DNA of 64,000 nucleotides from Cystobacter ferrugineus (GTDB lineage: Bacteria > Myxococcota > Myxococcia > Myxococcales > Myxococcaceae). The stretch covers positions 51,763 through 115,762 of the forward strand of contig NZ_MPIN01000019.1 of the NCBI RefSeq assembly GCF_001887355.1, given 5' to 3'. A program made the position numbers and the translations under genes. Positions 1-64,000 of this stretch are shown here, in pieces; positions within the stretch are counted from its first letter, which is position 1, and the number at the start of each line of letters is the position of its first letter. The notes beneath the pieces are model-generated. The model was given only the letters and a program-made list of their open reading frames with translations. It was not told the DNA's origin and searched no databases.

Positions 1-405
1 CTGCCCGGCACCACGCCCCAGCGCGAGACGGTGCTCGAGCACGGCGACCTGGTGCTCTCGGTGGACGTGCCCGCGCTGCCCGCCGCGAAGCAGTCGCTCT
101 ACATCAAGGTGCGTGACCGTGCCTCGTACGCCTTCGCCCTGGCCTCGGTGGCCGCGGCGTTGGAGGTGAAGAACGGCCGCATCGAGCAGGCCCGGCTGGC
201 GCTCGGTGGCGTGGGTACCAAGCCCTGGCGCGTGCCCGCCGCCGAGGCGAAGCTCGTCGGTCAGGCGCCCTCTCCCGAGGTGTTCCAGGCGGCGGCCGCG
301 GCGGCCGTCGAGGGCGCCCAGCCGCGCGAGCACAACGGTTTCAAGGTCGAACTGGCGCGGCGGCTCGTCGTGCGTGCCCTGACGGTGTTGGGAGGTCGCT
401 CATGA
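1..405 (+). CDS. FAD-binding subunit of a xanthine dehydrogenase-family oxidoreductase, C-terminal part only
   Basis: The frame is open from the first base, so the gene begins upstream of the window; about 134 residues remain. The tail has the look of the CO-dehydrogenase flavoprotein C-terminal domain: a stretch about Ala-rich valued sites beginning SYAFALASVAAALE, followed by LALGGVGTKPWR, which in this family precedes the closing helices. The subunit passes electrons between the 2Fe-2S clusters and the acceptor through FAD. Its stop codon overlaps the start of the next gene as ATGA, so the two are translationally coupled and form part of one enzyme. The iron-sulfur subunit is expected upstream, outside the window. 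Family call is firm; substrate is unknown. Confidence 0.85.
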   Translation: MPGTTPQRETVLEHGDLVLSVDVPALPAAKQSLYIKVRDRASYAFALASVAAALEVKNGRIEQARLALGGVGTKPWRVPAAEAKLVGQAPSPEVFQAAAAAAVEGAQPREHNGFKVELARRLVVRALTVLGGRS

Positions 406-2618
406 ACGGCAAGCTGATTGGCAACCCCGTGGACCGGGTGGACGGCAGGCTCAAGGTCACCGGCAAGGCCACCTACACCGCGGAGAACCATCCGGAAGGC
501 ATGGTCTACGCCGCCATCGTGCAGAGCACGGTGCCGCGCGGCAGCGTGCTGCGCATGCAGACGGACGAGGCGGAGAAGGCCCCGGGCGTGCTCAAGGTGC
601 TCACCCCCCGCAACATGCCCAAGCCCGCGGGGCTGGCGCAGTACAGCGCCATCCCCATGCTGCCCAAGCTCCCCGTCATGCAGGACAGCGAGGTGTTCTA
701 CAACGGCCAGCCCATCGGGCTGGTGGTGGCCGACACGTTCGAGCGCGCCGTGCACGCGGCCTCGCTCGTGCGCACCACCTACGTGGACAAGCCCGCCATC
801 CTCGACCTGGAGAAGGCACGGGCCAACGCGCAGCCCGCCCCGGGTATCTTCGGCGGTCCCCCACCCGGGCACACGCGCGGCGACGTGGAGGCCGGGCTCA
901 AGACCGGCCCCGTGCGCGTGGAGGCCACCTACGTCACCCCCGCCGAGACGCACCACCCGATGGAGCCCCACGCCACCGTCGCGGTGTGGAACGACCCCGA
1001 GCACCTCACCCTGTACGACACCACCCAGGGTGTGCACTTCTCGCGGCAGTTCCTCGCCCTGCTGCTGGCCATGCCCCAGGAGAACATCCGCGTGCTGTCG
1101 CCCTTCTTGGGCGGAGGCTTCGGGTGCAAGGGGCTGCCCTGGGGGCACGTCGTGATGAGCGTCCTCGCGGCGAAGGAGGTGGGCCGTCCGGTGAAGGTGG
1201 TGCTCACGCGCCAGCAGATGTCCATGATGGTGGGCTACCGGCCCACGACGGTGCAGAAGGTGGAGCTGGCGGCCAGCCCCAAGGGCCAGCTCACCGCCCT
1301 GCGGCACACGGGCTTCTCGGAGCTGTCCGAGCAGGACTCCTTCGCCGAGACGTTCACCGCCGTGAGCAACATGCTCTACGCGTGCCCCAACGTGACCACC
1401 TCCCAGCAGGTGGTGCGGCTGAGCACGTCCACGCCCACCTTCATGCGCGCCCCGGGCGAGGCCCCCGGCACCTTCGCGCTGGAGAGCGCCCTGGACGAGC
1501 TGGCGCACCAGCTCAAGATGGATCCACTGGAGCTGCGCCGCATCAACCACGCGGACAAGGATCCGGAGCACGGCCGCCCCTGGTCCAGCAAGTCCCTGCT
1601 GGAGTGCTACCGCGTGGGCGCCGAGCGCTTCGGCTGGAAGAAGCGGCCCCTCGCGCCGCGCTCCCTGCGCGAGGGCGACAAGCTCATCGGCTGGGGCATG
1701 GCCACCGCCACCTTCCCCGCCATGCGCGGCCAGGCCGCCGCCCTGGCGCGCGTGCTGCCGGACGGCACCGCGGTGGTGCAGTGCGGCGGCGCGGACCTGG
1801 GCACCGGCGCCTACACCGTGTTCACCCAGGTGGCCGCCGACGCGCTCGGCATGTCCCACCAGAAGGTGCGCATGGAGATGGGCGACAGCCTGCTGCCGCT
1901 CGGCCCCCTCGCGGGCGGCTCCATGAGCACCGCCACCGCCTCGCCCGCCATCCAGGGCGCCGCCGCCTCGGTGCGTGAGCAGCTCGTGAAGCTCGCCGTG
2001 GCGGACAAGGCCTCGCCCCTGCACGGCCTCGCGGAGAAGGACGTCCTCACCGAGGACGGACGGCTCTTCTCCCGCAAGGACAAGTCCCGGGGCGAGACGT
2101 ACGCGCAGCTCCTCACGCGCCAGCAGTTGCCCCACGTGGAGGGCAAGGGCGAGTCGGCTCCCAAGGAGGAGGAGAAGAAGTACAGTGGCCACGCCTTCGG
2201 TGCCCACTTCGTCGAGGTGCGCGTGGACGAGGCGCTGGGCACCGCCCGCGTCAGCCGCATCGTCTCCACCATGGCCGCCGGCCGTATCCTCAACGCCAAG
2301 ACGGCGCGCAGCCAGATCAGCGGCGGCATCATCTTCGGCCTGGGCATGGCGCTCACCGAGGAGACCCTGCGCGATCCCCGCAACGGGCGGGTGATGACGG
2401 CGGACCTGGCCGACTACCACGTCCCGGTGCAGGCCGACGTGCCCAACATCGACGTGCAGTTCATCGAGGAGGAGGACAAGTTCGTCAATCCCCTGGGCAT
2501 CAAGGGCATTGGTGAGATCGCCACCACGGGCATCGCCGCCGCCGTGGCCAACGCCGTCTTCCACGCCACCGGCAAGCGCATCCGCGAGCTGCCCATCACC
2601 CTGGACAAGCTGATGTAA
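402..2618 (+). CDS. molybdopterin-binding subunit, xanthine dehydrogenase / aldehyde oxidoreductase family
   Basis: A 738-residue large subunit of a molybdenum hydroxylase, close in length to PaoC (YagR) of the periplasmic aldehyde oxidoreductase PaoABC. It starts with the family's short aldehyde-oxidase a/b hammerhead domain (G-x-PVDRVDGRLKVTGKA). A Gly-rich cofactor motif FLGGGFGCKG lies near residue 237, RAPGEAPGTFALESALDEL follows near 350, and the C-terminal GIKGIGEIATTG carries the expected catalytic Glu at about residue 705. It would hydroxylate aldehydes or N-heterocycles using water, at the Mo-cytosine or Mo-molybdopterin centre. It overlaps the FAD subunit by four bases. No Tat signal is expected on this subunit; it would travel with the Fe-S subunit if exported. 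The natural substrate cannot be told from sequence. Confidence 0.92.
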   Translation: MNGKLIGNPVDRVDGRLKVTGKATYTAENHPEGMVYAAIVQSTVPRGSVLRMQTDEAEKAPGVLKVLTPRNMPKPAGLAQYSAIPMLPKLPVMQDSEVFYNGQPIGLVVADTFERAVHAASLVRTTYVDKPAILDLEKARANAQPAPGIFGGPPPGHTRGDVEAGLKTGPVRVEATYVTPAETHHPMEPHATVAVWNDPEHLTLYDTTQGVHFSRQFLALLLAMPQENIRVLSPFLGGGFGCKGLPWGHVVMSVLAAKEVGRPVKVVLTRQQMSMMVGYRPTTVQKVELAASPKGQLTALRHTGFSELSEQDSFAETFTAVSNMLYACPNVTTSQQVVRLSTSTPTFMRAPGEAPGTFALESALDELAHQLKMDPLELRRINHADKDPEHGRPWSSKSLLECYRVGAERFGWKKRPLAPRSLREGDKLIGWGMATATFPAMRGQAAALARVLPDGTAVVQCGGADLGTGAYTVFTQVAADALGMSHQKVRMEMGDSLLPLGPLAGGSMSTATASPAIQGAAASVREQLVKLAVADKASPLHGLAEKDVLTEDGRLFSRKDKSRGETYAQLLTRQQLPHVEGKGESAPKEEEKKYSGHAFGAHFVEVRVDEALGTARVSRIVSTMAAGRILNAKTARSQISGGIIFGLGMALTEETLRDPRNGRVMTADLADYHVPVQADVPNIDVQFIEEEDKFVNPLGIKGIGEIATTGIAAAVANAVFHATGKRIRELPITLDKLM

Positions 2619-2625
2619 GGGGGCC

Positions 2626-2652
2626 GGGCGGAACGCCTCCCGCGTTCCGCCC
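2626..2652 (+). terminator. hairpin after the molybdenum hydroxylase operon
   Basis: Perfect 11-bp inverted repeat GGGCGGAACGC / GCGTTCCGCCC with a 5-base loop, starting eight bases after the stop codon. The right arm runs into a C-rich rather than T-rich tail, as is common for terminators in high-G+C genomes. Confidence 0.6.
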
Positions 2653-2761
2653 CCCTCTCCCCACACTTCCAGTGCTAGCGGAAATAACCGCCATTCCTTG
2701 ATTTGCTGGGAAAAAGGACATGAGATGCGGCTCTCCCCTCACTGCTCGGAGATGCCGCGTC

Positions 2762-4771
2762 ATGTCCAGACACCCGCTGACCTTGTTGTCCTCACTGCTG
2801 TTATTGCAGGCCTGCAACCCGGTGATGGAGTCGCCGGACGAGGCGCCCGAGCCCGTGGCGGCCCCGGCCCGGCAGCCCCTGGCGGCGCCCGGCTTCGCCG
2901 AGCTGCACCACCACATGTTCGCCGAGGAGGCGTTCGGCGGTGGCTGGTTCCATGGCAGCTACACCGGCACGCTCACGAGCTGTGATGGCGGAGCGCCCGA
3001 GAGCGACCATGCCCGGGTGCGCATGGATTTGAGCAACATGCTCAACCTGTGCCCCAACTCGGGCAGCGTGGACCTGAGCGGCGTGCCCCTGCTGTCGTCG
3101 CTGTTCGGCGTGGGCGGGGCGGCGGCGTCCGAGTTCATCGGGAAGATCGAGGGCACGGAAGGAGACACCGGCCTGCACCTCGGGCGCATGAACGTGAACA
3201 CGCAGTGGCCGCGCTGGGACACCATCGCCCACCAGCAGGCGTGGGAAGGGTGGTTGAAGCAGGCGCACGACGGCGGCCTGTCGCTGGTGACGGTGTCACT
3301 GGTGAGCAATGGCTTCCTGTGCAGCGCCCTGCCCTATGCCAACCTCAAACGCCCCTGCGACGAGATGGCGGACGTCGAGGTGCAGATCCAGATGGCCAAG
3401 GACTTCGACGCGCGCACGGACTGGGCGGAGATCGCCCTGTCGCCCGCGCACGCCCGGCAGATCATCGCCTCGGGCAAGCTGGCCCTGGTGCTCTCCATCG
3501 AGGTGAGCAAGCTGTTCGGCGACAAAGACTGGCGCTCGGAGCTCAACCGCTTCCACGGCCTGGGCGTGCGCTCGCTGCAGCCCGTGCACCAGCTCGACAA
3601 CCGCTTTGGCGGCCCGGCGCTGCACAACGCCATCTTCCAGGTCGCGCAGTTCCTGGAGAACTGCCACATCGACACGGACTGTGGCGCCACCGCCAACGGC
3701 TTCACGCTGGGCTTCGACGTGGACGCGAACTGCCGCAACACCAAGGGCCTGACGGAGGACGGTAAGGCGCTGGTGCGCGAGATGATGGCCAAGGGGATGC
3801 TCATCGACATCGCCCACATGTCCGAGCGCAGCGTGCAGGACACGCTCGCCCTCACCCAGGCCAACACGTACTACCCCATCTACGTCTCCCACGGACACTT
3901 CCGCGAGGTGATGAACCCGGAGCTGGCCGCCACGGAGAAGACGACGCCGGCCAACATCGTGCGCGCCCTGCGGCAGAGCGGCGGCATCTTCGGCCTGCGC
4001 ACGGCGCATGACGAGACGCGCGCGTACACGCGCACCTCCATCGCCAACAACTGCCAGGGCTCCAGCCGCTCCTTCGCCCAGGCGTACGAGTTCGGCCGCC
4101 AGGGGCTGAAGGTGCCCATCGCGTTCGGCGCGGACCTCAACGGCTTCATCCAGCAGACCCGGCCGCGCTTCGGCTCGTATGGCGCGTGCTCGGCTGGCTT
4201 CAAGGCCGAGGCGGATGCCCAGGCCGCCCAGCAGCGCCTGTCCGGGCCCGCGCGCCTGGGCACCGACTTCGACCAGTACGGCCTGGCCCACGTGGGCCTC
4301 CTGCCGGACCTGCTGCGCGACCTCAAGCAACTGGGCGCCAACACCACGGGCCTGGAGGGCTCCACCGAGACGTTCCTGCGCATGTGGGAGCGCGCCCAGT
4401 CCGCGCGCACGGGCATGGCGGACGCCGCGGCGGACATCGACACCAGCGGCGTGGCCCCCTACGTGGCCAAGGCCACGCGCGAGGCGCAGTACCCCCAGGT
4501 GTGCGGCAAGGCGTACGCGCCCGCCTCCAAGGTGCTCGGTGAGACGTGCCGCTTCAACGAGGAGTGCGTGAGCGCCAAGTGCACCTCCATGGAGTGCGGC
4601 GCCATCACCGGCACCTGCATCTGCGACGGCGACAACGACTGCGGCACGACGCAGTACTGCGGCTGGGGCCTCAACACCGGCGTGTGCCAGAACAAGAAGG
4701 CCAAGGGCGCCCTGTGCGCGGAAGGCCGGGAGTGCCTGTCGGGCACCTGCCGCTGGCTCACCTGCGGTTGA
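2762..4771 (+). CDS. secreted lipoprotein with M19 membrane-dipeptidase-like domain and Cys-rich tail
   Basis: About 669 residues. I prefer the ATG at 2762 over one at 2720 because it gives a clean lipoprotein signal (MSRHPLTLLSSLLLLQAC) and has GGAG ten bases upstream. The body resembles the M19/renal dipeptidase TIM barrel: LVLSIEVSK (bridging acid strand), LIDIAHMSERS (His), YVSHGHFREV (His) and AFGADLNGF (Asp). The usual N-terminal His-x-Asp metal pair is replaced by a His-rich ELHHHMF, so the metal site may differ from classical dipeptidases. The last 90 residues hold many Cys in the spacing seen in myxobacterial Dickkopf-like extracellular repeats. It likely acts on the cell surface or outside the cell. 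Function as peptidase is inference. Its 3' end overlaps the convergent permease gene by 14 bases. Confidence 0.75.
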   Translation: MSRHPLTLLSSLLLLQACNPVMESPDEAPEPVAAPARQPLAAPGFAELHHHMFAEEAFGGGWFHGSYTGTLTSCDGGAPESDHARVRMDLSNMLNLCPNSGSVDLSGVPLLSSLFGVGGAAASEFIGKIEGTEGDTGLHLGRMNVNTQWPRWDTIAHQQAWEGWLKQAHDGGLSLVTVSLVSNGFLCSALPYANLKRPCDEMADVEVQIQMAKDFDARTDWAEIALSPAHARQIIASGKLALVLSIEVSKLFGDKDWRSELNRFHGLGVRSLQPVHQLDNRFGGPALHNAIFQVAQFLENCHIDTDCGATANGFTLGFDVDANCRNTKGLTEDGKALVREMMAKGMLIDIAHMSERSVQDTLALTQANTYYPIYVSHGHFREVMNPELAATEKTTPANIVRALRQSGGIFGLRTAHDETRAYTRTSIANNCQGSSRSFAQAYEFGRQGLKVPIAFGADLNGFIQQTRPRFGSYGACSAGFKAEADAQAAQQRLSGPARLGTDFDQYGLAHVGLLPDLLRDLKQLGANTTGLEGSTETFLRMWERAQSARTGMADAAADIDTSGVAPYVAKATREAQYPQVCGKAYAPASKVLGETCRFNEECVSAKCTSMECGAITGTCICDGDNDCGTTQYCGWGLNTGVCQNKKAKGALCAEGRECLSGTCRWLTCG

Positions 4772-6662
4772 GCCCGGGACTCCCCGCCGCGGGGGCAGCG
4801 CCCAGCACCTCGGCGCCTGCCCCGCGCGGACCCGGCGCGTGCGCGGCGGCCGCCGGGGTGCCCTTGCCCTGGAAGGGCCAGCGCATGGGCACCAGCACCA
4901 CGAGCAGGGCGAGCAGCACGGCCGTCAGCGGCGTGCCGAGCCGGAAGAAGTCCGTGAAACGGTAGTGGCCGGGGCCGTACACGAGCACGCAGCTCGGCTC
5001 GAGCGGGGTGATGAAGGAGCAGCTCGCCGCGAGCGTCACCGCCATGGCGAAGGGCCGGGCATCCACCCCCAGCTTCGCCGCGGCGCTCACGGCCACCGGC
5101 AGCACCACCAGGGCCGCGGCCTGGTTGCTCATGGGGGCCGACAGCACGATGGTGAGCACCATCATCGCGAGCATCACCAGCCGCGGGCCCCCATAGGCTC
5201 CGAGCCGCGCCGCGTGTTCACCGAGGAAGCGCCCCGCCCCGCTCGTCTCCATGGCCACGCCGAGCGCCATCATGCAGCCGATGAGCAGCACCACCCGCCA
5301 GTCCACCCGGAAGGCCCGGCCCGCGTCCACGCACCCGGTGGCGATCATCGCCAACATCCCGGCGAGGCCCGCCACCGCCAGCGGCACCACCTCGAGCGAG
5401 CCCAGCAGCAACGCCCCGAGGAACAGCGACACGGCCAGCAGGGCCTTGGCATGGCGGGGCGGCTGGTACTCCACGCCCCCCAGCACGAGCAGTTGGGCGC
5501 CTTCCGTCAGCTCCTGCACCCGCTCGCGCGGCCCCCACAGCATCAGCACGTCCCCCGCCGACAGCTCCAGGGTGGACAACGAGTGCCCGCCCACGCGCCG
5601 GCCCAGGAGCTGCAACTTGGTGAGCCGCTGGATGACGGGCCTGCGGTGCAGCGCCAGCGCCACCAGCCCGTAGCGCTCGAGGAAGTGCGTCTCCTTGAGG
5701 CTGTGGCCCACGAGCGGGCTGTCCGGGGACACCGTCGCCTCCACCAGGAGGCTGTCCTGGGGGCGCAGCTCCGTGTCCGACAGCCTCACGTCCGGCCGCA
5801 GCTCGATGCCCTTGAGGTCCTTCACCCGGAGGATGTCCTCGCGCTTGCCCTCGATGATGAGCCGCTCGTCGCCCGCGAGCTGGTACGCCGGGAGCGCCGG
5901 CAGGGACTGTCCCTCGCGCACGACGCCGATGACGCGCAGCCCGAGCCCCGTGGTGAGGTCCGCCAGGGTCCTGCCCAGGTAGGGGGAGTCCGAGGGCAGA
6001 ATCGCCTCGGTGAGGTAGTCGCGCAGCGTCCAGTCCGCCGTGGAGCCGTCGCCCTCGCGCGCCGGCAGGAGCACCGGCCCCAGCACCACCACGAGCAGGA
6101 TGCCGAGCAACGCCAGCGGCAGGCCCACGGCAGCCAGCTCCGTCACGCCGAGCGGCTCGAGCCCCAGCCGGGGCAGGGCCGCGGAGACCACCAGGTTGGT
6201 GGAGGTGCCGTAGAGCAGCACCATTCCCCCCAGCATGGAGGCATAGGCCATGGGCAGGAGCACCTTGCTGTTGGGCACCCGGGCGCGATGCGCCGCCCCA
6301 ACGGCCACCGGCAGGAAGGCCGCCGTCGTCACCGTGTTGGACACGAAGGAGGAGAACACCGCCACCACCCCCATCATCGCCAGCACGAACGGCTGGTGTC
6401 CGAAGCGCGCGAAGAAGGACAGCCGCTGCCCCACCAGCAGCACCACCCCCGTGCTCGCCAGCCCCTGCGTCATCGCCAGCAGGGTGAAGATGAAGACGAC
6501 GGTGTCGTTGCTGAAGCCCGCGAAGGCCTGCTCGGGCGTCAGCACGCCCGTGAGCGCCAGCAGGCACACGATGGACAGCGACGTCACCTCGATGGGAATC
6601 GCCTCCAGGGAGAACAACACGAGGGCCACCAGCACGGCGCCCAGGACGATGGCGATGGTCAT
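4758..6662 (-). CDS. SLC13/DASS-family permease with two TrkA-C (RCK_C) domains
   Basis: An integral membrane carrier of about 634 residues. It has an N-terminal hydrophobic half (including SSFVSNTVTTAAFLPVAVG, the family's SNT signature), a soluble middle with two TrkA-C-like domains (around LRVIGVVREGQSLPALP and LVALALHRRPVIQRL), and a second hydrophobic half with APMSNQAAALVVLPVAV, the repeated SNT/SNQ motif. Such proteins are sodium-coupled anion carriers for dicarboxylates, sulfate or similar; the RCK_C insert suggests ligand regulation. The frame is open to a GTG at 6740, but the ATG at 6662 begins right at the first hydrophobic helix (MTIAIVLGAVLVALV). Neither start has a good ribosome site, so the 26-residue extension is unresolved. 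It is divergent from PEP carboxykinase, which would fit C4-dicarboxylate uptake, but that link is speculative. Confidence 0.8.
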   Translation of the reverse strand: MTIAIVLGAVLVALVLFSLEAIPIEVTSLSIVCLLALTGVLTPEQAFAGFSNDTVVFIFTLLAMTQGLASTGVVLLVGQRLSFFARFGHQPFVLAMMGVVAVFSSFVSNTVTTAAFLPVAVGAAHRARVPNSKVLLPMAYASMLGGMVLLYGTSTNLVVSAALPRLGLEPLGVTELAAVGLPLALLGILLVVVLGPVLLPAREGDGSTADWTLRDYLTEAILPSDSPYLGRTLADLTTGLGLRVIGVVREGQSLPALPAYQLAGDERLIIEGKREDILRVKDLKGIELRPDVRLSDTELRPQDSLLVEATVSPDSPLVGHSLKETHFLERYGLVALALHRRPVIQRLTKLQLLGRRVGGHSLSTLELSAGDVLMLWGPRERVQELTEGAQLLVLGGVEYQPPRHAKALLAVSLFLGALLLGSLEVVPLAVAGLAGMLAMIATGCVDAGRAFRVDWRVVLLIGCMMALGVAMETSGAGRFLGEHAARLGAYGGPRLVMLAMMVLTIVLSAPMSNQAAALVVLPVAVSAAAKLGVDARPFAMAVTLAASCSFITPLEPSCVLVYGPGHYRFTDFFRLGTPLTAVLLALLVVLVPMRWPFQGKGTPAAAAHAPGPRGAGAEVLGAAPAAGSPGLNRR

Positions 6663-6741
6663 GAGAGGGCACGCAGCCTGGGGCCTGCCCGGCACTGAAG
6701 GAAAACTTCCGGTTCTGAACGTCGGCTTCTGAATAGACACG

Positions 6742-6762
6742 ATTCAATTAGTAAAATTGAAT
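6742..6762. promoter_or_regulatory. 8-bp inverted repeat in the permease/pckG divergent promoter region
   Basis: ATTCAATT-agtaa-AATTGAAT is a perfect A+T-rich inverted repeat in a 70% G+C background, lying between the two divergent genes. Such an element is a plausible operator for a dimeric repressor or the site of a promoter. No regulator gene lies next to it. Confidence 0.4.
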
Positions 6763-6861
6763 GAAGAAGCCAGTCTCCGAGGGAGACGAGGAAGCGGGCG
6801 TCGTTGCTTTTACAAAGGGGAGCCCGAAATGTAGCCGGACCTTTTACAAGGAGATGTCCAC

Positions 6862-8655
<1,794 letters not shown>

Positions 8656-8670
8656 CGGACCCGGCAGGCG

Positions 8671-8689
8671 CGCCCCGTTCGACGGGGCG
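8671..8689 (+). terminator. hairpin after pckG
   Basis: Perfect 8-bp stem CGCCCCGT / ACGGGGCG with a three-base loop, 15 bases after the pckG stop. No T-run follows. Confidence 0.55.
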
Positions 8690-8752
8690 TGGGGCCGCCC
8701 TTCCGCATCCAGGGAGAAGCGGCCCGAATGTTTTCGAGTAGACTCGGCCTCC

Positions 8753-9562
8753 ATGAGATCGGTCCTGCTCCTGTGGACGGCCCTGCTGCTCACCCCCGTC
8801 GCGACACACGCCAAAGCCCCCTCCGCCAAGGAGCTCGTGAAACAAGCGGAGCGCCTGTACGACCAGAGGAAGTACGTGGAGGCCGCCGAGGCGCTCGAGA
8901 AGGCCAACGAGCAGGCCCCCGACTCACGGCTCATCTACAACATCGGCCGTGCGTATGATCAGGCGGGCCGGACGCGCGAGGCCATCAACTACTACGAGCA
9001 GTACATGACGGAGGGCGAGGACGCGCAGCTACGCAAGCGCGCGCGCTCGGCCGTGGAGCGCTTGCGCCTGCAGCAGCAGAAGGAAGAGGCGGCCGCCGCG
9101 GCGGCGGAAGCCGAGCGCAAGCGCCTGCAGGAGGAGGCCGAGGCGGCCCAGCGGCGCATGGAGGCGGAGCGCGAGGCGGCCCGGCAGGCGGAAGAGGCCA
9201 ACCAGTTGCGGCTCGCGGAAGCGAACCGGGAAGCGCTCGTGGCGCGCAAGCGCACGCAGATCACCTCCTTCGCCCTGGGAGGACTGGCGGTGGCGGGCGT
9301 CGGCGTGGGCATCGCCTTCGGAGTGCAGGCGGCGAACGCCCGCGCGAACTTCAACGAGGCCCGGGACCTGGACACCAAGGTCGCCGCGCGCAACGCCACC
9401 CGGAGCAACGCGCTGCTGGCGGACATCGGCTATGGCGTGGGCATCATCAGCGCCGTGGCGGCCGTGCTGCTCTATCCCCGGCAGCCCGCGCCCGTGGCGG
9501 GGCAGGCCCGGTTGATCTCCGCGCCCCGGGGCTCGGGCGCGGGTGTGGAGGTGAGCTTCTGA
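8753..9562 (+). CDS. exported TPR / coiled-coil envelope protein
   Basis: A 269-residue protein with an N-terminal signal peptide (MRSVLLLWTALLLTPVATHA). Two TPR-like units follow over about residues 25-90 (AERLYDQRKYVEAAEALEKA and YNIGRAYDQAGRTREAINYY). Next is a long Glu/Ala/Arg/Gln coiled coil (about 100-165), then two hydrophobic segments (near 172-190 and 220-240). The architecture is common in myxobacteria, where it is usually annotated only as tetratricopeptide protein. It ends on the first base of the next gene's ATG (TGATG), so the two are co-translated. A scaffolding role for the neighbouring binding protein is conceivable but unproven. Confidence 0.75.
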   Translation: MRSVLLLWTALLLTPVATHAKAPSAKELVKQAERLYDQRKYVEAAEALEKANEQAPDSRLIYNIGRAYDQAGRTREAINYYEQYMTEGEDAQLRKRARSAVERLRLQQQKEEAAAAAAEAERKRLQEEAEAAQRRMEAEREAARQAEEANQLRLAEANREALVARKRTQITSFALGGLAVAGVGVGIAFGVQAANARANFNEARDLDTKVAARNATRSNALLADIGYGVGIISAVAAVLLYPRQPAPVAGQARLISAPRGSGAGVEVSF

Positions 9563-10971
9563 TGCGCGCACTGTGGATGACGGGAGTGTTGTCGGTGCTG
9601 GCCAGCGGGTGCAGCTTCACCACGGCGGCGGGGCTCGACGAGTGCGAGACGAGCGCGGACTGTGGCAGCGACCGGGTCTGCACCCCCGAGAAGCTGTGCC
9701 TGCCGCTGCCCGTGGGTTGCGGCACGGTGTACGGAGCCCAGGGCGCGGATGCCATTCCCATGGGTGGCCTGTTCCCCGTGCACTCCGGCACGGACGTGGG
9801 CGCGCCCATCGACGAGTCGGATGAGCAGGCGCTCAACGCCGCGGTGCTGGCACTGGAGCAGATCAACCAGCGCGGCATTGGCGGCAAGCAGTTCGCCCTG
9901 TACTTCTGCGACACGGGCAACGACGTGGAGCGCGCCCGACGGCAGGCCGAGTGGCTGGTGAAGGAGAAGAAGGTGCCGGCGCTGATCACCGCCGGCAGCG
10001 GCCAGACGCTCACGGTGGCCCAGACGGTGACCGTCGCCGCGAACGTGGTCACCATGAGCTACAGCGCCACCGCACCCGAGGTGACCGACCTGCCGGACAA
10101 GAATGGCGGGCAGGTGGGGCTCGTGTGGCGCACCTCGCCCTCGGACGCCATCCAGGGCAGCGTCATCGCGAACCTGCTGCGCACGGACGCCCGCTTCGGC
10201 AGTCCCAAGAGGGTGGGCATCATCTACGTGAACGACCCCTACGGACAGGGCCTGTACAACATCGTCTCCGAGAATCTCTCCGCGGCCCCCGAGCTGCTCA
10301 ACGACGGCGAGTCGTATGCGCGCCAGGGAGACATCAAGGCCGCAGTGGACGCGCTCAACCAGTTCGACCCGGATCTCTCCGTGCTGGTGGGTTTCGCCAG
10401 CGACGCCACGAACATCCTCACCGAGGCGTCCACCCGGCCCAACCTCCAGCGCGGCGTGCACAGGTGGCTGTTCTCCGACAGCGTGAAGGACGTGGCCGTG
10501 CTGGCCAATGGCACGGCGTCCGCCCAGGCGCAGGGCTTCTATGGAACGGCGCCGGCCCAGGGCACGGGGCAGGCCTTCCGCGCCTTCCAGAGCAGCTTCA
10601 AGGACCGCTTCAACAAGGACCCGAGCGCGTACGCCTATACCTCCAATGCCTATGACGCCATGTACCTGCTGGCCCTGGGCTCCGCCTACGCCCAGGGCAC
10701 CAGCGGCGCCGTGACGGGCCCGAAGCTGGCCGAGGGCCTGACGAAACTCTCGTCCGCGCAGAACAGCCCCGTCCAGCTCACCAGCTCCAGCTTCACGAGT
10801 CTCGCCTCGGAGCTGGCCGCGGGCCGGAGCGTCAACGTGGATGGAGCCAGCGGCCCGCTGGACTTCAACAACGACACGGGCGAGGCGCCCTCCCCCGTGG
10901 AGCTGTGGCAGGTGAGCGGCAACAACTTCGTGACCATCGGGAACATCCCGGCGCCCAGCACCACGCCGTGA
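9562..10971 (+). CDS. orphan ABC-type periplasmic binding lipoprotein (Leu/Ile/Val-binding fold)
   Basis: A 469-residue lipoprotein: MRALWMTGVLSVLASGC ends in a canonical lipobox (LASGC). A short Cys-containing linker (CETSADCGSDRVC) precedes a Peripla_BP_6-like domain, seen in the opening IPMGGLFPVHSGTD, in ALEQINQRGIGGKQFALYFCD, in ITAGSGQTLTVAQTV and in VGIIYVNDPYGQGLYNIV. This fold binds branched-chain amino acids, amides and similar small solutes. No permease or ATPase gene accompanies it, so it may act as a sensor or surface receptor rather than a transporter part. GGAGGTGAG at the end of the TPR gene supplies its ribosome site. Ligand unknown. Confidence 0.8.
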   Translation: MRALWMTGVLSVLASGCSFTTAAGLDECETSADCGSDRVCTPEKLCLPLPVGCGTVYGAQGADAIPMGGLFPVHSGTDVGAPIDESDEQALNAAVLALEQINQRGIGGKQFALYFCDTGNDVERARRQAEWLVKEKKVPALITAGSGQTLTVAQTVTVAANVVTMSYSATAPEVTDLPDKNGGQVGLVWRTSPSDAIQGSVIANLLRTDARFGSPKRVGIIYVNDPYGQGLYNIVSENLSAAPELLNDGESYARQGDIKAAVDALNQFDPDLSVLVGFASDATNILTEASTRPNLQRGVHRWLFSDSVKDVAVLANGTASAQAQGFYGTAPAQGTGQAFRAFQSSFKDRFNKDPSAYAYTSNAYDAMYLLALGSAYAQGTSGAVTGPKLAEGLTKLSSAQNSPVQLTSSSFTSLASELAAGRSVNVDGASGPLDFNNDTGEAPSPVELWQVSGNNFVTIGNIPAPSTTP

Positions 10972-10978
10972 CCCCGCC

Positions 10979-11018
10979 CTCCCCCGCGCGTGTTCCCCCC
11001 AGGGGCGGCGCGGGGGAG
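10979..11018. terminator. bidirectional hairpin between convergent genes
   Basis: Perfect 11-bp inverted repeat CTCCCCCGCGC / GCGCGGGGGAG with an 18-base loop that can itself pair (CCCC with GGGG). It begins seven bases past the binding-protein stop and ends seven bases before the end of the convergent DUF5335 gene, so it can serve both. Confidence 0.65.
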
Positions 11019-11025
11019 CGGCACG

Positions 11026-11427
11026 TCATGTCCAGGACGCCGCCTCGTCCGCGCCCGGAGCGTCCGCGTGGAACCAGGCCGGCACCGGCTCCTCGCCCTC
11101 GAAGTAGAGCAGGCTCCGGACCCCATCCCGGTCCTCGATGCGGATGCACTGGATGTTGCCCTCGTCGTCCATGAGCAGGTGCACGTGCTCCGGGTCATTG
11201 ATGTGGTGGGTGAACTCCCGCCGCAGCGTGCCCACCGTCACCTCCAGCGTGCCCTGCTCCCGCGACTCCACGTCGATGCCCACCAGCGGCAGCGCCTGCT
11301 CCATCCGCCACGAGGCCCCGCCTCCGTCCTCCACCTCCAGCCGGAGGGGATGACTCGACGCCCGCTCGCTCAACAACTCGAAGTAGGCGAACCAGTTCCG
11401 CCTGGGAATCTCCGCCGCATAGCCCAT
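11026..11427 (-). CDS. DUF5335-family protein
   Basis: A 133-residue soluble protein. The open frame runs further upstream, but the ATG at 11427 has GGAGGAGG immediately before it and gives the family's typical opening, in which an acidic/basic segment leads to a Trp-Phe/aromatic pair (IPRRNWFAYFELLSER). Later landmarks are LPLVGIDVESREQGTLEV and HHINDPEHVHLLMDDEGN. The family is of unknown function; I recognise it by overall pattern, and the assignment is moderate. It lies downstream of the pseudopilin gene on the same strand, 124 bases away, so it could be co-transcribed with it. Confidence 0.6.
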   Translation of the reverse strand: MGYAAEIPRRNWFAYFELLSERASSHPLRLEVEDGGGASWRMEQALPLVGIDVESREQGTLEVTVGTLRREFTHHINDPEHVHLLMDDEGNIQCIRIEDRDGVRSLLYFEGEEPVPAWFHADAPGADEAASWT

Positions 11428-11551
11428 GGCCTGCCTCCTCCCCGGAAGGTAGGTCCGCGAGCGCCCCGGCCATCCACCCCTCCATGGATGGCGCGTCCCG
11501 GCAAGACTCCAGGCCGGAGAGCGAGCGGGCGGGCATCCCCCTCGTGGCTCG

Positions 11552-11980
11552 TCAGGAGCCCGTCCCCGCTTCCGGGTCCGGGTCACACGAACACAGGTCC
11601 GCGTCGTTGCCGTCTCCGCCCGCCGTCCCATCGCCCCCATAGGAGGTGATGCGCGGCTTGCCCCCTTCATTCAGATAGACGTACTCGTTGCCCCACGGAT
11701 CCCTGGGCAGCGCTTCCAGGATGTGGTGCTCCACCAGTCCGCGCAGGCCCGTGGCCGTGTCTGGGAAACGGCCCTTCTTGGCGTAGTACACCTTGAGAGC
11801 GTTGCGCAGGGCGTGGAAGTCCATCCGCGCCCGGCGCTGCTTGGCCTCGTCCAACTGAGAAAGCACGGACACCCCCACCGCGGCCATGATGAGCCCCAGG
11901 ATGGTGATGACCACCATGATCTCGATGAGCGTCATGCCGCGTGCCCGGTGGCGCCACGCCCCCTTCTTCGTCTGTTGCAC
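11552..11980 (-). CDS. solitary type II secretion major pseudopilin-like protein (GspG family)
   Basis: A 142-residue prepilin. I choose GTG at 11980 because AAGGAG sits seven bases upstream; longer starts lack this. A short positively charged leader ends at RARG, followed by MTLIEIMVVITILGLIMAAV: the prepilin peptidase cleavage site G/M with the conserved Glu at +5 and the hydrophobic assembly helix. The globular part keeps GspG features, including DPWGNEYVYLNEGGKPRI and a loop YGGDGTAGGDGNDADL like the calcium-binding loop of GspG. An unusual CSCDPDPEAGTGS tail is added. No other type II secretion gene is nearby, so it would work with a system encoded elsewhere. It is divergent from the lipid synthase cluster. 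Confidence 0.85.
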   Translation of the reverse strand: MQQTKKGAWRHRARGMTLIEIMVVITILGLIMAAVGVSVLSQLDEAKQRRARMDFHALRNALKVYYAKKGRFPDTATGLRGLVEHHILEALPRDPWGNEYVYLNEGGKPRITSYGGDGTAGGDGNDADLCSCDPDPEAGTGS

Positions 11981-12358
11981 CTTGTAGCTCCTTGTCTGGC
12001 CCCGCGTGGAGCCAGACATCCACCTGTGCAACCCGCACGCCGGGCGCGGCGGCACTCGGGGCATCGAGGAGCGCGGAGCGGACCCGAGGCCGCCGGAGCC
12101 CGCGAGCACGTCAGTCTGTCCCGGGCGATGACGCGCTCCTGGGACAGCGTGTCGAGACAAGATGGCGCGACAGGTTGTCCCGCCGAGCGCTGCGTCTTCT
12201 GGCTGCTCTCCGAGTGGCCATCGCTCGCATGCGAGTGGAAGCAGCCCACACCCTCAGCACTCCGCATTGGATCCAATCGCCGTGGTACAATTCAATCCCC
12301 GTTGAAGTTCTCGACTGAAGCCCCCCTGGGTTCGACCCGGTCTACAGAAAGAGCCTGA
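11981..12358. promoter_or_regulatory. 378-base divergent promoter region of the lipid synthase cluster
   Basis: No gene is supported here. It separates the pseudopilin gene (leftward) from the synthase operon (rightward). Its right half falls in G+C content. It contains two perfect 12-bp palindromes, CTCGCATGCGAG at 12224-12235 and ATTGGATCCAAT at 12266-12277, whose centres are 42 bp apart. A TACAAT stretch at 12286-12291 could be a -10 element. The synthase start at 12359 is preceded only by a weak AAAGAG. Confidence 0.45.
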
Positions 12359-17812
<5,454 letters not shown>

Positions 17813-17815
17813 TCC

Positions 17816-18739
17816 GTGCAACCCGACACCTCACAATACCCCCTGCTGGAGGACGTGGCCGAGGTCTTCCGCGGGGAGAGCGCGGTCGCCAAGCGCGACG
17901 TGCGCCTTCCCGTGGAGCTCGACGAGGAGACGCGCCCGCTGTCCGCGTCCCTGGAGCTGGAGTTCCTCGCCGAGGTGGGCGCGCTCGTGTACCCGGACCG
18001 GGTGCTGGTGGGCATGCGGGATGTGCGCTGGTTCCTGCGCGCCCCGGTGCCCGCGGCCGCCGCGCGGCTGGTGGGGCGCGCGCGCCGGGAGCAGGATGGT
18101 GAGGTCTCGGTCTTCCTCTCCCTGGAGCAGGAGAGCAGCGAGGAGCCCATCCCCGTCTGCCGCGCCATCCTGCAGTTCGGCCAGACCTATGGGCCCGCTC
18201 CCTGGCCCCAGCAGCAACGGCAGCTCGCGCCCCGCACGGAGAACCTCCAGAACGGGCGGCAGCTCTACACGAGCGTGGGCGGCCAGGGCGACCGCGTCCC
18301 CGAGTCGCTCCAGGTCGTCTCCTGGGCCCGGCTGTGTGAGCTGGGCCGCATCCAGGGAGGGCTCATCCACCCCCGGACGCTCTCCAAGGTCCTCCCCGCC
18401 AGCCGCATCCAGGTGGCCCCCGCCGCGCTCGAGGGAGCGCTGCACCTGGTGAAGTGGCTCTGGTACGCTTTCTCCGGCGAGGGCTCGCGCGAGATGGCCG
18501 TGGCCGACGCCTCCTGGTACCGCATGCCCCGGCGGGACGAGCGGCTGCTGTGCGACGCACGCCTGTGTGGCGCCGGCAGCGGCCTGGCCTCCTTCAACGC
18601 CCAACTGCTCGGCCAGGACGGCATCCCCGTGCTCGAGTTGCGTGGCATCGGCATGGCCTCGCTGCCCTCCGAGGAGACTTCCCCCACCCTGCCACGCGTC
18701 ACCTGGCAGTCCTTCGTCAAGCTCCTGACCCCGCGATGA
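17816..18739 (+). CDS. free-standing dehydratase-fold (double hot-dog) protein of the synthase cluster
   Basis: A 307-residue soluble protein starting with GTG three bases after the previous stop. Its N-terminal half aligns by eye with the dehydratase at the end of the next protein: LELEFLAEVGALVYPDRVLVG here against the segment from GFEMLGE to DLAVLRA there. A second half (LPASRIQVAPAALEGALHLV) resembles the second hot-dog with its D-A-A-x-Q helix. The catalytic His expected just before the first motif is not visible, and the Asp of the second is not clearly kept (ALEGALHLV). I read it as a polyketide-synthase-dehydratase-like protein that is probably non-catalytic, perhaps a partner for the active domain. 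The next gene starts inside its stop (ATGA), so stoichiometric translation is likely. Function is inference. Confidence 0.6.
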   Translation: MQPDTSQYPLLEDVAEVFRGESAVAKRDVRLPVELDEETRPLSASLELEFLAEVGALVYPDRVLVGMRDVRWFLRAPVPAAAARLVGRARREQDGEVSVFLSLEQESSEEPIPVCRAILQFGQTYGPAPWPQQQRQLAPRTENLQNGRQLYTSVGGQGDRVPESLQVVSWARLCELGRIQGGLIHPRTLSKVLPASRIQVAPAALEGALHLVKWLWYAFSGEGSREMAVADASWYRMPRRDERLLCDARLCGAGSGLASFNAQLLGQDGIPVLELRGIGMASLPSEETSPTLPRVTWQSFVKLLTPR

Positions 18740-21700
18740 CCTCCTCCGCGAACATCCCCCTGGCCATCATCGGACTCGGCTGCCGGCTGCCCGGCGCCGA
18801 CACGCCCGCGCGCTTCATGAACCAGTCCCTCGAGGGGATGCGCGCCCTGACACAGGCCCCGGAGGACTGGAGCGCCGGCCTGCCCGTGCACCATCCGTTC
18901 GTGGGCGGCTTCGTCCCCGAGGAGGGCAAGGACTGGAAGCAGTTCAAGCTGCCGCCCGCCCACGTGGAGAAGATGCACCGCATGGAGCGCCTGCTGCACC
19001 TCACGCTCCTCCAGGCCACCCAGGACGCCGGCTATGGCCCCGACAAGAGCCCCGGCAGCCGCTGCGCCATCTTCCTGGGCTCCACCGGCCTGGGCGTGGA
19101 CCTGAAGACCGATCAGGCCCTGCGCCTGCGCGCCCCCGAGCTGAGAGATCACCTCGCCCCGCTGCTGGCGGCCAGGCCCGACGGCGCCCGGCTGATGGAG
19201 GCCATCGAGCGGCACGTGGAGCAGCACGCCCCGCCCATCATCACCGAGACGGTGCCCATGACGGCCACCATGGTGGCCAACCGCCTGTCCACCCTGCTCG
19301 ACACGCGCGGCGGCCACCTCGCGGTCGACGCGGGCACGGCCTCCTCGCTGGCGGCGCTGCGGCTCGCCTCGCTCTCGCTCCAGCATGGTCAGTGCGACGT
19401 GGCGGTGGTGGGCGCGGTGGCGCCGCTGCTCAGCCCCTCCTCCTTCGGCCTCCTCGCGGCGCGTGGCTGGTTGGCGGAGCGCGAGCTGCTCGCGCTCGAC
19501 GGGCGCGCCGCGGGCACGCTGCCCGGCGAGGGCGCCGTGGCGCTCGTGTTGTGCCGGCTCGATGACGCGCTGGCGGACAAGCAGCGCATCTACGCCGTGC
19601 TCCACGGCGTCACCGCCGAGGTGAACCTCAAGCAGGGCCTGTCGCGCCTGTCGCGCATGGTGGATCGCGCCGCGCGCGCCTGTCTGGACCTGAGTGGAGT
19701 GGAGGCCGAGCAGGTGCGGCACGTGGAGCTGCAGGCCTGCGGCGTGCCGGGTCTGGAGGATCAGGAGCTGCTCGGGCTCAAGGCGGCGCTCTCCGCGACG
19801 CGCTCCGAGCCCCTGACGTTCTCCACCGCGGCGCCGCAGGTGGGCTTCCAGCAGGCGGCCAGCGGGCTCGTGTCGGTGATGCGCGCGGCGCTGTCGCTCC
19901 ACGGCAACGTGCGCGCGCCCGTGGCGGGGCTCGCCTCGCCCCGGCTGGGCCCGGATGGACTGATGCAGTGCCTCACCCGCCCGGAGCCGCTGCCGCCGCG
20001 CGCCTACGTGGGGGTGAGCAGCCTGGGCTGGAGCAACATGGCCTATCACGCGCTGCTCGGGCCCGCGCCCACCCGCGAGGCGTGGACGGACATCCGACCC
20101 GTGCGCCCGGCCGTGCAGAAGTTCGCCATCGTCGGCATGGGGGCGCTGGCGCCGGGAGCGCCGGATGCCCAGGCGCTGTGGACGAACACGGTGTCCAAGG
20201 CGGACGCCATCGGCGACCTGCCGCCCTCGCGCTTCGACGTCAACCGTACCCTGGGCGCCCTCCTGGCCAAGAACGAGGTGGTGCCCCGGCTGGCCGGCAC
20301 GGTGGAGATTCCGCTCGCCGAGCCGCGCTGGCTCAAGCTGCCTCCCGCGCAGGCCGCGGCGTTGGATCCCTCCGTGCCCATCTTCGTCAAGGCGGCGGAG
20401 GAGGCGCTCGGCCAGGCGGGCCACGAGCCCGGCGCGTGGAATGGCAAACGCGTGCAGGTGCTGGTGGGCCAGTTGCCCGTGCGCTACAAGGAATTCGAGA
20501 TCGAGGTGCGCTTCGTCGGCGAGCGCTACCTCAAGCTGGCGGCGCAGGCCCTGCGCGCCGAGGGCCTCAGCGACGCCCAGGTGGCCCCGCTCATCGAGGC
20601 CGCGCGCGCGAACCTGCTCTCCAAGCTCCCCCCGCTGGATGAGAACACGTCCCAGTACTACTCGGGCATCGCCTGCGCGGCGCGGCTGGCCGCCCTGCAT
20701 GACTTCAACGGGGGAGTGATGTCGGTGGACGCCGCGTGCGCCAGCTCTCCCGCGGCGCTGCACGCGGGCATGCTCGCGCTGAGCAACCGCGACGTCGACG
20801 TCGTGGTGGCCGGCGGCGTGGCCTTCAACCTGGTGCCCGAGTATGCCGCCGCCCTGGCCGCGCTCGGCATCCTCTCGCCGCGCGGTACCTTCCCCTTCGA
20901 CGATCGCGCCGACGGCTTCGTGCCGGCCGAGGGCGCGGGCGTGGTGGTCATCAAGCGCCTGGAGGACGCGGAGGCGCAGAGGGACCGGATCATCGCCGTC
21001 ATCTCCGGCATCGGCTTCTCCAGTGACGGCCGGGGCACCAGCGTGTTCGCGCCCAACCCCAAGGGACAGGCGCGCGCGGTGGAGCGCGCCCTGGAGGACG
21101 CGAAGATCCACCCGGATCAGATGGGCCTCTTGGAAGCGCACGGCACGGGCACGCGCATCGGGGACAGCGCGGAGGCCACCGCCTATGGCGAGGCCTTCCA
21201 GTCGCGTGGGCGCGACAACCCGGTGCCCATGGGCACGCTCAAGTCGCAGATCGGCCACACCTCGTCGGCCAGCGGCATGCTCGCCCTCATCAAGACGGCC
21301 TTCGCGGTGAGCGAGGCGTACCTGCCGCCCATGAACGGCGGTGAGTTCCCCAAGGCGGAGATTCCCTTCGACAAGCTGCCCATCGCCCTGTCGCTCGAGG
21401 GCCGTCCGTGGCCGGCGCCCCGGGAGGGCAAGCGCTACGCGGGGGTGAGCTCGTTCGGTGCGGGCGGCACCAACTACCACGTCATCCTGGAGGAGCACGG
21501 CAACGTCCACCGCAAGCCCCAGACGGTGGATCCCCAGAGCCTCACCTCGGGCCATCCCCTGCCCAGCCGCGGCCTGTCCGCCCAGCGCTGGAGCGTGGAC
21601 CTGGTGCCGCTGGCGCTCTCGTCGGAGAAGCGCTACCCGCTCGCGGGCCGCAAGCTGCTGCTGCTCGGGGACGAGCCGGGCCTGGTCGCCGCCTTCAGCC

Positions 21701-24129
21701 GCCTGCTGGTGGGCAAGGGCGTGCGCCTGGCCACGGTGCAGGTGTCGGGCCTCACGGACGCGCTGGAGGTGGAGCGCCGCGTGCGCATGGCCAGCGCGGA
21801 GCTGGGCGGCGCGGATGGCGTCATCGACCTGGGCGCCTTCGGTCCGGTGGAGTACTTCCTCACGTTGGGCAGCGCCCGCTTCGCGCGCCGCATGGCGGAG
21901 ACCACGGCGCGCTGGCACGGCACCGGCCGCGCGCTCTACGAGCGGATGCGGGACGCCAGGGGGCGCAGCGCCTGCTACGTGGCCGTCACCACCATGGGTG
22001 GTGACTTCGGCTTCGTGGGCGATGGCGGCAACGTGATGGGCGGCGCGCTCGCGGGCTTCCTCAAGGGGCTCAAGCAGGAGCTGCCCTCCACGGTCGTCAA
22101 GACGATCGACTTCGAGCCCCGCGTGTCGCACTGGGTGGTGGCGGAGACGGTGGCGCGCGAGCTGGAGGAAGGCAGCGACCGCACGGAGATCGGCTACCTG
22201 GCGGGCCGCCGCTTCGTGGTGGGGCTGCGCCGCTCGGACTTCTCCCTGGAAGACAACACGGTGCTGCGCCGGGTGGACCCGAGCTGGGTGCTGCTCTTCT
22301 CCGGAGGCGGACGCGGCGCCGTCTTCGAGGTGGCCAAGGCGGTGGCGAGGCTGGGCCCCAAGGTGATCGTCACCGGGCGCACTCCCGCGCCCACGGGAGA
22401 CGAGCCCTACCTCGCGCTGGACGACAAGGACTTCGAGACCTTCCGCAAGGAGGAGATGGTGCGCCGCAAGAAGGCGGACCCGTCCCTCACGGTGGTGCGC
22501 TTCAACGAGGTGTTCGAGTCCTACGTCCGGGCCCGCGAGCTGTGGCGCAACCTCCAGGAGGTGTACGCCCAGGGCCTGTCCATCGAGTACGAGACGTGCG
22601 ACGTGCGCAACTCCGCGGACGTGCGGGCCATGGTGGACCGGGTGCGCGAGTACCACGGCCACATCGATGGCATCGTCCACGGCGCCATGGTGGAGTCCTC
22701 CAAGAGCCTGCCCGACAAGACACCGGGCATCGTCGCCTCCACCATGGAGGTGAAGGTGCTCGGCCTCATCAACCTGCTGGAGGCCACGCGGCGCGATGAC
22801 CTGAAGCTGATGATGTGCTTCGGCTCGGGCGCGGGCCGCTTCGGCAACAAGGGCCAGACGGACTACAGCGCCGCCAACGACTTGATGAGCAAGTGCGCCA
22901 TGGCGTACGCGCACCGGGCCCGGCCCCACATGCGCTGCGTCACCATCGACTGGACGGCGTGGGAAGGCGTGGGCGCCGCGGCGCGGCAGATGGACGTGGT
23001 GCAGAACACCGGCGTGTCCTTCATCACCCCGGCGGAGGGCGCCTACTGGTTCATCAACGAGCTGATGCTCGGCCGCTCCGAGCGCGAGGTGGCCATCTTC
23101 GACGAGCGGCTCTTCCGTGAGTGGCCCTTCCTGGGCGCCTCCGCGGACGGCCCGGACGCGCGCACCGTGTACGACGACCGAGGCTTCCTGCTCGTGCGCT
23201 CGGACTACCCGATGCTCGACTGCGTGGAGCGCCATGACGCCGAGGGCCTCATCGCCACGCGCACGTTCGACCTGAGGACGGACCCGTTCGTGCTCCAGCA
23301 CCAGCTCGACTCGGTGCCCATCATGCCCGGCACCTTCGGCTTCGAGATGTTGGGCGAGACGGCCTCCCTCTTCCGCCCGGACCTGGCCGTGCTGCGCGCG
23401 GAGAACCTGCGCATCGAGACGCCGCTCAAGTTCTTCAAGGCCCCGCTCACCGGGGAGCGCGCCAAGGGCAAGCCCGTCCACGTCACCCTCACCGCCAAGG
23501 TGCTCAAGCGCGAGGGCGACGAGTTGACGCTCTACGTGGAGTCCAGCAGTGACCTGGCGCTGGGCGGGCGCTCCGAGCAGACCCAGCGGCGCATCCACCA
23601 GCAGGGCATCTTCGTGCTCGGACCGCCGCCCCCCGTGGAGGTCGGCCAGGGCAAGCAGCTGCCCGAGGCGCTCCCCGGCGCCCGCGCCCGCTCCATCTTC
23701 CACCTGGCCAAGGAGCCCTTGTACCTGGGTCCGCTCTTCTGCCGCGCCGAGTGGGTCTACGTGGGCGAGCGCGAGGTGGAGGGCATCATCCGCGCGCCCC
23801 GGCAGCGGGAGATCTTCACGCACGTGGCGCGGCCGCGCTTCCAGTTGGATCCGCTCCTGCTCGACGCCGCCTTCCAGGTGGCGGCCAACTGGGACGGACA
23901 CCACAACAACCTCGTGTCGGTGCCCATGGGCGTGGACCACCTGGTGCGCGGGCGCCAGCGGCGGCTCGGCGAGTCGGGCCACGTCAAGGCGCGGATGATG
24001 CGGGTGGAGGGCGAGGACGTCATCTACGACTTCGAGGTGCGCGGCGAGGACGGCGCGTTGCTGCTGGGCGGCAGCGGGCTGTGGTTCCGGCGGCTGCGCC
24101 GGGGTGAGCAGCGGAGTGCGGAGGGCTGA
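18736..24129 (+). CDS. PUFA-synthase-type multidomain protein: KS0-KS-KR-DH
   Basis: 1797 residues from the ATG at 18736, which overlaps the previous stop as ATGA; the frame is open further upstream but only this start opens with a ketosynthase. First ketosynthase (about 1-440) is degenerate: Thr201 replaces Cys in VDAGTASSL, and the two His motifs are eroded (VELQACG, APQVGF). Second ketosynthase (about 465-930) is intact: Cys668 in DAACASSPAAL, His802 in EAHGTGT, His841 in QIGHTSS. Ketoreductase lies at about 1180-1420, with FSGGGRGAVFEVAKAV for NADPH and GSGAGRFGNKGQTDYSAAN for the Ser/Tyr catalytic pair. The C-terminal dehydratase has His1522 in LQHQLDSVPIMPG and Asp1710 in LLLDAAFQ. No ACP or enoyl reductase. 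It would supply condensation, keto reduction and dehydration for chains carried by the first protein. Confidence 0.9.
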   Translation: MTSSANIPLAIIGLGCRLPGADTPARFMNQSLEGMRALTQAPEDWSAGLPVHHPFVGGFVPEEGKDWKQFKLPPAHVEKMHRMERLLHLTLLQATQDAGYGPDKSPGSRCAIFLGSTGLGVDLKTDQALRLRAPELRDHLAPLLAARPDGARLMEAIERHVEQHAPPIITETVPMTATMVANRLSTLLDTRGGHLAVDAGTASSLAALRLASLSLQHGQCDVAVVGAVAPLLSPSSFGLLAARGWLAERELLALDGRAAGTLPGEGAVALVLCRLDDALADKQRIYAVLHGVTAEVNLKQGLSRLSRMVDRAARACLDLSGVEAEQVRHVELQACGVPGLEDQELLGLKAALSATRSEPLTFSTAAPQVGFQQAASGLVSVMRAALSLHGNVRAPVAGLASPRLGPDGLMQCLTRPEPLPPRAYVGVSSLGWSNMAYHALLGPAPTREAWTDIRPVRPAVQKFAIVGMGALAPGAPDAQALWTNTVSKADAIGDLPPSRFDVNRTLGALLAKNEVVPRLAGTVEIPLAEPRWLKLPPAQAAALDPSVPIFVKAAEEALGQAGHEPGAWNGKRVQVLVGQLPVRYKEFEIEVRFVGERYLKLAAQALRAEGLSDAQVAPLIEAARANLLSKLPPLDENTSQYYSGIACAARLAALHDFNGGVMSVDAACASSPAALHAGMLALSNRDVDVVVAGGVAFNLVPEYAAALAALGILSPRGTFPFDDRADGFVPAEGAGVVVIKRLEDAEAQRDRIIAVISGIGFSSDGRGTSVFAPNPKGQARAVERALEDAKIHPDQMGLLEAHGTGTRIGDSAEATAYGEAFQSRGRDNPVPMGTLKSQIGHTSSASGMLALIKTAFAVSEAYLPPMNGGEFPKAEIPFDKLPIALSLEGRPWPAPREGKRYAGVSSFGAGGTNYHVILEEHGNVHRKPQTVDPQSLTSGHPLPSRGLSAQRWSVDLVPLALSSEKRYPLAGRKLLLLGDEPGLVAAFSRLLVGKGVRLATVQVSGLTDALEVERRVRMASAELGGADGVIDLGAFGPVEYFLTLGSARFARRMAETTARWHGTGRALYERMRDARGRSACYVAVTTMGGDFGFVGDGGNVMGGALAGFLKGLKQELPSTVVKTIDFEPRVSHWVVAETVARELEEGSDRTEIGYLAGRRFVVGLRRSDFSLEDNTVLRRVDPSWVLLFSGGGRGAVFEVAKAVARLGPKVIVTGRTPAPTGDEPYLALDDKDFETFRKEEMVRRKKADPSLTVVRFNEVFESYVRARELWRNLQEVYAQGLSIEYETCDVRNSADVRAMVDRVREYHGHIDGIVHGAMVESSKSLPDKTPGIVASTMEVKVLGLINLLEATRRDDLKLMMCFGSGAGRFGNKGQTDYSAANDLMSKCAMAYAHRARPHMRCVTIDWTAWEGVGAAARQMDVVQNTGVSFITPAEGAYWFINELMLGRSEREVAIFDERLFREWPFLGASADGPDARTVYDDRGFLLVRSDYPMLDCVERHDAEGLIATRTFDLRTDPFVLQHQLDSVPIMPGTFGFEMLGETASLFRPDLAVLRAENLRIETPLKFFKAPLTGERAKGKPVHVTLTAKVLKREGDELTLYVESSSDLALGGRSEQTQRRIHQQGIFVLGPPPPVEVGQGKQLPEALPGARARSIFHLAKEPLYLGPLFCRAEWVYVGEREVEGIIRAPRQREIFTHVARPRFQLDPLLLDAAFQVAANWDGHHNNLVSVPMGVDHLVRGRQRRLGESGHVKARMMRVEGEDVIYDFEVRGEDGALLLGGSGLWFRRLRRGEQRSAEG

Positions 24130-24805
24130 GCGGCTCCAGCTCCCGGGTGGGCGGGAGCTCTTCCTGGGCTGGGCCGAGGTGGGGGCGGAGGACGACGCCG
24201 CCCTCTCCGGCCTGGAGCGCGAGGGGCTCGCCCGGTGCCGGACGGCCAAGCGGCGGCGGGAGTTCGTCGCGGGCCGGCTCGCCGCGCACCGCGCCCTGGA
24301 GCGCCTGGAGCCCGGCGCCCGGGCGGAGGTGACGGCGCGCGCCGAGGGGCCGGACGCGGGGCGCCCGGTGCTCGTGCCCGAGCGGGGACTCGCGCTGTCC
24401 ATCTCCCACTCCACGGGACTGGCGGTGGCGGCGCTCGCGCGCGGCGGCGCGCTGGGCGTGGACCTGGAAGAGCGGGTGGAGGCGGGCGAGGCCTTCCTCG
24501 AGGAGGCCTTCGCGCCCGGTGAGCGCGCGGGCTACGCCGCCGTGTGCGGAGCACAGGTGGATGCCACCACCGCCGCCTGGGCGATGAAGGAAGCGGTGCT
24601 CAAGGTGTGGGGCGTGGGGCTGCGCGCCCCCTTGCAGAAGGTGGCGGTGCGCCCCGTGCTGCTCCACGCGCACGCGGGGCTCCTGGCCCTGCGGGTGAAG
24701 CTCGACACGTGGGAGCTGCCCCCGGGGCTCGGTGAGCCCCCGTCCGTCCTGGACGCGCTGCTGCTCACGGACGGCACGGGGCGGGTGCTGGCGGCCGCCG
24801 GCTGA
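24104..24805 (+). CDS. Sfp-type 4'-phosphopantetheinyl transferase
   Basis: A 233-residue enzyme that transfers phosphopantetheine from CoA to carrier proteins. Family signatures are SISHS (about 99-103), GVDLE (118-122, metal-binding acid) and WAMKEAVLKVWG (about 159-170, the W-x-x-KEA-x-x-K motif). It starts with GTG inside the end of the synthase gene (26-base overlap; a second GTG at 24116 is also possible), so it is the last gene of the operon and the obvious activator of the cluster's ACPs. Since those ACPs carry Thr at the attachment site, either this enzyme accepts Thr or the site is elsewhere. Confidence 0.92.
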   Translation: MSSGVRRAERLQLPGGRELFLGWAEVGAEDDAALSGLEREGLARCRTAKRRREFVAGRLAAHRALERLEPGARAEVTARAEGPDAGRPVLVPERGLALSISHSTGLAVAALARGGALGVDLEERVEAGEAFLEEAFAPGERAGYAAVCGAQVDATTAAWAMKEAVLKVWGVGLRAPLQKVAVRPVLLHAHAGLLALRVKLDTWELPPGLGEPPSVLDALLLTDGTGRVLAAAG

Positions 24806-24813
24806 CGGCCGCC
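24790..24813. terminator. hairpin overlapping the PPTase stop, between convergent genes
   Basis: Perfect 8-bp stem GGCGGCCG / CGGCCGCC with an 8-base loop that contains the TGA stop. A second small fold GGGG-act-CCCC follows at 24815-24825. The chemoreceptor gene ends at 24827 from the other side, so the region can terminate both transcripts. Confidence 0.55.
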
Positions 24814-24826
24814 AGGGGACTCCCCG

Positions 24827-26650
24827 CTACACCCGCTCGGCCGGGGGAGTCTCCTCGGCGCTCAGCGCGGTCTGGAAGTTGTACTCCTCGACGAAGGACG
24901 TCACGCGCGCGGCCACGATGCGCATGTGGTCCGCGGCCTCGTCGCTCGTGCGCAGACTCGCCATCGTCTGATCCATGATCTTCGTGAGATCATTCACCGC
25001 CTGGAAGATCTGCCCGATGCCCTGGTTCTGCTGGGTGACGGCCGCGGAGATCTGCCGCACGGAGTTCACGTTGTCGCGCACGATGCCCGAGAGCTGCTTG
25101 ATGTTGTCACCGAAGGAGCGCAGCTGCTGCACGCTGCCCTGCACCTTGCCCGAGCCGCTCTCCGTCATGTCGGCCGTGGCGCGGATGGACTCGCTGAGAT
25201 CCTGCAGGATGTTCTGCACGTTGTAGGTGGCCTTGACGGACTGGTCCGCCAGGCTGCGGATCTCCCGCGCCACCACGCTGAAGCCCTTGCCGTGCTCGCC
25301 CGAGCGCACCGCCTCGATGGCGGCGTTGAGCGCCAGCATGGTGGAGCGGTCCGCCAGGCTCTTCACCGTGGTGGTGATGTTGGCGATCTGCTGCGCGCGC
25401 TCATCCAGCGAGCGGATGCTCCGCGCCATCTGGACCACCTGCTGCTGGATTTCATGCATGCCCGAGAGGCTCTGCTCGAGCGCCGCCTCGCCCGCGCGGC
25501 CGATTTGATCCGCGCGCTCGGCCTGCTGCAACACGTCCTCCGCCTTCTGGGCGGCGACCATCGACGTCTGCCGGATTTCCTGGGCGGTGACCTGGGTCTC
25601 CTGCAGCGCCGCGGCCTGGATGGAGAGCGCCTCGGTCTGCTCCTTGTGCGAGCTGTTGAGCCGTCCGGCCGAGGAGCCCAGCGTCTGCGCCGAGTCACTG
25701 AGCGACGAGGAGAAGGTGCGCAAGCGCTCGAACGCGGAGGCGGTGGCCATGGACAGGTCACCCACCTCGTCGGTGGAGACCCAGTACGGCAGCGTCGGCT
25801 TGCCCGAGGCGATGGAGCCAATGGACTTCTGCACGGCGCCCGCGCCCTCGCTCTGGTGGCGCGAGATCTCCCAGGCGCACCACGCCGCGGCGAACGTCAT
25901 GAAGCCGCCGACGCCCACGATGGGAATGATGAGCGAGTCCAGGATGCCGGCCACCCGCGTCTGCACGAACACCAGGATCGTCGGGGCCACTTCCGACAGC
26001 TGCGCGAACAAGCTCTCGTAACCGCTGCTGCTCTTCTTCGCGATGATCATCCCCGTCACCGTCAGCGTGGCGAACACGAAGATGGCGAAGCAGTAGGGCA
26101 GGAACCAGCTCTGCTTGGGCCACAGGAAGCCGCGCTCGTCGTCGATGCGCAGCTGCGGGTACTTGTGCAGCTCCTCGATGGCCTGGGACCGCAGCACGCG
26201 CTCCATGCGCAGCGCCATGCGGATGCCGACGACCATCGCCAGCAGGCCGAAGGCGAGCATCGACTCGGGGATGATCCACGGATTGAGGTCGTACATCACC
26301 ACGGGCCAGGTGGCCCACGTGATACAGGAGCCCTGGTAGGCCAGCATGATGCCGATCTCCATCTTGCGCGGGGCCTTGAGGATGCGCCGCAGACGGTCAC
26401 CGGGCAGATCCTCGGGCCGCGGGGTCACCGCGTTCGTCACGATCGAGCGGATCACGAAGAACGTGATGACGTTGCCGAAAATGGGCGTGTTGCACGTCGC
26501 GTTGATGAGGAAGACCTTCAAGGCCAGTGAGGACTCCAGGCCCATCACCAACGTGAGCAGGTAGGCCACCGGCACCAGCGCGGTCAACATCGCGAACTGC
26601 TGCTCCAGGTAGCAACGCCAGACCAGACGCTTCAACTCAGGCTTGTTCAT
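24827..26650 (-). CDS. methyl-accepting chemotaxis protein with polytopic membrane domain
   Basis: 607 residues. Unlike classical two-helix receptors, the N-terminal 300 residues carry about six hydrophobic segments (for example around 20-38, 45-70, 98-118, 130-150, 190-212 and 245-270) and no large periplasmic loop. After a short HAMP-like stretch (YWVSTDEVGDLSMATASAFE) comes the long coiled coil with the conserved signalling tip, in which LALNAAIEAVRSGEHGKGFS leads into VVAREIRSLADQS. Such receptors talk to CheA/CheW arrays; in myxobacteria they feed motility or developmental Che systems. No che genes are adjacent, so its array partner is encoded elsewhere. The ATG at 26650 is the natural start (MNKPELKRLVWRCYLE). 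Confidence 0.88.
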   Translation of the reverse strand: MNKPELKRLVWRCYLEQQFAMLTALVPVAYLLTLVMGLESSLALKVFLINATCNTPIFGNVITFFVIRSIVTNAVTPRPEDLPGDRLRRILKAPRKMEIGIMLAYQGSCITWATWPVVMYDLNPWIIPESMLAFGLLAMVVGIRMALRMERVLRSQAIEELHKYPQLRIDDERGFLWPKQSWFLPYCFAIFVFATLTVTGMIIAKKSSSGYESLFAQLSEVAPTILVFVQTRVAGILDSLIIPIVGVGGFMTFAAAWCAWEISRHQSEGAGAVQKSIGSIASGKPTLPYWVSTDEVGDLSMATASAFERLRTFSSSLSDSAQTLGSSAGRLNSSHKEQTEALSIQAAALQETQVTAQEIRQTSMVAAQKAEDVLQQAERADQIGRAGEAALEQSLSGMHEIQQQVVQMARSIRSLDERAQQIANITTTVKSLADRSTMLALNAAIEAVRSGEHGKGFSVVAREIRSLADQSVKATYNVQNILQDLSESIRATADMTESGSGKVQGSVQQLRSFGDNIKQLSGIVRDNVNSVRQISAAVTQQNQGIGQIFQAVNDLTKIMDQTMASLRTSDEAADHMRIVAARVTSFVEEYNFQTALSAEETPPAERV

Positions 26651-26803
26651 CGCGTTTTCATCCTAGCACCCTTTTTTCCCGCGCCGCTGTTTCGCGCCTC
26701 GGATCATCCCGGCTGGGGAGGATCCGGGCCTCCTCGGGCGGAGGGCAGGAGAGGAGCCTGTGAGGTCCCTCGCACCCAACCCGATTCGACAGGACGGGTC
26801 GCG

Positions 26804-26835
26804 CCCGGTGGCCATGTGCCGCGAGGCCCACCGGG
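26804..26835 (-). terminator. hairpin after the SDR gene
   Basis: Stem CCCGGTGG / CCACCGGG, 8 bp, just beyond the SDR stop on the minus strand. Confidence 0.45.
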
Positions 26836-26838
26836 GGC

Positions 26839-27582
26839 CTACTTCATGAGGTAGCCCCCGTTGACGCCCAGCGTCTGACCGGTCACCCAGCGGGCGTCCT
26901 CGGAGGCGAGGAACGCGACCGAGCCACCGATGTCCTCGGGGCGGCCCACCTTGTCCAGCAACGTCTGGGACGCGATGGTGCGCCGGACCTTGAGGGGCAC
27001 GTCGCTCACCATGTCCGTGGCCACCAGGCCGATGATGAGCGCGTTGACGGTGATGCCCCGCGGTGCGAACTCGATCGCCGCGGTGCGGGTGAGCGACTCG
27101 ACGGCCGCCTTGGTGGCCGCGTACATGCCGTCCCAGGCGATGTTCTTGTGGGCGCTCACGGACGAGAAGTTGATGATGCGCCCCCTGTCCGACATGAGGC
27201 GCCCCGCCAGACGGCAGCCCACGATGAGCCCCCAGATGTTGACATCCACGAGCCGTTGGAAGAGCGCCCGGTCCAGGGTGTCCAGGGACGCCGGGGCCTG
27301 CGCCGCCGCGTTGTTGACCAGGATGTCCACGGGTCCGAAGTGCTGGCGGGTGGTGTCGAAGAGCGCCTGCATCTGCGCCTCGTCCGCCACGTCCGCGCGG
27401 CAGGAGATGGCCTGCCCCCCCGCGGCCTGGATGGAGCGCACCACGTTCTCGGCCGCCTCCGAGCTCTGGGCGTAGTTGACCACGACCCTGGCGCCCTCGG
27501 CCGCCAGCCGCCGCGCGACCGCGGCACCAATGCCGCGAGAACTTCCCGTGACGATGGCCACCTTCTGCTCGAGCCTGGACAT
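26839..27582 (-). CDS. short-chain dehydrogenase/reductase (FabG-like)
   Basis: 247 residues from the ATG at 27582, which is preceded by AAGGAA; the frame extends upstream but the family begins at MSRLEQKVAIVTG. It has the classical SDR layout: nucleotide-binding TGSSRGIGAAVA (about 12-23), DILVNNAAAQ (about 88), Ser in INFSSVSAHK (about 139), and catalytic Tyr-x-x-x-Lys in YAATKAAV (about 154). The loop Ala/Arg after the first strand (NYAQSS) suggests NADPH preference, but weakly. It would reduce a keto group or oxidise an alcohol in a small molecule; substrate unknown. It is divergent from an FAD oxidoreductase across a 205-base gap, suggesting a shared pathway, which is inference only. Confidence 0.9.
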   Translation of the reverse strand: MSRLEQKVAIVTGSSRGIGAAVARRLAAEGARVVVNYAQSSEAAENVVRSIQAAGGQAISCRADVADEAQMQALFDTTRQHFGPVDILVNNAAAQAPASLDTLDRALFQRLVDVNIWGLIVGCRLAGRLMSDRGRIINFSSVSAHKNIAWDGMYAATKAAVESLTRTAAIEFAPRGITVNALIIGLVATDMVSDVPLKVRRTIASQTLLDKVGRPEDIGGSVAFLASEDARWVTGQTLGVNGGYLMK

Positions 27583-27787
27583 GCGCTTGAAGTTCCTTGT
27601 GATGTGAATCTTTCCGTGAAGGCTATCCCGCGACACGGGCGAGCGCAGCCATCCATACGGGCAGCGAACCACCCTTCACCCGGATGGAGGGGAAGCGCGA
27701 GCGGCATGCGAGTACCCTCTTGGATTCTCATATATCGTTCGGCGCCGGACGGTCCGGCGAGTCCGACCATCGATAAGGGGGAGTGAG

Positions 27788-29236
27788 ATGAAGCCCAACA
27801 CGCATAGGTTCGGACAGGCAGTGATCATCGGAGGAAGCATCGCGGGGCTCTTGAGCGCCCGGGTGCTGGCGGATCACTTCGACAAGGTGCTCGTCCTGGA
27901 GCGCGAGCCCTTTCCCGAGGGCCCCGAGGCGCGCAAGAGCACGCCCCAGGGGCGCCACATCCACGCGGTCCTGGAGGCCGGGCTCAAGACCATGGAGGGG
28001 CTGTTCCCCGGTCTGCGGCGGGAGCTGGAGGCGGGGGGCGTCGAGTACATCGACATGGCCCGGGACGCCGCCTGGCTCCAGTCGGGAAGCTGGAAGGCGC
28101 GCTATGAGGGAGACATCGAGACCATCCTCGTGTCGCGGCCCTTCCTCGAGTGGAAGCTGCGTGGCCACGTCGCCGCGCTGCCGAACGTGGAGCTGCGCAC
28201 GGGGTACGCCGTCGAGGAGCTGGTGTTGGACGCCTCGCGCACCCGCGCCGTGGGCGTGAAGGTGAAGGGCCCGGAGGGAGAGCAGGAGATTTCGGGCGCG
28301 CTCATCGTGGACGCCAGCGGCCGGGGCTCCCGGGCGCCGCAGTGGCTGGAAGCGCTGGGCTTCGGCCAGGTGGAGCAGGATCAGGTGCGCATCGACCTGG
28401 GCTACACGAGCCGCCTCTACGAGCGCCCCCCGGGCTTCGACGCGTGGAAGATCCTCGTGCTCAATGGCAAGGCGCCCGAGAGCCAGCGCTCGGGCTTCAT
28501 CTCCAACGTGGAGGGAGGGCGGTGGATCGTCAGCCTCAACGGCTACTTCGGCGACCACGCGCCCACCGACGACGCGGGCTTCCTGGAGTTCGCGCGCGGC
28601 CTGCCCACGCCCGCCATCTACGAATACATCCGCGATGCCCGGCCCCTCACCGCGCCCGTGCTGCACAAGATTCCGTCGAGCCGGTGGCTGCACTACGAGC
28701 GGCTGGCCCGGCGGCCCGAGGGCTTCGTGCTGCTGGGGGACGCGGTGTGCGCCCTCAATCCCGTCTTCGGGCAGGGCATGACGGTGAGCGCCCTGGGGGC
28801 GAAGTTCCTCGGCGAGTGCGTCGCCCAGGCGAAGGCCTCGCCGGAGGGCCTGCCCCTGGAGGTGGCGCGGCCCTTCCAGAAGAAGCTCGCCGGGCTCATC
28901 GAGCTGTGCTGGACGCTCACCACCACCATGGACCTGGCGCACCCGCGGGCCGAGGGCAAGCGCCCCTTCGGCTTGAAGTTCCTGCAGTGGTCCTTCCAGA
29001 ACATGATCGACCTGACGTCCCAGGACGCCGCGTCGTGCCAGACCTTCTACGAGGCGCTCCACCTGCGCAAGGGCATCCTCGGGCTGCTCCAGCCCGGCTT
29101 CCTCGCGGCGTTGCTGGTGTACAACCTCAAGAGCTTCTTCGTGCCGAGGCACAAGCGGGCCAACCTGGACCGGATGCCGGCCCGGCCTGGCCCCAGCCCG
29201 AGCCAGGCCATGGGGCGGGTGGACGCCGCCGCCTGA
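27788..29236 (+). CDS. FAD-dependent oxidoreductase (group A monooxygenase / geranylgeranyl-reductase-like fold)
   Basis: 482 residues with a strong ribosome site (AAGGGGGAG) before the ATG. The N-terminus holds the FAD dinucleotide motif VIIGGSIAGLLSARVLA and a following acid (LEREPFP). The second FAD motif is the GD-box FVLLGDAVCALNPVFGQGMT near residue 317. The early segment TPQGRHIHAVLEAGL resembles flavoproteins acting on isoprenoid or polyketide-like molecules. The C-terminal 100 residues are hydrophobic/aromatic (FLAALLVYNLKSFFVP) and may contact membrane lipid. No halogenase Trp motif was seen. The reaction (hydroxylation, epoxidation or desaturation) cannot be chosen from sequence. 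Confidence 0.82.
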   Translation: MKPNTHRFGQAVIIGGSIAGLLSARVLADHFDKVLVLEREPFPEGPEARKSTPQGRHIHAVLEAGLKTMEGLFPGLRRELEAGGVEYIDMARDAAWLQSGSWKARYEGDIETILVSRPFLEWKLRGHVAALPNVELRTGYAVEELVLDASRTRAVGVKVKGPEGEQEISGALIVDASGRGSRAPQWLEALGFGQVEQDQVRIDLGYTSRLYERPPGFDAWKILVLNGKAPESQRSGFISNVEGGRWIVSLNGYFGDHAPTDDAGFLEFARGLPTPAIYEYIRDARPLTAPVLHKIPSSRWLHYERLARRPEGFVLLGDAVCALNPVFGQGMTVSALGAKFLGECVAQAKASPEGLPLEVARPFQKKLAGLIELCWTLTTTMDLAHPRAEGKRPFGLKFLQWSFQNMIDLTSQDAASCQTFYEALHLRKGILGLLQPGFLAALLVYNLKSFFVPRHKRANLDRMPARPGPSPSQAMGRVDAAA

Positions 29237-29327
29237 GCCCGGGGGGCACCCAGTCATTTGGAGGACCCGGGAGGCGGTTGTAGAACCCTCCCCGACCCGG
29301 CCGTCCCCCTCCTGGGAGCCCCATCAC

Positions 29328-31409
29328 ATGAAGCCTGATTCCGCTGGCCCCGCCGCGACAGAGTCCCTCCAGCCCGCCACCGACTTCCAGCCCTATATCC
29401 CCGCCGAGCAGATGGACGTGGCGGAGTTCACGCCCAAGGCCGTCATCATCGGGGTGTTCTTCGGCATCATCTTCGGCGCCGCCACGGTGTACCTGGCGCT
29501 CAAGGCGGGCCTGACGGTGTCGGCGTCCATCCCCATCGCGGTGCTCGCCATCTCCCTGCTCAAGAAGCTGGGGGGCTCGACGATCCTCGAGAACAACGTG
29601 GTGCAGACCATCGGCTCGGCGGGCGAGTCCATCGCCGCGGGCGTGGTGTTCACCCTGCCCGGCTTCCTCTTCCTGAGCCCCGCGAGCCAGGGCGCGAGCT
29701 TCTTCGAGTACTGGACCATCTTCACGCTGGCGCTGCTGGGCGGCGTGCTGGGCACGCTGATGATGGTGCCCCTGCGCCGCTCGCTCATCGTCAAGGAGCA
29801 CGCCAACCTGCCCTATCCGGAGGGCACGGCGTGTGCCTCGGTGCTCATCGCGGGCGAGAAGGGCGGCGACCTGGCGAAGATCGCCTTCCAGGGCGTGGGC
29901 TTCGCGTTCGTGTACGCGATCCTGCAGAAGATCGTGAAGCTCATCGCCGAGACGCCGGCACTGGTGACGAAGCAGACCAACCGGTTCTTCCCCTCCGCCA
30001 CGCTCAACGGCGACATCACCCCGGAGTACCTGGGCGTGGGCTACATCGTCGGGCCGAAGATCGCCGGCGTGCTCGTGGCCGGTGGCGTGCTCGCGTGGCT
30101 GGGCCTCATCCCGCTGCTGGCCACCCTGGTGCCGGCGGACACCATCGCGGCGCAGCTCGTGAAGCTCGGCTACCTGCAGAGCCTCACCACGGCGGGAGGC
30201 GCGGGCGGATGGGATCCGGTGACGCACACCTTCCGCGACACCGCGCGGGCCATCTACAGCGCGTACGTGCGGCAGATTGGCGCGGGCGCGGTGGCCGCGG
30301 GCGGCTTCATCACGCTGCTCAAGACGCTGCCCACCATCGTGTCGGCATTCAAGGAGAGCCTCTCGTCGTTCAAGGAAGGGGCCGGGGCGGCCGCGAGGAA
30401 GCGCACCGAGAATGATCTGCCCATCACCGTGGTGCTCGTGGGAAGCGTGGGCCTCATCGTGGTGATGGCCGTGCTGCCCTTCCTGCCGGGTAGCGTGTTC
30501 GGCCGGCTGATGCTGGGCATCCTCATCGTGGTGTTCGGGTTCTTCTTCGTGACGGTGGCCTCGCGCATCGTGGGCATCATCGGCTCGTCGTCCAACCCCA
30601 TCTCCGGCATGACGATCGCCACGCTGATGGCCACCTGCCTCATCTTCATCGGCATTGGCTGGACGGGGGACGTCTACCAGCCCATGGCGCTGTGCGTGGG
30701 CGGCATGGTGTGCATCGCGGCGGCGAACGCGGGCGCCACGTCGCAGGACCTGAAGACGGGCTACCTGGTGGGCGCCACCCCGCGCGCGCAGCAGATTGGC
30801 CTGATGATTGGCGCGGTGGCGGCGGCGATCGTCATCGGACTCACCATGAAGGTGCTGGACACGCCCTCCGCGGCGCTGCGCGCCCAGGGCGTGGAGCACG
30901 TGATCGGCACGGACGCGTACCCCGCCCCGCAGGGCACGCTCATGGCCACGCTCATCAAGGGCCTGTTGTCCTTCAACCTGGACTGGCAGTTCGTGCTCGT
31001 GGGCGTCTTCCTGTCGGTGACGATGGAGCTGTGCGGCGTCAAGTCGCTGTCCTTCGCCGTGGGCGCCTACCTGCCGCTGTCCACCACCGCGCCCATCTTC
31101 GTGGGCGGCGCCATCAAGGGGCTGTCCGACTTCGTGGCCCAGCGCAAGGGCGAGCACGTGGAGGAGTCCGAGCTGGGCCCCGGCAACCTCTTCTCCACGG
31201 GCCTGGTGGCCGGTGGCGCGCTCGCGGGCGTGGTGGTCGCCATGCTGTCCGTGTCCGACCGCGTCAGCGGCGCCATCTCTCATTTGTCAGTGGAACACGC
31301 CCTCGTCAACGCCCTGGGCGCGGGGGGCTATCAGCTCCTCGGCGTGCTCGCCTTCGCCTTCATGAGCATCGTGCTCTACCGCGTCTCGCGCCGCCCCTCG
31401 CAGGTGTGA
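29328..31409 (+). CDS. OPT-family oligopeptide/metal-chelate transporter
   Basis: 693-residue integral membrane protein. The family pattern is clear. It opens with EFTPKAVIIGVFFGIIFGAA and YLALKAGLTVSASIPIAVLA, continues through NVVQTIGSAGESIAAGVVFT and LPYPEGTACASVLIAGE, and has late helices SVTMELCGVKSLSFAVGAYL and LSTTAPIFVGGAIKGL. Bacterial members are proton-coupled importers of short peptides and possibly peptide-metal complexes. About 14-16 hydrophobic segments are visible. A peptide importer fits the predatory, proteolytic habit of myxobacteria. It stands alone, with its own 90-base upstream region. Confidence 0.93.
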   Translation: MKPDSAGPAATESLQPATDFQPYIPAEQMDVAEFTPKAVIIGVFFGIIFGAATVYLALKAGLTVSASIPIAVLAISLLKKLGGSTILENNVVQTIGSAGESIAAGVVFTLPGFLFLSPASQGASFFEYWTIFTLALLGGVLGTLMMVPLRRSLIVKEHANLPYPEGTACASVLIAGEKGGDLAKIAFQGVGFAFVYAILQKIVKLIAETPALVTKQTNRFFPSATLNGDITPEYLGVGYIVGPKIAGVLVAGGVLAWLGLIPLLATLVPADTIAAQLVKLGYLQSLTTAGGAGGWDPVTHTFRDTARAIYSAYVRQIGAGAVAAGGFITLLKTLPTIVSAFKESLSSFKEGAGAAARKRTENDLPITVVLVGSVGLIVVMAVLPFLPGSVFGRLMLGILIVVFGFFFVTVASRIVGIIGSSSNPISGMTIATLMATCLIFIGIGWTGDVYQPMALCVGGMVCIAAANAGATSQDLKTGYLVGATPRAQQIGLMIGAVAAAIVIGLTMKVLDTPSAALRAQGVEHVIGTDAYPAPQGTLMATLIKGLLSFNLDWQFVLVGVFLSVTMELCGVKSLSFAVGAYLPLSTTAPIFVGGAIKGLSDFVAQRKGEHVEESELGPGNLFSTGLVAGGALAGVVVAMLSVSDRVSGAISHLSVEHALVNALGAGGYQLLGVLAFAFMSIVLYRVSRRPSQV

Positions 31410-31649
31410 GCACACCGCCCCCCTCCCCCCTCACCCCGTCTGGTGGACGAAGCGTGTGCTTGTCACCAGTACGGGGGTATTCCCGGCGGATTTCTGAAGG
31501 TTGCAGGACGATCGTCGGCCCGCCCGCATGAAGAAGGAGCGGGCACTGCACATCTTTGTCACCGAAACGGCGAAGCGCTGTCCGCATCACTCCATCTATC
31601 TAGTGGAGAAGGGCATCGCGAAACCGGAAGGGTTCCGGGGGAGGCGACC

Positions 31650-32087
31650 ATGGCCATGACCGTGACGAAGCAGGTGGAAGGACGAGAGGGACAGAACCGT
31701 GCCCTCGAGGCACGGGAGCGCCGCAACAAGGCGCGGCAGGCGGTGGCGCGGAGCATGTCGGGCCGCTCGCTCGTCGAGCTGACCCTGGACGGCGCCCGGG
31801 AGAACGCTCTGGAGGATGACCGGGAGCGTCGTTTCCTCACCGCGCTGCAGCATGTGGAGGCGGAGCTGGGGGTGGCGCCCTCGGAGATGGTGGAGGATGA
31901 AGCCGGCTTCTACGGCCTCTTCGTCACCCCCATGCCCGCCCTGCTCGCCCGCCGCCGCGCCAGCCGCATCGAGGCGAAGGAGGAGTGGGATCAACGCCTG
32001 AGCATCGAGTGCTACGGGCTCGCCGGCAGTCTGGTGGCCACCGGCAAGGTGCCCCGCGAGGCCGTCGGCTCACCGACCCTGCACTGA
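31650..32087 (+). CDS. hypothetical protein, 145 residues
   Basis: I choose ATG 31650, which follows GGGGGAGG at good spacing; the open frame before it has no such site. The product is hydrophilic and probably cytoplasmic, with an Arg/Glu-rich N-terminal half (LEARERRNKARQAVARSMSG) likely to be helical, an acidic middle (VAPSEMVEDEAGFYGLF) and a basic segment LARRRASRIEAKEEWDQR. I do not recognise a family. It sits between the OPT gene and the convergent aminotransferase. The 240-base leader before it contains no other gene I can support. Confidence 0.55.
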   Translation: MAMTVTKQVEGREGQNRALEARERRNKARQAVARSMSGRSLVELTLDGARENALEDDRERRFLTALQHVEAELGVAPSEMVEDEAGFYGLFVTPMPALLARRRASRIEAKEEWDQRLSIECYGLAGSLVATGKVPREAVGSPTLH

Positions 32088-32098
32088 CGCCGGAGGCC

Positions 32099-33271
32099 CT
32101 AGCCGCCCGCGGCCAGCACGCGCGCGAGCGGCCCCAGGGCGGCGGCGAAGACGTCCGGGTGCGTCAACAGCGACAGCACGAGGAAGGCACCTCCCCGGAA
32201 GTCATAGAAGTATCCCGGCTGCACGCTCACCCCCTCCTCCAGCAGGGCCAGACACGTGGCCTCCTCGCCGGGCTCCAGGGGAATGCGCAACACGGCGCTC
32301 CAGCCGCCCTGAGCGGGCACGACGTCCCAGGGTGCTCCCGCGGGCCGGGCCTCGAGCAGCCGGCGCCGGTTCTCCTTCACCCGCGCGAGCACCGCGCCCT
32401 GGAAGCGAGGCGCGTGGGCCAGCCACTCCGGCAGGCTGAGCTGCACGGGCGTGTTCACCGGCAGGTACGTGTCCGCCACCAGCTCCAGGCGCGCCAGGGC
32501 CTCGTCCCGCGCCGCCTCGGGTCCCCCCACGTGCATCCACGCGAGCTTGAGGCCCGGCAGGCCCGCGACCTTCGACAGCCCGGACAGGCTGAAGGTGGGC
32601 ATCGGCAGCTCCCGCCCGGCCACCGAGCCCACCCGCCCCGGCTCCTCGCCCCAGGCGAAGTCGGAGAAGACCTCGTCCGACACGAGCGCGAGTCCGGCCC
32701 GCGCGCACAGGGTACTCAGCGCCTCCAGCTCGCCCTCGTGCAGGTAGTGGCCCGTGGGGTTGCCGGGATTCACCACGAGCACCGCCCGCGTGCGCGCGTC
32801 ACGCGCGGCGTCCACCGCGTCCACGTCCAGGCCGAAGCCATGCGCGCGGGGCAGGCGGTAGGTGCGCGTCTCCACCCCTTCCAGCCGGGCGAGGTACTCG
32901 AAGAGCGGGTAGCTGGGCGCGGGGACGAGGACGTTGTCCCCCGGCTCGCACAGCAGCTTGAAGAGCCAGCCGTATGCCTCGCTCGTGCTCGCCGAGAGGA
33001 CGAGGTGCTCGGGGCGGAGGGAGGCGCCCCTCGTGCCCAGGAAGGCCGCCACCGCCTCGCGGGCGGAGAGCAGGCCCAGGGACTCGGGGGCGTAGCGCAG
33101 GGCGTCGGGGTGGGCCAGCGGCGCCGGCGCTGGCAGGGGCAGCTCCACGCGGGTGGGGTTGGTCTCCGTGAGATCCATCACCGGCAGTCCCCGGGCACGG
33201 CGGCTGGCGAGCGCCAGGGCCAGGGCGTTCCACGTCCGCGCGAACCCCGTGCGCGCGGAGAAGGGACTCAC
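32099..33271 (-). CDS. class I/II PLP-dependent aminotransferase
   Basis: 390 residues. The fold-type I layout is plain: VLSASTSEAYGWLFKLL (cofactor phosphate region), NPGNPTGHYLHEGEL (substrate carboxylate-binding Asn), ALVSDEVFSDFAW (Asp for the pyridine ring and Tyr/Phe site) and SLSGLSKVAGLPGLKLAW with the Schiff-base Lys. A terminal Arg lies in the last 60 residues. It starts with GTG overlapping the previous stop (GTGA), so it is co-translated with the small upstream gene and may be the last gene of the biotin operon. It is not BioA, which is a class III enzyme. Substrate unknown. Confidence 0.88.
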   Translation of the reverse strand: MSPFSARTGFARTWNALALALASRRARGLPVMDLTETNPTRVELPLPAPAPLAHPDALRYAPESLGLLSAREAVAAFLGTRGASLRPEHLVLSASTSEAYGWLFKLLCEPGDNVLVPAPSYPLFEYLARLEGVETRTYRLPRAHGFGLDVDAVDAARDARTRAVLVVNPGNPTGHYLHEGELEALSTLCARAGLALVSDEVFSDFAWGEEPGRVGSVAGRELPMPTFSLSGLSKVAGLPGLKLAWMHVGGPEAARDEALARLELVADTYLPVNTPVQLSLPEWLAHAPRFQGAVLARVKENRRRLLEARPAGAPWDVVPAQGGWSAVLRIPLEPGEEATCLALLEEGVSVQPGYFYDFRGGAFLVLSLLTHPDVFAAALGPLARVLAAGG

Positions 33272-33546
33272 AGGCCCGTCTGCAGCATGGCGTTGGCCAC
33301 ACGCCGGATGAGCTCGCGGCGGATCTCCTTGCGGCAGTGGTCGATCGCCTTGGGGTGGGGCTTGGGCAATGTCCCCTCCCGCGAGCGGAGGGCGGTGCGC
33401 AACACCAGCTCGACCTTGGACGGCTCCAGATGGAAGAGCCGGGAGCCCTCCTTCTGCAGGAAGTAGGAGAGACCACGCGTATCGAGGAGCTTGGAGAGGT
33501 ATCGCCTGGAGTCAGCGAGGAGCGAGAGGTCGATGATGTCGGCCAT
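33268..33546 (-). CDS. small hypothetical protein, 92 residues
   Basis: Start chosen at ATG 33546 (MADIIDLSLLADSRRY); an earlier open stretch overlaps bioD and has no ribosome site. The protein is basic and helical, with KLLDTRGLSYFLQKEGSRLF and a Lys/Arg-rich C-terminus (HCRKEIRRELIRRVANAML), consistent with a small nucleic-acid- or protein-binding factor. No known family recognised. Its GTGA overlap with the aminotransferase gene and its position 103 bases behind bioD suggest it belongs to the same transcript. Confidence 0.6.
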   Translation of the reverse strand: MADIIDLSLLADSRRYLSKLLDTRGLSYFLQKEGSRLFHLEPSKVELVLRTALRSREGTLPKPHPKAIDHCRKEIRRELIRRVANAMLQTGL

Positions 33547-33649
33547 TCGCCGAGGTTTCTCACCCGGATCGAAACATGCGTCCATTTCGCGGCCGGACGG
33601 TGCGAAAATTTGATCTCCGGCGCGCATGCGAAACGCGGCGGAGGCCGAT

Positions 33650-34363
33650 TTATCGGGCTCGCGCGCGATCCATCCCGAGCAGCGGGGCGAGTGCCGCGCG
33701 GAACGCCGCGTGACGGCGTACCGGCTGCAACAGGTAGGGAACAGGGCCCAGGACACGGACGCCGTGGCGCTCGGCGATGAGCGCCGCGTTGTCGCGCTCG
33801 GAAGGGTCGCGCGTGGGCGAGCCGCGCGACAGCAGCACCGCCGCGACAGGGATGTTGCGCGCGGCGAGCGCCTCGAGGGACAGGGCCGTATGGTTGAGCG
33901 TGCCCAGGCCCGCGCGGGCGACGAGCAGCACGGGCAGGCCGAGCGTGGAGATGAGATCGATGACGTCGTGGGAGGAGTCGAGCGGGACGAAGAGGCCGCC
34001 GGCCCCCTCGACGACCACGGCCCCCTGCCCCACCCGCTCCCAGGCCGCGAGGGTGACGTTCCAGTCGGGCTCGCGGCCGAGGCGGCGCGCGGCGATGCCC
34101 GGGGCCAGGGGCGCGCGAAAGCGGTGGGGACAGACGATGTCCAGGGGCAGATCGCTGCGCGCGGCCTCGCGCAGGCTCAGCGCGTCCGCGGGTGCGCGCA
34201 GCGAGGCACAGCCGCTCTCGTAGGGCTTGAAGCCCTGGGGGGACAGCCCCGCGTCGGCCATCAAGGACAGCAGGGCACGGGAGGCCTGGGTCTTGCCCAC
34301 GCCGGTGTCCGTGCCCGTGACGAAGAAGCGGGGGGCCGGGGGAAGCGCACGTCTACGGGCCAA
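33650..34363 (-). CDS. bioD: dethiobiotin synthetase
   Basis: 237 residues, normal for BioD. The ATP-binding P-loop TGTDTGVGKT lies at about residues 16-25, the substrate region GFKPYESGC around 44 has the conserved Lys, and VVVEGAGGLFVPL near 116-128 carries the Glu of the second metal/phosphate site. It carboxylates 7,8-diaminopelargonic acid with CO2 and ATP to give dethiobiotin in the cytoplasm. It follows bioF by 14 bases. The enzyme for the preceding step, BioA, is not encoded in this window. Confidence 0.95.
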   Translation of the reverse strand: MARRRALPPAPRFFVTGTDTGVGKTQASRALLSLMADAGLSPQGFKPYESGCASLRAPADALSLREAARSDLPLDIVCPHRFRAPLAPGIAARRLGREPDWNVTLAAWERVGQGAVVVEGAGGLFVPLDSSHDVIDLISTLGLPVLLVARAGLGTLNHTALSLEALAARNIPVAAVLLSRGSPTRDPSERDNAALIAERHGVRVLGPVPYLLQPVRRHAAFRAALAPLLGMDRARAR

Positions 34364-34377
34364 GGGGCCTCCTTGTT

Positions 34378-35550
34378 TCAGAGGTTGAGCGCGCGCAGGG
34401 CGGCGAGCGCCAGGTCGAGCTGGCCCTCGGTATGCGCGGCGGACAGGCAGAAGCGCAAGCGGCTGGTGCCCTCGGGGACGGTGGGCGGGCGGATGGCCTT
34501 GACGAGCAGGCCCCGGGAGCGCAGCGCCTGGGACGCCGCGACGGCGCGCTCGGGCTCACCCACGATGACGGGGAAGACGGCGCTGCGCGGCTCCGCGGCG
34601 AAGCCGAGTTCTCGCAGTCCCTTGGAGAAGCGGTGGATGTTGCGCCACAGCCGGGCACGCAGCGCGTCATCGCGCTCGACGATGTCCACGGCGGCCTCGG
34701 CCGCGGCGCACAGGGCGGCGGGCAGCGCGGTGGAGTAGACGAGCGGCCGGGCGCGCTGGAGCACGAAGTCCACCACCGGGCGGGACGCGGCGATGTACGC
34801 GCCCAGCCCGCCGAGCGACTTGCTCAACGTGCCCATGCGCACGTCCACGGCCTCCTCCAGGCCCAGCGCCTCACACAGGCCCGCGCCGCGCTCGCCGAGC
34901 ACGCCCGTGGCATGCGCCTCGTCCACGAGGAGCGCCGCGCCGTGGGCCTGGCACACCTGGACGATGTCGCGCAGGGGGGCGAGGTCTCCGTCCATGGAGA
35001 ACACGGTGTCGGTGACGACGAGCCGGCGGCGCGCGGGGGTGGAGGCCAGGGCTCGCTCCAGCGCCTCGACGTCCGAGTGGGGGTAGACGACCGTGCGGGC
35101 GCGCGACAGCCGGCAGCCGTCGATGAGGGAGGCATGGTTGAGGGCGTCGGAGAAGACGGCGTCCTCGGGGCCCACGAGCGCCTGGAGGGTGCCCACGTTG
35201 GCCGCATAGCCCGAGTTGAAGAGGAGCACGGCCTCGGCGTGCTCGAAGGCGGCGAGCCGGGCCTCCAGCCGCTGGTGCACGGAGGTATCACCCACCACGA
35301 GCCGGCTCGCCCCGGAGCCCACGCCATGCGCCTCGAGCGCGGCGGCGGCCGCGGCGCGCACGGTGGGCGACGCGGCCAGGCCCAGGTAGTCGTTGGAGGC
35401 GAAGTTGACGAGCGTCTCGCCGCCCAGGCGCACGAGCGGCCCCTGGGCGGAGTCGAGCGGCTCCAGATACCGGCGCAGCCCCCGGGCCTTCAGGGCGTCG
35501 AGCCCCTCCTCGGCCCACGCGGTGACCACGCCTCCGGCACGCGCGCTCAC
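34378..35550 (-). CDS. bioF: 8-amino-7-oxononanoate synthase
   Basis: 390 residues from the GTG at 35550, which overlaps the bioB stop (GTGA); the frame continues upstream only as an antisense-like extension into bioB. It is a PLP enzyme that condenses pimeloyl-ACP/CoA with L-alanine, releasing CO2. Visible landmarks are [48 protein letters not shown] (Asp and His stacking on PLP) and the Schiff-base Lys244 in [11 protein letters not shown]. Length and motifs match BioF rather than the related 2-amino-3-ketobutyrate CoA ligase; the operon position settles it. Confidence 0.96.
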
Positions 35551-36578
35551 CGGGACGTGTCCGGCTCCAGCGGCCGGATGCCCGCCTTCTCCAGCAGGGC
35601 CATGTCCTGGGCGTACTCGGGGTTGCCCGTGGTGAGCAGCTTGTCGCCGAAGAAGATGGAGTTGGCGCCCGCGAGCATGCAGAGCAGCTGCGCCTCCTCG
35701 TTCATCTGCTTGCGGCCCGCGGACAGGCGCACCATGGACAGGGGCATGAGCAGGCGCGCCGTGGCGATGGTGCGCACCATCTCCACCGACTCCACCGGCT
35801 TCTGGCTCTCCAGGGGCGTGCCCTTCACCGCCACCAGCGCGTTGATGGGCACCGACTCCGGGTGCACCTCCTGGTTGGCCAGCGTGAGCAAGAGCCCGCA
35901 GCGGTCCTCCACGCTCTCGCCCAGGCCGATGATGCCGCCCGAGCACACGGAGATGCCCGCCTTGCGCACGCGCTCGAGCGTGCGCAGCCGATCCTCATAC
36001 GTGCGCGTGGTGATGATGTCGCCGTAGTGCTCGGCCGAGGTGTCCAGGTTGTGGTTGTAGGCGGACAGGCCCGCCTCGCGCAGCCGCTTCGCCTGGCTCT
36101 CGGAGAGCATGCCCAGCGTGGCACACGCCTCCATGCCGAGCGCCTTCACACCCTTCACCATCTCCAGGACGCTGTCGAACTGGGGACCGTCCTTCACCTC
36201 GCGCCAGGCCGCGCCCATGCAGAAGCGCGTGGCCCCCGCGGCCCGCGCCTGGGCGGCGGACGCGAGCACGGATTCCACCGGCATGAGCTTCTCGGCCTTC
36301 ACGCCCGTGTGGTGGCGCGCCGCCTGGGGGCAGTAGCCGCAGTCCTCGGGACAGCCGCCCGTCTTGATGGACAGCAGCGAGCACAGCTGCACCTTGTTGT
36401 CCTGGAAGACGGCCCGATGGACGGTCTGCGCCTTGTGGATGAGCTCCAGCAGTGGCAGCGCGTAGAGGGCGCGCACCTCGGGCAGCGTCCAGTCATGGCG
36501 GACGGTGACACCGGGAGGCGGCACGGCGAAGTGGGCGTGGCCGTGGAACGAGTCGTCGGAAGGGGCGTGGGCGGACAT
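35547..36578 (-). CDS. bioB: biotin synthase
   Basis: 343 residues from ATG 36578 (GAGGAG just before). A longer frame to 36629 is rejected because its start codon lies inside the BirA-type operator. BioB is a radical SAM enzyme that inserts sulfur into dethiobiotin. The radical-SAM 4Fe-4S ligands are Cys76, Cys80 and Cys83 (CPEDCGYC). Other family motifs are [23 protein letters not shown] and LSAGRKQM, whose Arg is the 2Fe-2S ligand. It is the first gene of bioB-bioF-bioD. Confidence 0.97.
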
Positions 36579-36622
36579 GGGCTCCTCGGAAGAGCGCCGA
36601 ACGTCGTGGATGGCCCCCATCG

Positions 36623-36654
36623 TTGTCAACCACGCGGCACGCCCGGGTTGACAA
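36623..36654 (-). promoter_or_regulatory. BirA-type biotin operator upstream of bioB
   Basis: TTGTCAACC (36623-36631) and GGTTGACAA (36646-36654) form a perfect 9-bp inverted repeat with a 14-base spacer. It differs from the classical BirA box TTGTAAACC-N14/16-GGTTTACAA by a single symmetrical base in each half. It lies 45 bases upstream of bioB, and each half contains a TTGACA that could be a -35 box. Binding by a BirA with an N-terminal HTH would repress the operon when biotin is plentiful. The match is seen; the regulator is inferred. Confidence 0.75.
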
Positions 36655-36668
36655 CCCCCGGGCGTGCC
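36636..36668. terminator. strong hairpin overlapping the biotin operator
   Basis: Perfect 12-bp stem GGCACGCCCGGG / CCCGGGCGTGCC with a 9-base loop TTGACAACC that contains most of one operator half-site. It lies downstream of the GlsB-like gene on the same strand, so it may end that transcript; whether it also affects bio transcription is open. Confidence 0.5.
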
Positions 36669-36725
36669 GGAAACCGCTCGGAAATCAGGGACTTGCAGGG
36701 GTCATCCCCCCGAAGGCCCGCTCCG

Positions 36726-36995
36726 TCAGGCGTGGATTCTGCGTCCGCGGCCCGCCCAGCCCGCCAGGAACAACACGACGATGGCTCCAATCACCGACAT
36801 GATGAGACCCGACGGCTGCAGGTCGAGGACGCTCCGGCCGGGCGAGAACAGCGCGCCGATGAAGCCACCCACGAACGAGCCCACGATACCCAGCAACATC
36901 GTCGCGATGAGACCCATGGACTGGCGGCCCGGAACCAGAGCACGCGCGATCAGACCCGCCACCAGACCCACCACGATGAACCAAATGATGCTCAT
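36726..36995 (-). CDS. GlsB/YeaQ/YmgE-family small membrane protein
   Basis: 89 residues, start at ATG 36995 with GAGGAGAG upstream. It has three hydrophobic helices with many Gly: SIIWFIVVGLVAGLIARALV, then LIATMLLGIVGSFVGGFIGA, then LIMSVIGAIVVLFLAGWAG. The VPGRQSMG loop after the first helix is typical of the transglycosylase-associated (GlsB/YeaQ/YmgE) family, known as stress-induced inner-membrane proteins of uncertain role. A much longer open frame covers it and runs antisense to radA; that extension is not real. Confidence 0.88.
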   Translation of the reverse strand: MSIIWFIVVGLVAGLIARALVPGRQSMGLIATMLLGIVGSFVGGFIGALFSPGRSVLDLQPSGLIMSVIGAIVVLFLAGWAGRGRRIHA

Positions 36996-37181
36996 CTGTT
37001 CTCTCCTCGATCGGGCACCGCCCCGTGCGGCCCCAGTGGTCTGCAAATTGGGGACCCCCTCCCCGGAGCACAACTTGATCCCCCGGATTCCGATGGATCC
37101 CCACGCCCCCCTGCTCGCTCTCCATCCGTCCAGGAAATGAAATGGGGCGGCGTGGGAGGGGTGCGCTAGAGAACAACTCCC

Positions 37182-38543
37182 ATGGCGAAGGCGAAGACGC
37201 ATTACGCGTGTCAGGCGTGCGGGTACCAGTCGGCGAAGTGGTTGGGGAAGTGCCCCGACTGCGGCGCGTGGAGCTCGCTGGTGGAGGAGACGGAAACGAA
37301 GGCGGACGAGAAGCGCCCGGCCTGGGGCGCCTCGGGCGGAGCCTCCAAGCCGGTGCGGCTGCGCGAGGTGAGCGGCGAGCAGGAGCAGCGCCGGCACACG
37401 GGCATCGCCGAGTTCGATCGGGTCCTCGGAGGCGGCGTGGTGGACGGCTCGCTGGTGCTGCTCGGCGGCGACCCCGGCATCGGCAAGTCCACGCTGCTGC
37501 TCTCCGCGTTGGACCGGCTGGGGCACGCGGGCCCGGTGCTCTACGTGTCGGGCGAGGAGTCCCTGCGGCAGACGAAGATGCGCGCCGAGCGCCTCCGGGT
37601 GGAGGGCGAGTCCATCCACCTGTTCGCGGAGACGGACGCGGAGCGGGTGCTCTCGGTGGCCGAGTCCCTCAAGCCCCGGGCGCTGGTGGTGGACTCCATC
37701 CAGACCATGTACCTGCCGGAGCTGGGCAGCGCGCCGGGGAGCATCTCCCAGGTGCGCGAGGTGGCCGGGCGCTTCATGGCCTACGCCAAGCGCAGCGGCG
37801 TGCCCACCTTCCTCGTGGGCCACGTGACGAAGGAGGGCTCCATCGCGGGCCCGCGCGTGCTCGAGCACATGGTGGACACCGTCCTCTACTTCGAGGGCGA
37901 GCGCGGCCACCCCTTCCGGATTCTGCGGGCGCACAAGAACCGCTTCGGCTCGACGAACGAGATCGGCGTCTTCGAGATGAAGGGCGCGGGGCTCGTGGAG
38001 GTGGCCGACCCCTCGGCGCTCTTCCTCGCCGAGCGCCCGGCGGGCAAGGCGGGCAGCGTGGTGACGTGCACGCTCAATGGCACGCGCCCCCTGCTGGTGG
38101 AGGTGCAGGCGCTGGTGGCGCCCACGGGCTACGGCACCGCGCGGCGCACGGCCATCGGCGTGGATGGCAACCGCGTGGCCCTGCTCGCCGCGGTGCTGGA
38201 GAAGAAGGAGGACATCCCGCTCGTGGGCTGCGACCTCTTCGTCAACGTGGCCGGCGGCATGCAGTTGTCCGAGCCGGCGTGTGACCTGGCGGTATGCGCG
38301 GCCCTGGTGAGCAGCCTGCAGAACCGGCCGCTGGAGGCGCACACCCTGGTGCTGGGCGAGGTGGGGCTCGCGGGCGAGGTGCGCGCGGTGGGCCAGGTGG
38401 AGCCGCGGCTCGCCGAGGCGGCGAAGATGGGCTTCCAGCGCGCCGTCATCCCCCAGGGCAGCGCCCGGCGGCTCGAGGACTCCAAGCTGGAGGTGATCGG
38501 CGTGGAGACGCTGTCCGAGGCGCTCGGCGCCATGTTCGACTGA
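37182..38543 (+). CDS. radA: DNA repair protein RadA
   Basis: 453 residues, the usual length. An N-terminal zinc finger has Cys10, Cys13, Cys24 and Cys27. A RecA-like ATPase core follows, with Walker A GGDPGIGKST (95-104) and Walker B LVVDSIQTM; the RadA-specific KNRFG lies at 252-256. The C-terminal half is the Lon-protease-like domain, lacking a catalytic Ser (GGMQLSEPACDLAVCAAL). RadA is a DnaB-type helicase that extends heteroduplex DNA during recombination and processes branched intermediates. It stands alone with a 186-base divergent region towards the GlsB-like gene. Confidence 0.97.
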   Translation: MAKAKTHYACQACGYQSAKWLGKCPDCGAWSSLVEETETKADEKRPAWGASGGASKPVRLREVSGEQEQRRHTGIAEFDRVLGGGVVDGSLVLLGGDPGIGKSTLLLSALDRLGHAGPVLYVSGEESLRQTKMRAERLRVEGESIHLFAETDAERVLSVAESLKPRALVVDSIQTMYLPELGSAPGSISQVREVAGRFMAYAKRSGVPTFLVGHVTKEGSIAGPRVLEHMVDTVLYFEGERGHPFRILRAHKNRFGSTNEIGVFEMKGAGLVEVADPSALFLAERPAGKAGSVVTCTLNGTRPLLVEVQALVAPTGYGTARRTAIGVDGNRVALLAAVLEKKEDIPLVGCDLFVNVAGGMQLSEPACDLAVCAALVSSLQNRPLEAHTLVLGEVGLAGEVRAVGQVEPRLAEAAKMGFQRAVIPQGSARRLEDSKLEVIGVETLSEALGAMFD

Positions 38544-38637
38544 GCGCGCCCCAGAACGACGACCGGCCCCGCGCCGCGTCCCCCTTCCCAGAGGACCGCG
38601 CGAGGCCGGTGCGGATGAGCCGCTCGAGGAGCGGGGA

Positions 38638-38859
38638 TCAGCCGCCGATGTTCTTGAGCACGGACATGCCCATCTCGTGCATCTGCTTCATCAGCTGAGC
38701 GATGAGCTGGTTGAGCTCCTGCTCCTTCTGCATCTTCATCTGGGCCTCCAGGAAGGGCTTCATCTCGGCGGGGGCCGTCGCGAGCATCTGGCTCTGGGCC
38801 GCGCTCAGACCGCCCATGGCACCCTTGGTAGCATCCGCAATCGAGGACAGAGAGGACAT
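38638..38859 (-). CDS. small Met/Gln-rich helical protein, 73 residues
   Basis: ATG at 38859 with AAGGAA seven bases upstream. The protein is almost wholly helical in character, rich in Met, Gln and Ala (EAQMKMQKEQELNQLIAQLM), with no signal peptide or membrane segment. It recalls small secreted or needle-like amphipathic proteins, but I do not recognise a family. A longer frame upstream has no ribosome site and is discarded. A weak inverted repeat GATAA-attgg-TTATC (38915-38929) lies in its promoter region. Confidence 0.6.
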   Translation of the reverse strand: MSSLSSIADATKGAMGGLSAAQSQMLATAPAEMKPFLEAQMKMQKEQELNQLIAQLMKQMHEMGMSVLKNIGG

Positions 38860-39040
38860 GTGATTTTCCTTGGGCCCGCTCGGGGCCGAAGCTGAGGTTC
38901 GAATCCAACTGCTTGATAAATTGGTTATCGATTCTTGAGAGCCGGAGTTTCCTCGCGGATTTTCGGAGCCATTTTCGGGAGACTTCGCAGCCCCCCCCAG
39001 GGAGCCCACTCCCGAGTCCCGGCTCGCGCGGGACGAGGCC

Positions 39041-39907
39041 TTGGATGCCCTGGCGGCGGTGCTCACCCGGCACTTCGGTGCGTCCGTGGTGGCGGGCACG
39101 GGAGAGCGCGCGAACCATGCCGCGCGCCGCGCCCGGGAGCTGCTGAGGGAGCGGATGGAGCAGGATCCCGGGCTCGACGAGCTCGCCCGGCTGTGCGGAG
39201 CGGATCGCTTCCAGCTGACACGCGCCTTCCGGAAGGCCTACGGCCTGCCCCCGCATGCCTACCTGGTGCAGCTGCGTCTGGCCGCGGCGCGCAGGAGGCT
39301 GGCGGCGGGGGAAACGCCCGCGGAAGTGGCGGCCGCCGTGGGGTTCGCCGACCAGAGCCACCTGGGCCGCTGGTTCCGCCGCGCGTTCGGGCTGACGCCA
39401 GCGGCCTACCGCGCGAAGTGCACAAACGTTCCCCAGACGGGGTGGGCTCCGGGCGCTGAGGATGCGCCACGACAACAGGAGAGCCCCACCATGCCCGAGA
39501 CCTTCACCACCAAGGTCGCGCTCATCGTGCGCGACGACCTCGCCATCTGGCAGCGCTTGAACGTCACCGCCTTCCTCTCCACGGGAATCGCCTCCTCGGC
39601 GCCGGAGGCCATTGGCGAGCCCTACGAGGATGCCGCGGGCAGGCGCTACAGCCGGATGCTCGGCCAGCCCATGCTTGTCTTCAGCGCCACCCGGGCGCAG
39701 CTCCAGGGCACCCATCGCGCCGCGCTGGAGCGCGGACTGGAGGCCGCCGTCTACGTGGGCGCCATGTTCTCCACCGGGAACGACGAGGCGAACCGCGCGG
39801 TGTTCCGGGCCGAGAACCCGGAGGATCTCGACCTCGTCGGCCTGGCGATCCGGGGCGACCGGAAACAGGTCGACAAGGCCGTGAAGGGCCTGGCGCTCCA
39901 CAAGTGA
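39041..39907 (+). CDS. AraC-type HTH domain without ligand domain, read in frame into a DUF2000 domain
   Basis: The frame after a stop at 38936 contains no ATG or GTG before the HTH; TTG 39041 is the best start I see. Residues about 20-125 are an AraC C-terminal DNA-binding domain with both helix-turn-helices: SLDELAR-like LDELARLCGADRFQLTRAF and AAVGFADQSHLGRWFRRAFG, then LTPAAYRA. The N-terminal cupin/ligand domain usual for AraC relatives paired with DUF2000 is absent, and only some 77 bases separate the frame from the neighbouring gene. The expected AraC stop is also missing: translation continues as NVPQTGWAPG into the DUF2000 protein. This is either a real fusion or an AraC remnant with a lost stop or frameshift. 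Confidence 0.55.
   Translation: MDALAAVLTRHFGASVVAGTGERANHAARRARELLRERMEQDPGLDELARLCGADRFQLTRAFRKAYGLPPHAYLVQLRLAAARRRLAAGETPAEVAAAVGFADQSHLGRWFRRAFGLTPAAYRAKCTNVPQTGWAPGAEDAPRQQESPTMPETFTTKVALIVRDDLAIWQRLNVTAFLSTGIASSAPEAIGEPYEDAAGRRYSRMLGQPMLVFSATRAQLQGTHRAALERGLEAAVYVGAMFSTGNDEANRAVFRAENPEDLDLVGLAIRGDRKQVDKAVKGLALHK
39491..39907 (+). CDS. DUF2000-family protein (possible internal start)
   Basis: 138 residues if translation begins at ATG 39491, which has CAGGAG about ten bases upstream. It matches the DUF2000 family in its opening (TTKVALIVRDDLAIWQRLNV), the GEPYEDAAGRRYSRML segment and the closing DLVGLAIRGDRKQVDKAVKG. The family is of unknown function and often lies next to AraC regulators. 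Here it is in the same uninterrupted frame as the AraC domain, so it can be made as part of the fusion, alone, or both. Confidence 0.7.
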   Translation: MPETFTTKVALIVRDDLAIWQRLNVTAFLSTGIASSAPEAIGEPYEDAAGRRYSRMLGQPMLVFSATRAQLQGTHRAALERGLEAAVYVGAMFSTGNDEANRAVFRAENPEDLDLVGLAIRGDRKQVDKAVKGLALHK

Positions 39908-39958
39908 GCCGCGCCCTCAGCTCAGGTAGCGCGCGGCCGGCAAGGGGGCTCGGAGAAA

Positions 39959-40002
39959 GAGAGGCGGTGCACGACCCGCGTGGCAATCGCGGCACCCCTC
40001 TC
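39959..40002. terminator. hairpin between convergent DUF2000 and czcA genes
   Basis: GAGAGG-c-GGTGC pairs with GCACC-CCTCTC: 11 pairs with one bulged C and a 21-base G+C-rich loop. It sits in the 116-base gap between the two convergent genes. Confidence 0.5.
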
Positions 40003-40023
40003 CGTCACACCGAGGAAACCGGC

Positions 40024-43000
40024 TCAGCCCGCCTTGCGCATCTTCTCCGCCGACGGCACCACCTCGAGGAAGCGCACCGGTATCCTCTCCACCAGCCGCT
40101 CCGTGTACTGGGTGAACAGGCGGTAGAGCACCGGCAGCAGCACCAGCGTCAGCACGCACGCGGAGATCGTCCCCGCCACGATCACCACCGCCAGCGGCTT
40201 CTGCGTCTCCGAGCCGATGCCTCGGCTCAAGCACGCCGGCACCAGGCCCAGCGCCGCCAGTGACGCCGTCATCAGCACGGGCCGCAGGCGCTCCGTCGCG
40301 CCGTTGAGAATGGCGGACTCCAGCGGTTCACCCGCCTCGCGCCGCTCGGCGATGGCCGACATCACCAGCACGCCGTTGAGCGCCGCCTGGCCGATGAGCG
40401 CGATGAAGCCCACCGCCGCCGCCACCGACAGCGGCATGCCCGCGAGGAACAGGCCGAAGACGCCCCCGATCAGCGCGAAGGGCACGTTCATCAGCGTGAT
40501 GACCGCCCGGCCGAACGAGTTGAACGCCTTGAAGAGCAGCAGCAGCGTCAACACGAGCGCCACCGGCACCACCGTCAGCAGCCGGTGCATCGCGCGCTCC
40601 TTGCTCTCGAACTCGCCGCCCCACTCGATGCTCACGCTCTGGGGCAGGGGCACGTCCCTGGCCACCTTCGCGCGGGCCTCCTCCACGAACGAGCCCATGT
40701 CGCGCCCACGCACGTTCATACGGATGCCGATGTAGCGCCGGCCATTCTCGCGGTTGATGGACGCACGGCCCTGGCCGTTGCCCACCTGGGCCAGCGCCTC
40801 GAGCGGCACCGTCACTCCGCCGTCCACCGGAACGCGCAGCTTGCGGATCTTCTCCACGTCGTCGCGGCTGGAGGAGGGCAGACGCATGACGACGTCGAAG
40901 CGCCGCTCACCGTCCCAGAACTCGCTCACCGGCTGGCCGCTGAGCGCCGTCTGCAGCACGTGCTGGAACTCGCCCATGTCCATGCCGTAGCGCGCGAGCG
41001 CCACCCGGTCCGGCGTCACCTGCACCTGCAACACCGCCGCGCTCTTCACCAGGCCCAGGTCCGCCACGCCCTCCACATGGGAGATGCTGTTCTTCACCTT
41101 CTCCGCCAGCTCCTGCAGCGCCGCCAGGTCGTCACCGAAGAGCTTCACGGCGATCTGCCCCTGCTGGCCGGAGATGCTCTCGTTGACGTTGTCGCCGATG
41201 GGCTGACTGAAGTTCACCTCCAGGCCGGGAATGCCATCGATGGGCTTCTTGAGCGCGTCCATCACCAGGTCGAGCGTGGGCGTCTCCTTGGGCCACTCGT
41301 GGGGCGGCTTGAGCTTGACGAAGAACTCCAGGTTGTTGGCCAGCTTGGCGTCCGTGCCGTCCTCGGGGCGGCCCAGGGCGGAGAGCACCTGCTCCACCTG
41401 CGGCGCCTGCTCGATGAGGTGGGTGATGCGCGGCACCAGCTTGCGGCCCTCGGTGAGGGAGACATTGGGGGGCAGGCTGAAGGTCATGTAGATGCTGCCC
41501 TCGTTGAGCGCGGGGAGGAACTCGCTGCCCAGCCGCGGCACCATCACCCCCGCCACCAGCAGGCCCGCCGTGGCCACGCCCAGCACCAGCCCGGGCCGCT
41601 TCAGGGCGAACCTCAGCGTGGGGCCGTAGGCGCGCTCGGCCAGCTTCAGCACCGGGCTCTCCTTGTGCCGGACTCCCCCGCGGTAGACGAACGAGGCGAG
41701 CACCGGCACCAGCGTCACCGAGAAGATGAGCGCGCCCACCAGCGCCGCCACCACCGTGTTGGCCATGGGGCTGAAGATGCGCCCCTCCACCCGCTCCAGC
41801 ATGAAGATGGGCAGATAGGCCGCGATGATGATGAGCATGGAGAACACCGTGGGCCGCACCACCTGGGAGGTGGCCTGGCGGATGCGCTCCTCCACCGGCA
41901 CGTCCTCGCCCGGCGCCCCATGGCCATGCCCGTGGTCCAGCGCCAGCTTGAGCAGGATGCTCTCGATGATGACCACGCCGCCGTCCACGATGACGCCGAA
42001 GTCCACCGCGCCCAACGACAACAGGTTGGCGGACATGCCTCGCATCTTCAGGTAGATGAACGAGCTGAGCAGCGAGAGGGGAATCAGCGTCCCCACCACC
42101 AGCGCCGCCCTCAGGTCCAACAGGAAGATGAAGAGGACGAGCGTCACCACGATGCCGCCCTCGAGCAGGTTGCGCCCCACCGTCTTGAGGGTGGTATTCA
42201 CCAGGTCCGTGCGATCATAGAACGGCTCCACTTTCGCCCCGTCCTGCTCCAGGCGGTGGTTGATCTCCCCCACCGAGTCGCGCAGGCGCGCGAGCACGTC
42301 GGAGGGATTCTCCCCGCGGCGCATCAGCACGATGCCCTCCACGGAGTCGAGGTTGGTGCCGCGGCTCACCACGCCCTGGCGCGGGGCCCAGCCGTCCGCC
42401 ACCTCCGCCACGTCCTTGATGAAGACGGGAGTGCCGTCATGCGTGGCCACGCGCACGTCGCGGATGTCCTCCAGGGTGGAGAAGAGCCCCTGGCTGCGGA
42501 TGACGAGCTGCTCTGCGCCGCGCTCCAGGACACCGCCCGAGGCGTTCTTGCTGCCGCCCTGGAGGGCCTTCTCCAAGTCGTCCAGCGTCAGGCCGAAGGA
42601 GGCCAGACGCGCCGGGTCCGGCTGCACGTGCACCTCGCGCAGCAGTCCCCCGATGGACACCACGTCCGCCACGCCATTCACGCGCAGCATCATCGGGCGC
42701 ACCACCCAGTCCTGCAGGGTGCGCAGCTTCATGGGGTCCCCCTTCGCACCGCTGAGCGTGTAGCGGTACACCTCGCCAATGGGCGTGGCGTAGGGCCCCA
42801 GTTCCGGGGTGATGCCCTCGGGCAGGTCCACTTCACGCAACCGCTCCAGCACCTGCTGGCGCGCCATCAGTCCGTCCACCCCGTCATTGAAGGTGAGGGT
42901 GACGAAGGACAGCCCGAAGAGCGACAGGTTGCGCAACCGGTTCAGGCCCGGAGTGCCATTGAGCGCGCGCTCCAACGGCAGACCAATCTGCCGCTCCACC

Positions 43001-43179
43001 TCCTCCGAGGGCTGGCCGGGAAAGAGGGTAATCACCTGCACCTGCGTGTCCGTGGGATCCGGGAAGGCCTCCACGGTGAGGCCCTGGAAGCTCACCCAGC
43101 CCCAGATGGCGACCAGCACCGAGAAGAAGAGGACAGCGGCCCGGTTCTTGAGTGAGAAGTCTACGATTTTGTCGAACAT
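40024..43179 (-). CDS. heavy-metal RND efflux pump, inner-membrane subunit (CzcA/CusA family)
   Basis: 1051 residues, full length. It has the RND plan: a first helix (AAVLFFSVLVAIWGWVSF), a large periplasmic loop, a central set of helices, a second loop, and a final set. The heavy-metal (HME) class is shown by GLTVEAFPDPTDTQVQV near the start and by SLGAVDFGVIVDGGVVIIE in helix 4, whose acids (D, D, E) form the proton/metal relay. The end has VALVLTLLLLFKAFNSF and the GQAALNGVLVMSAI motif. A His-rich loop DHGHGHGAPGED after helix 4 may bind metal on the cytoplasmic side. It pumps a divalent or monovalent metal (Co, Zn, Cd, Ni, Cu or Ag) out of the cell; which one is not clear. Last gene of the czcCBA-type operon. 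Confidence 0.93.
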   Translation of the reverse strand: MFDKIVDFSLKNRAAVLFFSVLVAIWGWVSFQGLTVEAFPDPTDTQVQVITLFPGQPSEEVERQIGLPLERALNGTPGLNRLRNLSLFGLSFVTLTFNDGVDGLMARQQVLERLREVDLPEGITPELGPYATPIGEVYRYTLSGAKGDPMKLRTLQDWVVRPMMLRVNGVADVVSIGGLLREVHVQPDPARLASFGLTLDDLEKALQGGSKNASGGVLERGAEQLVIRSQGLFSTLEDIRDVRVATHDGTPVFIKDVAEVADGWAPRQGVVSRGTNLDSVEGIVLMRRGENPSDVLARLRDSVGEINHRLEQDGAKVEPFYDRTDLVNTTLKTVGRNLLEGGIVVTLVLFIFLLDLRAALVVGTLIPLSLLSSFIYLKMRGMSANLLSLGAVDFGVIVDGGVVIIESILLKLALDHGHGHGAPGEDVPVEERIRQATSQVVRPTVFSMLIIIAAYLPIFMLERVEGRIFSPMANTVVAALVGALIFSVTLVPVLASFVYRGGVRHKESPVLKLAERAYGPTLRFALKRPGLVLGVATAGLLVAGVMVPRLGSEFLPALNEGSIYMTFSLPPNVSLTEGRKLVPRITHLIEQAPQVEQVLSALGRPEDGTDAKLANNLEFFVKLKPPHEWPKETPTLDLVMDALKKPIDGIPGLEVNFSQPIGDNVNESISGQQGQIAVKLFGDDLAALQELAEKVKNSISHVEGVADLGLVKSAAVLQVQVTPDRVALARYGMDMGEFQHVLQTALSGQPVSEFWDGERRFDVVMRLPSSSRDDVEKIRKLRVPVDGGVTVPLEALAQVGNGQGRASINRENGRRYIGIRMNVRGRDMGSFVEEARAKVARDVPLPQSVSIEWGGEFESKERAMHRLLTVVPVALVLTLLLLFKAFNSFGRAVITLMNVPFALIGGVFGLFLAGMPLSVAAAVGFIALIGQAALNGVLVMSAIAERREAGEPLESAILNGATERLRPVLMTASLAALGLVPACLSRGIGSETQKPLAVVIVAGTISACVLTLVLLPVLYRLFTQYTERLVERIPVRFLEVVPSAEKMRKAG

Positions 43180-43200
43180 GGATGCGTCTCCGGTCCGCGG

Positions 43201-44370
43201 CTAGTCCGCCAGCTCGATGGTGTTCTCCAGCAGCAGCGCGCCGCGGGCGACGTAGCGGCTGCCCGTCTCCAACCCAGCACGCAGCTCGACCTGGCCGTCC
43301 CGGCGGCGGCCCGCCGTCACCGCCACGCGCTCCAGACGGCCGGCCTCCCGCGCCACGAAGACGACCGAGCGCGCCCCGTCCGTCACCACGGCGCTGGCCG
43401 GCACGCGCACGCGCTTCACGTCCGCGGGAGCCTCGGGCGTCACCTCCACGAAGGCGTTGGGGCGCAGCAGCCGATCCTCGTTCACCACCCGCACCCGCAC
43501 CTCCACCGTGCGCCGCCGCGGGTCCACCACCTCCGAGACACGCTCCACCGTCCCGCGCCGCTCCACTCCACCCGACTGCGTGCGGACGATGGCCGGCTGA
43601 CCCTCGCGCAGGTCCGACGCGTCCGACTCCTGCACGTCCGCGATGACCAGCACCTCGTTCAGATCCGAGATGCGCAGGAGCGGCTTGTCGCGCTCCGGCG
43701 TCACCTCCTGGTTGGACACCACGTCCAGATCCACCACCGTGCCCGCGCGCGGCGCCGTCACCCAGAAGAGGTTGTCGCCCTCGGCGGACACCGAGAGGCT
43801 GGCGCGCTTGGCCCGCGCCGCCTCCAGGGCCAGCTTCGCCTGGCGCAGCTCGGCCTCGGCCGCCAGGAGCTCCTTCTCCGGCGCGGCCTGCAGGTTCACC
43901 AGCTCGCGCAGCCGGTCCGCCACGCGCTGCTTGTCCGCCACCTCCGTCTCGGAGCTCTTCTGCTCGCGGTCCAGGTCCGCGTAGGCCGCCGAGCGCACGG
44001 AGAAGAGCCGGTCTCCGGCCTTCACCCGGTCACCGATGCGCACGCGCACCTGATCCACCCGGCCAGCCAGGGGCGAGCCCATGGAGGCGGTGCGGCGCTC
44101 GTCCAGGTCCACGCGGCCGGGCGCGGGCAGCGGCGCGAGCGCGGACGCCTCCGAGGCCACCGCGAGCTCGATGTACTGCCACTGTGGCCCCTCCGGGGGC
44201 AGGTGCACGCTCTCGCCCTTGACGACGGGACCGGACGCGGGCGTGGGCTCGGCCTCGGCGCTCGAGGGGCGGCCGAGCACCAGGCCCACGGAGACAGCGG
44301 CGCCCACGCCGAGACCGGCGGCGGCGAGCCAGAAGGGACGGCGGGGAGGACGGGAGGAGGAAGCGGTCAT
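43201..44370 (-). CDS. RND efflux periplasmic adaptor (CzcB/HlyD family)
   Basis: 389 residues. An N-terminal anchor helix (RPFWLAAAGLGVGAAVSVGL) is followed by the membrane-fusion-protein plan. A beta-barrel/lipoyl half-motif is seen in GRVDLDERRTASMGSPLAGR and VDQVRVRIGDRVKAGDRLFS. An alpha hairpin follows (about 120-200), then the second lipoyl half VTAPRAGTVVDLDVVSNQEV, a barrel with LRISDLNEVLVIADVQESD, and a membrane-proximal domain. It links the CzcA pump to the outer-membrane channel. It lies 21 bases upstream of the pump gene and 36 bases after the channel gene. Confidence 0.92.
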   Translation of the reverse strand: MTASSSRPPRRPFWLAAAGLGVGAAVSVGLVLGRPSSAEAEPTPASGPVVKGESVHLPPEGPQWQYIELAVASEASALAPLPAPGRVDLDERRTASMGSPLAGRVDQVRVRIGDRVKAGDRLFSVRSAAYADLDREQKSSETEVADKQRVADRLRELVNLQAAPEKELLAAEAELRQAKLALEAARAKRASLSVSAEGDNLFWVTAPRAGTVVDLDVVSNQEVTPERDKPLLRISDLNEVLVIADVQESDASDLREGQPAIVRTQSGGVERRGTVERVSEVVDPRRRTVEVRVRVVNEDRLLRPNAFVEVTPEAPADVKRVRVPASAVVTDGARSVVFVAREAGRLERVAVTAGRRRDGQVELRAGLETGSRYVARGALLLENTIELAD

Positions 44371-44406
44371 GAAGAGCTCCGAAGGGGAAAAGGGGTTGGG
44401 AGGAGG

Positions 44407-45753
44407 TCAGAAGTGCTCGCCGAGCTCCGGCGGTGGCCTGGGGCCGGCCGAGCGCACGCGGTCCAGGCCCAGCGAGATGCGGAAGGCGGCGAGGTCGATG
44501 TCGGCGGCATCCAGCAGGAGCTGGCCGTAGGTGCGCCGGGCGAGGAGCAGATCCTGCAATGAGGCTCCACCGGCCTTCACCGCCGCCTCCAGCCGCTGCA
44601 CCAGCGAGGCGGCCAGGGGCAGCGTCTGCTGGCGCACGCGCTCGCGCCGGGCCGCCACCGCATCGCGCTGGGTGGTGAGGGATTGGGTGTCGCGCTCGGC
44701 CTGGGCGGTGAGCTGCATGCGGGCCTGCGCGGAGGCCTCGGCCTGGGCGCTCGCGGCGAGCGCGTCCGCCTGGCCATGATCGAACACGGGCAGGGGAATG
44801 GACAGGCTGACGCCCAGCGAGTCGCGCTGGTTGCCGGAGATGAGGAACTGGTCGCGCAGGTAGCCCACGCGCACGGTGGGGTCCGGAATCCAGCGCCGCC
44901 GGGCGAGCGTGAGCGAGGACTGAGCGCCGCGCCGCTGGGCCTCCAGCGAGAGCAGGTCGGGCCGCTGTTCGACCTCGGAGGGCGGGAGCGGACGCGACAG
45001 GCGGGAGGAGAGGAAGTGGCTCGCGGCCTCGCGGCTGCCGAAGGGCGCGCAGGACAGCCCCACCGTCTGGGAGCACTCCAGGAGCGCCGCGGCCAGCCGG
45101 CTGTGTTCCTCGACGAGCTGCCCCTGGAGTTGCGTCTCCTCCAGCGTGGCCCGGTCCACATCCAGGCCCGCGGTGTCTCCCCGCTGTGCCCGGACGCGCT
45201 GCAACTCCGTCAGCCGCGCGGCGTCCTCGGCCAGACGCTCCAGTTCGGCCAGACGCACCTCGGCGGTGGCCACCTCCGCCGCGCGCTCCAGCACGTCATG
45301 GGTGCGCTCGCGCAGGCTGGACTGCACCTCGAGCGCGGTGGAGGCCAGGGCCGCCTGGGCCGCGTCACGGCGGGGGCCGCGCTTGCCCAGCTCGATGAGC
45401 TCGGAGATGCCCACGCCCGCGTTGGGCACCTGCGTCAGCCGATTCAGCCCCGGCGGGTTGGTGGGCCCCACGGCGATGGTGCCGACGGAGAGATCCATCT
45501 CGGGATTGGGGAGCTGGTGGGCGCGCACCACTTCGGCGCGCGCGGCGGCGATGCGGGCGCGGGCGGTGGTGAACTCGGGCGAGCGCGCCCACAGCAGCGC
45601 GGCCATGCCGTCCTCGTCGGGCAGCGAGGCGAGGGACAGGAAACCGGACGAGGCGGCGGGCGCTGGCGTGACGGTAGGGGAGTCGGACTGTGCGAGGACG
45701 GGGGTGGCCCCGAGCAACAGGCAGGAGACGAGCAGCGGTGGAACACGACGCAC
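44407..45753 (-). CDS. outer-membrane efflux protein (CzcC/TolC family)
   Basis: 448 residues from GTG 45753, which gives a clean signal peptide (MRRVPPLLVSCLLLGATPVLAQ) and has GGGAG about nine bases upstream; a GTG at 45807 would add a poor leader. It has the two tandem outer-membrane-efflux repeats of TolC-like channels, mostly long helices (ARIAAARAEVVRAHQLPNPE, near residue 60, is the characteristic first helix). It provides the exit duct for metals pumped by the CzcAB pair. First gene of the operon, facing a 251-base regulatory region. Confidence 0.92.
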   Translation of the reverse strand: MRRVPPLLVSCLLLGATPVLAQSDSPTVTPAPAASSGFLSLASLPDEDGMAALLWARSPEFTTARARIAAARAEVVRAHQLPNPEMDLSVGTIAVGPTNPPGLNRLTQVPNAGVGISELIELGKRGPRRDAAQAALASTALEVQSSLRERTHDVLERAAEVATAEVRLAELERLAEDAARLTELQRVRAQRGDTAGLDVDRATLEETQLQGQLVEEHSRLAAALLECSQTVGLSCAPFGSREAASHFLSSRLSRPLPPSEVEQRPDLLSLEAQRRGAQSSLTLARRRWIPDPTVRVGYLRDQFLISGNQRDSLGVSLSIPLPVFDHGQADALAASAQAEASAQARMQLTAQAERDTQSLTTQRDAVAARRERVRQQTLPLAASLVQRLEAAVKAGGASLQDLLLARRTYGQLLLDAADIDLAAFRISLGLDRVRSAGPRPPPELGEHF

Positions 45754-45820
45754 GAAAGGGACTCCCGGTGGGGTTCGGGGGTGTCCCTGGGCAAGCCGCG
45801 TGCCCACACCATTTCAAGTG

Positions 45821-45847
45821 ATTCCGAGGGGTTGGGCCTCGGAGTCA
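45821..45847 (-). other. hairpin in the czcC leader
   Basis: GATTCCGAGG / CCTCGGAGTC (9 of 10 pairs) with a 7-base loop, lying about 70 bases upstream of the czcC start. It could be an RNA leader structure or a binding site. Confidence 0.35.
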
Positions 45848-45850
45848 CTG

Positions 45851-45904
45851 CAAGAATCTTGAAGTGCCGGCCGGACTTCAAAATCCTTTCATTGAAGATT
45901 CTTG
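45851..45904. promoter_or_regulatory. nested inverted repeats in the czc divergent region
   Basis: An outer pair CAAGAATCTT (45851-45860) / AAGATTCTTG (45895-45904) encloses an inner pair TTGAAGT (45859-45865) / ACTTCAA (45875-45881), which brackets the palindrome CCGGCCGG. The element TTGAA or TTCAA occurs several more times nearby (for example 45811-45820). The arrangement suggests a cluster of operator half-sites controlling the efflux operon and perhaps the divergent lipoprotein. No metal regulator is encoded alongside. Confidence 0.45.
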
Positions 45905-46004
45905 AACCGCCTGGTGCCCGGACACGTGGAGGGCGGGGACACCGGGAGTGACATTCGCCCGCGGAGGGGACGAAAGTGCGCGCGTCCCTTGCTGGAGTTC
46001 ACAC

Positions 46005-46478
46005 ATGAGCCCACGCCGTCCGCTGTTGGCAGCCACCCTCGCATTGGGCCTGCTCGCTGGATGCAGCCGCAATGCGCCGCCCCCGGAGTCCAAGCCCTCC
46101 GAGTCGGGCGGGACGCCCCCCGCGCAGACCGACAAGCCCGCCGACACTCCGCCGGCCGGAGGCACCCCGGCCGAGACTGCCGCGACCCGGGAGACCGCCA
46201 CCTATTACGTCCGGGACAGCGGCATCCGCTGCATCGCTCCGCCCTGCCCGGCCTTCATCGCCACCCGGGTGGACAAGCCCGACGAGGATGGGCTTCAGGT
46301 CACCGAGCTCGACCTCAACGCGCTGGGCCTCAGCCAGGAGAAGATCGACAGCCTGATGGAGGCGACCCACACGGCCCCCGGTATCAAGGTGGAGGGCATC
46401 CTGGGCATCGGCGCGAGCGTCGGCCCCGCTGGCCCCGCCAAGATCCTGCGCATCAGCCGGGTCCTCGAGAGCAAGTAG
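46005..46478 (+). CDS. lipoprotein, DUF6748-like
   Basis: 157 residues from ATG 46005 (GGAG eight bases upstream). The signal ends in a perfect lipobox (LGLLAGC). A Pro/Ser/Glu-rich linker (PPPESKPSESGGTPPAQTD) leads to a small domain starting ATYYVRDSGIRCIAPPCPAF, with a paired-Cys motif C-x4-C, then LDLNALGLSQEKIDSLM. The domain resembles DUF6748 as I remember it; function unknown. It is divergent from the czc operon and may be controlled from the same region. Confidence 0.65.
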   Translation: MSPRRPLLAATLALGLLAGCSRNAPPPESKPSESGGTPPAQTDKPADTPPAGGTPAETAATRETATYYVRDSGIRCIAPPCPAFIATRVDKPDEDGLQVTELDLNALGLSQEKIDSLMEATHTAPGIKVEGILGIGASVGPAGPAKILRISRVLESK

Positions 46479-46498
46479 TCACTGGCTCCGTGGTGCAC

Positions 46499-46532
46499 GA
46501 CCTCCGGCCCTCGGTAAACAGGCACGGAGGTC
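46499..46532. terminator. hairpin between convergent lipoprotein and Cys-rich protein genes
   Basis: GACCTCCG / CGGAGGTC, 8 bp perfect, 18-base loop, in the 64-base gap between convergent stops. Confidence 0.45.
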
Positions 46533-46542
46533 TCTCACCGGG

Positions 46543-47484
46543 TCACCCACCCTCCGGGGTTGGCTCGGTGTCCATGTCCCATTGTTCCGGCGAGAACATG
46601 CAGACGCCGTTGCCCGCGTCATCGGTGCTCACGCAGAACTCGTTCACACACGGGGAGGGGCCCAACAAAGAGCAGCGTTGGCGGCACCGGCCCTGGACGC
46701 ACGCGGAATCTTCCGGACAGCTCGCATCCCCCTCCTGTCCACAGGGCTGGACGCACTGGCCCTGGGCACGCCCCACCAGGGTGAGGAAGGGCTCCGTCTC
46801 GCAGACCTTACCGTCGGGACAAGGCACGTCGCTGTGGCATGATTGACCCAGAACCACGAGGCACGCCGACACGCCGCCCTCCATGCGAACGCACTCCTGG
46901 TCCTCGGGGCACTCACGGCCCTCACACGTGGGCAGACACACGGGCCCCTCGGGGTCTCCGCGAGCACAGAAGAAGCCCTCCGGACACGTTCCCTCCTCAC
47001 CAGGAATACACCGCCGGCCACACCAGCCGGAACCCGCGCAAACGAGTCCCTCCCCACAGGCCCATTCCCTCGAGGCCAGCAGAGGCTCCCGAATGCATCG
47101 TTCCCCCTCCTTGCGCGAGCCCACGAAGACACATTGGCGCAAGGCCATCCGCCTTCCACGCACGGGGATGGCACGGCAGACGTTTCCATAGGGCGCGCAC
47201 CACCGATCGGATTCGCATCCACTGGTCGTGCACCTCCGCATCTGGTAGCGCGGATCATGAAAACACACGAGCGGAGGATCACACTGCGCATCCCCTTGGC
47301 ATGGCTGGAGAAGGGTCGGCCGTTGACGGGCCTCCGCGGGCGGCAACCAGGCAGCGACGCGCCACCCCTCGACGAACTGCTCAGCAGGGGCTCGGTGCCA
47401 GAGCAGGAGGATTCCCACCAGTGGGAGAATCAACAACGATGCGGCGGAAATCCCCAACATGACGCGCCACTTCGTCATCGACAC
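46543..47484 (-). CDS. secreted or membrane-anchored Cys-rich protein (Dickkopf-like repeats)
   Basis: 313 residues. An N-terminal hydrophobic segment (VMLGISAASLLILPLVGILL) acts as signal or anchor; the rest is extracytoplasmic, with about 30 Cys in repeated patterns such as CQGDAQCDPPLVCF, CPEGFFCARGD, CPDGKVCETEP and CPEDSACVQGRC. These C-x4/6-C-x-x-x-x-C units are widespread in myxobacterial surface proteins. No enzymatic motif. It may be a structural or adhesive surface protein. It faces the toxin gene across 150 bases. Confidence 0.7.
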   Translation of the reverse strand: MSMTKWRVMLGISAASLLILPLVGILLLWHRAPAEQFVEGWRVAAWLPPAEARQRPTLLQPCQGDAQCDPPLVCFHDPRYQMRRCTTSGCESDRWCAPYGNVCRAIPVRGRRMALRQCVFVGSRKEGERCIREPLLASREWACGEGLVCAGSGWCGRRCIPGEEGTCPEGFFCARGDPEGPVCLPTCEGRECPEDQECVRMEGGVSACLVVLGQSCHSDVPCPDGKVCETEPFLTLVGRAQGQCVQPCGQEGDASCPEDSACVQGRCRQRCSLLGPSPCVNEFCVSTDDAGNGVCMFSPEQWDMDTEPTPEGG

Positions 47485-47634
47485 GTCCTCTCGGTCGAAT
47501 CCAACAGTCCGTCCACATCTCGCGGGTGTGCTCGCCCGTGCTGGTACATCATGTGGGCCATGTTACCTCTCCAGTCAGTCCGGCGCACCATTTCACCCGC
47601 CGGGACTGGAAGCCTCGCGCGGTAAGATGTGCAC

Positions 47635-48552
47635 ATGGCCACAGGACACAAAGATCCCAAGAGACGGAGGACCAGCACTCACCCTGTGGCTTCTCGTACC
47701 CGCTCCACCGGAAGGCTCGAAGCATGGACGGCATCCCTGATCATCCTGCTCGCCAGCATTGGCACCAACGGTTGTTACGCGGGCGCCAATTGCACGTCCG
47801 CGGATACGACCCATAGCTGCTGCGTGAAGAACAACCCCGAAACTCCTGAAGTATGCGACGGGATCGAGGGAGTGGAAGGCACGGCCTTCCGGAGTTCCTC
47901 CACCCCGCAGCAGGTCAAGGCTTCCAGCGGCAAGGGTCCAACGATCGCCATCGCGACCGCCGCTGCGACTGGGACCGCGGCGGTGCTGGTCAGCATGAGC
48001 GACACCGTCCAGTTCAAGAAGCTCCAGGAGGAGTTGGACAGGGTGATGGAGGAGTGTGTGGATCTGGCGGATCGGACCATCGACTCAAGACGACCCAAAG
48101 GCGAAATCCTCGACTCCGTCAGATGCAATGAGGAGGTGGGAAGAGACGCCAACGGGAAACGGGTGACCCGAGCCATGCAGTTGGGCAATGAGAAGCACCA
48201 AGAAGCATCCAACTGCGTCAAAGAGAAGCTCAGCAAACTTATCGAGGGGCAATTCAGCATCGAGCAGCGGTACCGATACGATCAGTCAACGGGGAAGCTC
48301 AGGCGCGTGAGCACAGAAGAAGAACAACGCCTGATACGGCAGGGGCGGAAACACGAACTCAAGGGCACGTTGAAGCCGGATGTCGTCATCCACTCAGGAG
48401 ATCCAACGCAAGCCCGGCTTGTCTACGACTTCAAATTTCCCTGCGTGAACGACAAACCTCCTACATGGCGCGTCTATGAAAAAGGCGCCCACCAAGACAG
48501 AAATATACGAAAATGCATTTGGCGTACAGCCTGGACGTGTCGCTCCCGGTAG
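47635..48552 (+). CDS. nuclease-type toxin, exported, with probable C-terminal frameshift
   Basis: About 305 residues as it stands. A basic N-terminus precedes a hydrophobic segment ending in a lipobox-like site (SLIILLASIGTNGC), so it is probably a lipoprotein or exported. A Cys-rich stretch and an Ala/Thr-rich hydrophobic segment follow, then a charged C-terminal domain with KPDVVIHSGD and VYDFKFPC, which fits the PD-(D/E)xK restriction-endonuclease fold of VRR-NUC-like toxins. At the A5 run 48479-48483 removing one A lets the frame continue through KTEIYENAFGVQPGR to a stop at 48569-48571 that overlaps the immunity start as ATGA; the existing frame instead ends in KCIWRTAWTCRSR. G+C is visibly lower than in neighbouring genes. 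The immunity gene next door supports the toxin call. Confidence 0.6.
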   Translation: MATGHKDPKRRRTSTHPVASRTRSTGRLEAWTASLIILLASIGTNGCYAGANCTSADTTHSCCVKNNPETPEVCDGIEGVEGTAFRSSSTPQQVKASSGKGPTIAIATAAATGTAAVLVSMSDTVQFKKLQEELDRVMEECVDLADRTIDSRRPKGEILDSVRCNEEVGRDANGKRVTRAMQLGNEKHQEASNCVKEKLSKLIEGQFSIEQRYRYDQSTGKLRRVSTEEEQRLIRQGRKHELKGTLKPDVVIHSGDPTQARLVYDFKFPCVNDKPPTWRVYEKGAHQDRNIRKCIWRTAWTCRSR

Positions 48553-48567
48553 AAAGGGCGTCATTCG

Positions 48568-49509
48568 ATGACCAAGCCATATCCGAGAATCAGACAATAC
48601 GACAATGACGGCCATTTGGATCTACGCGAGGGGCTGGTGCTTTGCTTCTTCATGCGGCGTCCGCACAATGAAATATCACAAGCGGTCATGCGCGCCCTGG
48701 ACATCTACCTAAATGCGGTAGGACCCGAAAAGCTAGGCTGGACTCTGGAGCCAGAGAGCGACGACGACCCCTATGAAGAGGGCGTCGAGACGGTCATGCG
48801 TCCACTGGACAGCGCGCAGTGGGCAAGCGTTCGAGACAAGATACGTGACCCCATCAGTTGCCTCCTCCAGTTGGAAGAGCACGAAAATCAGGTGGGAGGA
48901 TTCCATGTCGAGTACCACGGAATCCAGCGCACCACCCTCGAACTTCCCACCTGGTCACAGGCAGCCAGCGCACTGTCCTTCTGGTTGCCCACGGAGTACC
49001 TGGAGGAGAAGGGCCCCTCGCAAGTCAGGGACATGGCCGTGGCGATGGCACGCGAGCTTCCCATCAACTCAGGCTACGTCAGTCTCGCCTTCAACTACCT
49101 TTTTCGGTTCCGAGACGTCGTCCGTGCGGTACACGAAAATTGCTTCCGCTACCCGGGGCTGGATGTACATGACCTGAGCGACGCGTCCATGGAACTCGGC
49201 ACACGGGTTCGTGGGGCGTACTGGTTGAACTTCTACGGACAGCCGCTTCTCGGACAACTCGGCGGGGCGGAAGGTCTTCGCCAGCAACTCGATTCACCCC
49301 AGGTTTCCGTCGAAGAACTCGGGGAAGGAAAGGTTCTGGTGGCGCTCGGGAAGGAACCAACGATAGGGGAAGTGGAGCAGAAGGGCGAACTGCATCCGTA
49401 CCGGGCCCTGGCCCGGGTGCTGGAGCCCTTTCTGCATCAGCAGAAACCGGATTGGTTCAGTTTTTCCCTGGAGCAACTGCGTCACTGGGAGCGCCGATTC
49501 ATGACCTGA
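48568..49509 (+). CDS. DUF3396-family immunity protein
   Basis: 313 residues, start at ATG 48568 after AAAGGG. It has the family's opening, an acidic HLDLREGLVLCFFMRRPHNE followed by a helix (VMRALDIYLNAVG), then the FHVEYHG strand, the LSFWLPTEYLEEKGPSQVRD segment and FSFSLEQLRHWERRF near the end. DUF3396 proteins are, as I recall, the immunity partners (TsiV) of VRR-NUC-type nuclease effectors and are numerous in myxobacteria. No signal peptide: it would neutralise the nuclease in the cytoplasm. Lower G+C than neighbours, like the toxin gene, suggests joint acquisition. Its end overlaps the convergent DUF1993 gene by 28 bases. Confidence 0.75.
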   Translation: MTKPYPRIRQYDNDGHLDLREGLVLCFFMRRPHNEISQAVMRALDIYLNAVGPEKLGWTLEPESDDDPYEEGVETVMRPLDSAQWASVRDKIRDPISCLLQLEEHENQVGGFHVEYHGIQRTTLELPTWSQAASALSFWLPTEYLEEKGPSQVRDMAVAMARELPINSGYVSLAFNYLFRFRDVVRAVHENCFRYPGLDVHDLSDASMELGTRVRGAYWLNFYGQPLLGQLGGAEGLRQQLDSPQVSVEELGEGKVLVALGKEPTIGEVEQKGELHPYRALARVLEPFLHQQKPDWFSFSLEQLRHWERRFMT

Positions 49510-50069
49510 TATGCCGGGGCGCCCTCGAAGTCCTGTTTCCCCAGAGCGACTCCCGCTGATCTCAACAAGGCGTACACCACGGTCACGTGGAAATAGAGAT
49601 TCGGCAGAACGCACTGGAGGACGAAGGACCGGGGGTTATCGAAGACACGAACCTCTCCCGGCTTGGCCACCGAGACGGGCCGTTCTGGCGCGTCGTCGAT
49701 CTCCTCCCGCGAGAGGGTCTCCAGATAGCCGAGCGCCTCCTGGATGAGCGTCTGCAAGGCGGCGAATGACGTCAATCGCTCTCCGAAGGACTGCTCGGCG
49801 CCGCGGTTGAAGACCGCGAACTCGGGGGACTCATCGTTCGGGTCGATGCGGCCGGCCAACCGGGCGGCACAGCCCCTCGCACCGGAGACGATGATTTCCA
49901 CCTGTCTCGAGAGAGGAAACATGTCCGGAGCGAGACGCCGCTCCAGGAGCGACTCCGGGCTCATCCGCTCCTTCTCGGCGAAGGTGGCTGCCTTGTGCAG
50001 GATCTGGCTCAGATTCCGCAGCATGAGGCACAAGGAGGGGATGCTGGCCTGGTAGATGGAAATGTCCAT
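49482..50069 (-). CDS. DUF1993-family protein
   Basis: 195 residues from ATG 50069; the longer frame upstream is not supported. The opening DISIYQASIPSLCLMLRNLS and LLERRLAPDMFPLSRQVEI are hallmark segments of DUF1993, a four-helix DinB-like fold. Central FAALQTLIQEALGYLETLS and the C-terminal CVLPNLYFHVTVVYALLRSAG complete it, the latter with the conserved His. Members are small cytoplasmic proteins of unknown function, possibly metal binding. It is transcribed towards the immunity gene and overlaps its 3' end. Confidence 0.85.
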   Translation of the reverse strand: MDISIYQASIPSLCLMLRNLSQILHKAATFAEKERMSPESLLERRLAPDMFPLSRQVEIIVSGARGCAARLAGRIDPNDESPEFAVFNRGAEQSFGERLTSFAALQTLIQEALGYLETLSREEIDDAPERPVSVAKPGEVRVFDNPRSFVLQCVLPNLYFHVTVVYALLRSAGVALGKQDFEGAPAYQVMNRRSQ

Positions 50070-50254
50070 GAGGTGTTGCGTCCAGCATGGACCGGATGCC
50101 GGGGAAGCAGAAGCCGGAAAAGAGTGCGGACGTGGCTCGCGCACGAGCCAGGGTGACAGAGCGGTTCCCTCCGTGCCATGCCCCCTGCGGGGTAGGGACC
50201 ATCCCAAACGAGACGCATAGGGTGCGCGCCCTCACCCGCCTGTTGGGAGTCCCC

Positions 50255-50728
50255 ATGCGTCTCACGTCCCTCGTCCTGCTGTCCCTCCTCGCCACGGCCT
50301 GCGGCCCCGGCGAACCTGGCCCCGCGGGTCCTCCCGGTCCCCAGGGTCCTGCTGGCCCCCAGGGTCCCGCAGGAGCCCCGGGAGCCACCTTGAGCGCGAG
50401 CTACCTGTGCACCGGAACGGCCAACAACGGCACGGCGAATTTTGCTCTCGTCCATACGGTCTACGTCATGTCGGACGAAAGCGTGATGGCCACCTGCAAC
50501 CTGGTGGAAGCCAGCCTATGGACCACGGGCGTCAACATGTGGCGCAAGGACCAGGATGGAGCCGCCGTGGGCGGATGCCTCGTGTACGCCGACATCGATG
50601 ACACCAAGAACGCGGGCGCATGGACGATGGAGATCAACCCCCAGCGCACGTCCAGTTCGGCCACCTACCGCAACACGGGAAGCCCGCTGAACGGCCGTGT
50701 CTTCTCCCTGTCCTGCACCGCCAACTGA
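50255..50728 (+). CDS. lipoprotein with short collagen-like repeat
   Basis: 157 residues from ATG 50255 (GGGAG upstream). The lipoprotein signal LTSLVLLSLLATAC is followed at once by about nine Gly-x-y triplets (GEPGPAGPPGPQGPAGPQGP and on), the pattern that forms a collagen triple helix. The remaining 115 residues form a small domain with four Cys (YLCTGTAN, VMATCNLVE, VGGCLVYAD, FSLSCTAN) spaced as for two disulfides. The triple helix would trimerise the globular heads on the outer surface. Function unknown. Confidence 0.75.
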   Translation: MRLTSLVLLSLLATACGPGEPGPAGPPGPQGPAGPQGPAGAPGATLSASYLCTGTANNGTANFALVHTVYVMSDESVMATCNLVEASLWTTGVNMWRKDQDGAAVGGCLVYADIDDTKNAGAWTMEINPQRTSSSATYRNTGSPLNGRVFSLSCTAN

Positions 50729-50790
50729 CCGGGCTCGGGAGCGCCACCCGATGAAGCGCTCCCGTCTCCAGTAGAGTGGGGTCCCCGCCC

Positions 50791-52263
50791 ATGGCCCCCT
50801 GGACCCCGCTCACCCCCCGGCTGTCGGACGCGCTCGGCTCGCTCTCGGCGCGCCTGCTCGTGGCGTTCCTCCTGCCCACCCTGCTCTTCCTCGCCCTCAC
50901 CGGCACGGCCGTCTACGCGCTCGCCCGCGGCATCCTCGAGGACGAGCTGGGCACGAGCCTCACCGCCATCGCCGCGGCCACCGCCACCCAGGTCAGCGGC
51001 GAGCGCATGCTCACCATCGAGCCGGGAGACGACACCATGGGCACACGCACGTGGCGCAACCTCGTGCGCCTGCTCACCGACGTGCGCGACGCCAGCGGCG
51101 TGCGCCGCGTGTACGTCGTGGACACCCGCGGCCAGGTGCGCGCCGACGTGGGCGGCGGCCTGCCCGTGGGCACCGAGGTCCCCGAGCTCGCCCGCGACCG
51201 GCTCGAGCTCTCCCGCGTCTTCTCCGGCCAGCGCGCCGCGAGCCAGGTGCTCTTCCAGGGCTCCGACGGGCAGCTCTACAAGACGGGCTACGCGCCCGTG
51301 CGCCGCGAGGGAGAAGTGGTGGGCGCCGTGGCGGTGGAGGGCAGCGCCGCCTTCTTCGGCCCGCTCGCGCGCCTGTCCCGGGGCTTCGCGGCGGCGAGCG
51401 CGGGCGCACTCGGAGTACTCGCCCTCGTGGCGCTCTTCACCGCGCGTGGGCTCGCCCGTCCCCTGAGCCGGCTCATGGACTCGGCGCTGCGCATCGGCCG
51501 GGGCGATCTGACCACCCCCGTGCCCCCCGAGCCCACCCGGGAGATCGGCGTGCTGGCGCGCGAGCTGGAGGTGATGCGCGGGGCACTCGAGAGCCGCGAC
51601 CGGCAGCTCAAGTTGATGCTCGCGGGCGTGGCCCACGAGGTGCGCAACCCCCTGGGCGGCATCTCGCTCTTCTCGGGACTGCTCACCGAGGACTTGAAGG
51701 CGGGCGCCACCGCGGAGGCCGCCGGGCACGTGGCGCGCATCCAGCACGAGGTGGACTACCTGCAGCGCATCGTCGAGGACTTCCTCGCCTTCGCCCGGGA
51801 GCAGCCGCTGTCGCGCGCGAGCGTGGCGGCTTCGGAGCTGCTCTGGGAGGCGCGGGGCCTGCTCACCTCGGACGCGGCGCAGCGGCAGGTGGAGGTGCGC
51901 GTGGACGCGGAGGAGGCCGTGCTGGAAGCCGATGGCAGCCTGCTGACGGCCGCGGTGGTGAACCTGGTGAAGAACGCCGTGCAGGCCACCCCTCCCGGCG
52001 GCCTGGTGCGCGTGACGGGCCGCGGCGAGGGCTCCCACTACACCATCCGCGTCGAGGACCCCGGCGCGGGCGTGCCCGAGGCCGAGCGCGAGCGCATCTT
52101 CGAGCCCTTCTTCACCACCCGGCAGAAGGGCACCGGCCTGGGGCTGCCCCTGTCGCGTAAAATCGCCCGGGCCCACGGCGGAGACCTGCGCCTGGTCCCC
52201 ACGCCGGGAGTGACCTGTTTCGAACTCACCCTCCCCCGGGCCGCTCAACCGCCTCCTCCTTGA
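50791..52263 (+). CDS. membrane sensor histidine kinase
   Basis: About 490 residues from ATG 50791 (a GTG at 50776 is possible). It has TM1 at about 21-44 (LLVAFLLPTLLFLALTGTAV), a periplasmic sensor of roughly 155 residues, TM2 at about 200-219, a HAMP domain beginning RGLARPLSRLMDSALRIGRG, a dimerisation domain with the phospho-accepting His at about 282 (GVAHEVRNPLGGI), and a HATPase domain with NLVKNAVQAT, VEDPGAGVP and GTGLGLPLSRKI. The sensor part (VRRVYVVDTRGQVRADVGGG) resembles a single-Cache/PAS-like fold. No response regulator is adjacent; the nearest, at 58217, is 6 kb away. Target unknown. Confidence 0.9.
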   Translation: MAPWTPLTPRLSDALGSLSARLLVAFLLPTLLFLALTGTAVYALARGILEDELGTSLTAIAAATATQVSGERMLTIEPGDDTMGTRTWRNLVRLLTDVRDASGVRRVYVVDTRGQVRADVGGGLPVGTEVPELARDRLELSRVFSGQRAASQVLFQGSDGQLYKTGYAPVRREGEVVGAVAVEGSAAFFGPLARLSRGFAAASAGALGVLALVALFTARGLARPLSRLMDSALRIGRGDLTTPVPPEPTREIGVLARELEVMRGALESRDRQLKLMLAGVAHEVRNPLGGISLFSGLLTEDLKAGATAEAAGHVARIQHEVDYLQRIVEDFLAFAREQPLSRASVAASELLWEARGLLTSDAAQRQVEVRVDAEEAVLEADGSLLTAAVVNLVKNAVQATPPGGLVRVTGRGEGSHYTIRVEDPGAGVPEAERERIFEPFFTTRQKGTGLGLPLSRKIARAHGGDLRLVPTPGVTCFELTLPRAAQPPPP

Positions 52264-52472
52264 CCCGGCGGACCAGCACTCGCCGGCCCTGCCCCCCAGA
52301 GAGGAAATGAAGTAGGGAAAGGACCTGTTGCGCGGACGACAGCCTGTCTCGCGTAATGAACAGCCCCCCACCCGAGGCTATAAAGAAGAGATCCAAGGGG
52401 GACCGGACAGGCAATAGGTGGATGGCTGCTCGGTGAAAACCATCTCCTCAACTCAGCGGAGGCCTCCTCCTC

Positions 52473-54587
52473 GTGTCCCTCCCATCGGATAACGACCTCT
52501 CCTCACCCGGCGACCTGCACGCGCTCTTCGGGAGCGGGAGCCACGAGCAGCGGTTGGACACCGAGCGGGAGCAGTTCCGTCTGCTCGCCGAGGCCCTGCC
52601 GCAGATCGTCTGGACGGCCCGGGCCGATGGGATCCAGGACTACCTCAACCGGCGCTGGTTCCAGTACACGGGCATGTCCGCCGAGGAGTCCCGGGGAGAC
52701 GCCTGGATGCGCGCCTTCCACCCCGATGATCTGCTGGAGTACGAGCACCGCTGGCGCCACAGCCTCACCACGGGCGAGCCCTTCGAGGCCGAGTCGCGCT
52801 GCCGCCGGCTGGATGGGGTCTGGCGCTGGTTCCTCGCCCGTGCCATCCCCGTGCAGGACCCGCAGGGCCGCGTCATCCGCTGGTTCGGCACCTGTACCGA
52901 CATCGATGACCAGAAGCGCACCTCGGACGTCCACAGCTTCCTGGCCGAGGCGAGCTCCCTGCTGGCGCTCACGCTGGATCCGGAGGAGACCCTGCGCAAC
53001 TTCACCCGCCTGGCCGTGCCCCGGCTGGCGGACTGGTGCACGGTGGACCTGGTGGGAGCGGACGAGGGCGTCGAGCGCGCGGCGGTGACCCACATCGACC
53101 CGGCCAAGGAGACCCTGGCGTGGGAGCTGGCGCGCAAGGTGCCGGCGGACCTCCAGCGCGCCTCGCGGGGGGTGGGCCATGTCATCCGCACCGGGGAGCC
53201 GGAGCTGCTGGAGGTGATCTCCGACGAGCTGCTCGCCAGCCTGGCGCACACTCCGGACGAGCTGCGCCTGCTGGGCGAGCTCGGCCTGCGCTCCTCCATC
53301 ATCGTTCCCCTGGTGGTGCATGGGCGGACGCTGGGCGCCATCACCCTCGCGCAGGCCAGCGGCACCCGGAACTTCTCCGCCGCGGACCTGCCCCTGGCCG
53401 AGGAGTTCGCTCGCCGGGCCGCGCTCGCGCTGGACAACGCGCGCCTGTACCGCGAGAGCCAGGAGGCCGTGAGCCGCGCCCAGCACGAGCGCTACCTCGC
53501 CGAGCAGGCCCGGGCGATGCTCGACACGCTGCTCGACGCGGCCCCCGCTGGCATCGCGCTCTTCGATCGCATGCTGTGCTTCGTGCGCGTCAACCGCACC
53601 CTGCGCGACATCAACCGCCTGTCCACGGATGACCCGGCCTTCTCCGAGGCCATCTCCACCCAGGGTCCCGGGGCGGCGCTCGTGGTCAAGTCGCTCGTCA
53701 AGGCGCTCGAGACGGGAGAGACGCAGACGGTGGAGTCCACCACGCGGCTGCCCAACGGCGAGGAGCGGGCGTGGCTGGCGCGCTACGCTCCCGTGCGCTC
53801 GGCGGAGGGCAGCACGCTGGGCGTGGCCACCGTGGTGCTCGACATCACCGAGCGCAAGCGCGCCGAGGCCGAGCGCGAGCGCCTCATCGCCGCGCTGGAG
53901 CGCAGCAATCAGGATCTCGATCAATTCGCCTACGTGGCCAGCCATGATCTGAAGGCGCCCCTGCGCGGCATCGCCAACCTGTCGCAGTGGATCGAGGATG
54001 ACCTGCAGGAGGTGATGACCGCGGAGACGCGCGAGCAGATGCGGCTTTTGCGTGGGCGCGTGCAGCGCATGGAGGCGCTCATCAACGGCATCCTCGACTA
54101 CAGCCGCGCGGGAAGGATGCGCGGCCGGCCGGAGCGGGTGGACGTGGGGCGGCTCATCTCCGAGTGCGTGGAGCTGCTCGCTCCGCCCGGGAGCACGCAG
54201 CTCGAGGTGGCGCCAGGCATGCCCACGATGCGCACCGAGCGCGTGCCCCTGCAGCAGGTGTTCCTCAACCTGCTGAGCAACGCCCTCAAGCACGCGCAAG
54301 GGGCCGAGCCGAGGATCCGGGTGGGCGTGCGCCCCGCCGAAGGCTTCTGGGAGTTCTCCGTGGAAGACAACGGGCCGGGAATCGCACCGGAGTACCATGA
54401 GCGCATCTGGGGCCTCTTCCAGACGCTCCGGGCGAGGGATGAGATGGAGAACACGGGCATCGGGCTGTCGGTGGTGAAGAAGAGCGTGGAGGCGCGCGGC
54501 GGACGCGCGTGGCTGCGCTCCACGCCGGGCCAGGGAGCCACCTTCTTCTTCACCTGGCCCGGGCACATACCGGATGAGGGAAGGTGA
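52473..54587 (+). CDS. cytoplasmic PAS-GAF-PAS histidine kinase
   Basis: 704 residues, GTG start with GGAGG nearby, no membrane segment. Domain order: PAS with PAC (about 30-150: LPQIVWTARADGIQDYLNRR, IRWFGTCTDIDDQK), GAF (about 165-330), a second PAS (about 345-465, LLDAAPAGIALFDRMLC), HisKA with ASHDLKAPLRGIANLSQWI (phospho-accepting His at about 490) and HATPase ending GIGLSVVKKSVEARGGRAWL. The C-terminal half resembles bacteriophytochrome-type kinases, but no chromophore Cys region was seen in the GAF. It overlaps the receiver gene by four bases (GTGA), so that receiver is the likely phosphate acceptor. Confidence 0.9.
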   Translation: MSLPSDNDLSSPGDLHALFGSGSHEQRLDTEREQFRLLAEALPQIVWTARADGIQDYLNRRWFQYTGMSAEESRGDAWMRAFHPDDLLEYEHRWRHSLTTGEPFEAESRCRRLDGVWRWFLARAIPVQDPQGRVIRWFGTCTDIDDQKRTSDVHSFLAEASSLLALTLDPEETLRNFTRLAVPRLADWCTVDLVGADEGVERAAVTHIDPAKETLAWELARKVPADLQRASRGVGHVIRTGEPELLEVISDELLASLAHTPDELRLLGELGLRSSIIVPLVVHGRTLGAITLAQASGTRNFSAADLPLAEEFARRAALALDNARLYRESQEAVSRAQHERYLAEQARAMLDTLLDAAPAGIALFDRMLCFVRVNRTLRDINRLSTDDPAFSEAISTQGPGAALVVKSLVKALETGETQTVESTTRLPNGEERAWLARYAPVRSAEGSTLGVATVVLDITERKRAEAERERLIAALERSNQDLDQFAYVASHDLKAPLRGIANLSQWIEDDLQEVMTAETREQMRLLRGRVQRMEALINGILDYSRAGRMRGRPERVDVGRLISECVELLAPPGSTQLEVAPGMPTMRTERVPLQQVFLNLLSNALKHAQGAEPRIRVGVRPAEGFWEFSVEDNGPGIAPEYHERIWGLFQTLRARDEMENTGIGLSVVKKSVEARGGRAWLRSTPGQGATFFFTWPGHIPDEGR

Positions 54588-55006
54588 TGGTGCCGCTGAA
54601 GATGCTCAACATCCTCCTGGTGGACGACGACTCGGTGGACGTGATGAACGTCCAGCGCGCCTTCAAGAAGAGCAACATCCAGAGCGCCCTCTACGTCGCG
54701 AGCGACGGCAAGCAGGCACTCGACATGCTGCACGAGGGCCGGGTACCGTCGACCAACCGGCTCATCCTGCTGGACCTCAACATGCCGCGCATGAATGGCC
54801 TGGAGTTCCTGCGCGCCATCCGCGCGGATCCAGACCTGACCTGTACCCCTGTGGTGGTGCTCACCACATCCAACGATGACCGAGACCGGGTGCAAAGCTA
54901 CGCCCACCATGTCGCCGGCTATCTCCTCAAGCCCGTCACCTCCCCGGCTTTCGTGGAGTTGATGACCGCGCTCAACGCATACTGGGCACGAGTGGAGTTG
55001 CCGTGA
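54584..55006 (+). CDS. single-domain response regulator (Rcp1-like)
   Basis: 140 residues, one receiver domain without output. The acidic pocket is in LLVDDDSVDV, the phospho-accepting Asp64 in LILLDLNMPRMNG, the Thr/Ser in VVVLTTSNDD, and the Lys116 in GYLLKPVTSP. The form ILLVDDD-S-x-D and the long alpha-4 loop (DDRDRVQSYAHHVAGY) match the Rcp1 group that partners phytochrome-like kinases. It overlaps both neighbours by four bases (GTGA in each case), so kinase, receiver and hybrid kinase are translated together as a relay. Confidence 0.93.
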   Translation: MMVPLKMLNILLVDDDSVDVMNVQRAFKKSNIQSALYVASDGKQALDMLHEGRVPSTNRLILLDLNMPRMNGLEFLRAIRADPDLTCTPVVVLTTSNDDRDRVQSYAHHVAGYLLKPVTSPAFVELMTALNAYWARVELP

Positions 55007-57459
55007 GAGCCGAGGGGCACATGGAGGATCAACGGCTGCGCCTGCTGGTGGCGGATGACGACGAGGTGGACCGGCTCGCGGTGCGGCGCGCCCTGCTCAA
55101 GGCGGGACTGAGTGCGCAGCTCGTCGAGGTGGCCGACGGTGCGTCCGCGCTCGCGGCGCTGCTGCAACAATCCTTCGACTGTGCCCTGCTCGACTTCCAG
55201 ATGCCCGGACAGGACGGGCTGCAGGTGCTGCGCAAGGCGCGCGCCGCCCTGGTGGAAACCCCCATCATCATGCTCACCGGCCAGGGGGACGAGCAGACGG
55301 CCGTGGAGCTGATGAAGGCGGGCGCCACCGACTACCTCGGCAAGTCGTCGCTCACCGCCGAGCGGCTCTCGCACCTGTTGCGCCAGGCGCTGCGGCTGCA
55401 CGAGGCCCAGCAGCAATACCGCACGCTCGCCGAGGTGCTGCCCCACACCATCTGGACGAGCCGCCCGGACGGGCACATGGACTTCCTCAGCCACCGGGGC
55501 TTGGAGACCATGGCGGTGCCCGATGCCAACCCCTCGCGGTGGATGGAGGCGGTGCACCCGGAAGATCTGCCGCGCCTGCGCGAGCTGTGGCAGCGCAGCC
55601 TGAGCACGGGCGAGCCCTTCGAGGTGGAGAGCCGCCTGCGAGGCCCCGGGGGCGAAGACCACTGGCACCTCATCCGGGCCCACCCCATGCGCGACTCCCG
55701 GGGACGGGTGCTGCGCTGGTTCGGCACCAACGCGAACATCGACGGACAGCGACGCGCCCAGGAGCGCATCTCCCGGCTCCAAGCCGTCACCGCCGCCCTC
55801 TCCGAGGCGCTCGCCCCGCGCCAGGTGCTCGACGTCATCGTCACCCAGGGGCTCGTGGCGATGGACGCCCAGGCGGGCGCGGTGTGGCTCGTGTCCGAGG
55901 ACAATCAATCCCTCGAGGTCGTGGGCCCCTCGCCCCAGGCGCGCGAGCTGGCCCGGGGCCTGGAGCGCCTCACGCTCGACACCGCCGTGCCGGTGGCCGA
56001 GGCGGTGCGGCAGGACCGGCTCGTCACCTACGCCACGCGCGAGGAGCGCGACCGGCGCTACCCACTGCTCGCCCGGCAGGGGCTGCCCTTCGAGGCCTCG
56101 GCCGTCATCCCCCTGCGCGGCAGCCGCGGCGTCATGGGCGCCCTGGTGGTGGACTTCACGCGCCGGCGCGTGCTGCCCCAGGACGAGCAGGACTTCTTCC
56201 TCGCCCTGGCACGGCAGGGGGCCCAGGCGCTCGAGCGCGCCCGTCTCTATGAAGCCGCGCAGCAGGCGCGCGCCGCCGCCGAGGCCAGTGAGACGCAGCT
56301 GCGCCACGTGCTCGCCGAGCGCGAGCGCATGGAGGCCACGCTCCAGGAGCGCGACGAGCGGCTGCGCGCGGCCCTGTGGGCGAGCAGCACCGGCACCTTC
56401 CGCTGGGACCTGCGCACCGGCGCCCTGGAGTGGGACGAGAACCTGGATCAGCTCTTCGGGCTGCCGCCGGGGCGCACGGTGCAGAGCATCGAGGACTTCC
56501 TGTCGCTGCTACACTCCGAGGAGCGCGACGAGGCGCGGCGGCGCACCGAGGCGTGCGCGCGCGAGGGCGCGGACTTCGACATGGACTTCCGCGTGGTGTG
56601 GCCGGACGAGCGCCTGCACTGGCTCAACTGCAAGGGCAAGACGTTCGTGGACGCGGGCGGGCGGCCGCTCTACATGACGGGCGCCTGCGTGGACATCACC
56701 GTGCAGAAGCAGCAGGAGGCCGAGGCGCGGCAGCTCGCCGAGTTCGAGCGGCAGATCCTCGGCATCGTCAGCCATGACCTCCGCAACCCCTTGAGCGTCA
56801 TCCGCATCTCCGCCTCCACGCTGCTCGCGCGCGAGGGGCTGGACGAGCGGCAGAGCAAGAGCCTCACGCGCATCATCACCGCCACGGATCGCTCCACCCG
56901 CCTCATCCGCGACCTGCTGGACTTCAGCCAGGCGCGGCTCGGGGGCGGCATCCCCGTGGAGCGCAAGCAGATGGACCTCTTCGAGCTGACGCGCGGCGTG
57001 GTGGAAGAGCTCGCCGCGAGCCACCCGGAGCGTGCGGTGGAGATCAGCCAGGAGGGCGAGGGCGCGGGGGACTGGGATGGAGATCGGCTCGCGCAGGTGC
57101 TCGGCAACCTGGTGGGCAACGCGTTGCAACACAGCCCCGCGCACACCCCGGTGCGCGTGCGCTGCCAGGGCGAGCCCTCCACGGTCGTCATCGAGGTGCA
57201 CAACGAGGGCGCGCCCATCGATCCCTCGTACCTGCCGGAGCTGTTCGAGCCCTTCCGCCGGGGGCGGCACGCGGGCAGTGGCGCGGGCAGCGTGGGGCTC
57301 GGCCTCTACATCACCCGGCAGCTCGTGCTCGCGCATGGAGGCCGCATCCAGGTGACGTCGCGCGAGGGCGAGGGCACGCGCTTCGCCGTGCGGCTGCCGC
57401 GCGGCCCCCAAACACCTCCGCCCATACCGGGAGTGTCGGGCCGCCCCTTCAGCGGTTGA
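55003..57459 (+). CDS. hybrid sensor kinase with N-terminal receiver: REC-PAS-GAF-PAS-HisKA-HATPase
   Basis: 818 residues from GTG 55003 (ATG 55021 also possible). A receiver (about 5-125: LLVADDDEVD, LLDFQMPGQDG, GATDYLGKSS) is followed by PAS (about 140-250, LPHTIWTSRPDGHMDFLS), GAF (about 255-415), a second PAS (about 445-575, RAALWASSTGTFRWDLRTG), HisKA with GIVSHDLRNPLSVI (about 590) and HATPase with LGNLVGNALQHS and SVGLGLYITRQLVLAHGG. No membrane segment. The N-terminal receiver can take phosphate from the upstream kinase and tune this kinase. The gene ends inside a small convergent frame. Final output is unknown. Confidence 0.9.
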   Translation: MRAEGHMEDQRLRLLVADDDEVDRLAVRRALLKAGLSAQLVEVADGASALAALLQQSFDCALLDFQMPGQDGLQVLRKARAALVETPIIMLTGQGDEQTAVELMKAGATDYLGKSSLTAERLSHLLRQALRLHEAQQQYRTLAEVLPHTIWTSRPDGHMDFLSHRGLETMAVPDANPSRWMEAVHPEDLPRLRELWQRSLSTGEPFEVESRLRGPGGEDHWHLIRAHPMRDSRGRVLRWFGTNANIDGQRRAQERISRLQAVTAALSEALAPRQVLDVIVTQGLVAMDAQAGAVWLVSEDNQSLEVVGPSPQARELARGLERLTLDTAVPVAEAVRQDRLVTYATREERDRRYPLLARQGLPFEASAVIPLRGSRGVMGALVVDFTRRRVLPQDEQDFFLALARQGAQALERARLYEAAQQARAAAEASETQLRHVLAERERMEATLQERDERLRAALWASSTGTFRWDLRTGALEWDENLDQLFGLPPGRTVQSIEDFLSLLHSEERDEARRRTEACAREGADFDMDFRVVWPDERLHWLNCKGKTFVDAGGRPLYMTGACVDITVQKQQEAEARQLAEFERQILGIVSHDLRNPLSVIRISASTLLAREGLDERQSKSLTRIITATDRSTRLIRDLLDFSQARLGGGIPVERKQMDLFELTRGVVEELAASHPERAVEISQEGEGAGDWDGDRLAQVLGNLVGNALQHSPAHTPVRVRCQGEPSTVVIEVHNEGAPIDPSYLPELFEPFRRGRHAGSGAGSVGLGLYITRQLVLAHGGRIQVTSREGEGTRFAVRLPRGPQTPPPIPGVSGRPFSG

Positions 57460-57589
57460 GGACCTTCATGCTCGCCTCGGGGTAGCGGGTGCCGGCCGCG
57501 ACGCCCTTGGGCGCGATGTTGTCCAGCTCGCCCTCCGGGCCCTGCTCGACCCCCAGCACCCGGACGGCTCCCGGGCCCGGGGGGCTCAT
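57449..57589 (-). CDS. possible small protein coupled to the Nudix gene, 46 residues
   Basis: ATG 57589 overlaps the Nudix stop as ATGA, giving a 46-residue frame (opening [17 protein letters not shown], closing RYPEASMKVLNR). Its end overlaps the hybrid-kinase stop from the other strand. It has no recognisable family. The ATGA coupling favours reality; the short length and antisense overlap argue for caution. Confidence 0.35.
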   Translation of the reverse strand: MSPPGPGAVRVLGVEQGPEGELDNIAPKGVAAGTRYPEASMKVLNR

Positions 57590-58158
57590 CCCGCGCGCAC
57601 CACCGCCCGGGCCTTCTCCAGCAGGCGCCGCAGCGGAGCGTCCTCGCCCACCCGCGCGAGCGCCTCGTCCCACGTCAGCCACTGCGCGCCCGTGGACTCG
57701 TGGGGATCATGCACCAGGGCCTCCGGGTTCTCCGCCACCACGAGGTAGCGCACGTCCAGGTGCTGGTGCTCCGCTTCATCCTTGCGCGCGGGAATGGTGT
57801 GCACGTCCACGTCCAGCGGGCGGGGTGCGCGCGGGTGGAGCACCACGCGGCAGCCCGTCTCCTCCCGCGCCTCGCGCAGCGCCGAGTCCTCCATGCGGCC
57901 CGCGTCCGCCTCCTCCGCGTGTCCGCCGGGTTGCAGCCAGCGCTTCAGCTTGCCGTGCAGCAAGAGCACCACCCGCGTCCCCTCCGGGTCCACCACCACG
58001 GCGCTCCCGGTGAAGTGCGCCCGCGGCTGGGCGCGGGAGAAGGGCTGCTCCAGCTCCTCGGCGAAGCGGCGCATGCGCTCCAGGTCCTCGCGCTCCCGCG
58101 CGTCCGCGGGAACGTGGTGGGACAGCAGGGCGCGCAGGGAGTCCAGGGAGGCATTCAT
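57586..58158 (-). CDS. Nudix hydrolase
   Basis: 190 residues from ATG 58158 ([20 protein letters not shown]). The Nudix box is [20 protein letters not shown] followed by REETGC: the catalytic REAREETG core is intact, with about two extra residues between the Gly pair and the core. A substrate strand KRWLQPGGH precedes it. Such enzymes cleave nucleoside diphosphates linked to another group; the exact substrate is not predictable. The N-terminal 40 residues ([12 protein letters not shown]) are an added helical segment common in this subfamily. It is divergent from the NtrC-type activator gene with only 58 bases between them. Confidence 0.88.
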
Positions 58159-58216
58159 GGGGCGCGCATTGTGCCCACTTCGATCCCGAGTGCCAGAACG
58201 ATATAGGTTCGCCCCC

Positions 58217-59626
<1,410 letters not shown>

Positions 59627-59790
59627 CACGGAGCGCCACGGGCCCCGCCCCTCGAAAATCCACCGCGCCCCGGCCTGCCCTGGCGGATTTCCACGGGACG
59701 GCGCCCCGGCCCCGTCCACCCCGCCTGGCCGAACCCCCTGGAACCACGCGGGTTGGACGGGAAACAGCCCGCCTCGCCGTGCAGTGGCCC

Positions 59791-59806
59791 TGGCATCCGT
59801 CTTGCT
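59791..59806 (+). promoter_or_regulatory. candidate sigma-54 (-24/-12) promoter
   Basis: TGGCATCCGTCTTGCT has the GG and GC elements separated by exactly ten bases and agrees with TGGCAC-N5-TTGC(A/T) at all but one core base. It lies right behind an NtrC-type activator gene and in front of the gene at 59822. The predicted transcript start would fall only about five bases before that ATG, which is very short, so either the leader is tiny or the match is fortuitous. Confidence 0.45.
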
Positions 59807-59821
59807 GATAGGAATCAGGTG

Positions 59822-60934
59822 ATGAAGCGCGTCCTGCTCGCCCTCTGGCTGTGTCTCGTGCCGGGAGCCCCCGTGTGGGCGGCCTCGGGACTGGACCTGC
59901 CCAGGACGCAGGCCCAGGAAGCGCGCGCCCGGGTGCGCGAGCTGCGCGAGCACCAGCAGGTGCTGCGCGCGGAGTTGAACACCCTGGCCGGACGCATCGA
60001 GCAGCTCAAGGCCGGGCAGAAGGGCCGGCTGGTGACGGGCTCGGAGCTGGAGCAGGCGCTGCAACGCTCGCAGGAGCTGTCCGGGCAGCTCACGGGGCTC
60101 GCCCAGTCACTCGCCGGGGCCGAGTCCGAGGCGGAGCGGCGCCACCTGGCGTTGCACACGGCGCTCTCCGAGGAGCTCGAGCGGGTGCGCGCGGCCTGGG
60201 ACGCCACGAACGATCGGCGGGCACGGGCCGGACTGCTCGAGCGCATGCGGACCCTGCGCGCCGAGCGCGATGCGGTGCGCACCGCGCTGCCGCCCTCCCA
60301 GGTGCCGGCGCTGCCCGGGGCGGCCACGAGCGATGACGCCGAGGATCTGCTGGAGCAGGCGGACGCGCTGCGCGACACCGAGGACAAGGTGAACCAGCGG
60401 CTCCAGGCGCTGCGCGCCCGCCTCACCGAGGTGCGCGAGGAGCGGGAGCTGGAGCGGCGCATGAGCGACTTCCTCGGCGAGGAGTCCATGTTCGACGAGC
60501 AGGACCGGCACCTGCGCTTGAGCGTCGACGCCACCACGAGAAACATCTCGGTGAGCGCCACCCCGCGCTCCGGGGGAAGCCCCACCCTCGTGTCGCGGGA
60601 CGAAGCCTACGGGAATGGGGCGGGGGCAGGGGGAGCCGCGCCCCCGCCGTCGGGGGGCAGCGTGGACTACCCCTCGGATCCGGCAGCCCCCCCGAGCCCG
60701 GGACAGCCCACGGCTCCGAGCGCTCCCAACAGCAACGGGACGCCCCCCACCACCTCCTACCGAGCCACCGACAACCGCCCCCAGGTGGGCACGGTGCGCG
60801 CCCAGGTGCTCGCCAGTGACTTCCCGGAGGACGTGCGGGGCCTGGAGCAGGAAGCCGCGAGGCTCGAGTCGCTGGCCCGGGAGCTGGACTCGCGCGCGGA
60901 CTCGCTGGAGCGCCGCGCGCGCGAGCTGCGCTAG
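59822..60934 (+). CDS. exported coiled-coil protein
   Basis: 370 residues from ATG 59822, giving a good signal peptide (MKRVLLALWLCLVPGAPVWA). The next 220 residues are almost wholly coiled coil (REHQQVLRAELNTLAGRIEQ, EEELERVRAAW-like heptads, LTEVREERELERRMSDFLGE). They are followed by a Gly/Pro/Ser-rich unstructured region (about 270-320), a short segment QVGTVRAQVLASDFPEDV, and a terminal coil. No known domain. It may be a periplasmic tether or scaffold. It ends in CTAG shared with the convergent hydrolase gene: both stops use the same four bases. Confidence 0.7.
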   Translation: MKRVLLALWLCLVPGAPVWAASGLDLPRTQAQEARARVRELREHQQVLRAELNTLAGRIEQLKAGQKGRLVTGSELEQALQRSQELSGQLTGLAQSLAGAESEAERRHLALHTALSEELERVRAAWDATNDRRARAGLLERMRTLRAERDAVRTALPPSQVPALPGAATSDDAEDLLEQADALRDTEDKVNQRLQALRARLTEVREERELERRMSDFLGEESMFDEQDRHLRLSVDATTRNISVSATPRSGGSPTLVSRDEAYGNGAGAGGAAPPPSGGSVDYPSDPAAPPSPGQPTAPSAPNSNGTPPTTSYRATDNRPQVGTVRAQVLASDFPEDVRGLEQEAARLESLARELDSRADSLERRARELR

Positions 60935-62532
60935 TTCGCGCAGAAGACGTCATCCTGGGGGAGTTGTCCGGTCACGAGGAACGTGTCGGACACGCTGTCC
61001 GCGCAGGATGAACCCTGACCGTAGACGTAGTGGCCACCCGCGTCGACCCCGACGAACGTCGCGCGCGCTCCGAGCGCCTCGCGCATGCCCAGCCCGGACT
61101 CCCATGGGGTCGCGTTGTCGCGTCGGTTCTGCAGCAGGAGGATGTTGTGCGCTCCCTGGCTGGTCACCTCGACGGGAGCCTCGCGTGGCTGGGTCTTCCA
61201 GAAGGCGCACGGCCAGATGTTGAACGGCATGCCGGCGGTGAGCGGATGGGCGGCCCGGTCCTCGGCGGTGTTCTTCCGGTAGAGCTCGATGTCCGTGGGC
61301 CAGCTCGCGTCGCCACAGATGAGTGACAGGAAGACAGCCGTCTGATTGTCGACGGGGACGCCCGTCCTGGCCGGCTCCTGGGCGAAGAGTTGCTGGAGCA
61401 CCGCGGCATCCTCGGCGGTGGGCGTTCCGTCGGCGAGGTGGCCAATGGCTCTCCAGAATTGGACGAGGAGCGGAATCTGCTCATCCCTTTGCAACAGGGA
61501 GTAGGTGAAAGTCCGGAACAGGCCCCCGGAGATCCGCACGCTCGTTCCGGGCACGGAAGCGGGGGTCGCGTCGAGCCGACTCGCCAGCTCGAGGTACGCC
61601 GCCGTCACCTCCTCGGCGGACCTACCCAGGTGCACGAGGTCGTCGTTGGCCGCGGCATGGCTCGCGGCGTCGGGGAACCGGCTGGCCATGCCCACCCCCC
61701 AGAAGCGGGCGAAGCCCTCATGCCAGACACTCGAGGGATCTATATTGCCCTCGAGCACCATCCGATCGGTGTGCTCGGCGAACAAGGACGCGTACACGGC
61801 CCCCAGGTAGGTGCCGTAGGACTGGCCCCAGTAGGAGATCTTCCCCTCCCCCAACGCCTGGCGGATCCGATCCATGTCGCGGGCGGTGTTGGCGGTGGTG
61901 ATGAAAGGCAGGACGTCACCCGAGGTGGATGCGGCACATCGAGCCGCGGTCTCGCGAGCGAGGGCGACGTTCGCGTCGATCGAGCCATCCGCCGCGGGGT
62001 ACGGAAAGATGGTGGCGAGGCTGACGTCGGTCAGCCCGCAGGTGACAGGAGAACTGGACCCCACACCGCGAGGGTCGAATCCAATCAGATCGTAGCGGTC
62101 GAGAACCTCGGAAGGCAGCATGGTGGCGTACAGGCTCGGAAGCTCGAGTCCTTCGAGCCCCGGTCCACCCGGGTTCAACAAGAGAACGCCCCGTCGGGAG
62201 TCCGGCCGGGCGGTGACGATTCGCGAGACCGCGAGCTCGAGGGTGCGTCCATCCGGGTGGTCATGATCCAGTGGGACCTGAAGGGTCGCACATGTCTGGC
62301 GGGGGTCCCGGGTGGCGCCCTCTGGAAGCGCCGGGCAAGGCCCCCAGAGAAGGGGCCTGTCTCCCCCGGGCGCCGCATCGGGAGGGGTGTTGCTCGAACA
62401 ACCCGCCACGGCCGTCAGGAGCAGGACGGAGAGCAGCGCCCACCGCGAATCGAGCGGACGCGGGTGATGCGCGAGGGGGAAGGCAGCCTCGTCCGCCAGT
62501 GGCTTCGTTCTTCTTTTTCTCGGCTCATTCAT
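60931..62532 (-). CDS. secreted alpha/beta hydrolase, tripeptidyl-aminopeptidase type (S33, TAP-like C-terminus)
   Basis: About 533 residues from ATG 62532. A basic leader and hydrophobic stretch end in a lipobox (LLTAVAGC). The catalytic fold starts with LQVPLDHDHPDGRTLELAVS and VLLLNPGGPGLEG (oxyanion loop); the nucleophile is the Ser in YWGQSYGTYLGA; and DLIGFDPRGVGSSSPVTC is typical of the S33/SlpD-SlpE/TAP family. The end, with HNILLLQNRRDNATPWESGL (Asp) and FVGVDAGGHYVYG (His), is the TAP-like C-terminal domain. It would trim peptides or esters outside the cytoplasmic membrane, in keeping with a proteolytic lifestyle. Confidence 0.88.
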   Translation of the reverse strand: MNEPRKRRTKPLADEAAFPLAHHPRPLDSRWALLSVLLLTAVAGCSSNTPPDAAPGGDRPLLWGPCPALPEGATRDPRQTCATLQVPLDHDHPDGRTLELAVSRIVTARPDSRRGVLLLNPGGPGLEGLELPSLYATMLPSEVLDRYDLIGFDPRGVGSSSPVTCGLTDVSLATIFPYPAADGSIDANVALARETAARCAASTSGDVLPFITTANTARDMDRIRQALGEGKISYWGQSYGTYLGAVYASLFAEHTDRMVLEGNIDPSSVWHEGFARFWGVGMASRFPDAASHAAANDDLVHLGRSAEEVTAAYLELASRLDATPASVPGTSVRISGGLFRTFTYSLLQRDEQIPLLVQFWRAIGHLADGTPTAEDAAVLQQLFAQEPARTGVPVDNQTAVFLSLICGDASWPTDIELYRKNTAEDRAAHPLTAGMPFNIWPCAFWKTQPREAPVEVTSQGAHNILLLQNRRDNATPWESGLGMREALGARATFVGVDAGGHYVYGQGSSCADSVSDTFLVTGQLPQDDVFCAN

Positions 62533-62610
62533 AGGCACCCTGAAACTCCGAGGCCCCCGGAAAGTGTCACCCACGGATTCACTTTCCGCCCACGCGGCAG
62601 CCGCGCCGGC

Positions 62611-63150
62611 TCACTGCTCCACGAGCACGTCCAGCTTCACATCGGCCTGCAGCCGCACCTCGCGCGAGGGCATGCGGCCCTTGCCCCGCACGACCAGGCT
62701 CATGGAGGGAGCGGCGAGGAAGGGCTGCAGTTCCGCGTCCGTCAGGTCCAGGAACAGCACGGGATTGGGCGTCCCCAGGTTCAGTGAGGAGATGTTCTGC
62801 TTGTGCGCCACGCGCACCTCCCGATCTCCCGAGCGCGCGTAGCACTCCACCGAGTCCAGGAAGGAGAAGTCCTGGTCCACGGGCGCGAGCACCTTGAGCT
62901 GGAAGGACGAGAGCCGAGCGGACGTCACGCGGTCCTTGGTGATGTCCAGGTTCTGGAAGTCCTGGTTCCGGTTGAAGTCGAGGTTGGTGAAGCTGCCAAA
63001 GGCCGGAAAGGCATCGAGCGGGGTGTTGGTATCGCCCGCCGGAGCCGCGGGAATGGTCGTCTCGCCCTTGAGATTGGCGACGTAGGAGGGCAGCGCGCAG
63101 GCCACGAGCGCGAGCAGGGCACACACGGGGAGCACGAAGGGGGGGCGCAT
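62611..63150 (-). CDS. lipoprotein of unknown function, 179 residues
   Basis: ATG 63150 gives a standard lipoprotein signal (FVLPVCALLALVAC). The mature part is a single domain, apparently all-beta, with TNLDFNRNQDFQNLDITKDR, FQLKVLAPVDQDFSFLDSVE, LFLDLTDAELQPFLAAPSMS and a basic, Arg-rich C-terminal strand. I recognise no family. A longer frame upstream is antisense to the next gene. It is divergent from the beta-barrel gene across 109 bases, so the two may be functionally linked outer-membrane components. Confidence 0.65.
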   Translation of the reverse strand: MRPPFVLPVCALLALVACALPSYVANLKGETTIPAAPAGDTNTPLDAFPAFGSFTNLDFNRNQDFQNLDITKDRVTSARLSSFQLKVLAPVDQDFSFLDSVECYARSGDREVRVAHKQNISSLNLGTPNPVLFLDLTDAELQPFLAAPSMSLVVRGKGRMPSREVRLQADVKLDVLVEQ

Positions 63151-63259
63151 GGGGTGGGAATCTACCGGCCCGCCGGGGATGCCGTCACCGACGCCTCCCG
63201 CGCGCTGGCCGGTCCTCTCGTGGACAGGGCGGGCTTGGCCCGGGGTATGGTGCGCCCGC

Positions 63260-64000
63260 TTGAAACGCTTCCTCTCCACGCTCCTGGTGCTGGTCGTGGC
63301 GCGGGCCGGTGGCGCGCGGGCCGCCGACGTGGAGGGACGCCTGCGCGTGACGGGCCGGGTGCTGTGGGATGGCAACGCGCCACGGGACTTCTCCCAACGG
63401 GGCATCTCCCGCAACACCTCGGACGGAGTGTTCAGCCTGCTCGCCTCGGCCGAGGGCCGCTACACCGCCGAGCGCTGGCAACTGGTGGGCCGCTACGACG
63501 GGGGCGCTCGCGCCTACCTCGACTACACCCGGGAGAACACGCTCGTGCAGGCCGCCGCGCTGGAGGGCTCGCTCGCGCTGGGTGAGTCACTCGGCCTGGG
63601 CGTCGAGGGACGCGCCAAGGACCGGCGGGGCGGAGGCCGCGCGTACACGGATTTGTCGGCCTCGGCCTTCGCCGAGTACGTCCCGGACGCGCGGCTCGCC
63701 CTGCGCCTGCGCCTGGGCGCCCACCGCTTCCTCTACCGCCCCGACCCCACCGCGAACTTCGGCAGCCCCGAGGCGGGAGTGCTCGCGCGCTACCGCCTCG
63801 ACCGCCGCCATTCCTTCAGCCTCACCGGAGAGTACGGCGCGCGCCGCTACGCCTCGGCCGCGCGCCTGGCTCCGGCGGCGCCCCCGCGGATGACGGATCG
63901 GCGCGCGGACACGGCCCTGCTCGCGAGCGTGGGTTACTCCTACAAGGGGCCGCTGACGCTGGGGCTCGCGTACACCTACCTGGAGAACAACTCCAACAGC
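63260..64000 (+). CDS. outer-membrane beta-barrel protein, N-terminal part (runs off the window)
   Basis: The frame starts at TTG 63260, the only start in this frame that gives a signal peptide (KRFLSTLLVLVVARAGGARA). The 247 codons present show alternating short strands ending in aromatic or charged girdles: VEGRLRVTGRVLWDG, AEGRYTAERWQLVGRYDGGA, LALRLRLGAHRFLYRPD, HSFSLTGEYGARRYASA, LTLGLAYTYLENN. This repeating pattern of 9-11-residue amphipathic strands is typical of a porin-like barrel. Other overlapping frames of similar length do not show it. Family unknown; 3' end lies outside the window. Confidence 0.75.
   Translation, partial: MKRFLSTLLVLVVARAGGARAADVEGRLRVTGRVLWDGNAPRDFSQRGISRNTSDGVFSLLASAEGRYTAERWQLVGRYDGGARAYLDYTRENTLVQAAALEGSLALGESLGLGVEGRAKDRRGGGRAYTDLSASAFAEYVPDARLALRLRLGAHRFLYRPDPTANFGSPEAGVLARYRLDRRHSFSLTGEYGARRYASAARLAPAAPPRMTDRRADTALLASVGYSYKGPLTLGLAYTYLENNSNS

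Follow-up and report, generated by a model that had tools for sequence, protein, structure and literature searches.

A candidate BirA operator in front of bioB in Cystobacter ferrugineus and its relatives in the Myxococcaceae

In both E. coli and B. subtilis it is established that BirA loaded with biotinyl-5'-AMP dimerises and binds its operator, and in E. coli the genes are laid out divergently as bioA/bioBFCD. The BirA signal was reportedly defined by Rodionov in 2002. The consensus TTGTAAACC-[N14/15]-GGTTTACAA is the form of this signal printed in PMC545781, and Table 1 of that paper includes, for Geobacter and Desulfuromonas, candidate BirA sites that carry the same C/G change as the site described here. 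In the portions of PMC545781 drawn on here, Myxococcus appears in the background only, the analysis being devoted to metal-reducing genera; PMC5343134 deals with the BirA regulons of gamma- and deltaproteobacteria, and the term 'myxococc' does not occur in its main text. Our literature search found no paper on a biotin repressor or a BirA regulon in myxobacteria. Here we describe a BirA-type site in front of the bioB gene of the myxobacterium Cystobacter ferrugineus, trace it through the genomes of its phylum, and consider it together with the domain architecture of the BirA proteins encoded in the same genomes.

The inverted repeat and the genes behind it

The window, i.e. the whole stretch of 64 kb of C. 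ferrugineus DNA that was analysed, contains an inverted repeat upstream of bioB (Table 1), which the initial annotation described as perfect. The sequence bears this out exactly: the full arms comprise 36622-36631 (GTTGTCAACC) and 36646-36655 (GGTTGACAAC), i.e. one extra base per side of the annotated site, with 14 bases between them. As expected of a BirA box, the inverted halves are close to TTGTAAACC and GGTTTACAA and lie at one of the two printed spacings (14 or 15), here N14. Sixteen of the 18 half-site bases agree with the consensus, and the other two are symmetrical to each other and known from Geobacter; the site thus departs from the printed consensus by a single symmetrical base pair, just as had been claimed. 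The box is located upstream of genes for biotin synthesis, namely bioB followed by bioF and bioD, and its edge (36623) is separated from the bioB ATG (36578, minus strand) by 44 bases; the position ahead of bioB therefore stands, while the distance of 45 bases first given is one too many.

Table 1. Positions, in the window, of the site in front of bioB and of the associated elements and genes
Feature	Position	Strand	Basis or remark
BirA-type operator (candidate)	36623..36654	.	TTGTCAACC-N14-GGTTGACAA; conserved in relatives
13-bp perfect inverted repeat	36635..36669 (36635-36647 / 36657-36669)	.	CGGCACGCCCGGG / CCCGGGCGTGCCG; possible end of upstream transcript
TTGACA in the bioB-proximal half-site, putative -35 element	36624..36629	-	spacing test in 76 genomes; kept in G099
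GACGTT, putative -10 element, 18-base spacer (17 in most relatives)	36600..36605	-	comparison; not in sigma-70 scan
GAGGAG, likely Shine-Dalgarno of bioB	36582..36587	-	read directly from sequence
bioB, biotin synthase, 343 aa from ATG 36578	35547..36578	-	TIGR00433 396.8 bits (cut-off 225); PF06968 and PF04055
bioF (scanned stretch; true start further upstream)	34378..35421	-	TIGR00858 456.4 bits, above cut-off
bioD, dethiobiotin synthase (approximate start)	33650..34363	-	TIGR00347 129.9 bits, above cut-off
Transgly_assoc protein, 89 aa, upstream of bioB	36726-36995	same as bioB	PF04226

The site is the single match to its own pattern in the window at up to three mismatches, against a mean of 0.01 in 100 dinucleotide shuffles, and TTGTNAACC-N12..17-GGTTNACAA has one place in the entire genome (12.05 Mb, 42 contigs) and none in the backward-read control. 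When the genome was searched with TYGTCAACC-N14-SGTTGACRA at up to three mismatches, no other place fell below three, and the totals (7 forward, 5 reverse) were at the same level as those of the control (5 and 8). The initial annotation had proposed looking for further copies, but the rest of the genome holds no N14 site with 0-2 mismatches. At bioA and both bioY loci of this genome the best partial box matches have five mismatches, the same as the control. A regulon of several operators was rejected for this genome on these grounds: a second N14 site at that mismatch level was not found, and both the three-mismatch places and bioA/bioY are at control level. The two BioY genes (L119, L120) and bioA (L115) are situated far from the bioB cluster, with no recognisable box.

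Two longer in-frame starts have to be considered for bioB. One of them, the TTG at 36629, falls within the box and is excluded, as had been maintained; the other is an ATG at 36620, immediately past the box. The latter frame is not kept in G091 and G092, since box and ATG are 43 bases apart there and 44 in C. ferrugineus, and the transcription start predicted from the promoter discussed below lies downstream of it. The three genes bioB, bioF and bioD are predicted to be co-transcribed. Downstream of bioD and on the same strand (window 32099-33756) lie an ORF of 162 aa that matches no family and the gene of a PLP aminotransferase (PF00155), both of which are perhaps part of the same transcript.

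A birA gene with an N-terminal HTH, another check proposed at the outset, is present in the genome. The one PF03099 ligase that we found (352 aa) shows an HTH_11 domain (PF08279, residues 33-84, 49.5 bits, cut-off 25), the ligase domain at 115-237 and a C-terminal PF02237 (BPL_C) domain at 302-347, each scoring above its cut-off. With the HTH, ligase and C-terminal domains in one chain it classifies as a Group II biotin protein ligase, and the BirA of this genome thus includes a DNA-binding domain. It aligns with the E. coli BirA structure 4wf2_A (E 7e-43) from residue 38 on, the HTH included. Since the sole ligase found carries the HTH, C. ferrugineus does not present the situation, named in the initial annotation as the one to set against its proposal, of a genome with only an HTH-less BirA and another biotin regulator. 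The gene beside the ligase looks, by eye, like coaX.

Judged from these sequences, the palindrome is very probably the BirA operator of bioB-bioF-bioD, by means of which BirA would shut off the promoter when biotin is plentiful. Under such conditions BirA with biotinyl-5'-AMP would dimerise and bind both half-sites, and the bound protein would keep RNA polymerase off the bioB promoter. When biotin is scarce, BirA would use the adenylate to biotinylate carboxylases and leave the DNA, and the genes would be expressed.

Conservation and loss of the box

We searched 195 genomes of the phylum, 96 of which constitute the family of the window (f1, taken as Myxococcaceae). We found bioB in 90 of these 96, and 86 of the 90 have the box beside it: 75 as scored loci, two by sequence (G110, G105) and nine by coordinates (G073, G076, G078, G080, G086, G124, G130, G135, G136). 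Upstream DNA was fetched for 80 of the 90 bioB loci, and 79 were scorable, G073 being too short. There is a clear gap in the scores: 75 of the 79 loci have at most three mismatches of 18, six to eight are counted in the remaining four, and none falls between, and the best score in the reversed control is five mismatches, none of its 99 loci having three or fewer. The strict pattern is present in 78 of the 96 f1 genomes. The six without a detected bioB, several of which are incomplete assemblies, have no strict box. In G086 the box is 37 bases from a broken bioB, a fragment beginning at residue 82, and the contig is therefore abnormal.

Across 76 aligned loci with 21 genus labels, 11 of the 18 half-site positions are invariant; this alignment includes G155, a genome of another family with a degenerate box (2 mismatches) that is left out of the f1 counts. 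The spacers of the same 76 loci comprise 70 distinct sequences, those of 14 bases having a mean pairwise identity of 0.37. The distal half reads TCGTCAACC in most Myxococcaceae. A second place matching the strict pattern, with GTTCACAA, exists in three f1 genomes (G075, G078, G081). At the two of these that were fetched (L131 and L132; G075 and G081) no bio gene was recognised, and the second place is probably unrelated to BirA. In all three it has the form TCGTCAACC-N14-CGTTCACAA, with a spacer that holds a palindrome of its own.

The four exceptions among the 90 bioB genomes are G143, G144, G145 and G099. The first three belong to one genus with genomes of 2.1-2.7 Mb (bioB loci L144, L143 and L142), and their BirA proteins are matched only from residue 90-96 on; when roughly 1.5 kb of upstream DNA was searched by tblastn, none of them yielded an HTH. 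In the other f1 genomes, among the matches listed, the BirA match extends into the HTH, save for G139, with no BirA match among those listed, and for G086 and G107, where contig ends cut the match. G099 is an exception of a different kind: its BirA, split across two contigs, bears the HTH, and it is the left half-site that has been lost, with TTGACA kept and CAGGTT 18 bases further on. All four retain TTGACA or TTGACT in the absence of the palindrome. A three-mismatch place in G143 (spacing 16, 313 bases upstream) was dropped, as its left half alone is good and the N14/15 scoring gives it seven mismatches. The family thus contains natural experiments: three genomes in which the BirA HTH and the box are both gone, and one in which half of the box is gone and the promoter half kept. 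The box is conserved at orthologous genes (86 of 90) and lost along with the HTH in three of the four exceptions. This pattern, together with the HTH-bearing BirA of C. ferrugineus itself, supports the predicted biotin-responsive repression by a DNA-binding BirA put forward in the initial annotation.

Boxes are also found beyond the family. In f3, another family of the order, 14 of 24 genomes contain the strict box; in nine of them, judged by coordinates, it immediately precedes the BioB match. The one f3 BioB that was scanned is a true BioB (TIGR00433, 342.5 bits), only 33% identical to that of the window. Six of the seven second loci fetched from f3 have the box 31-85 bases from a bioH-like gene with a bioC-like gene behind it; at the remaining locus neither of the two was matched. 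At L124 (G038) the box is present with no bioH or bioC match, and the locus fetched for the single strict place of G026 has no BioB, BioH or BioC match. The names bioH and bioC are likely, not certain, since two BioH-like proteins and one BioC-like protein matched the BioH and BioC models below the curated cut-offs, one of the former scoring slightly higher with another alpha/beta-hydrolase model. Among the other non-f1 bioB loci fetched (n=20), a recognisable box is found only in G155, where it is degenerate. In at least 12 of the 19 genomes whose loci in this set are box-less, the BirA match extends into the HTH (confirmed by tblastn in G021, G056, G161 and G163), and the 300 bases or so around bioB contain no box. 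A BirA may thus bear the HTH although bioB has no box.

These observations bear on the proposal that the palindrome is bound not by BirA but by another regulator, e.g. one of the TetR or GntR type such as BioQ or BioR. Genomes of the 12-Mb class encode many repressors, and the order includes several genomes whose BirA bears the HTH but whose bioB has no box, as would suit such a regulator. However, the halves and the N14 spacing fit the BirA signal and its Geobacter variants as printed, the three box-less f1 genomes are the very ones with an HTH-less BirA, and the box recurs before the bioH-bioC-like genes of f3. We accordingly regard a different regulator as unlikely and retain BirA as the protein predicted to bind the site.

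Promoter and hairpin at the site

The bioB-proximal half-site contains TTGACA, and in 53 of the 76 aligned genomes this is followed after 17 bases by nAnnnT. The latter motif is found at a spacing of 18 in four genomes (C. ferrugineus included), at 19 and at 12 in one each, and at 13-16 and 20-23 in none; with genus weighting, the 17-base spacing accounts for only 9.2 of 21 genera, the other spacings for at most 1.6. The -10 element of C. ferrugineus itself is weak and requires the 18-base spacer. A simple sigma-70 consensus scan of 36500-36800 called no promoter, and the promoter reading therefore rests on the comparison across genomes. This comparison indicates that the half-site nearer to bioB probably also serves as -35 element of its promoter; transcription is predicted to start about 15 bases before the ATG. 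In that case BirA, once bound, would cover the promoter and thereby repress the genes. In G060 (L106) there is no such -10 element; a GC-rich hairpin with a T run, noted by eye between box and bioB at the position taken by the -10 element in relatives, could be a terminator or attenuator.

The 13-bp inverted repeat overlapping the site lies between the Transgly_assoc gene and the box, and its 9-base loop contains most of the distal operator half. Folding of the strand gives a z of -2.85, with 2 of 200 shuffles equally good, and no T-tailed terminator was called at this hairpin. By eye, its near-perfect form is confined to the genus of C. ferrugineus. It is possibly the end of the transcript of the upstream gene. 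An RNA attenuator was set aside, as the hairpin is upstream of the predicted transcription start and, again by eye, restricted to the one genus.

Promoter and hairpin could together be taken to explain the repeat as mainly a promoter and terminator feature, in which TTGACA serves as the -35 element and the palindromic look stems from a hairpin ending the upstream Transgly_assoc gene. Such a reading would account for TTGACA with its downstream nAnnnT, for the overlap of the perfect 13-bp hairpin with the distal half, and for the four f1 exceptions, which keep TTGACA or TTGACT with no palindrome. Yet a promoter has no need of the distal TYGTCAACC, a half that is retained, next to freely varying spacers, under 20 further genus labels, and the perfect hairpin appears, by eye, in the own genus only; we hence consider this reading very unlikely. 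That the palindrome arose by chance, for which there is just the general occurrence of short palindromes, is refuted by its conservation in 86 of the 90 bioB-bearing family genomes and runs against an expectation of 0.01 in the window and a single occurrence in 12 Mb, so that its probability is negligible.

Combining the BirA operator with the promoter leads to a broader proposal for the Myxococcaceae, to which we lean by a modest degree. The BirA operator and the bioB promoter would have merged, with the proximal half serving both as BirA half-site and as -35 TTGACA, and it would thus be the promoter that holds the C/G change relative to the classical box in place. Where repression was lost, be it with the HTH of BirA in the one genus of reduced genomes or, as in G099, with the distal half, what survives would be the TTGAC(A/T) half alone. 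Where the box is present, the regulon that it defines would have been reduced to a single operon that includes neither bioA nor the bioY transporters.

Relation to described BirA systems

The site would place the biotin genes of the Myxococcaceae in a BirA regulon and offers a single, compact and testable operator-promoter. With B. subtilis it shares a Group II BirA, the binding of which depends on biotin and ATP in that organism (PMC4016012). According to the same paper's account of the operators, however, their sequences and spacing in B. subtilis are unlike those of E. coli, and there are three of them, two outside the bio operon; a second site of this kind was not found in the Cystobacter genome.

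The site also resembles the E. coli bioO operator: the outer and inner bases and the spacing are the same, and control would likewise be exerted at a single operator by a ligase-repressor bearing an HTH. The differences are one symmetrical base pair and the lack of a divergent bio promoter at the Cystobacter site.

Close counterparts are also the sites listed for Geobacter and Desulfuromonas in PMC545781. Their half-sites are the same, C/G occupying the fifth position, and are again separated by N14, as in TTGTcAACC-[N14]-aGTTgACAA for bioB of G. sulfurreducens, and as reported there the site likewise precedes bioB, with birA separate and unregulated. They differ in number, with one or two sites per genome (at bioB and at bioF or bioW) in the entries of that paper, whereas Cystobacter has one, before the bioB of bioB-bioF-bioD. 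Among the sites tabulated there, those of Geobacter and Desulfuromonas already show in print how C/G replaces the classical base pair, and the myxobacterial site is for the rest an ordinary regulatory element, one that the family has kept.
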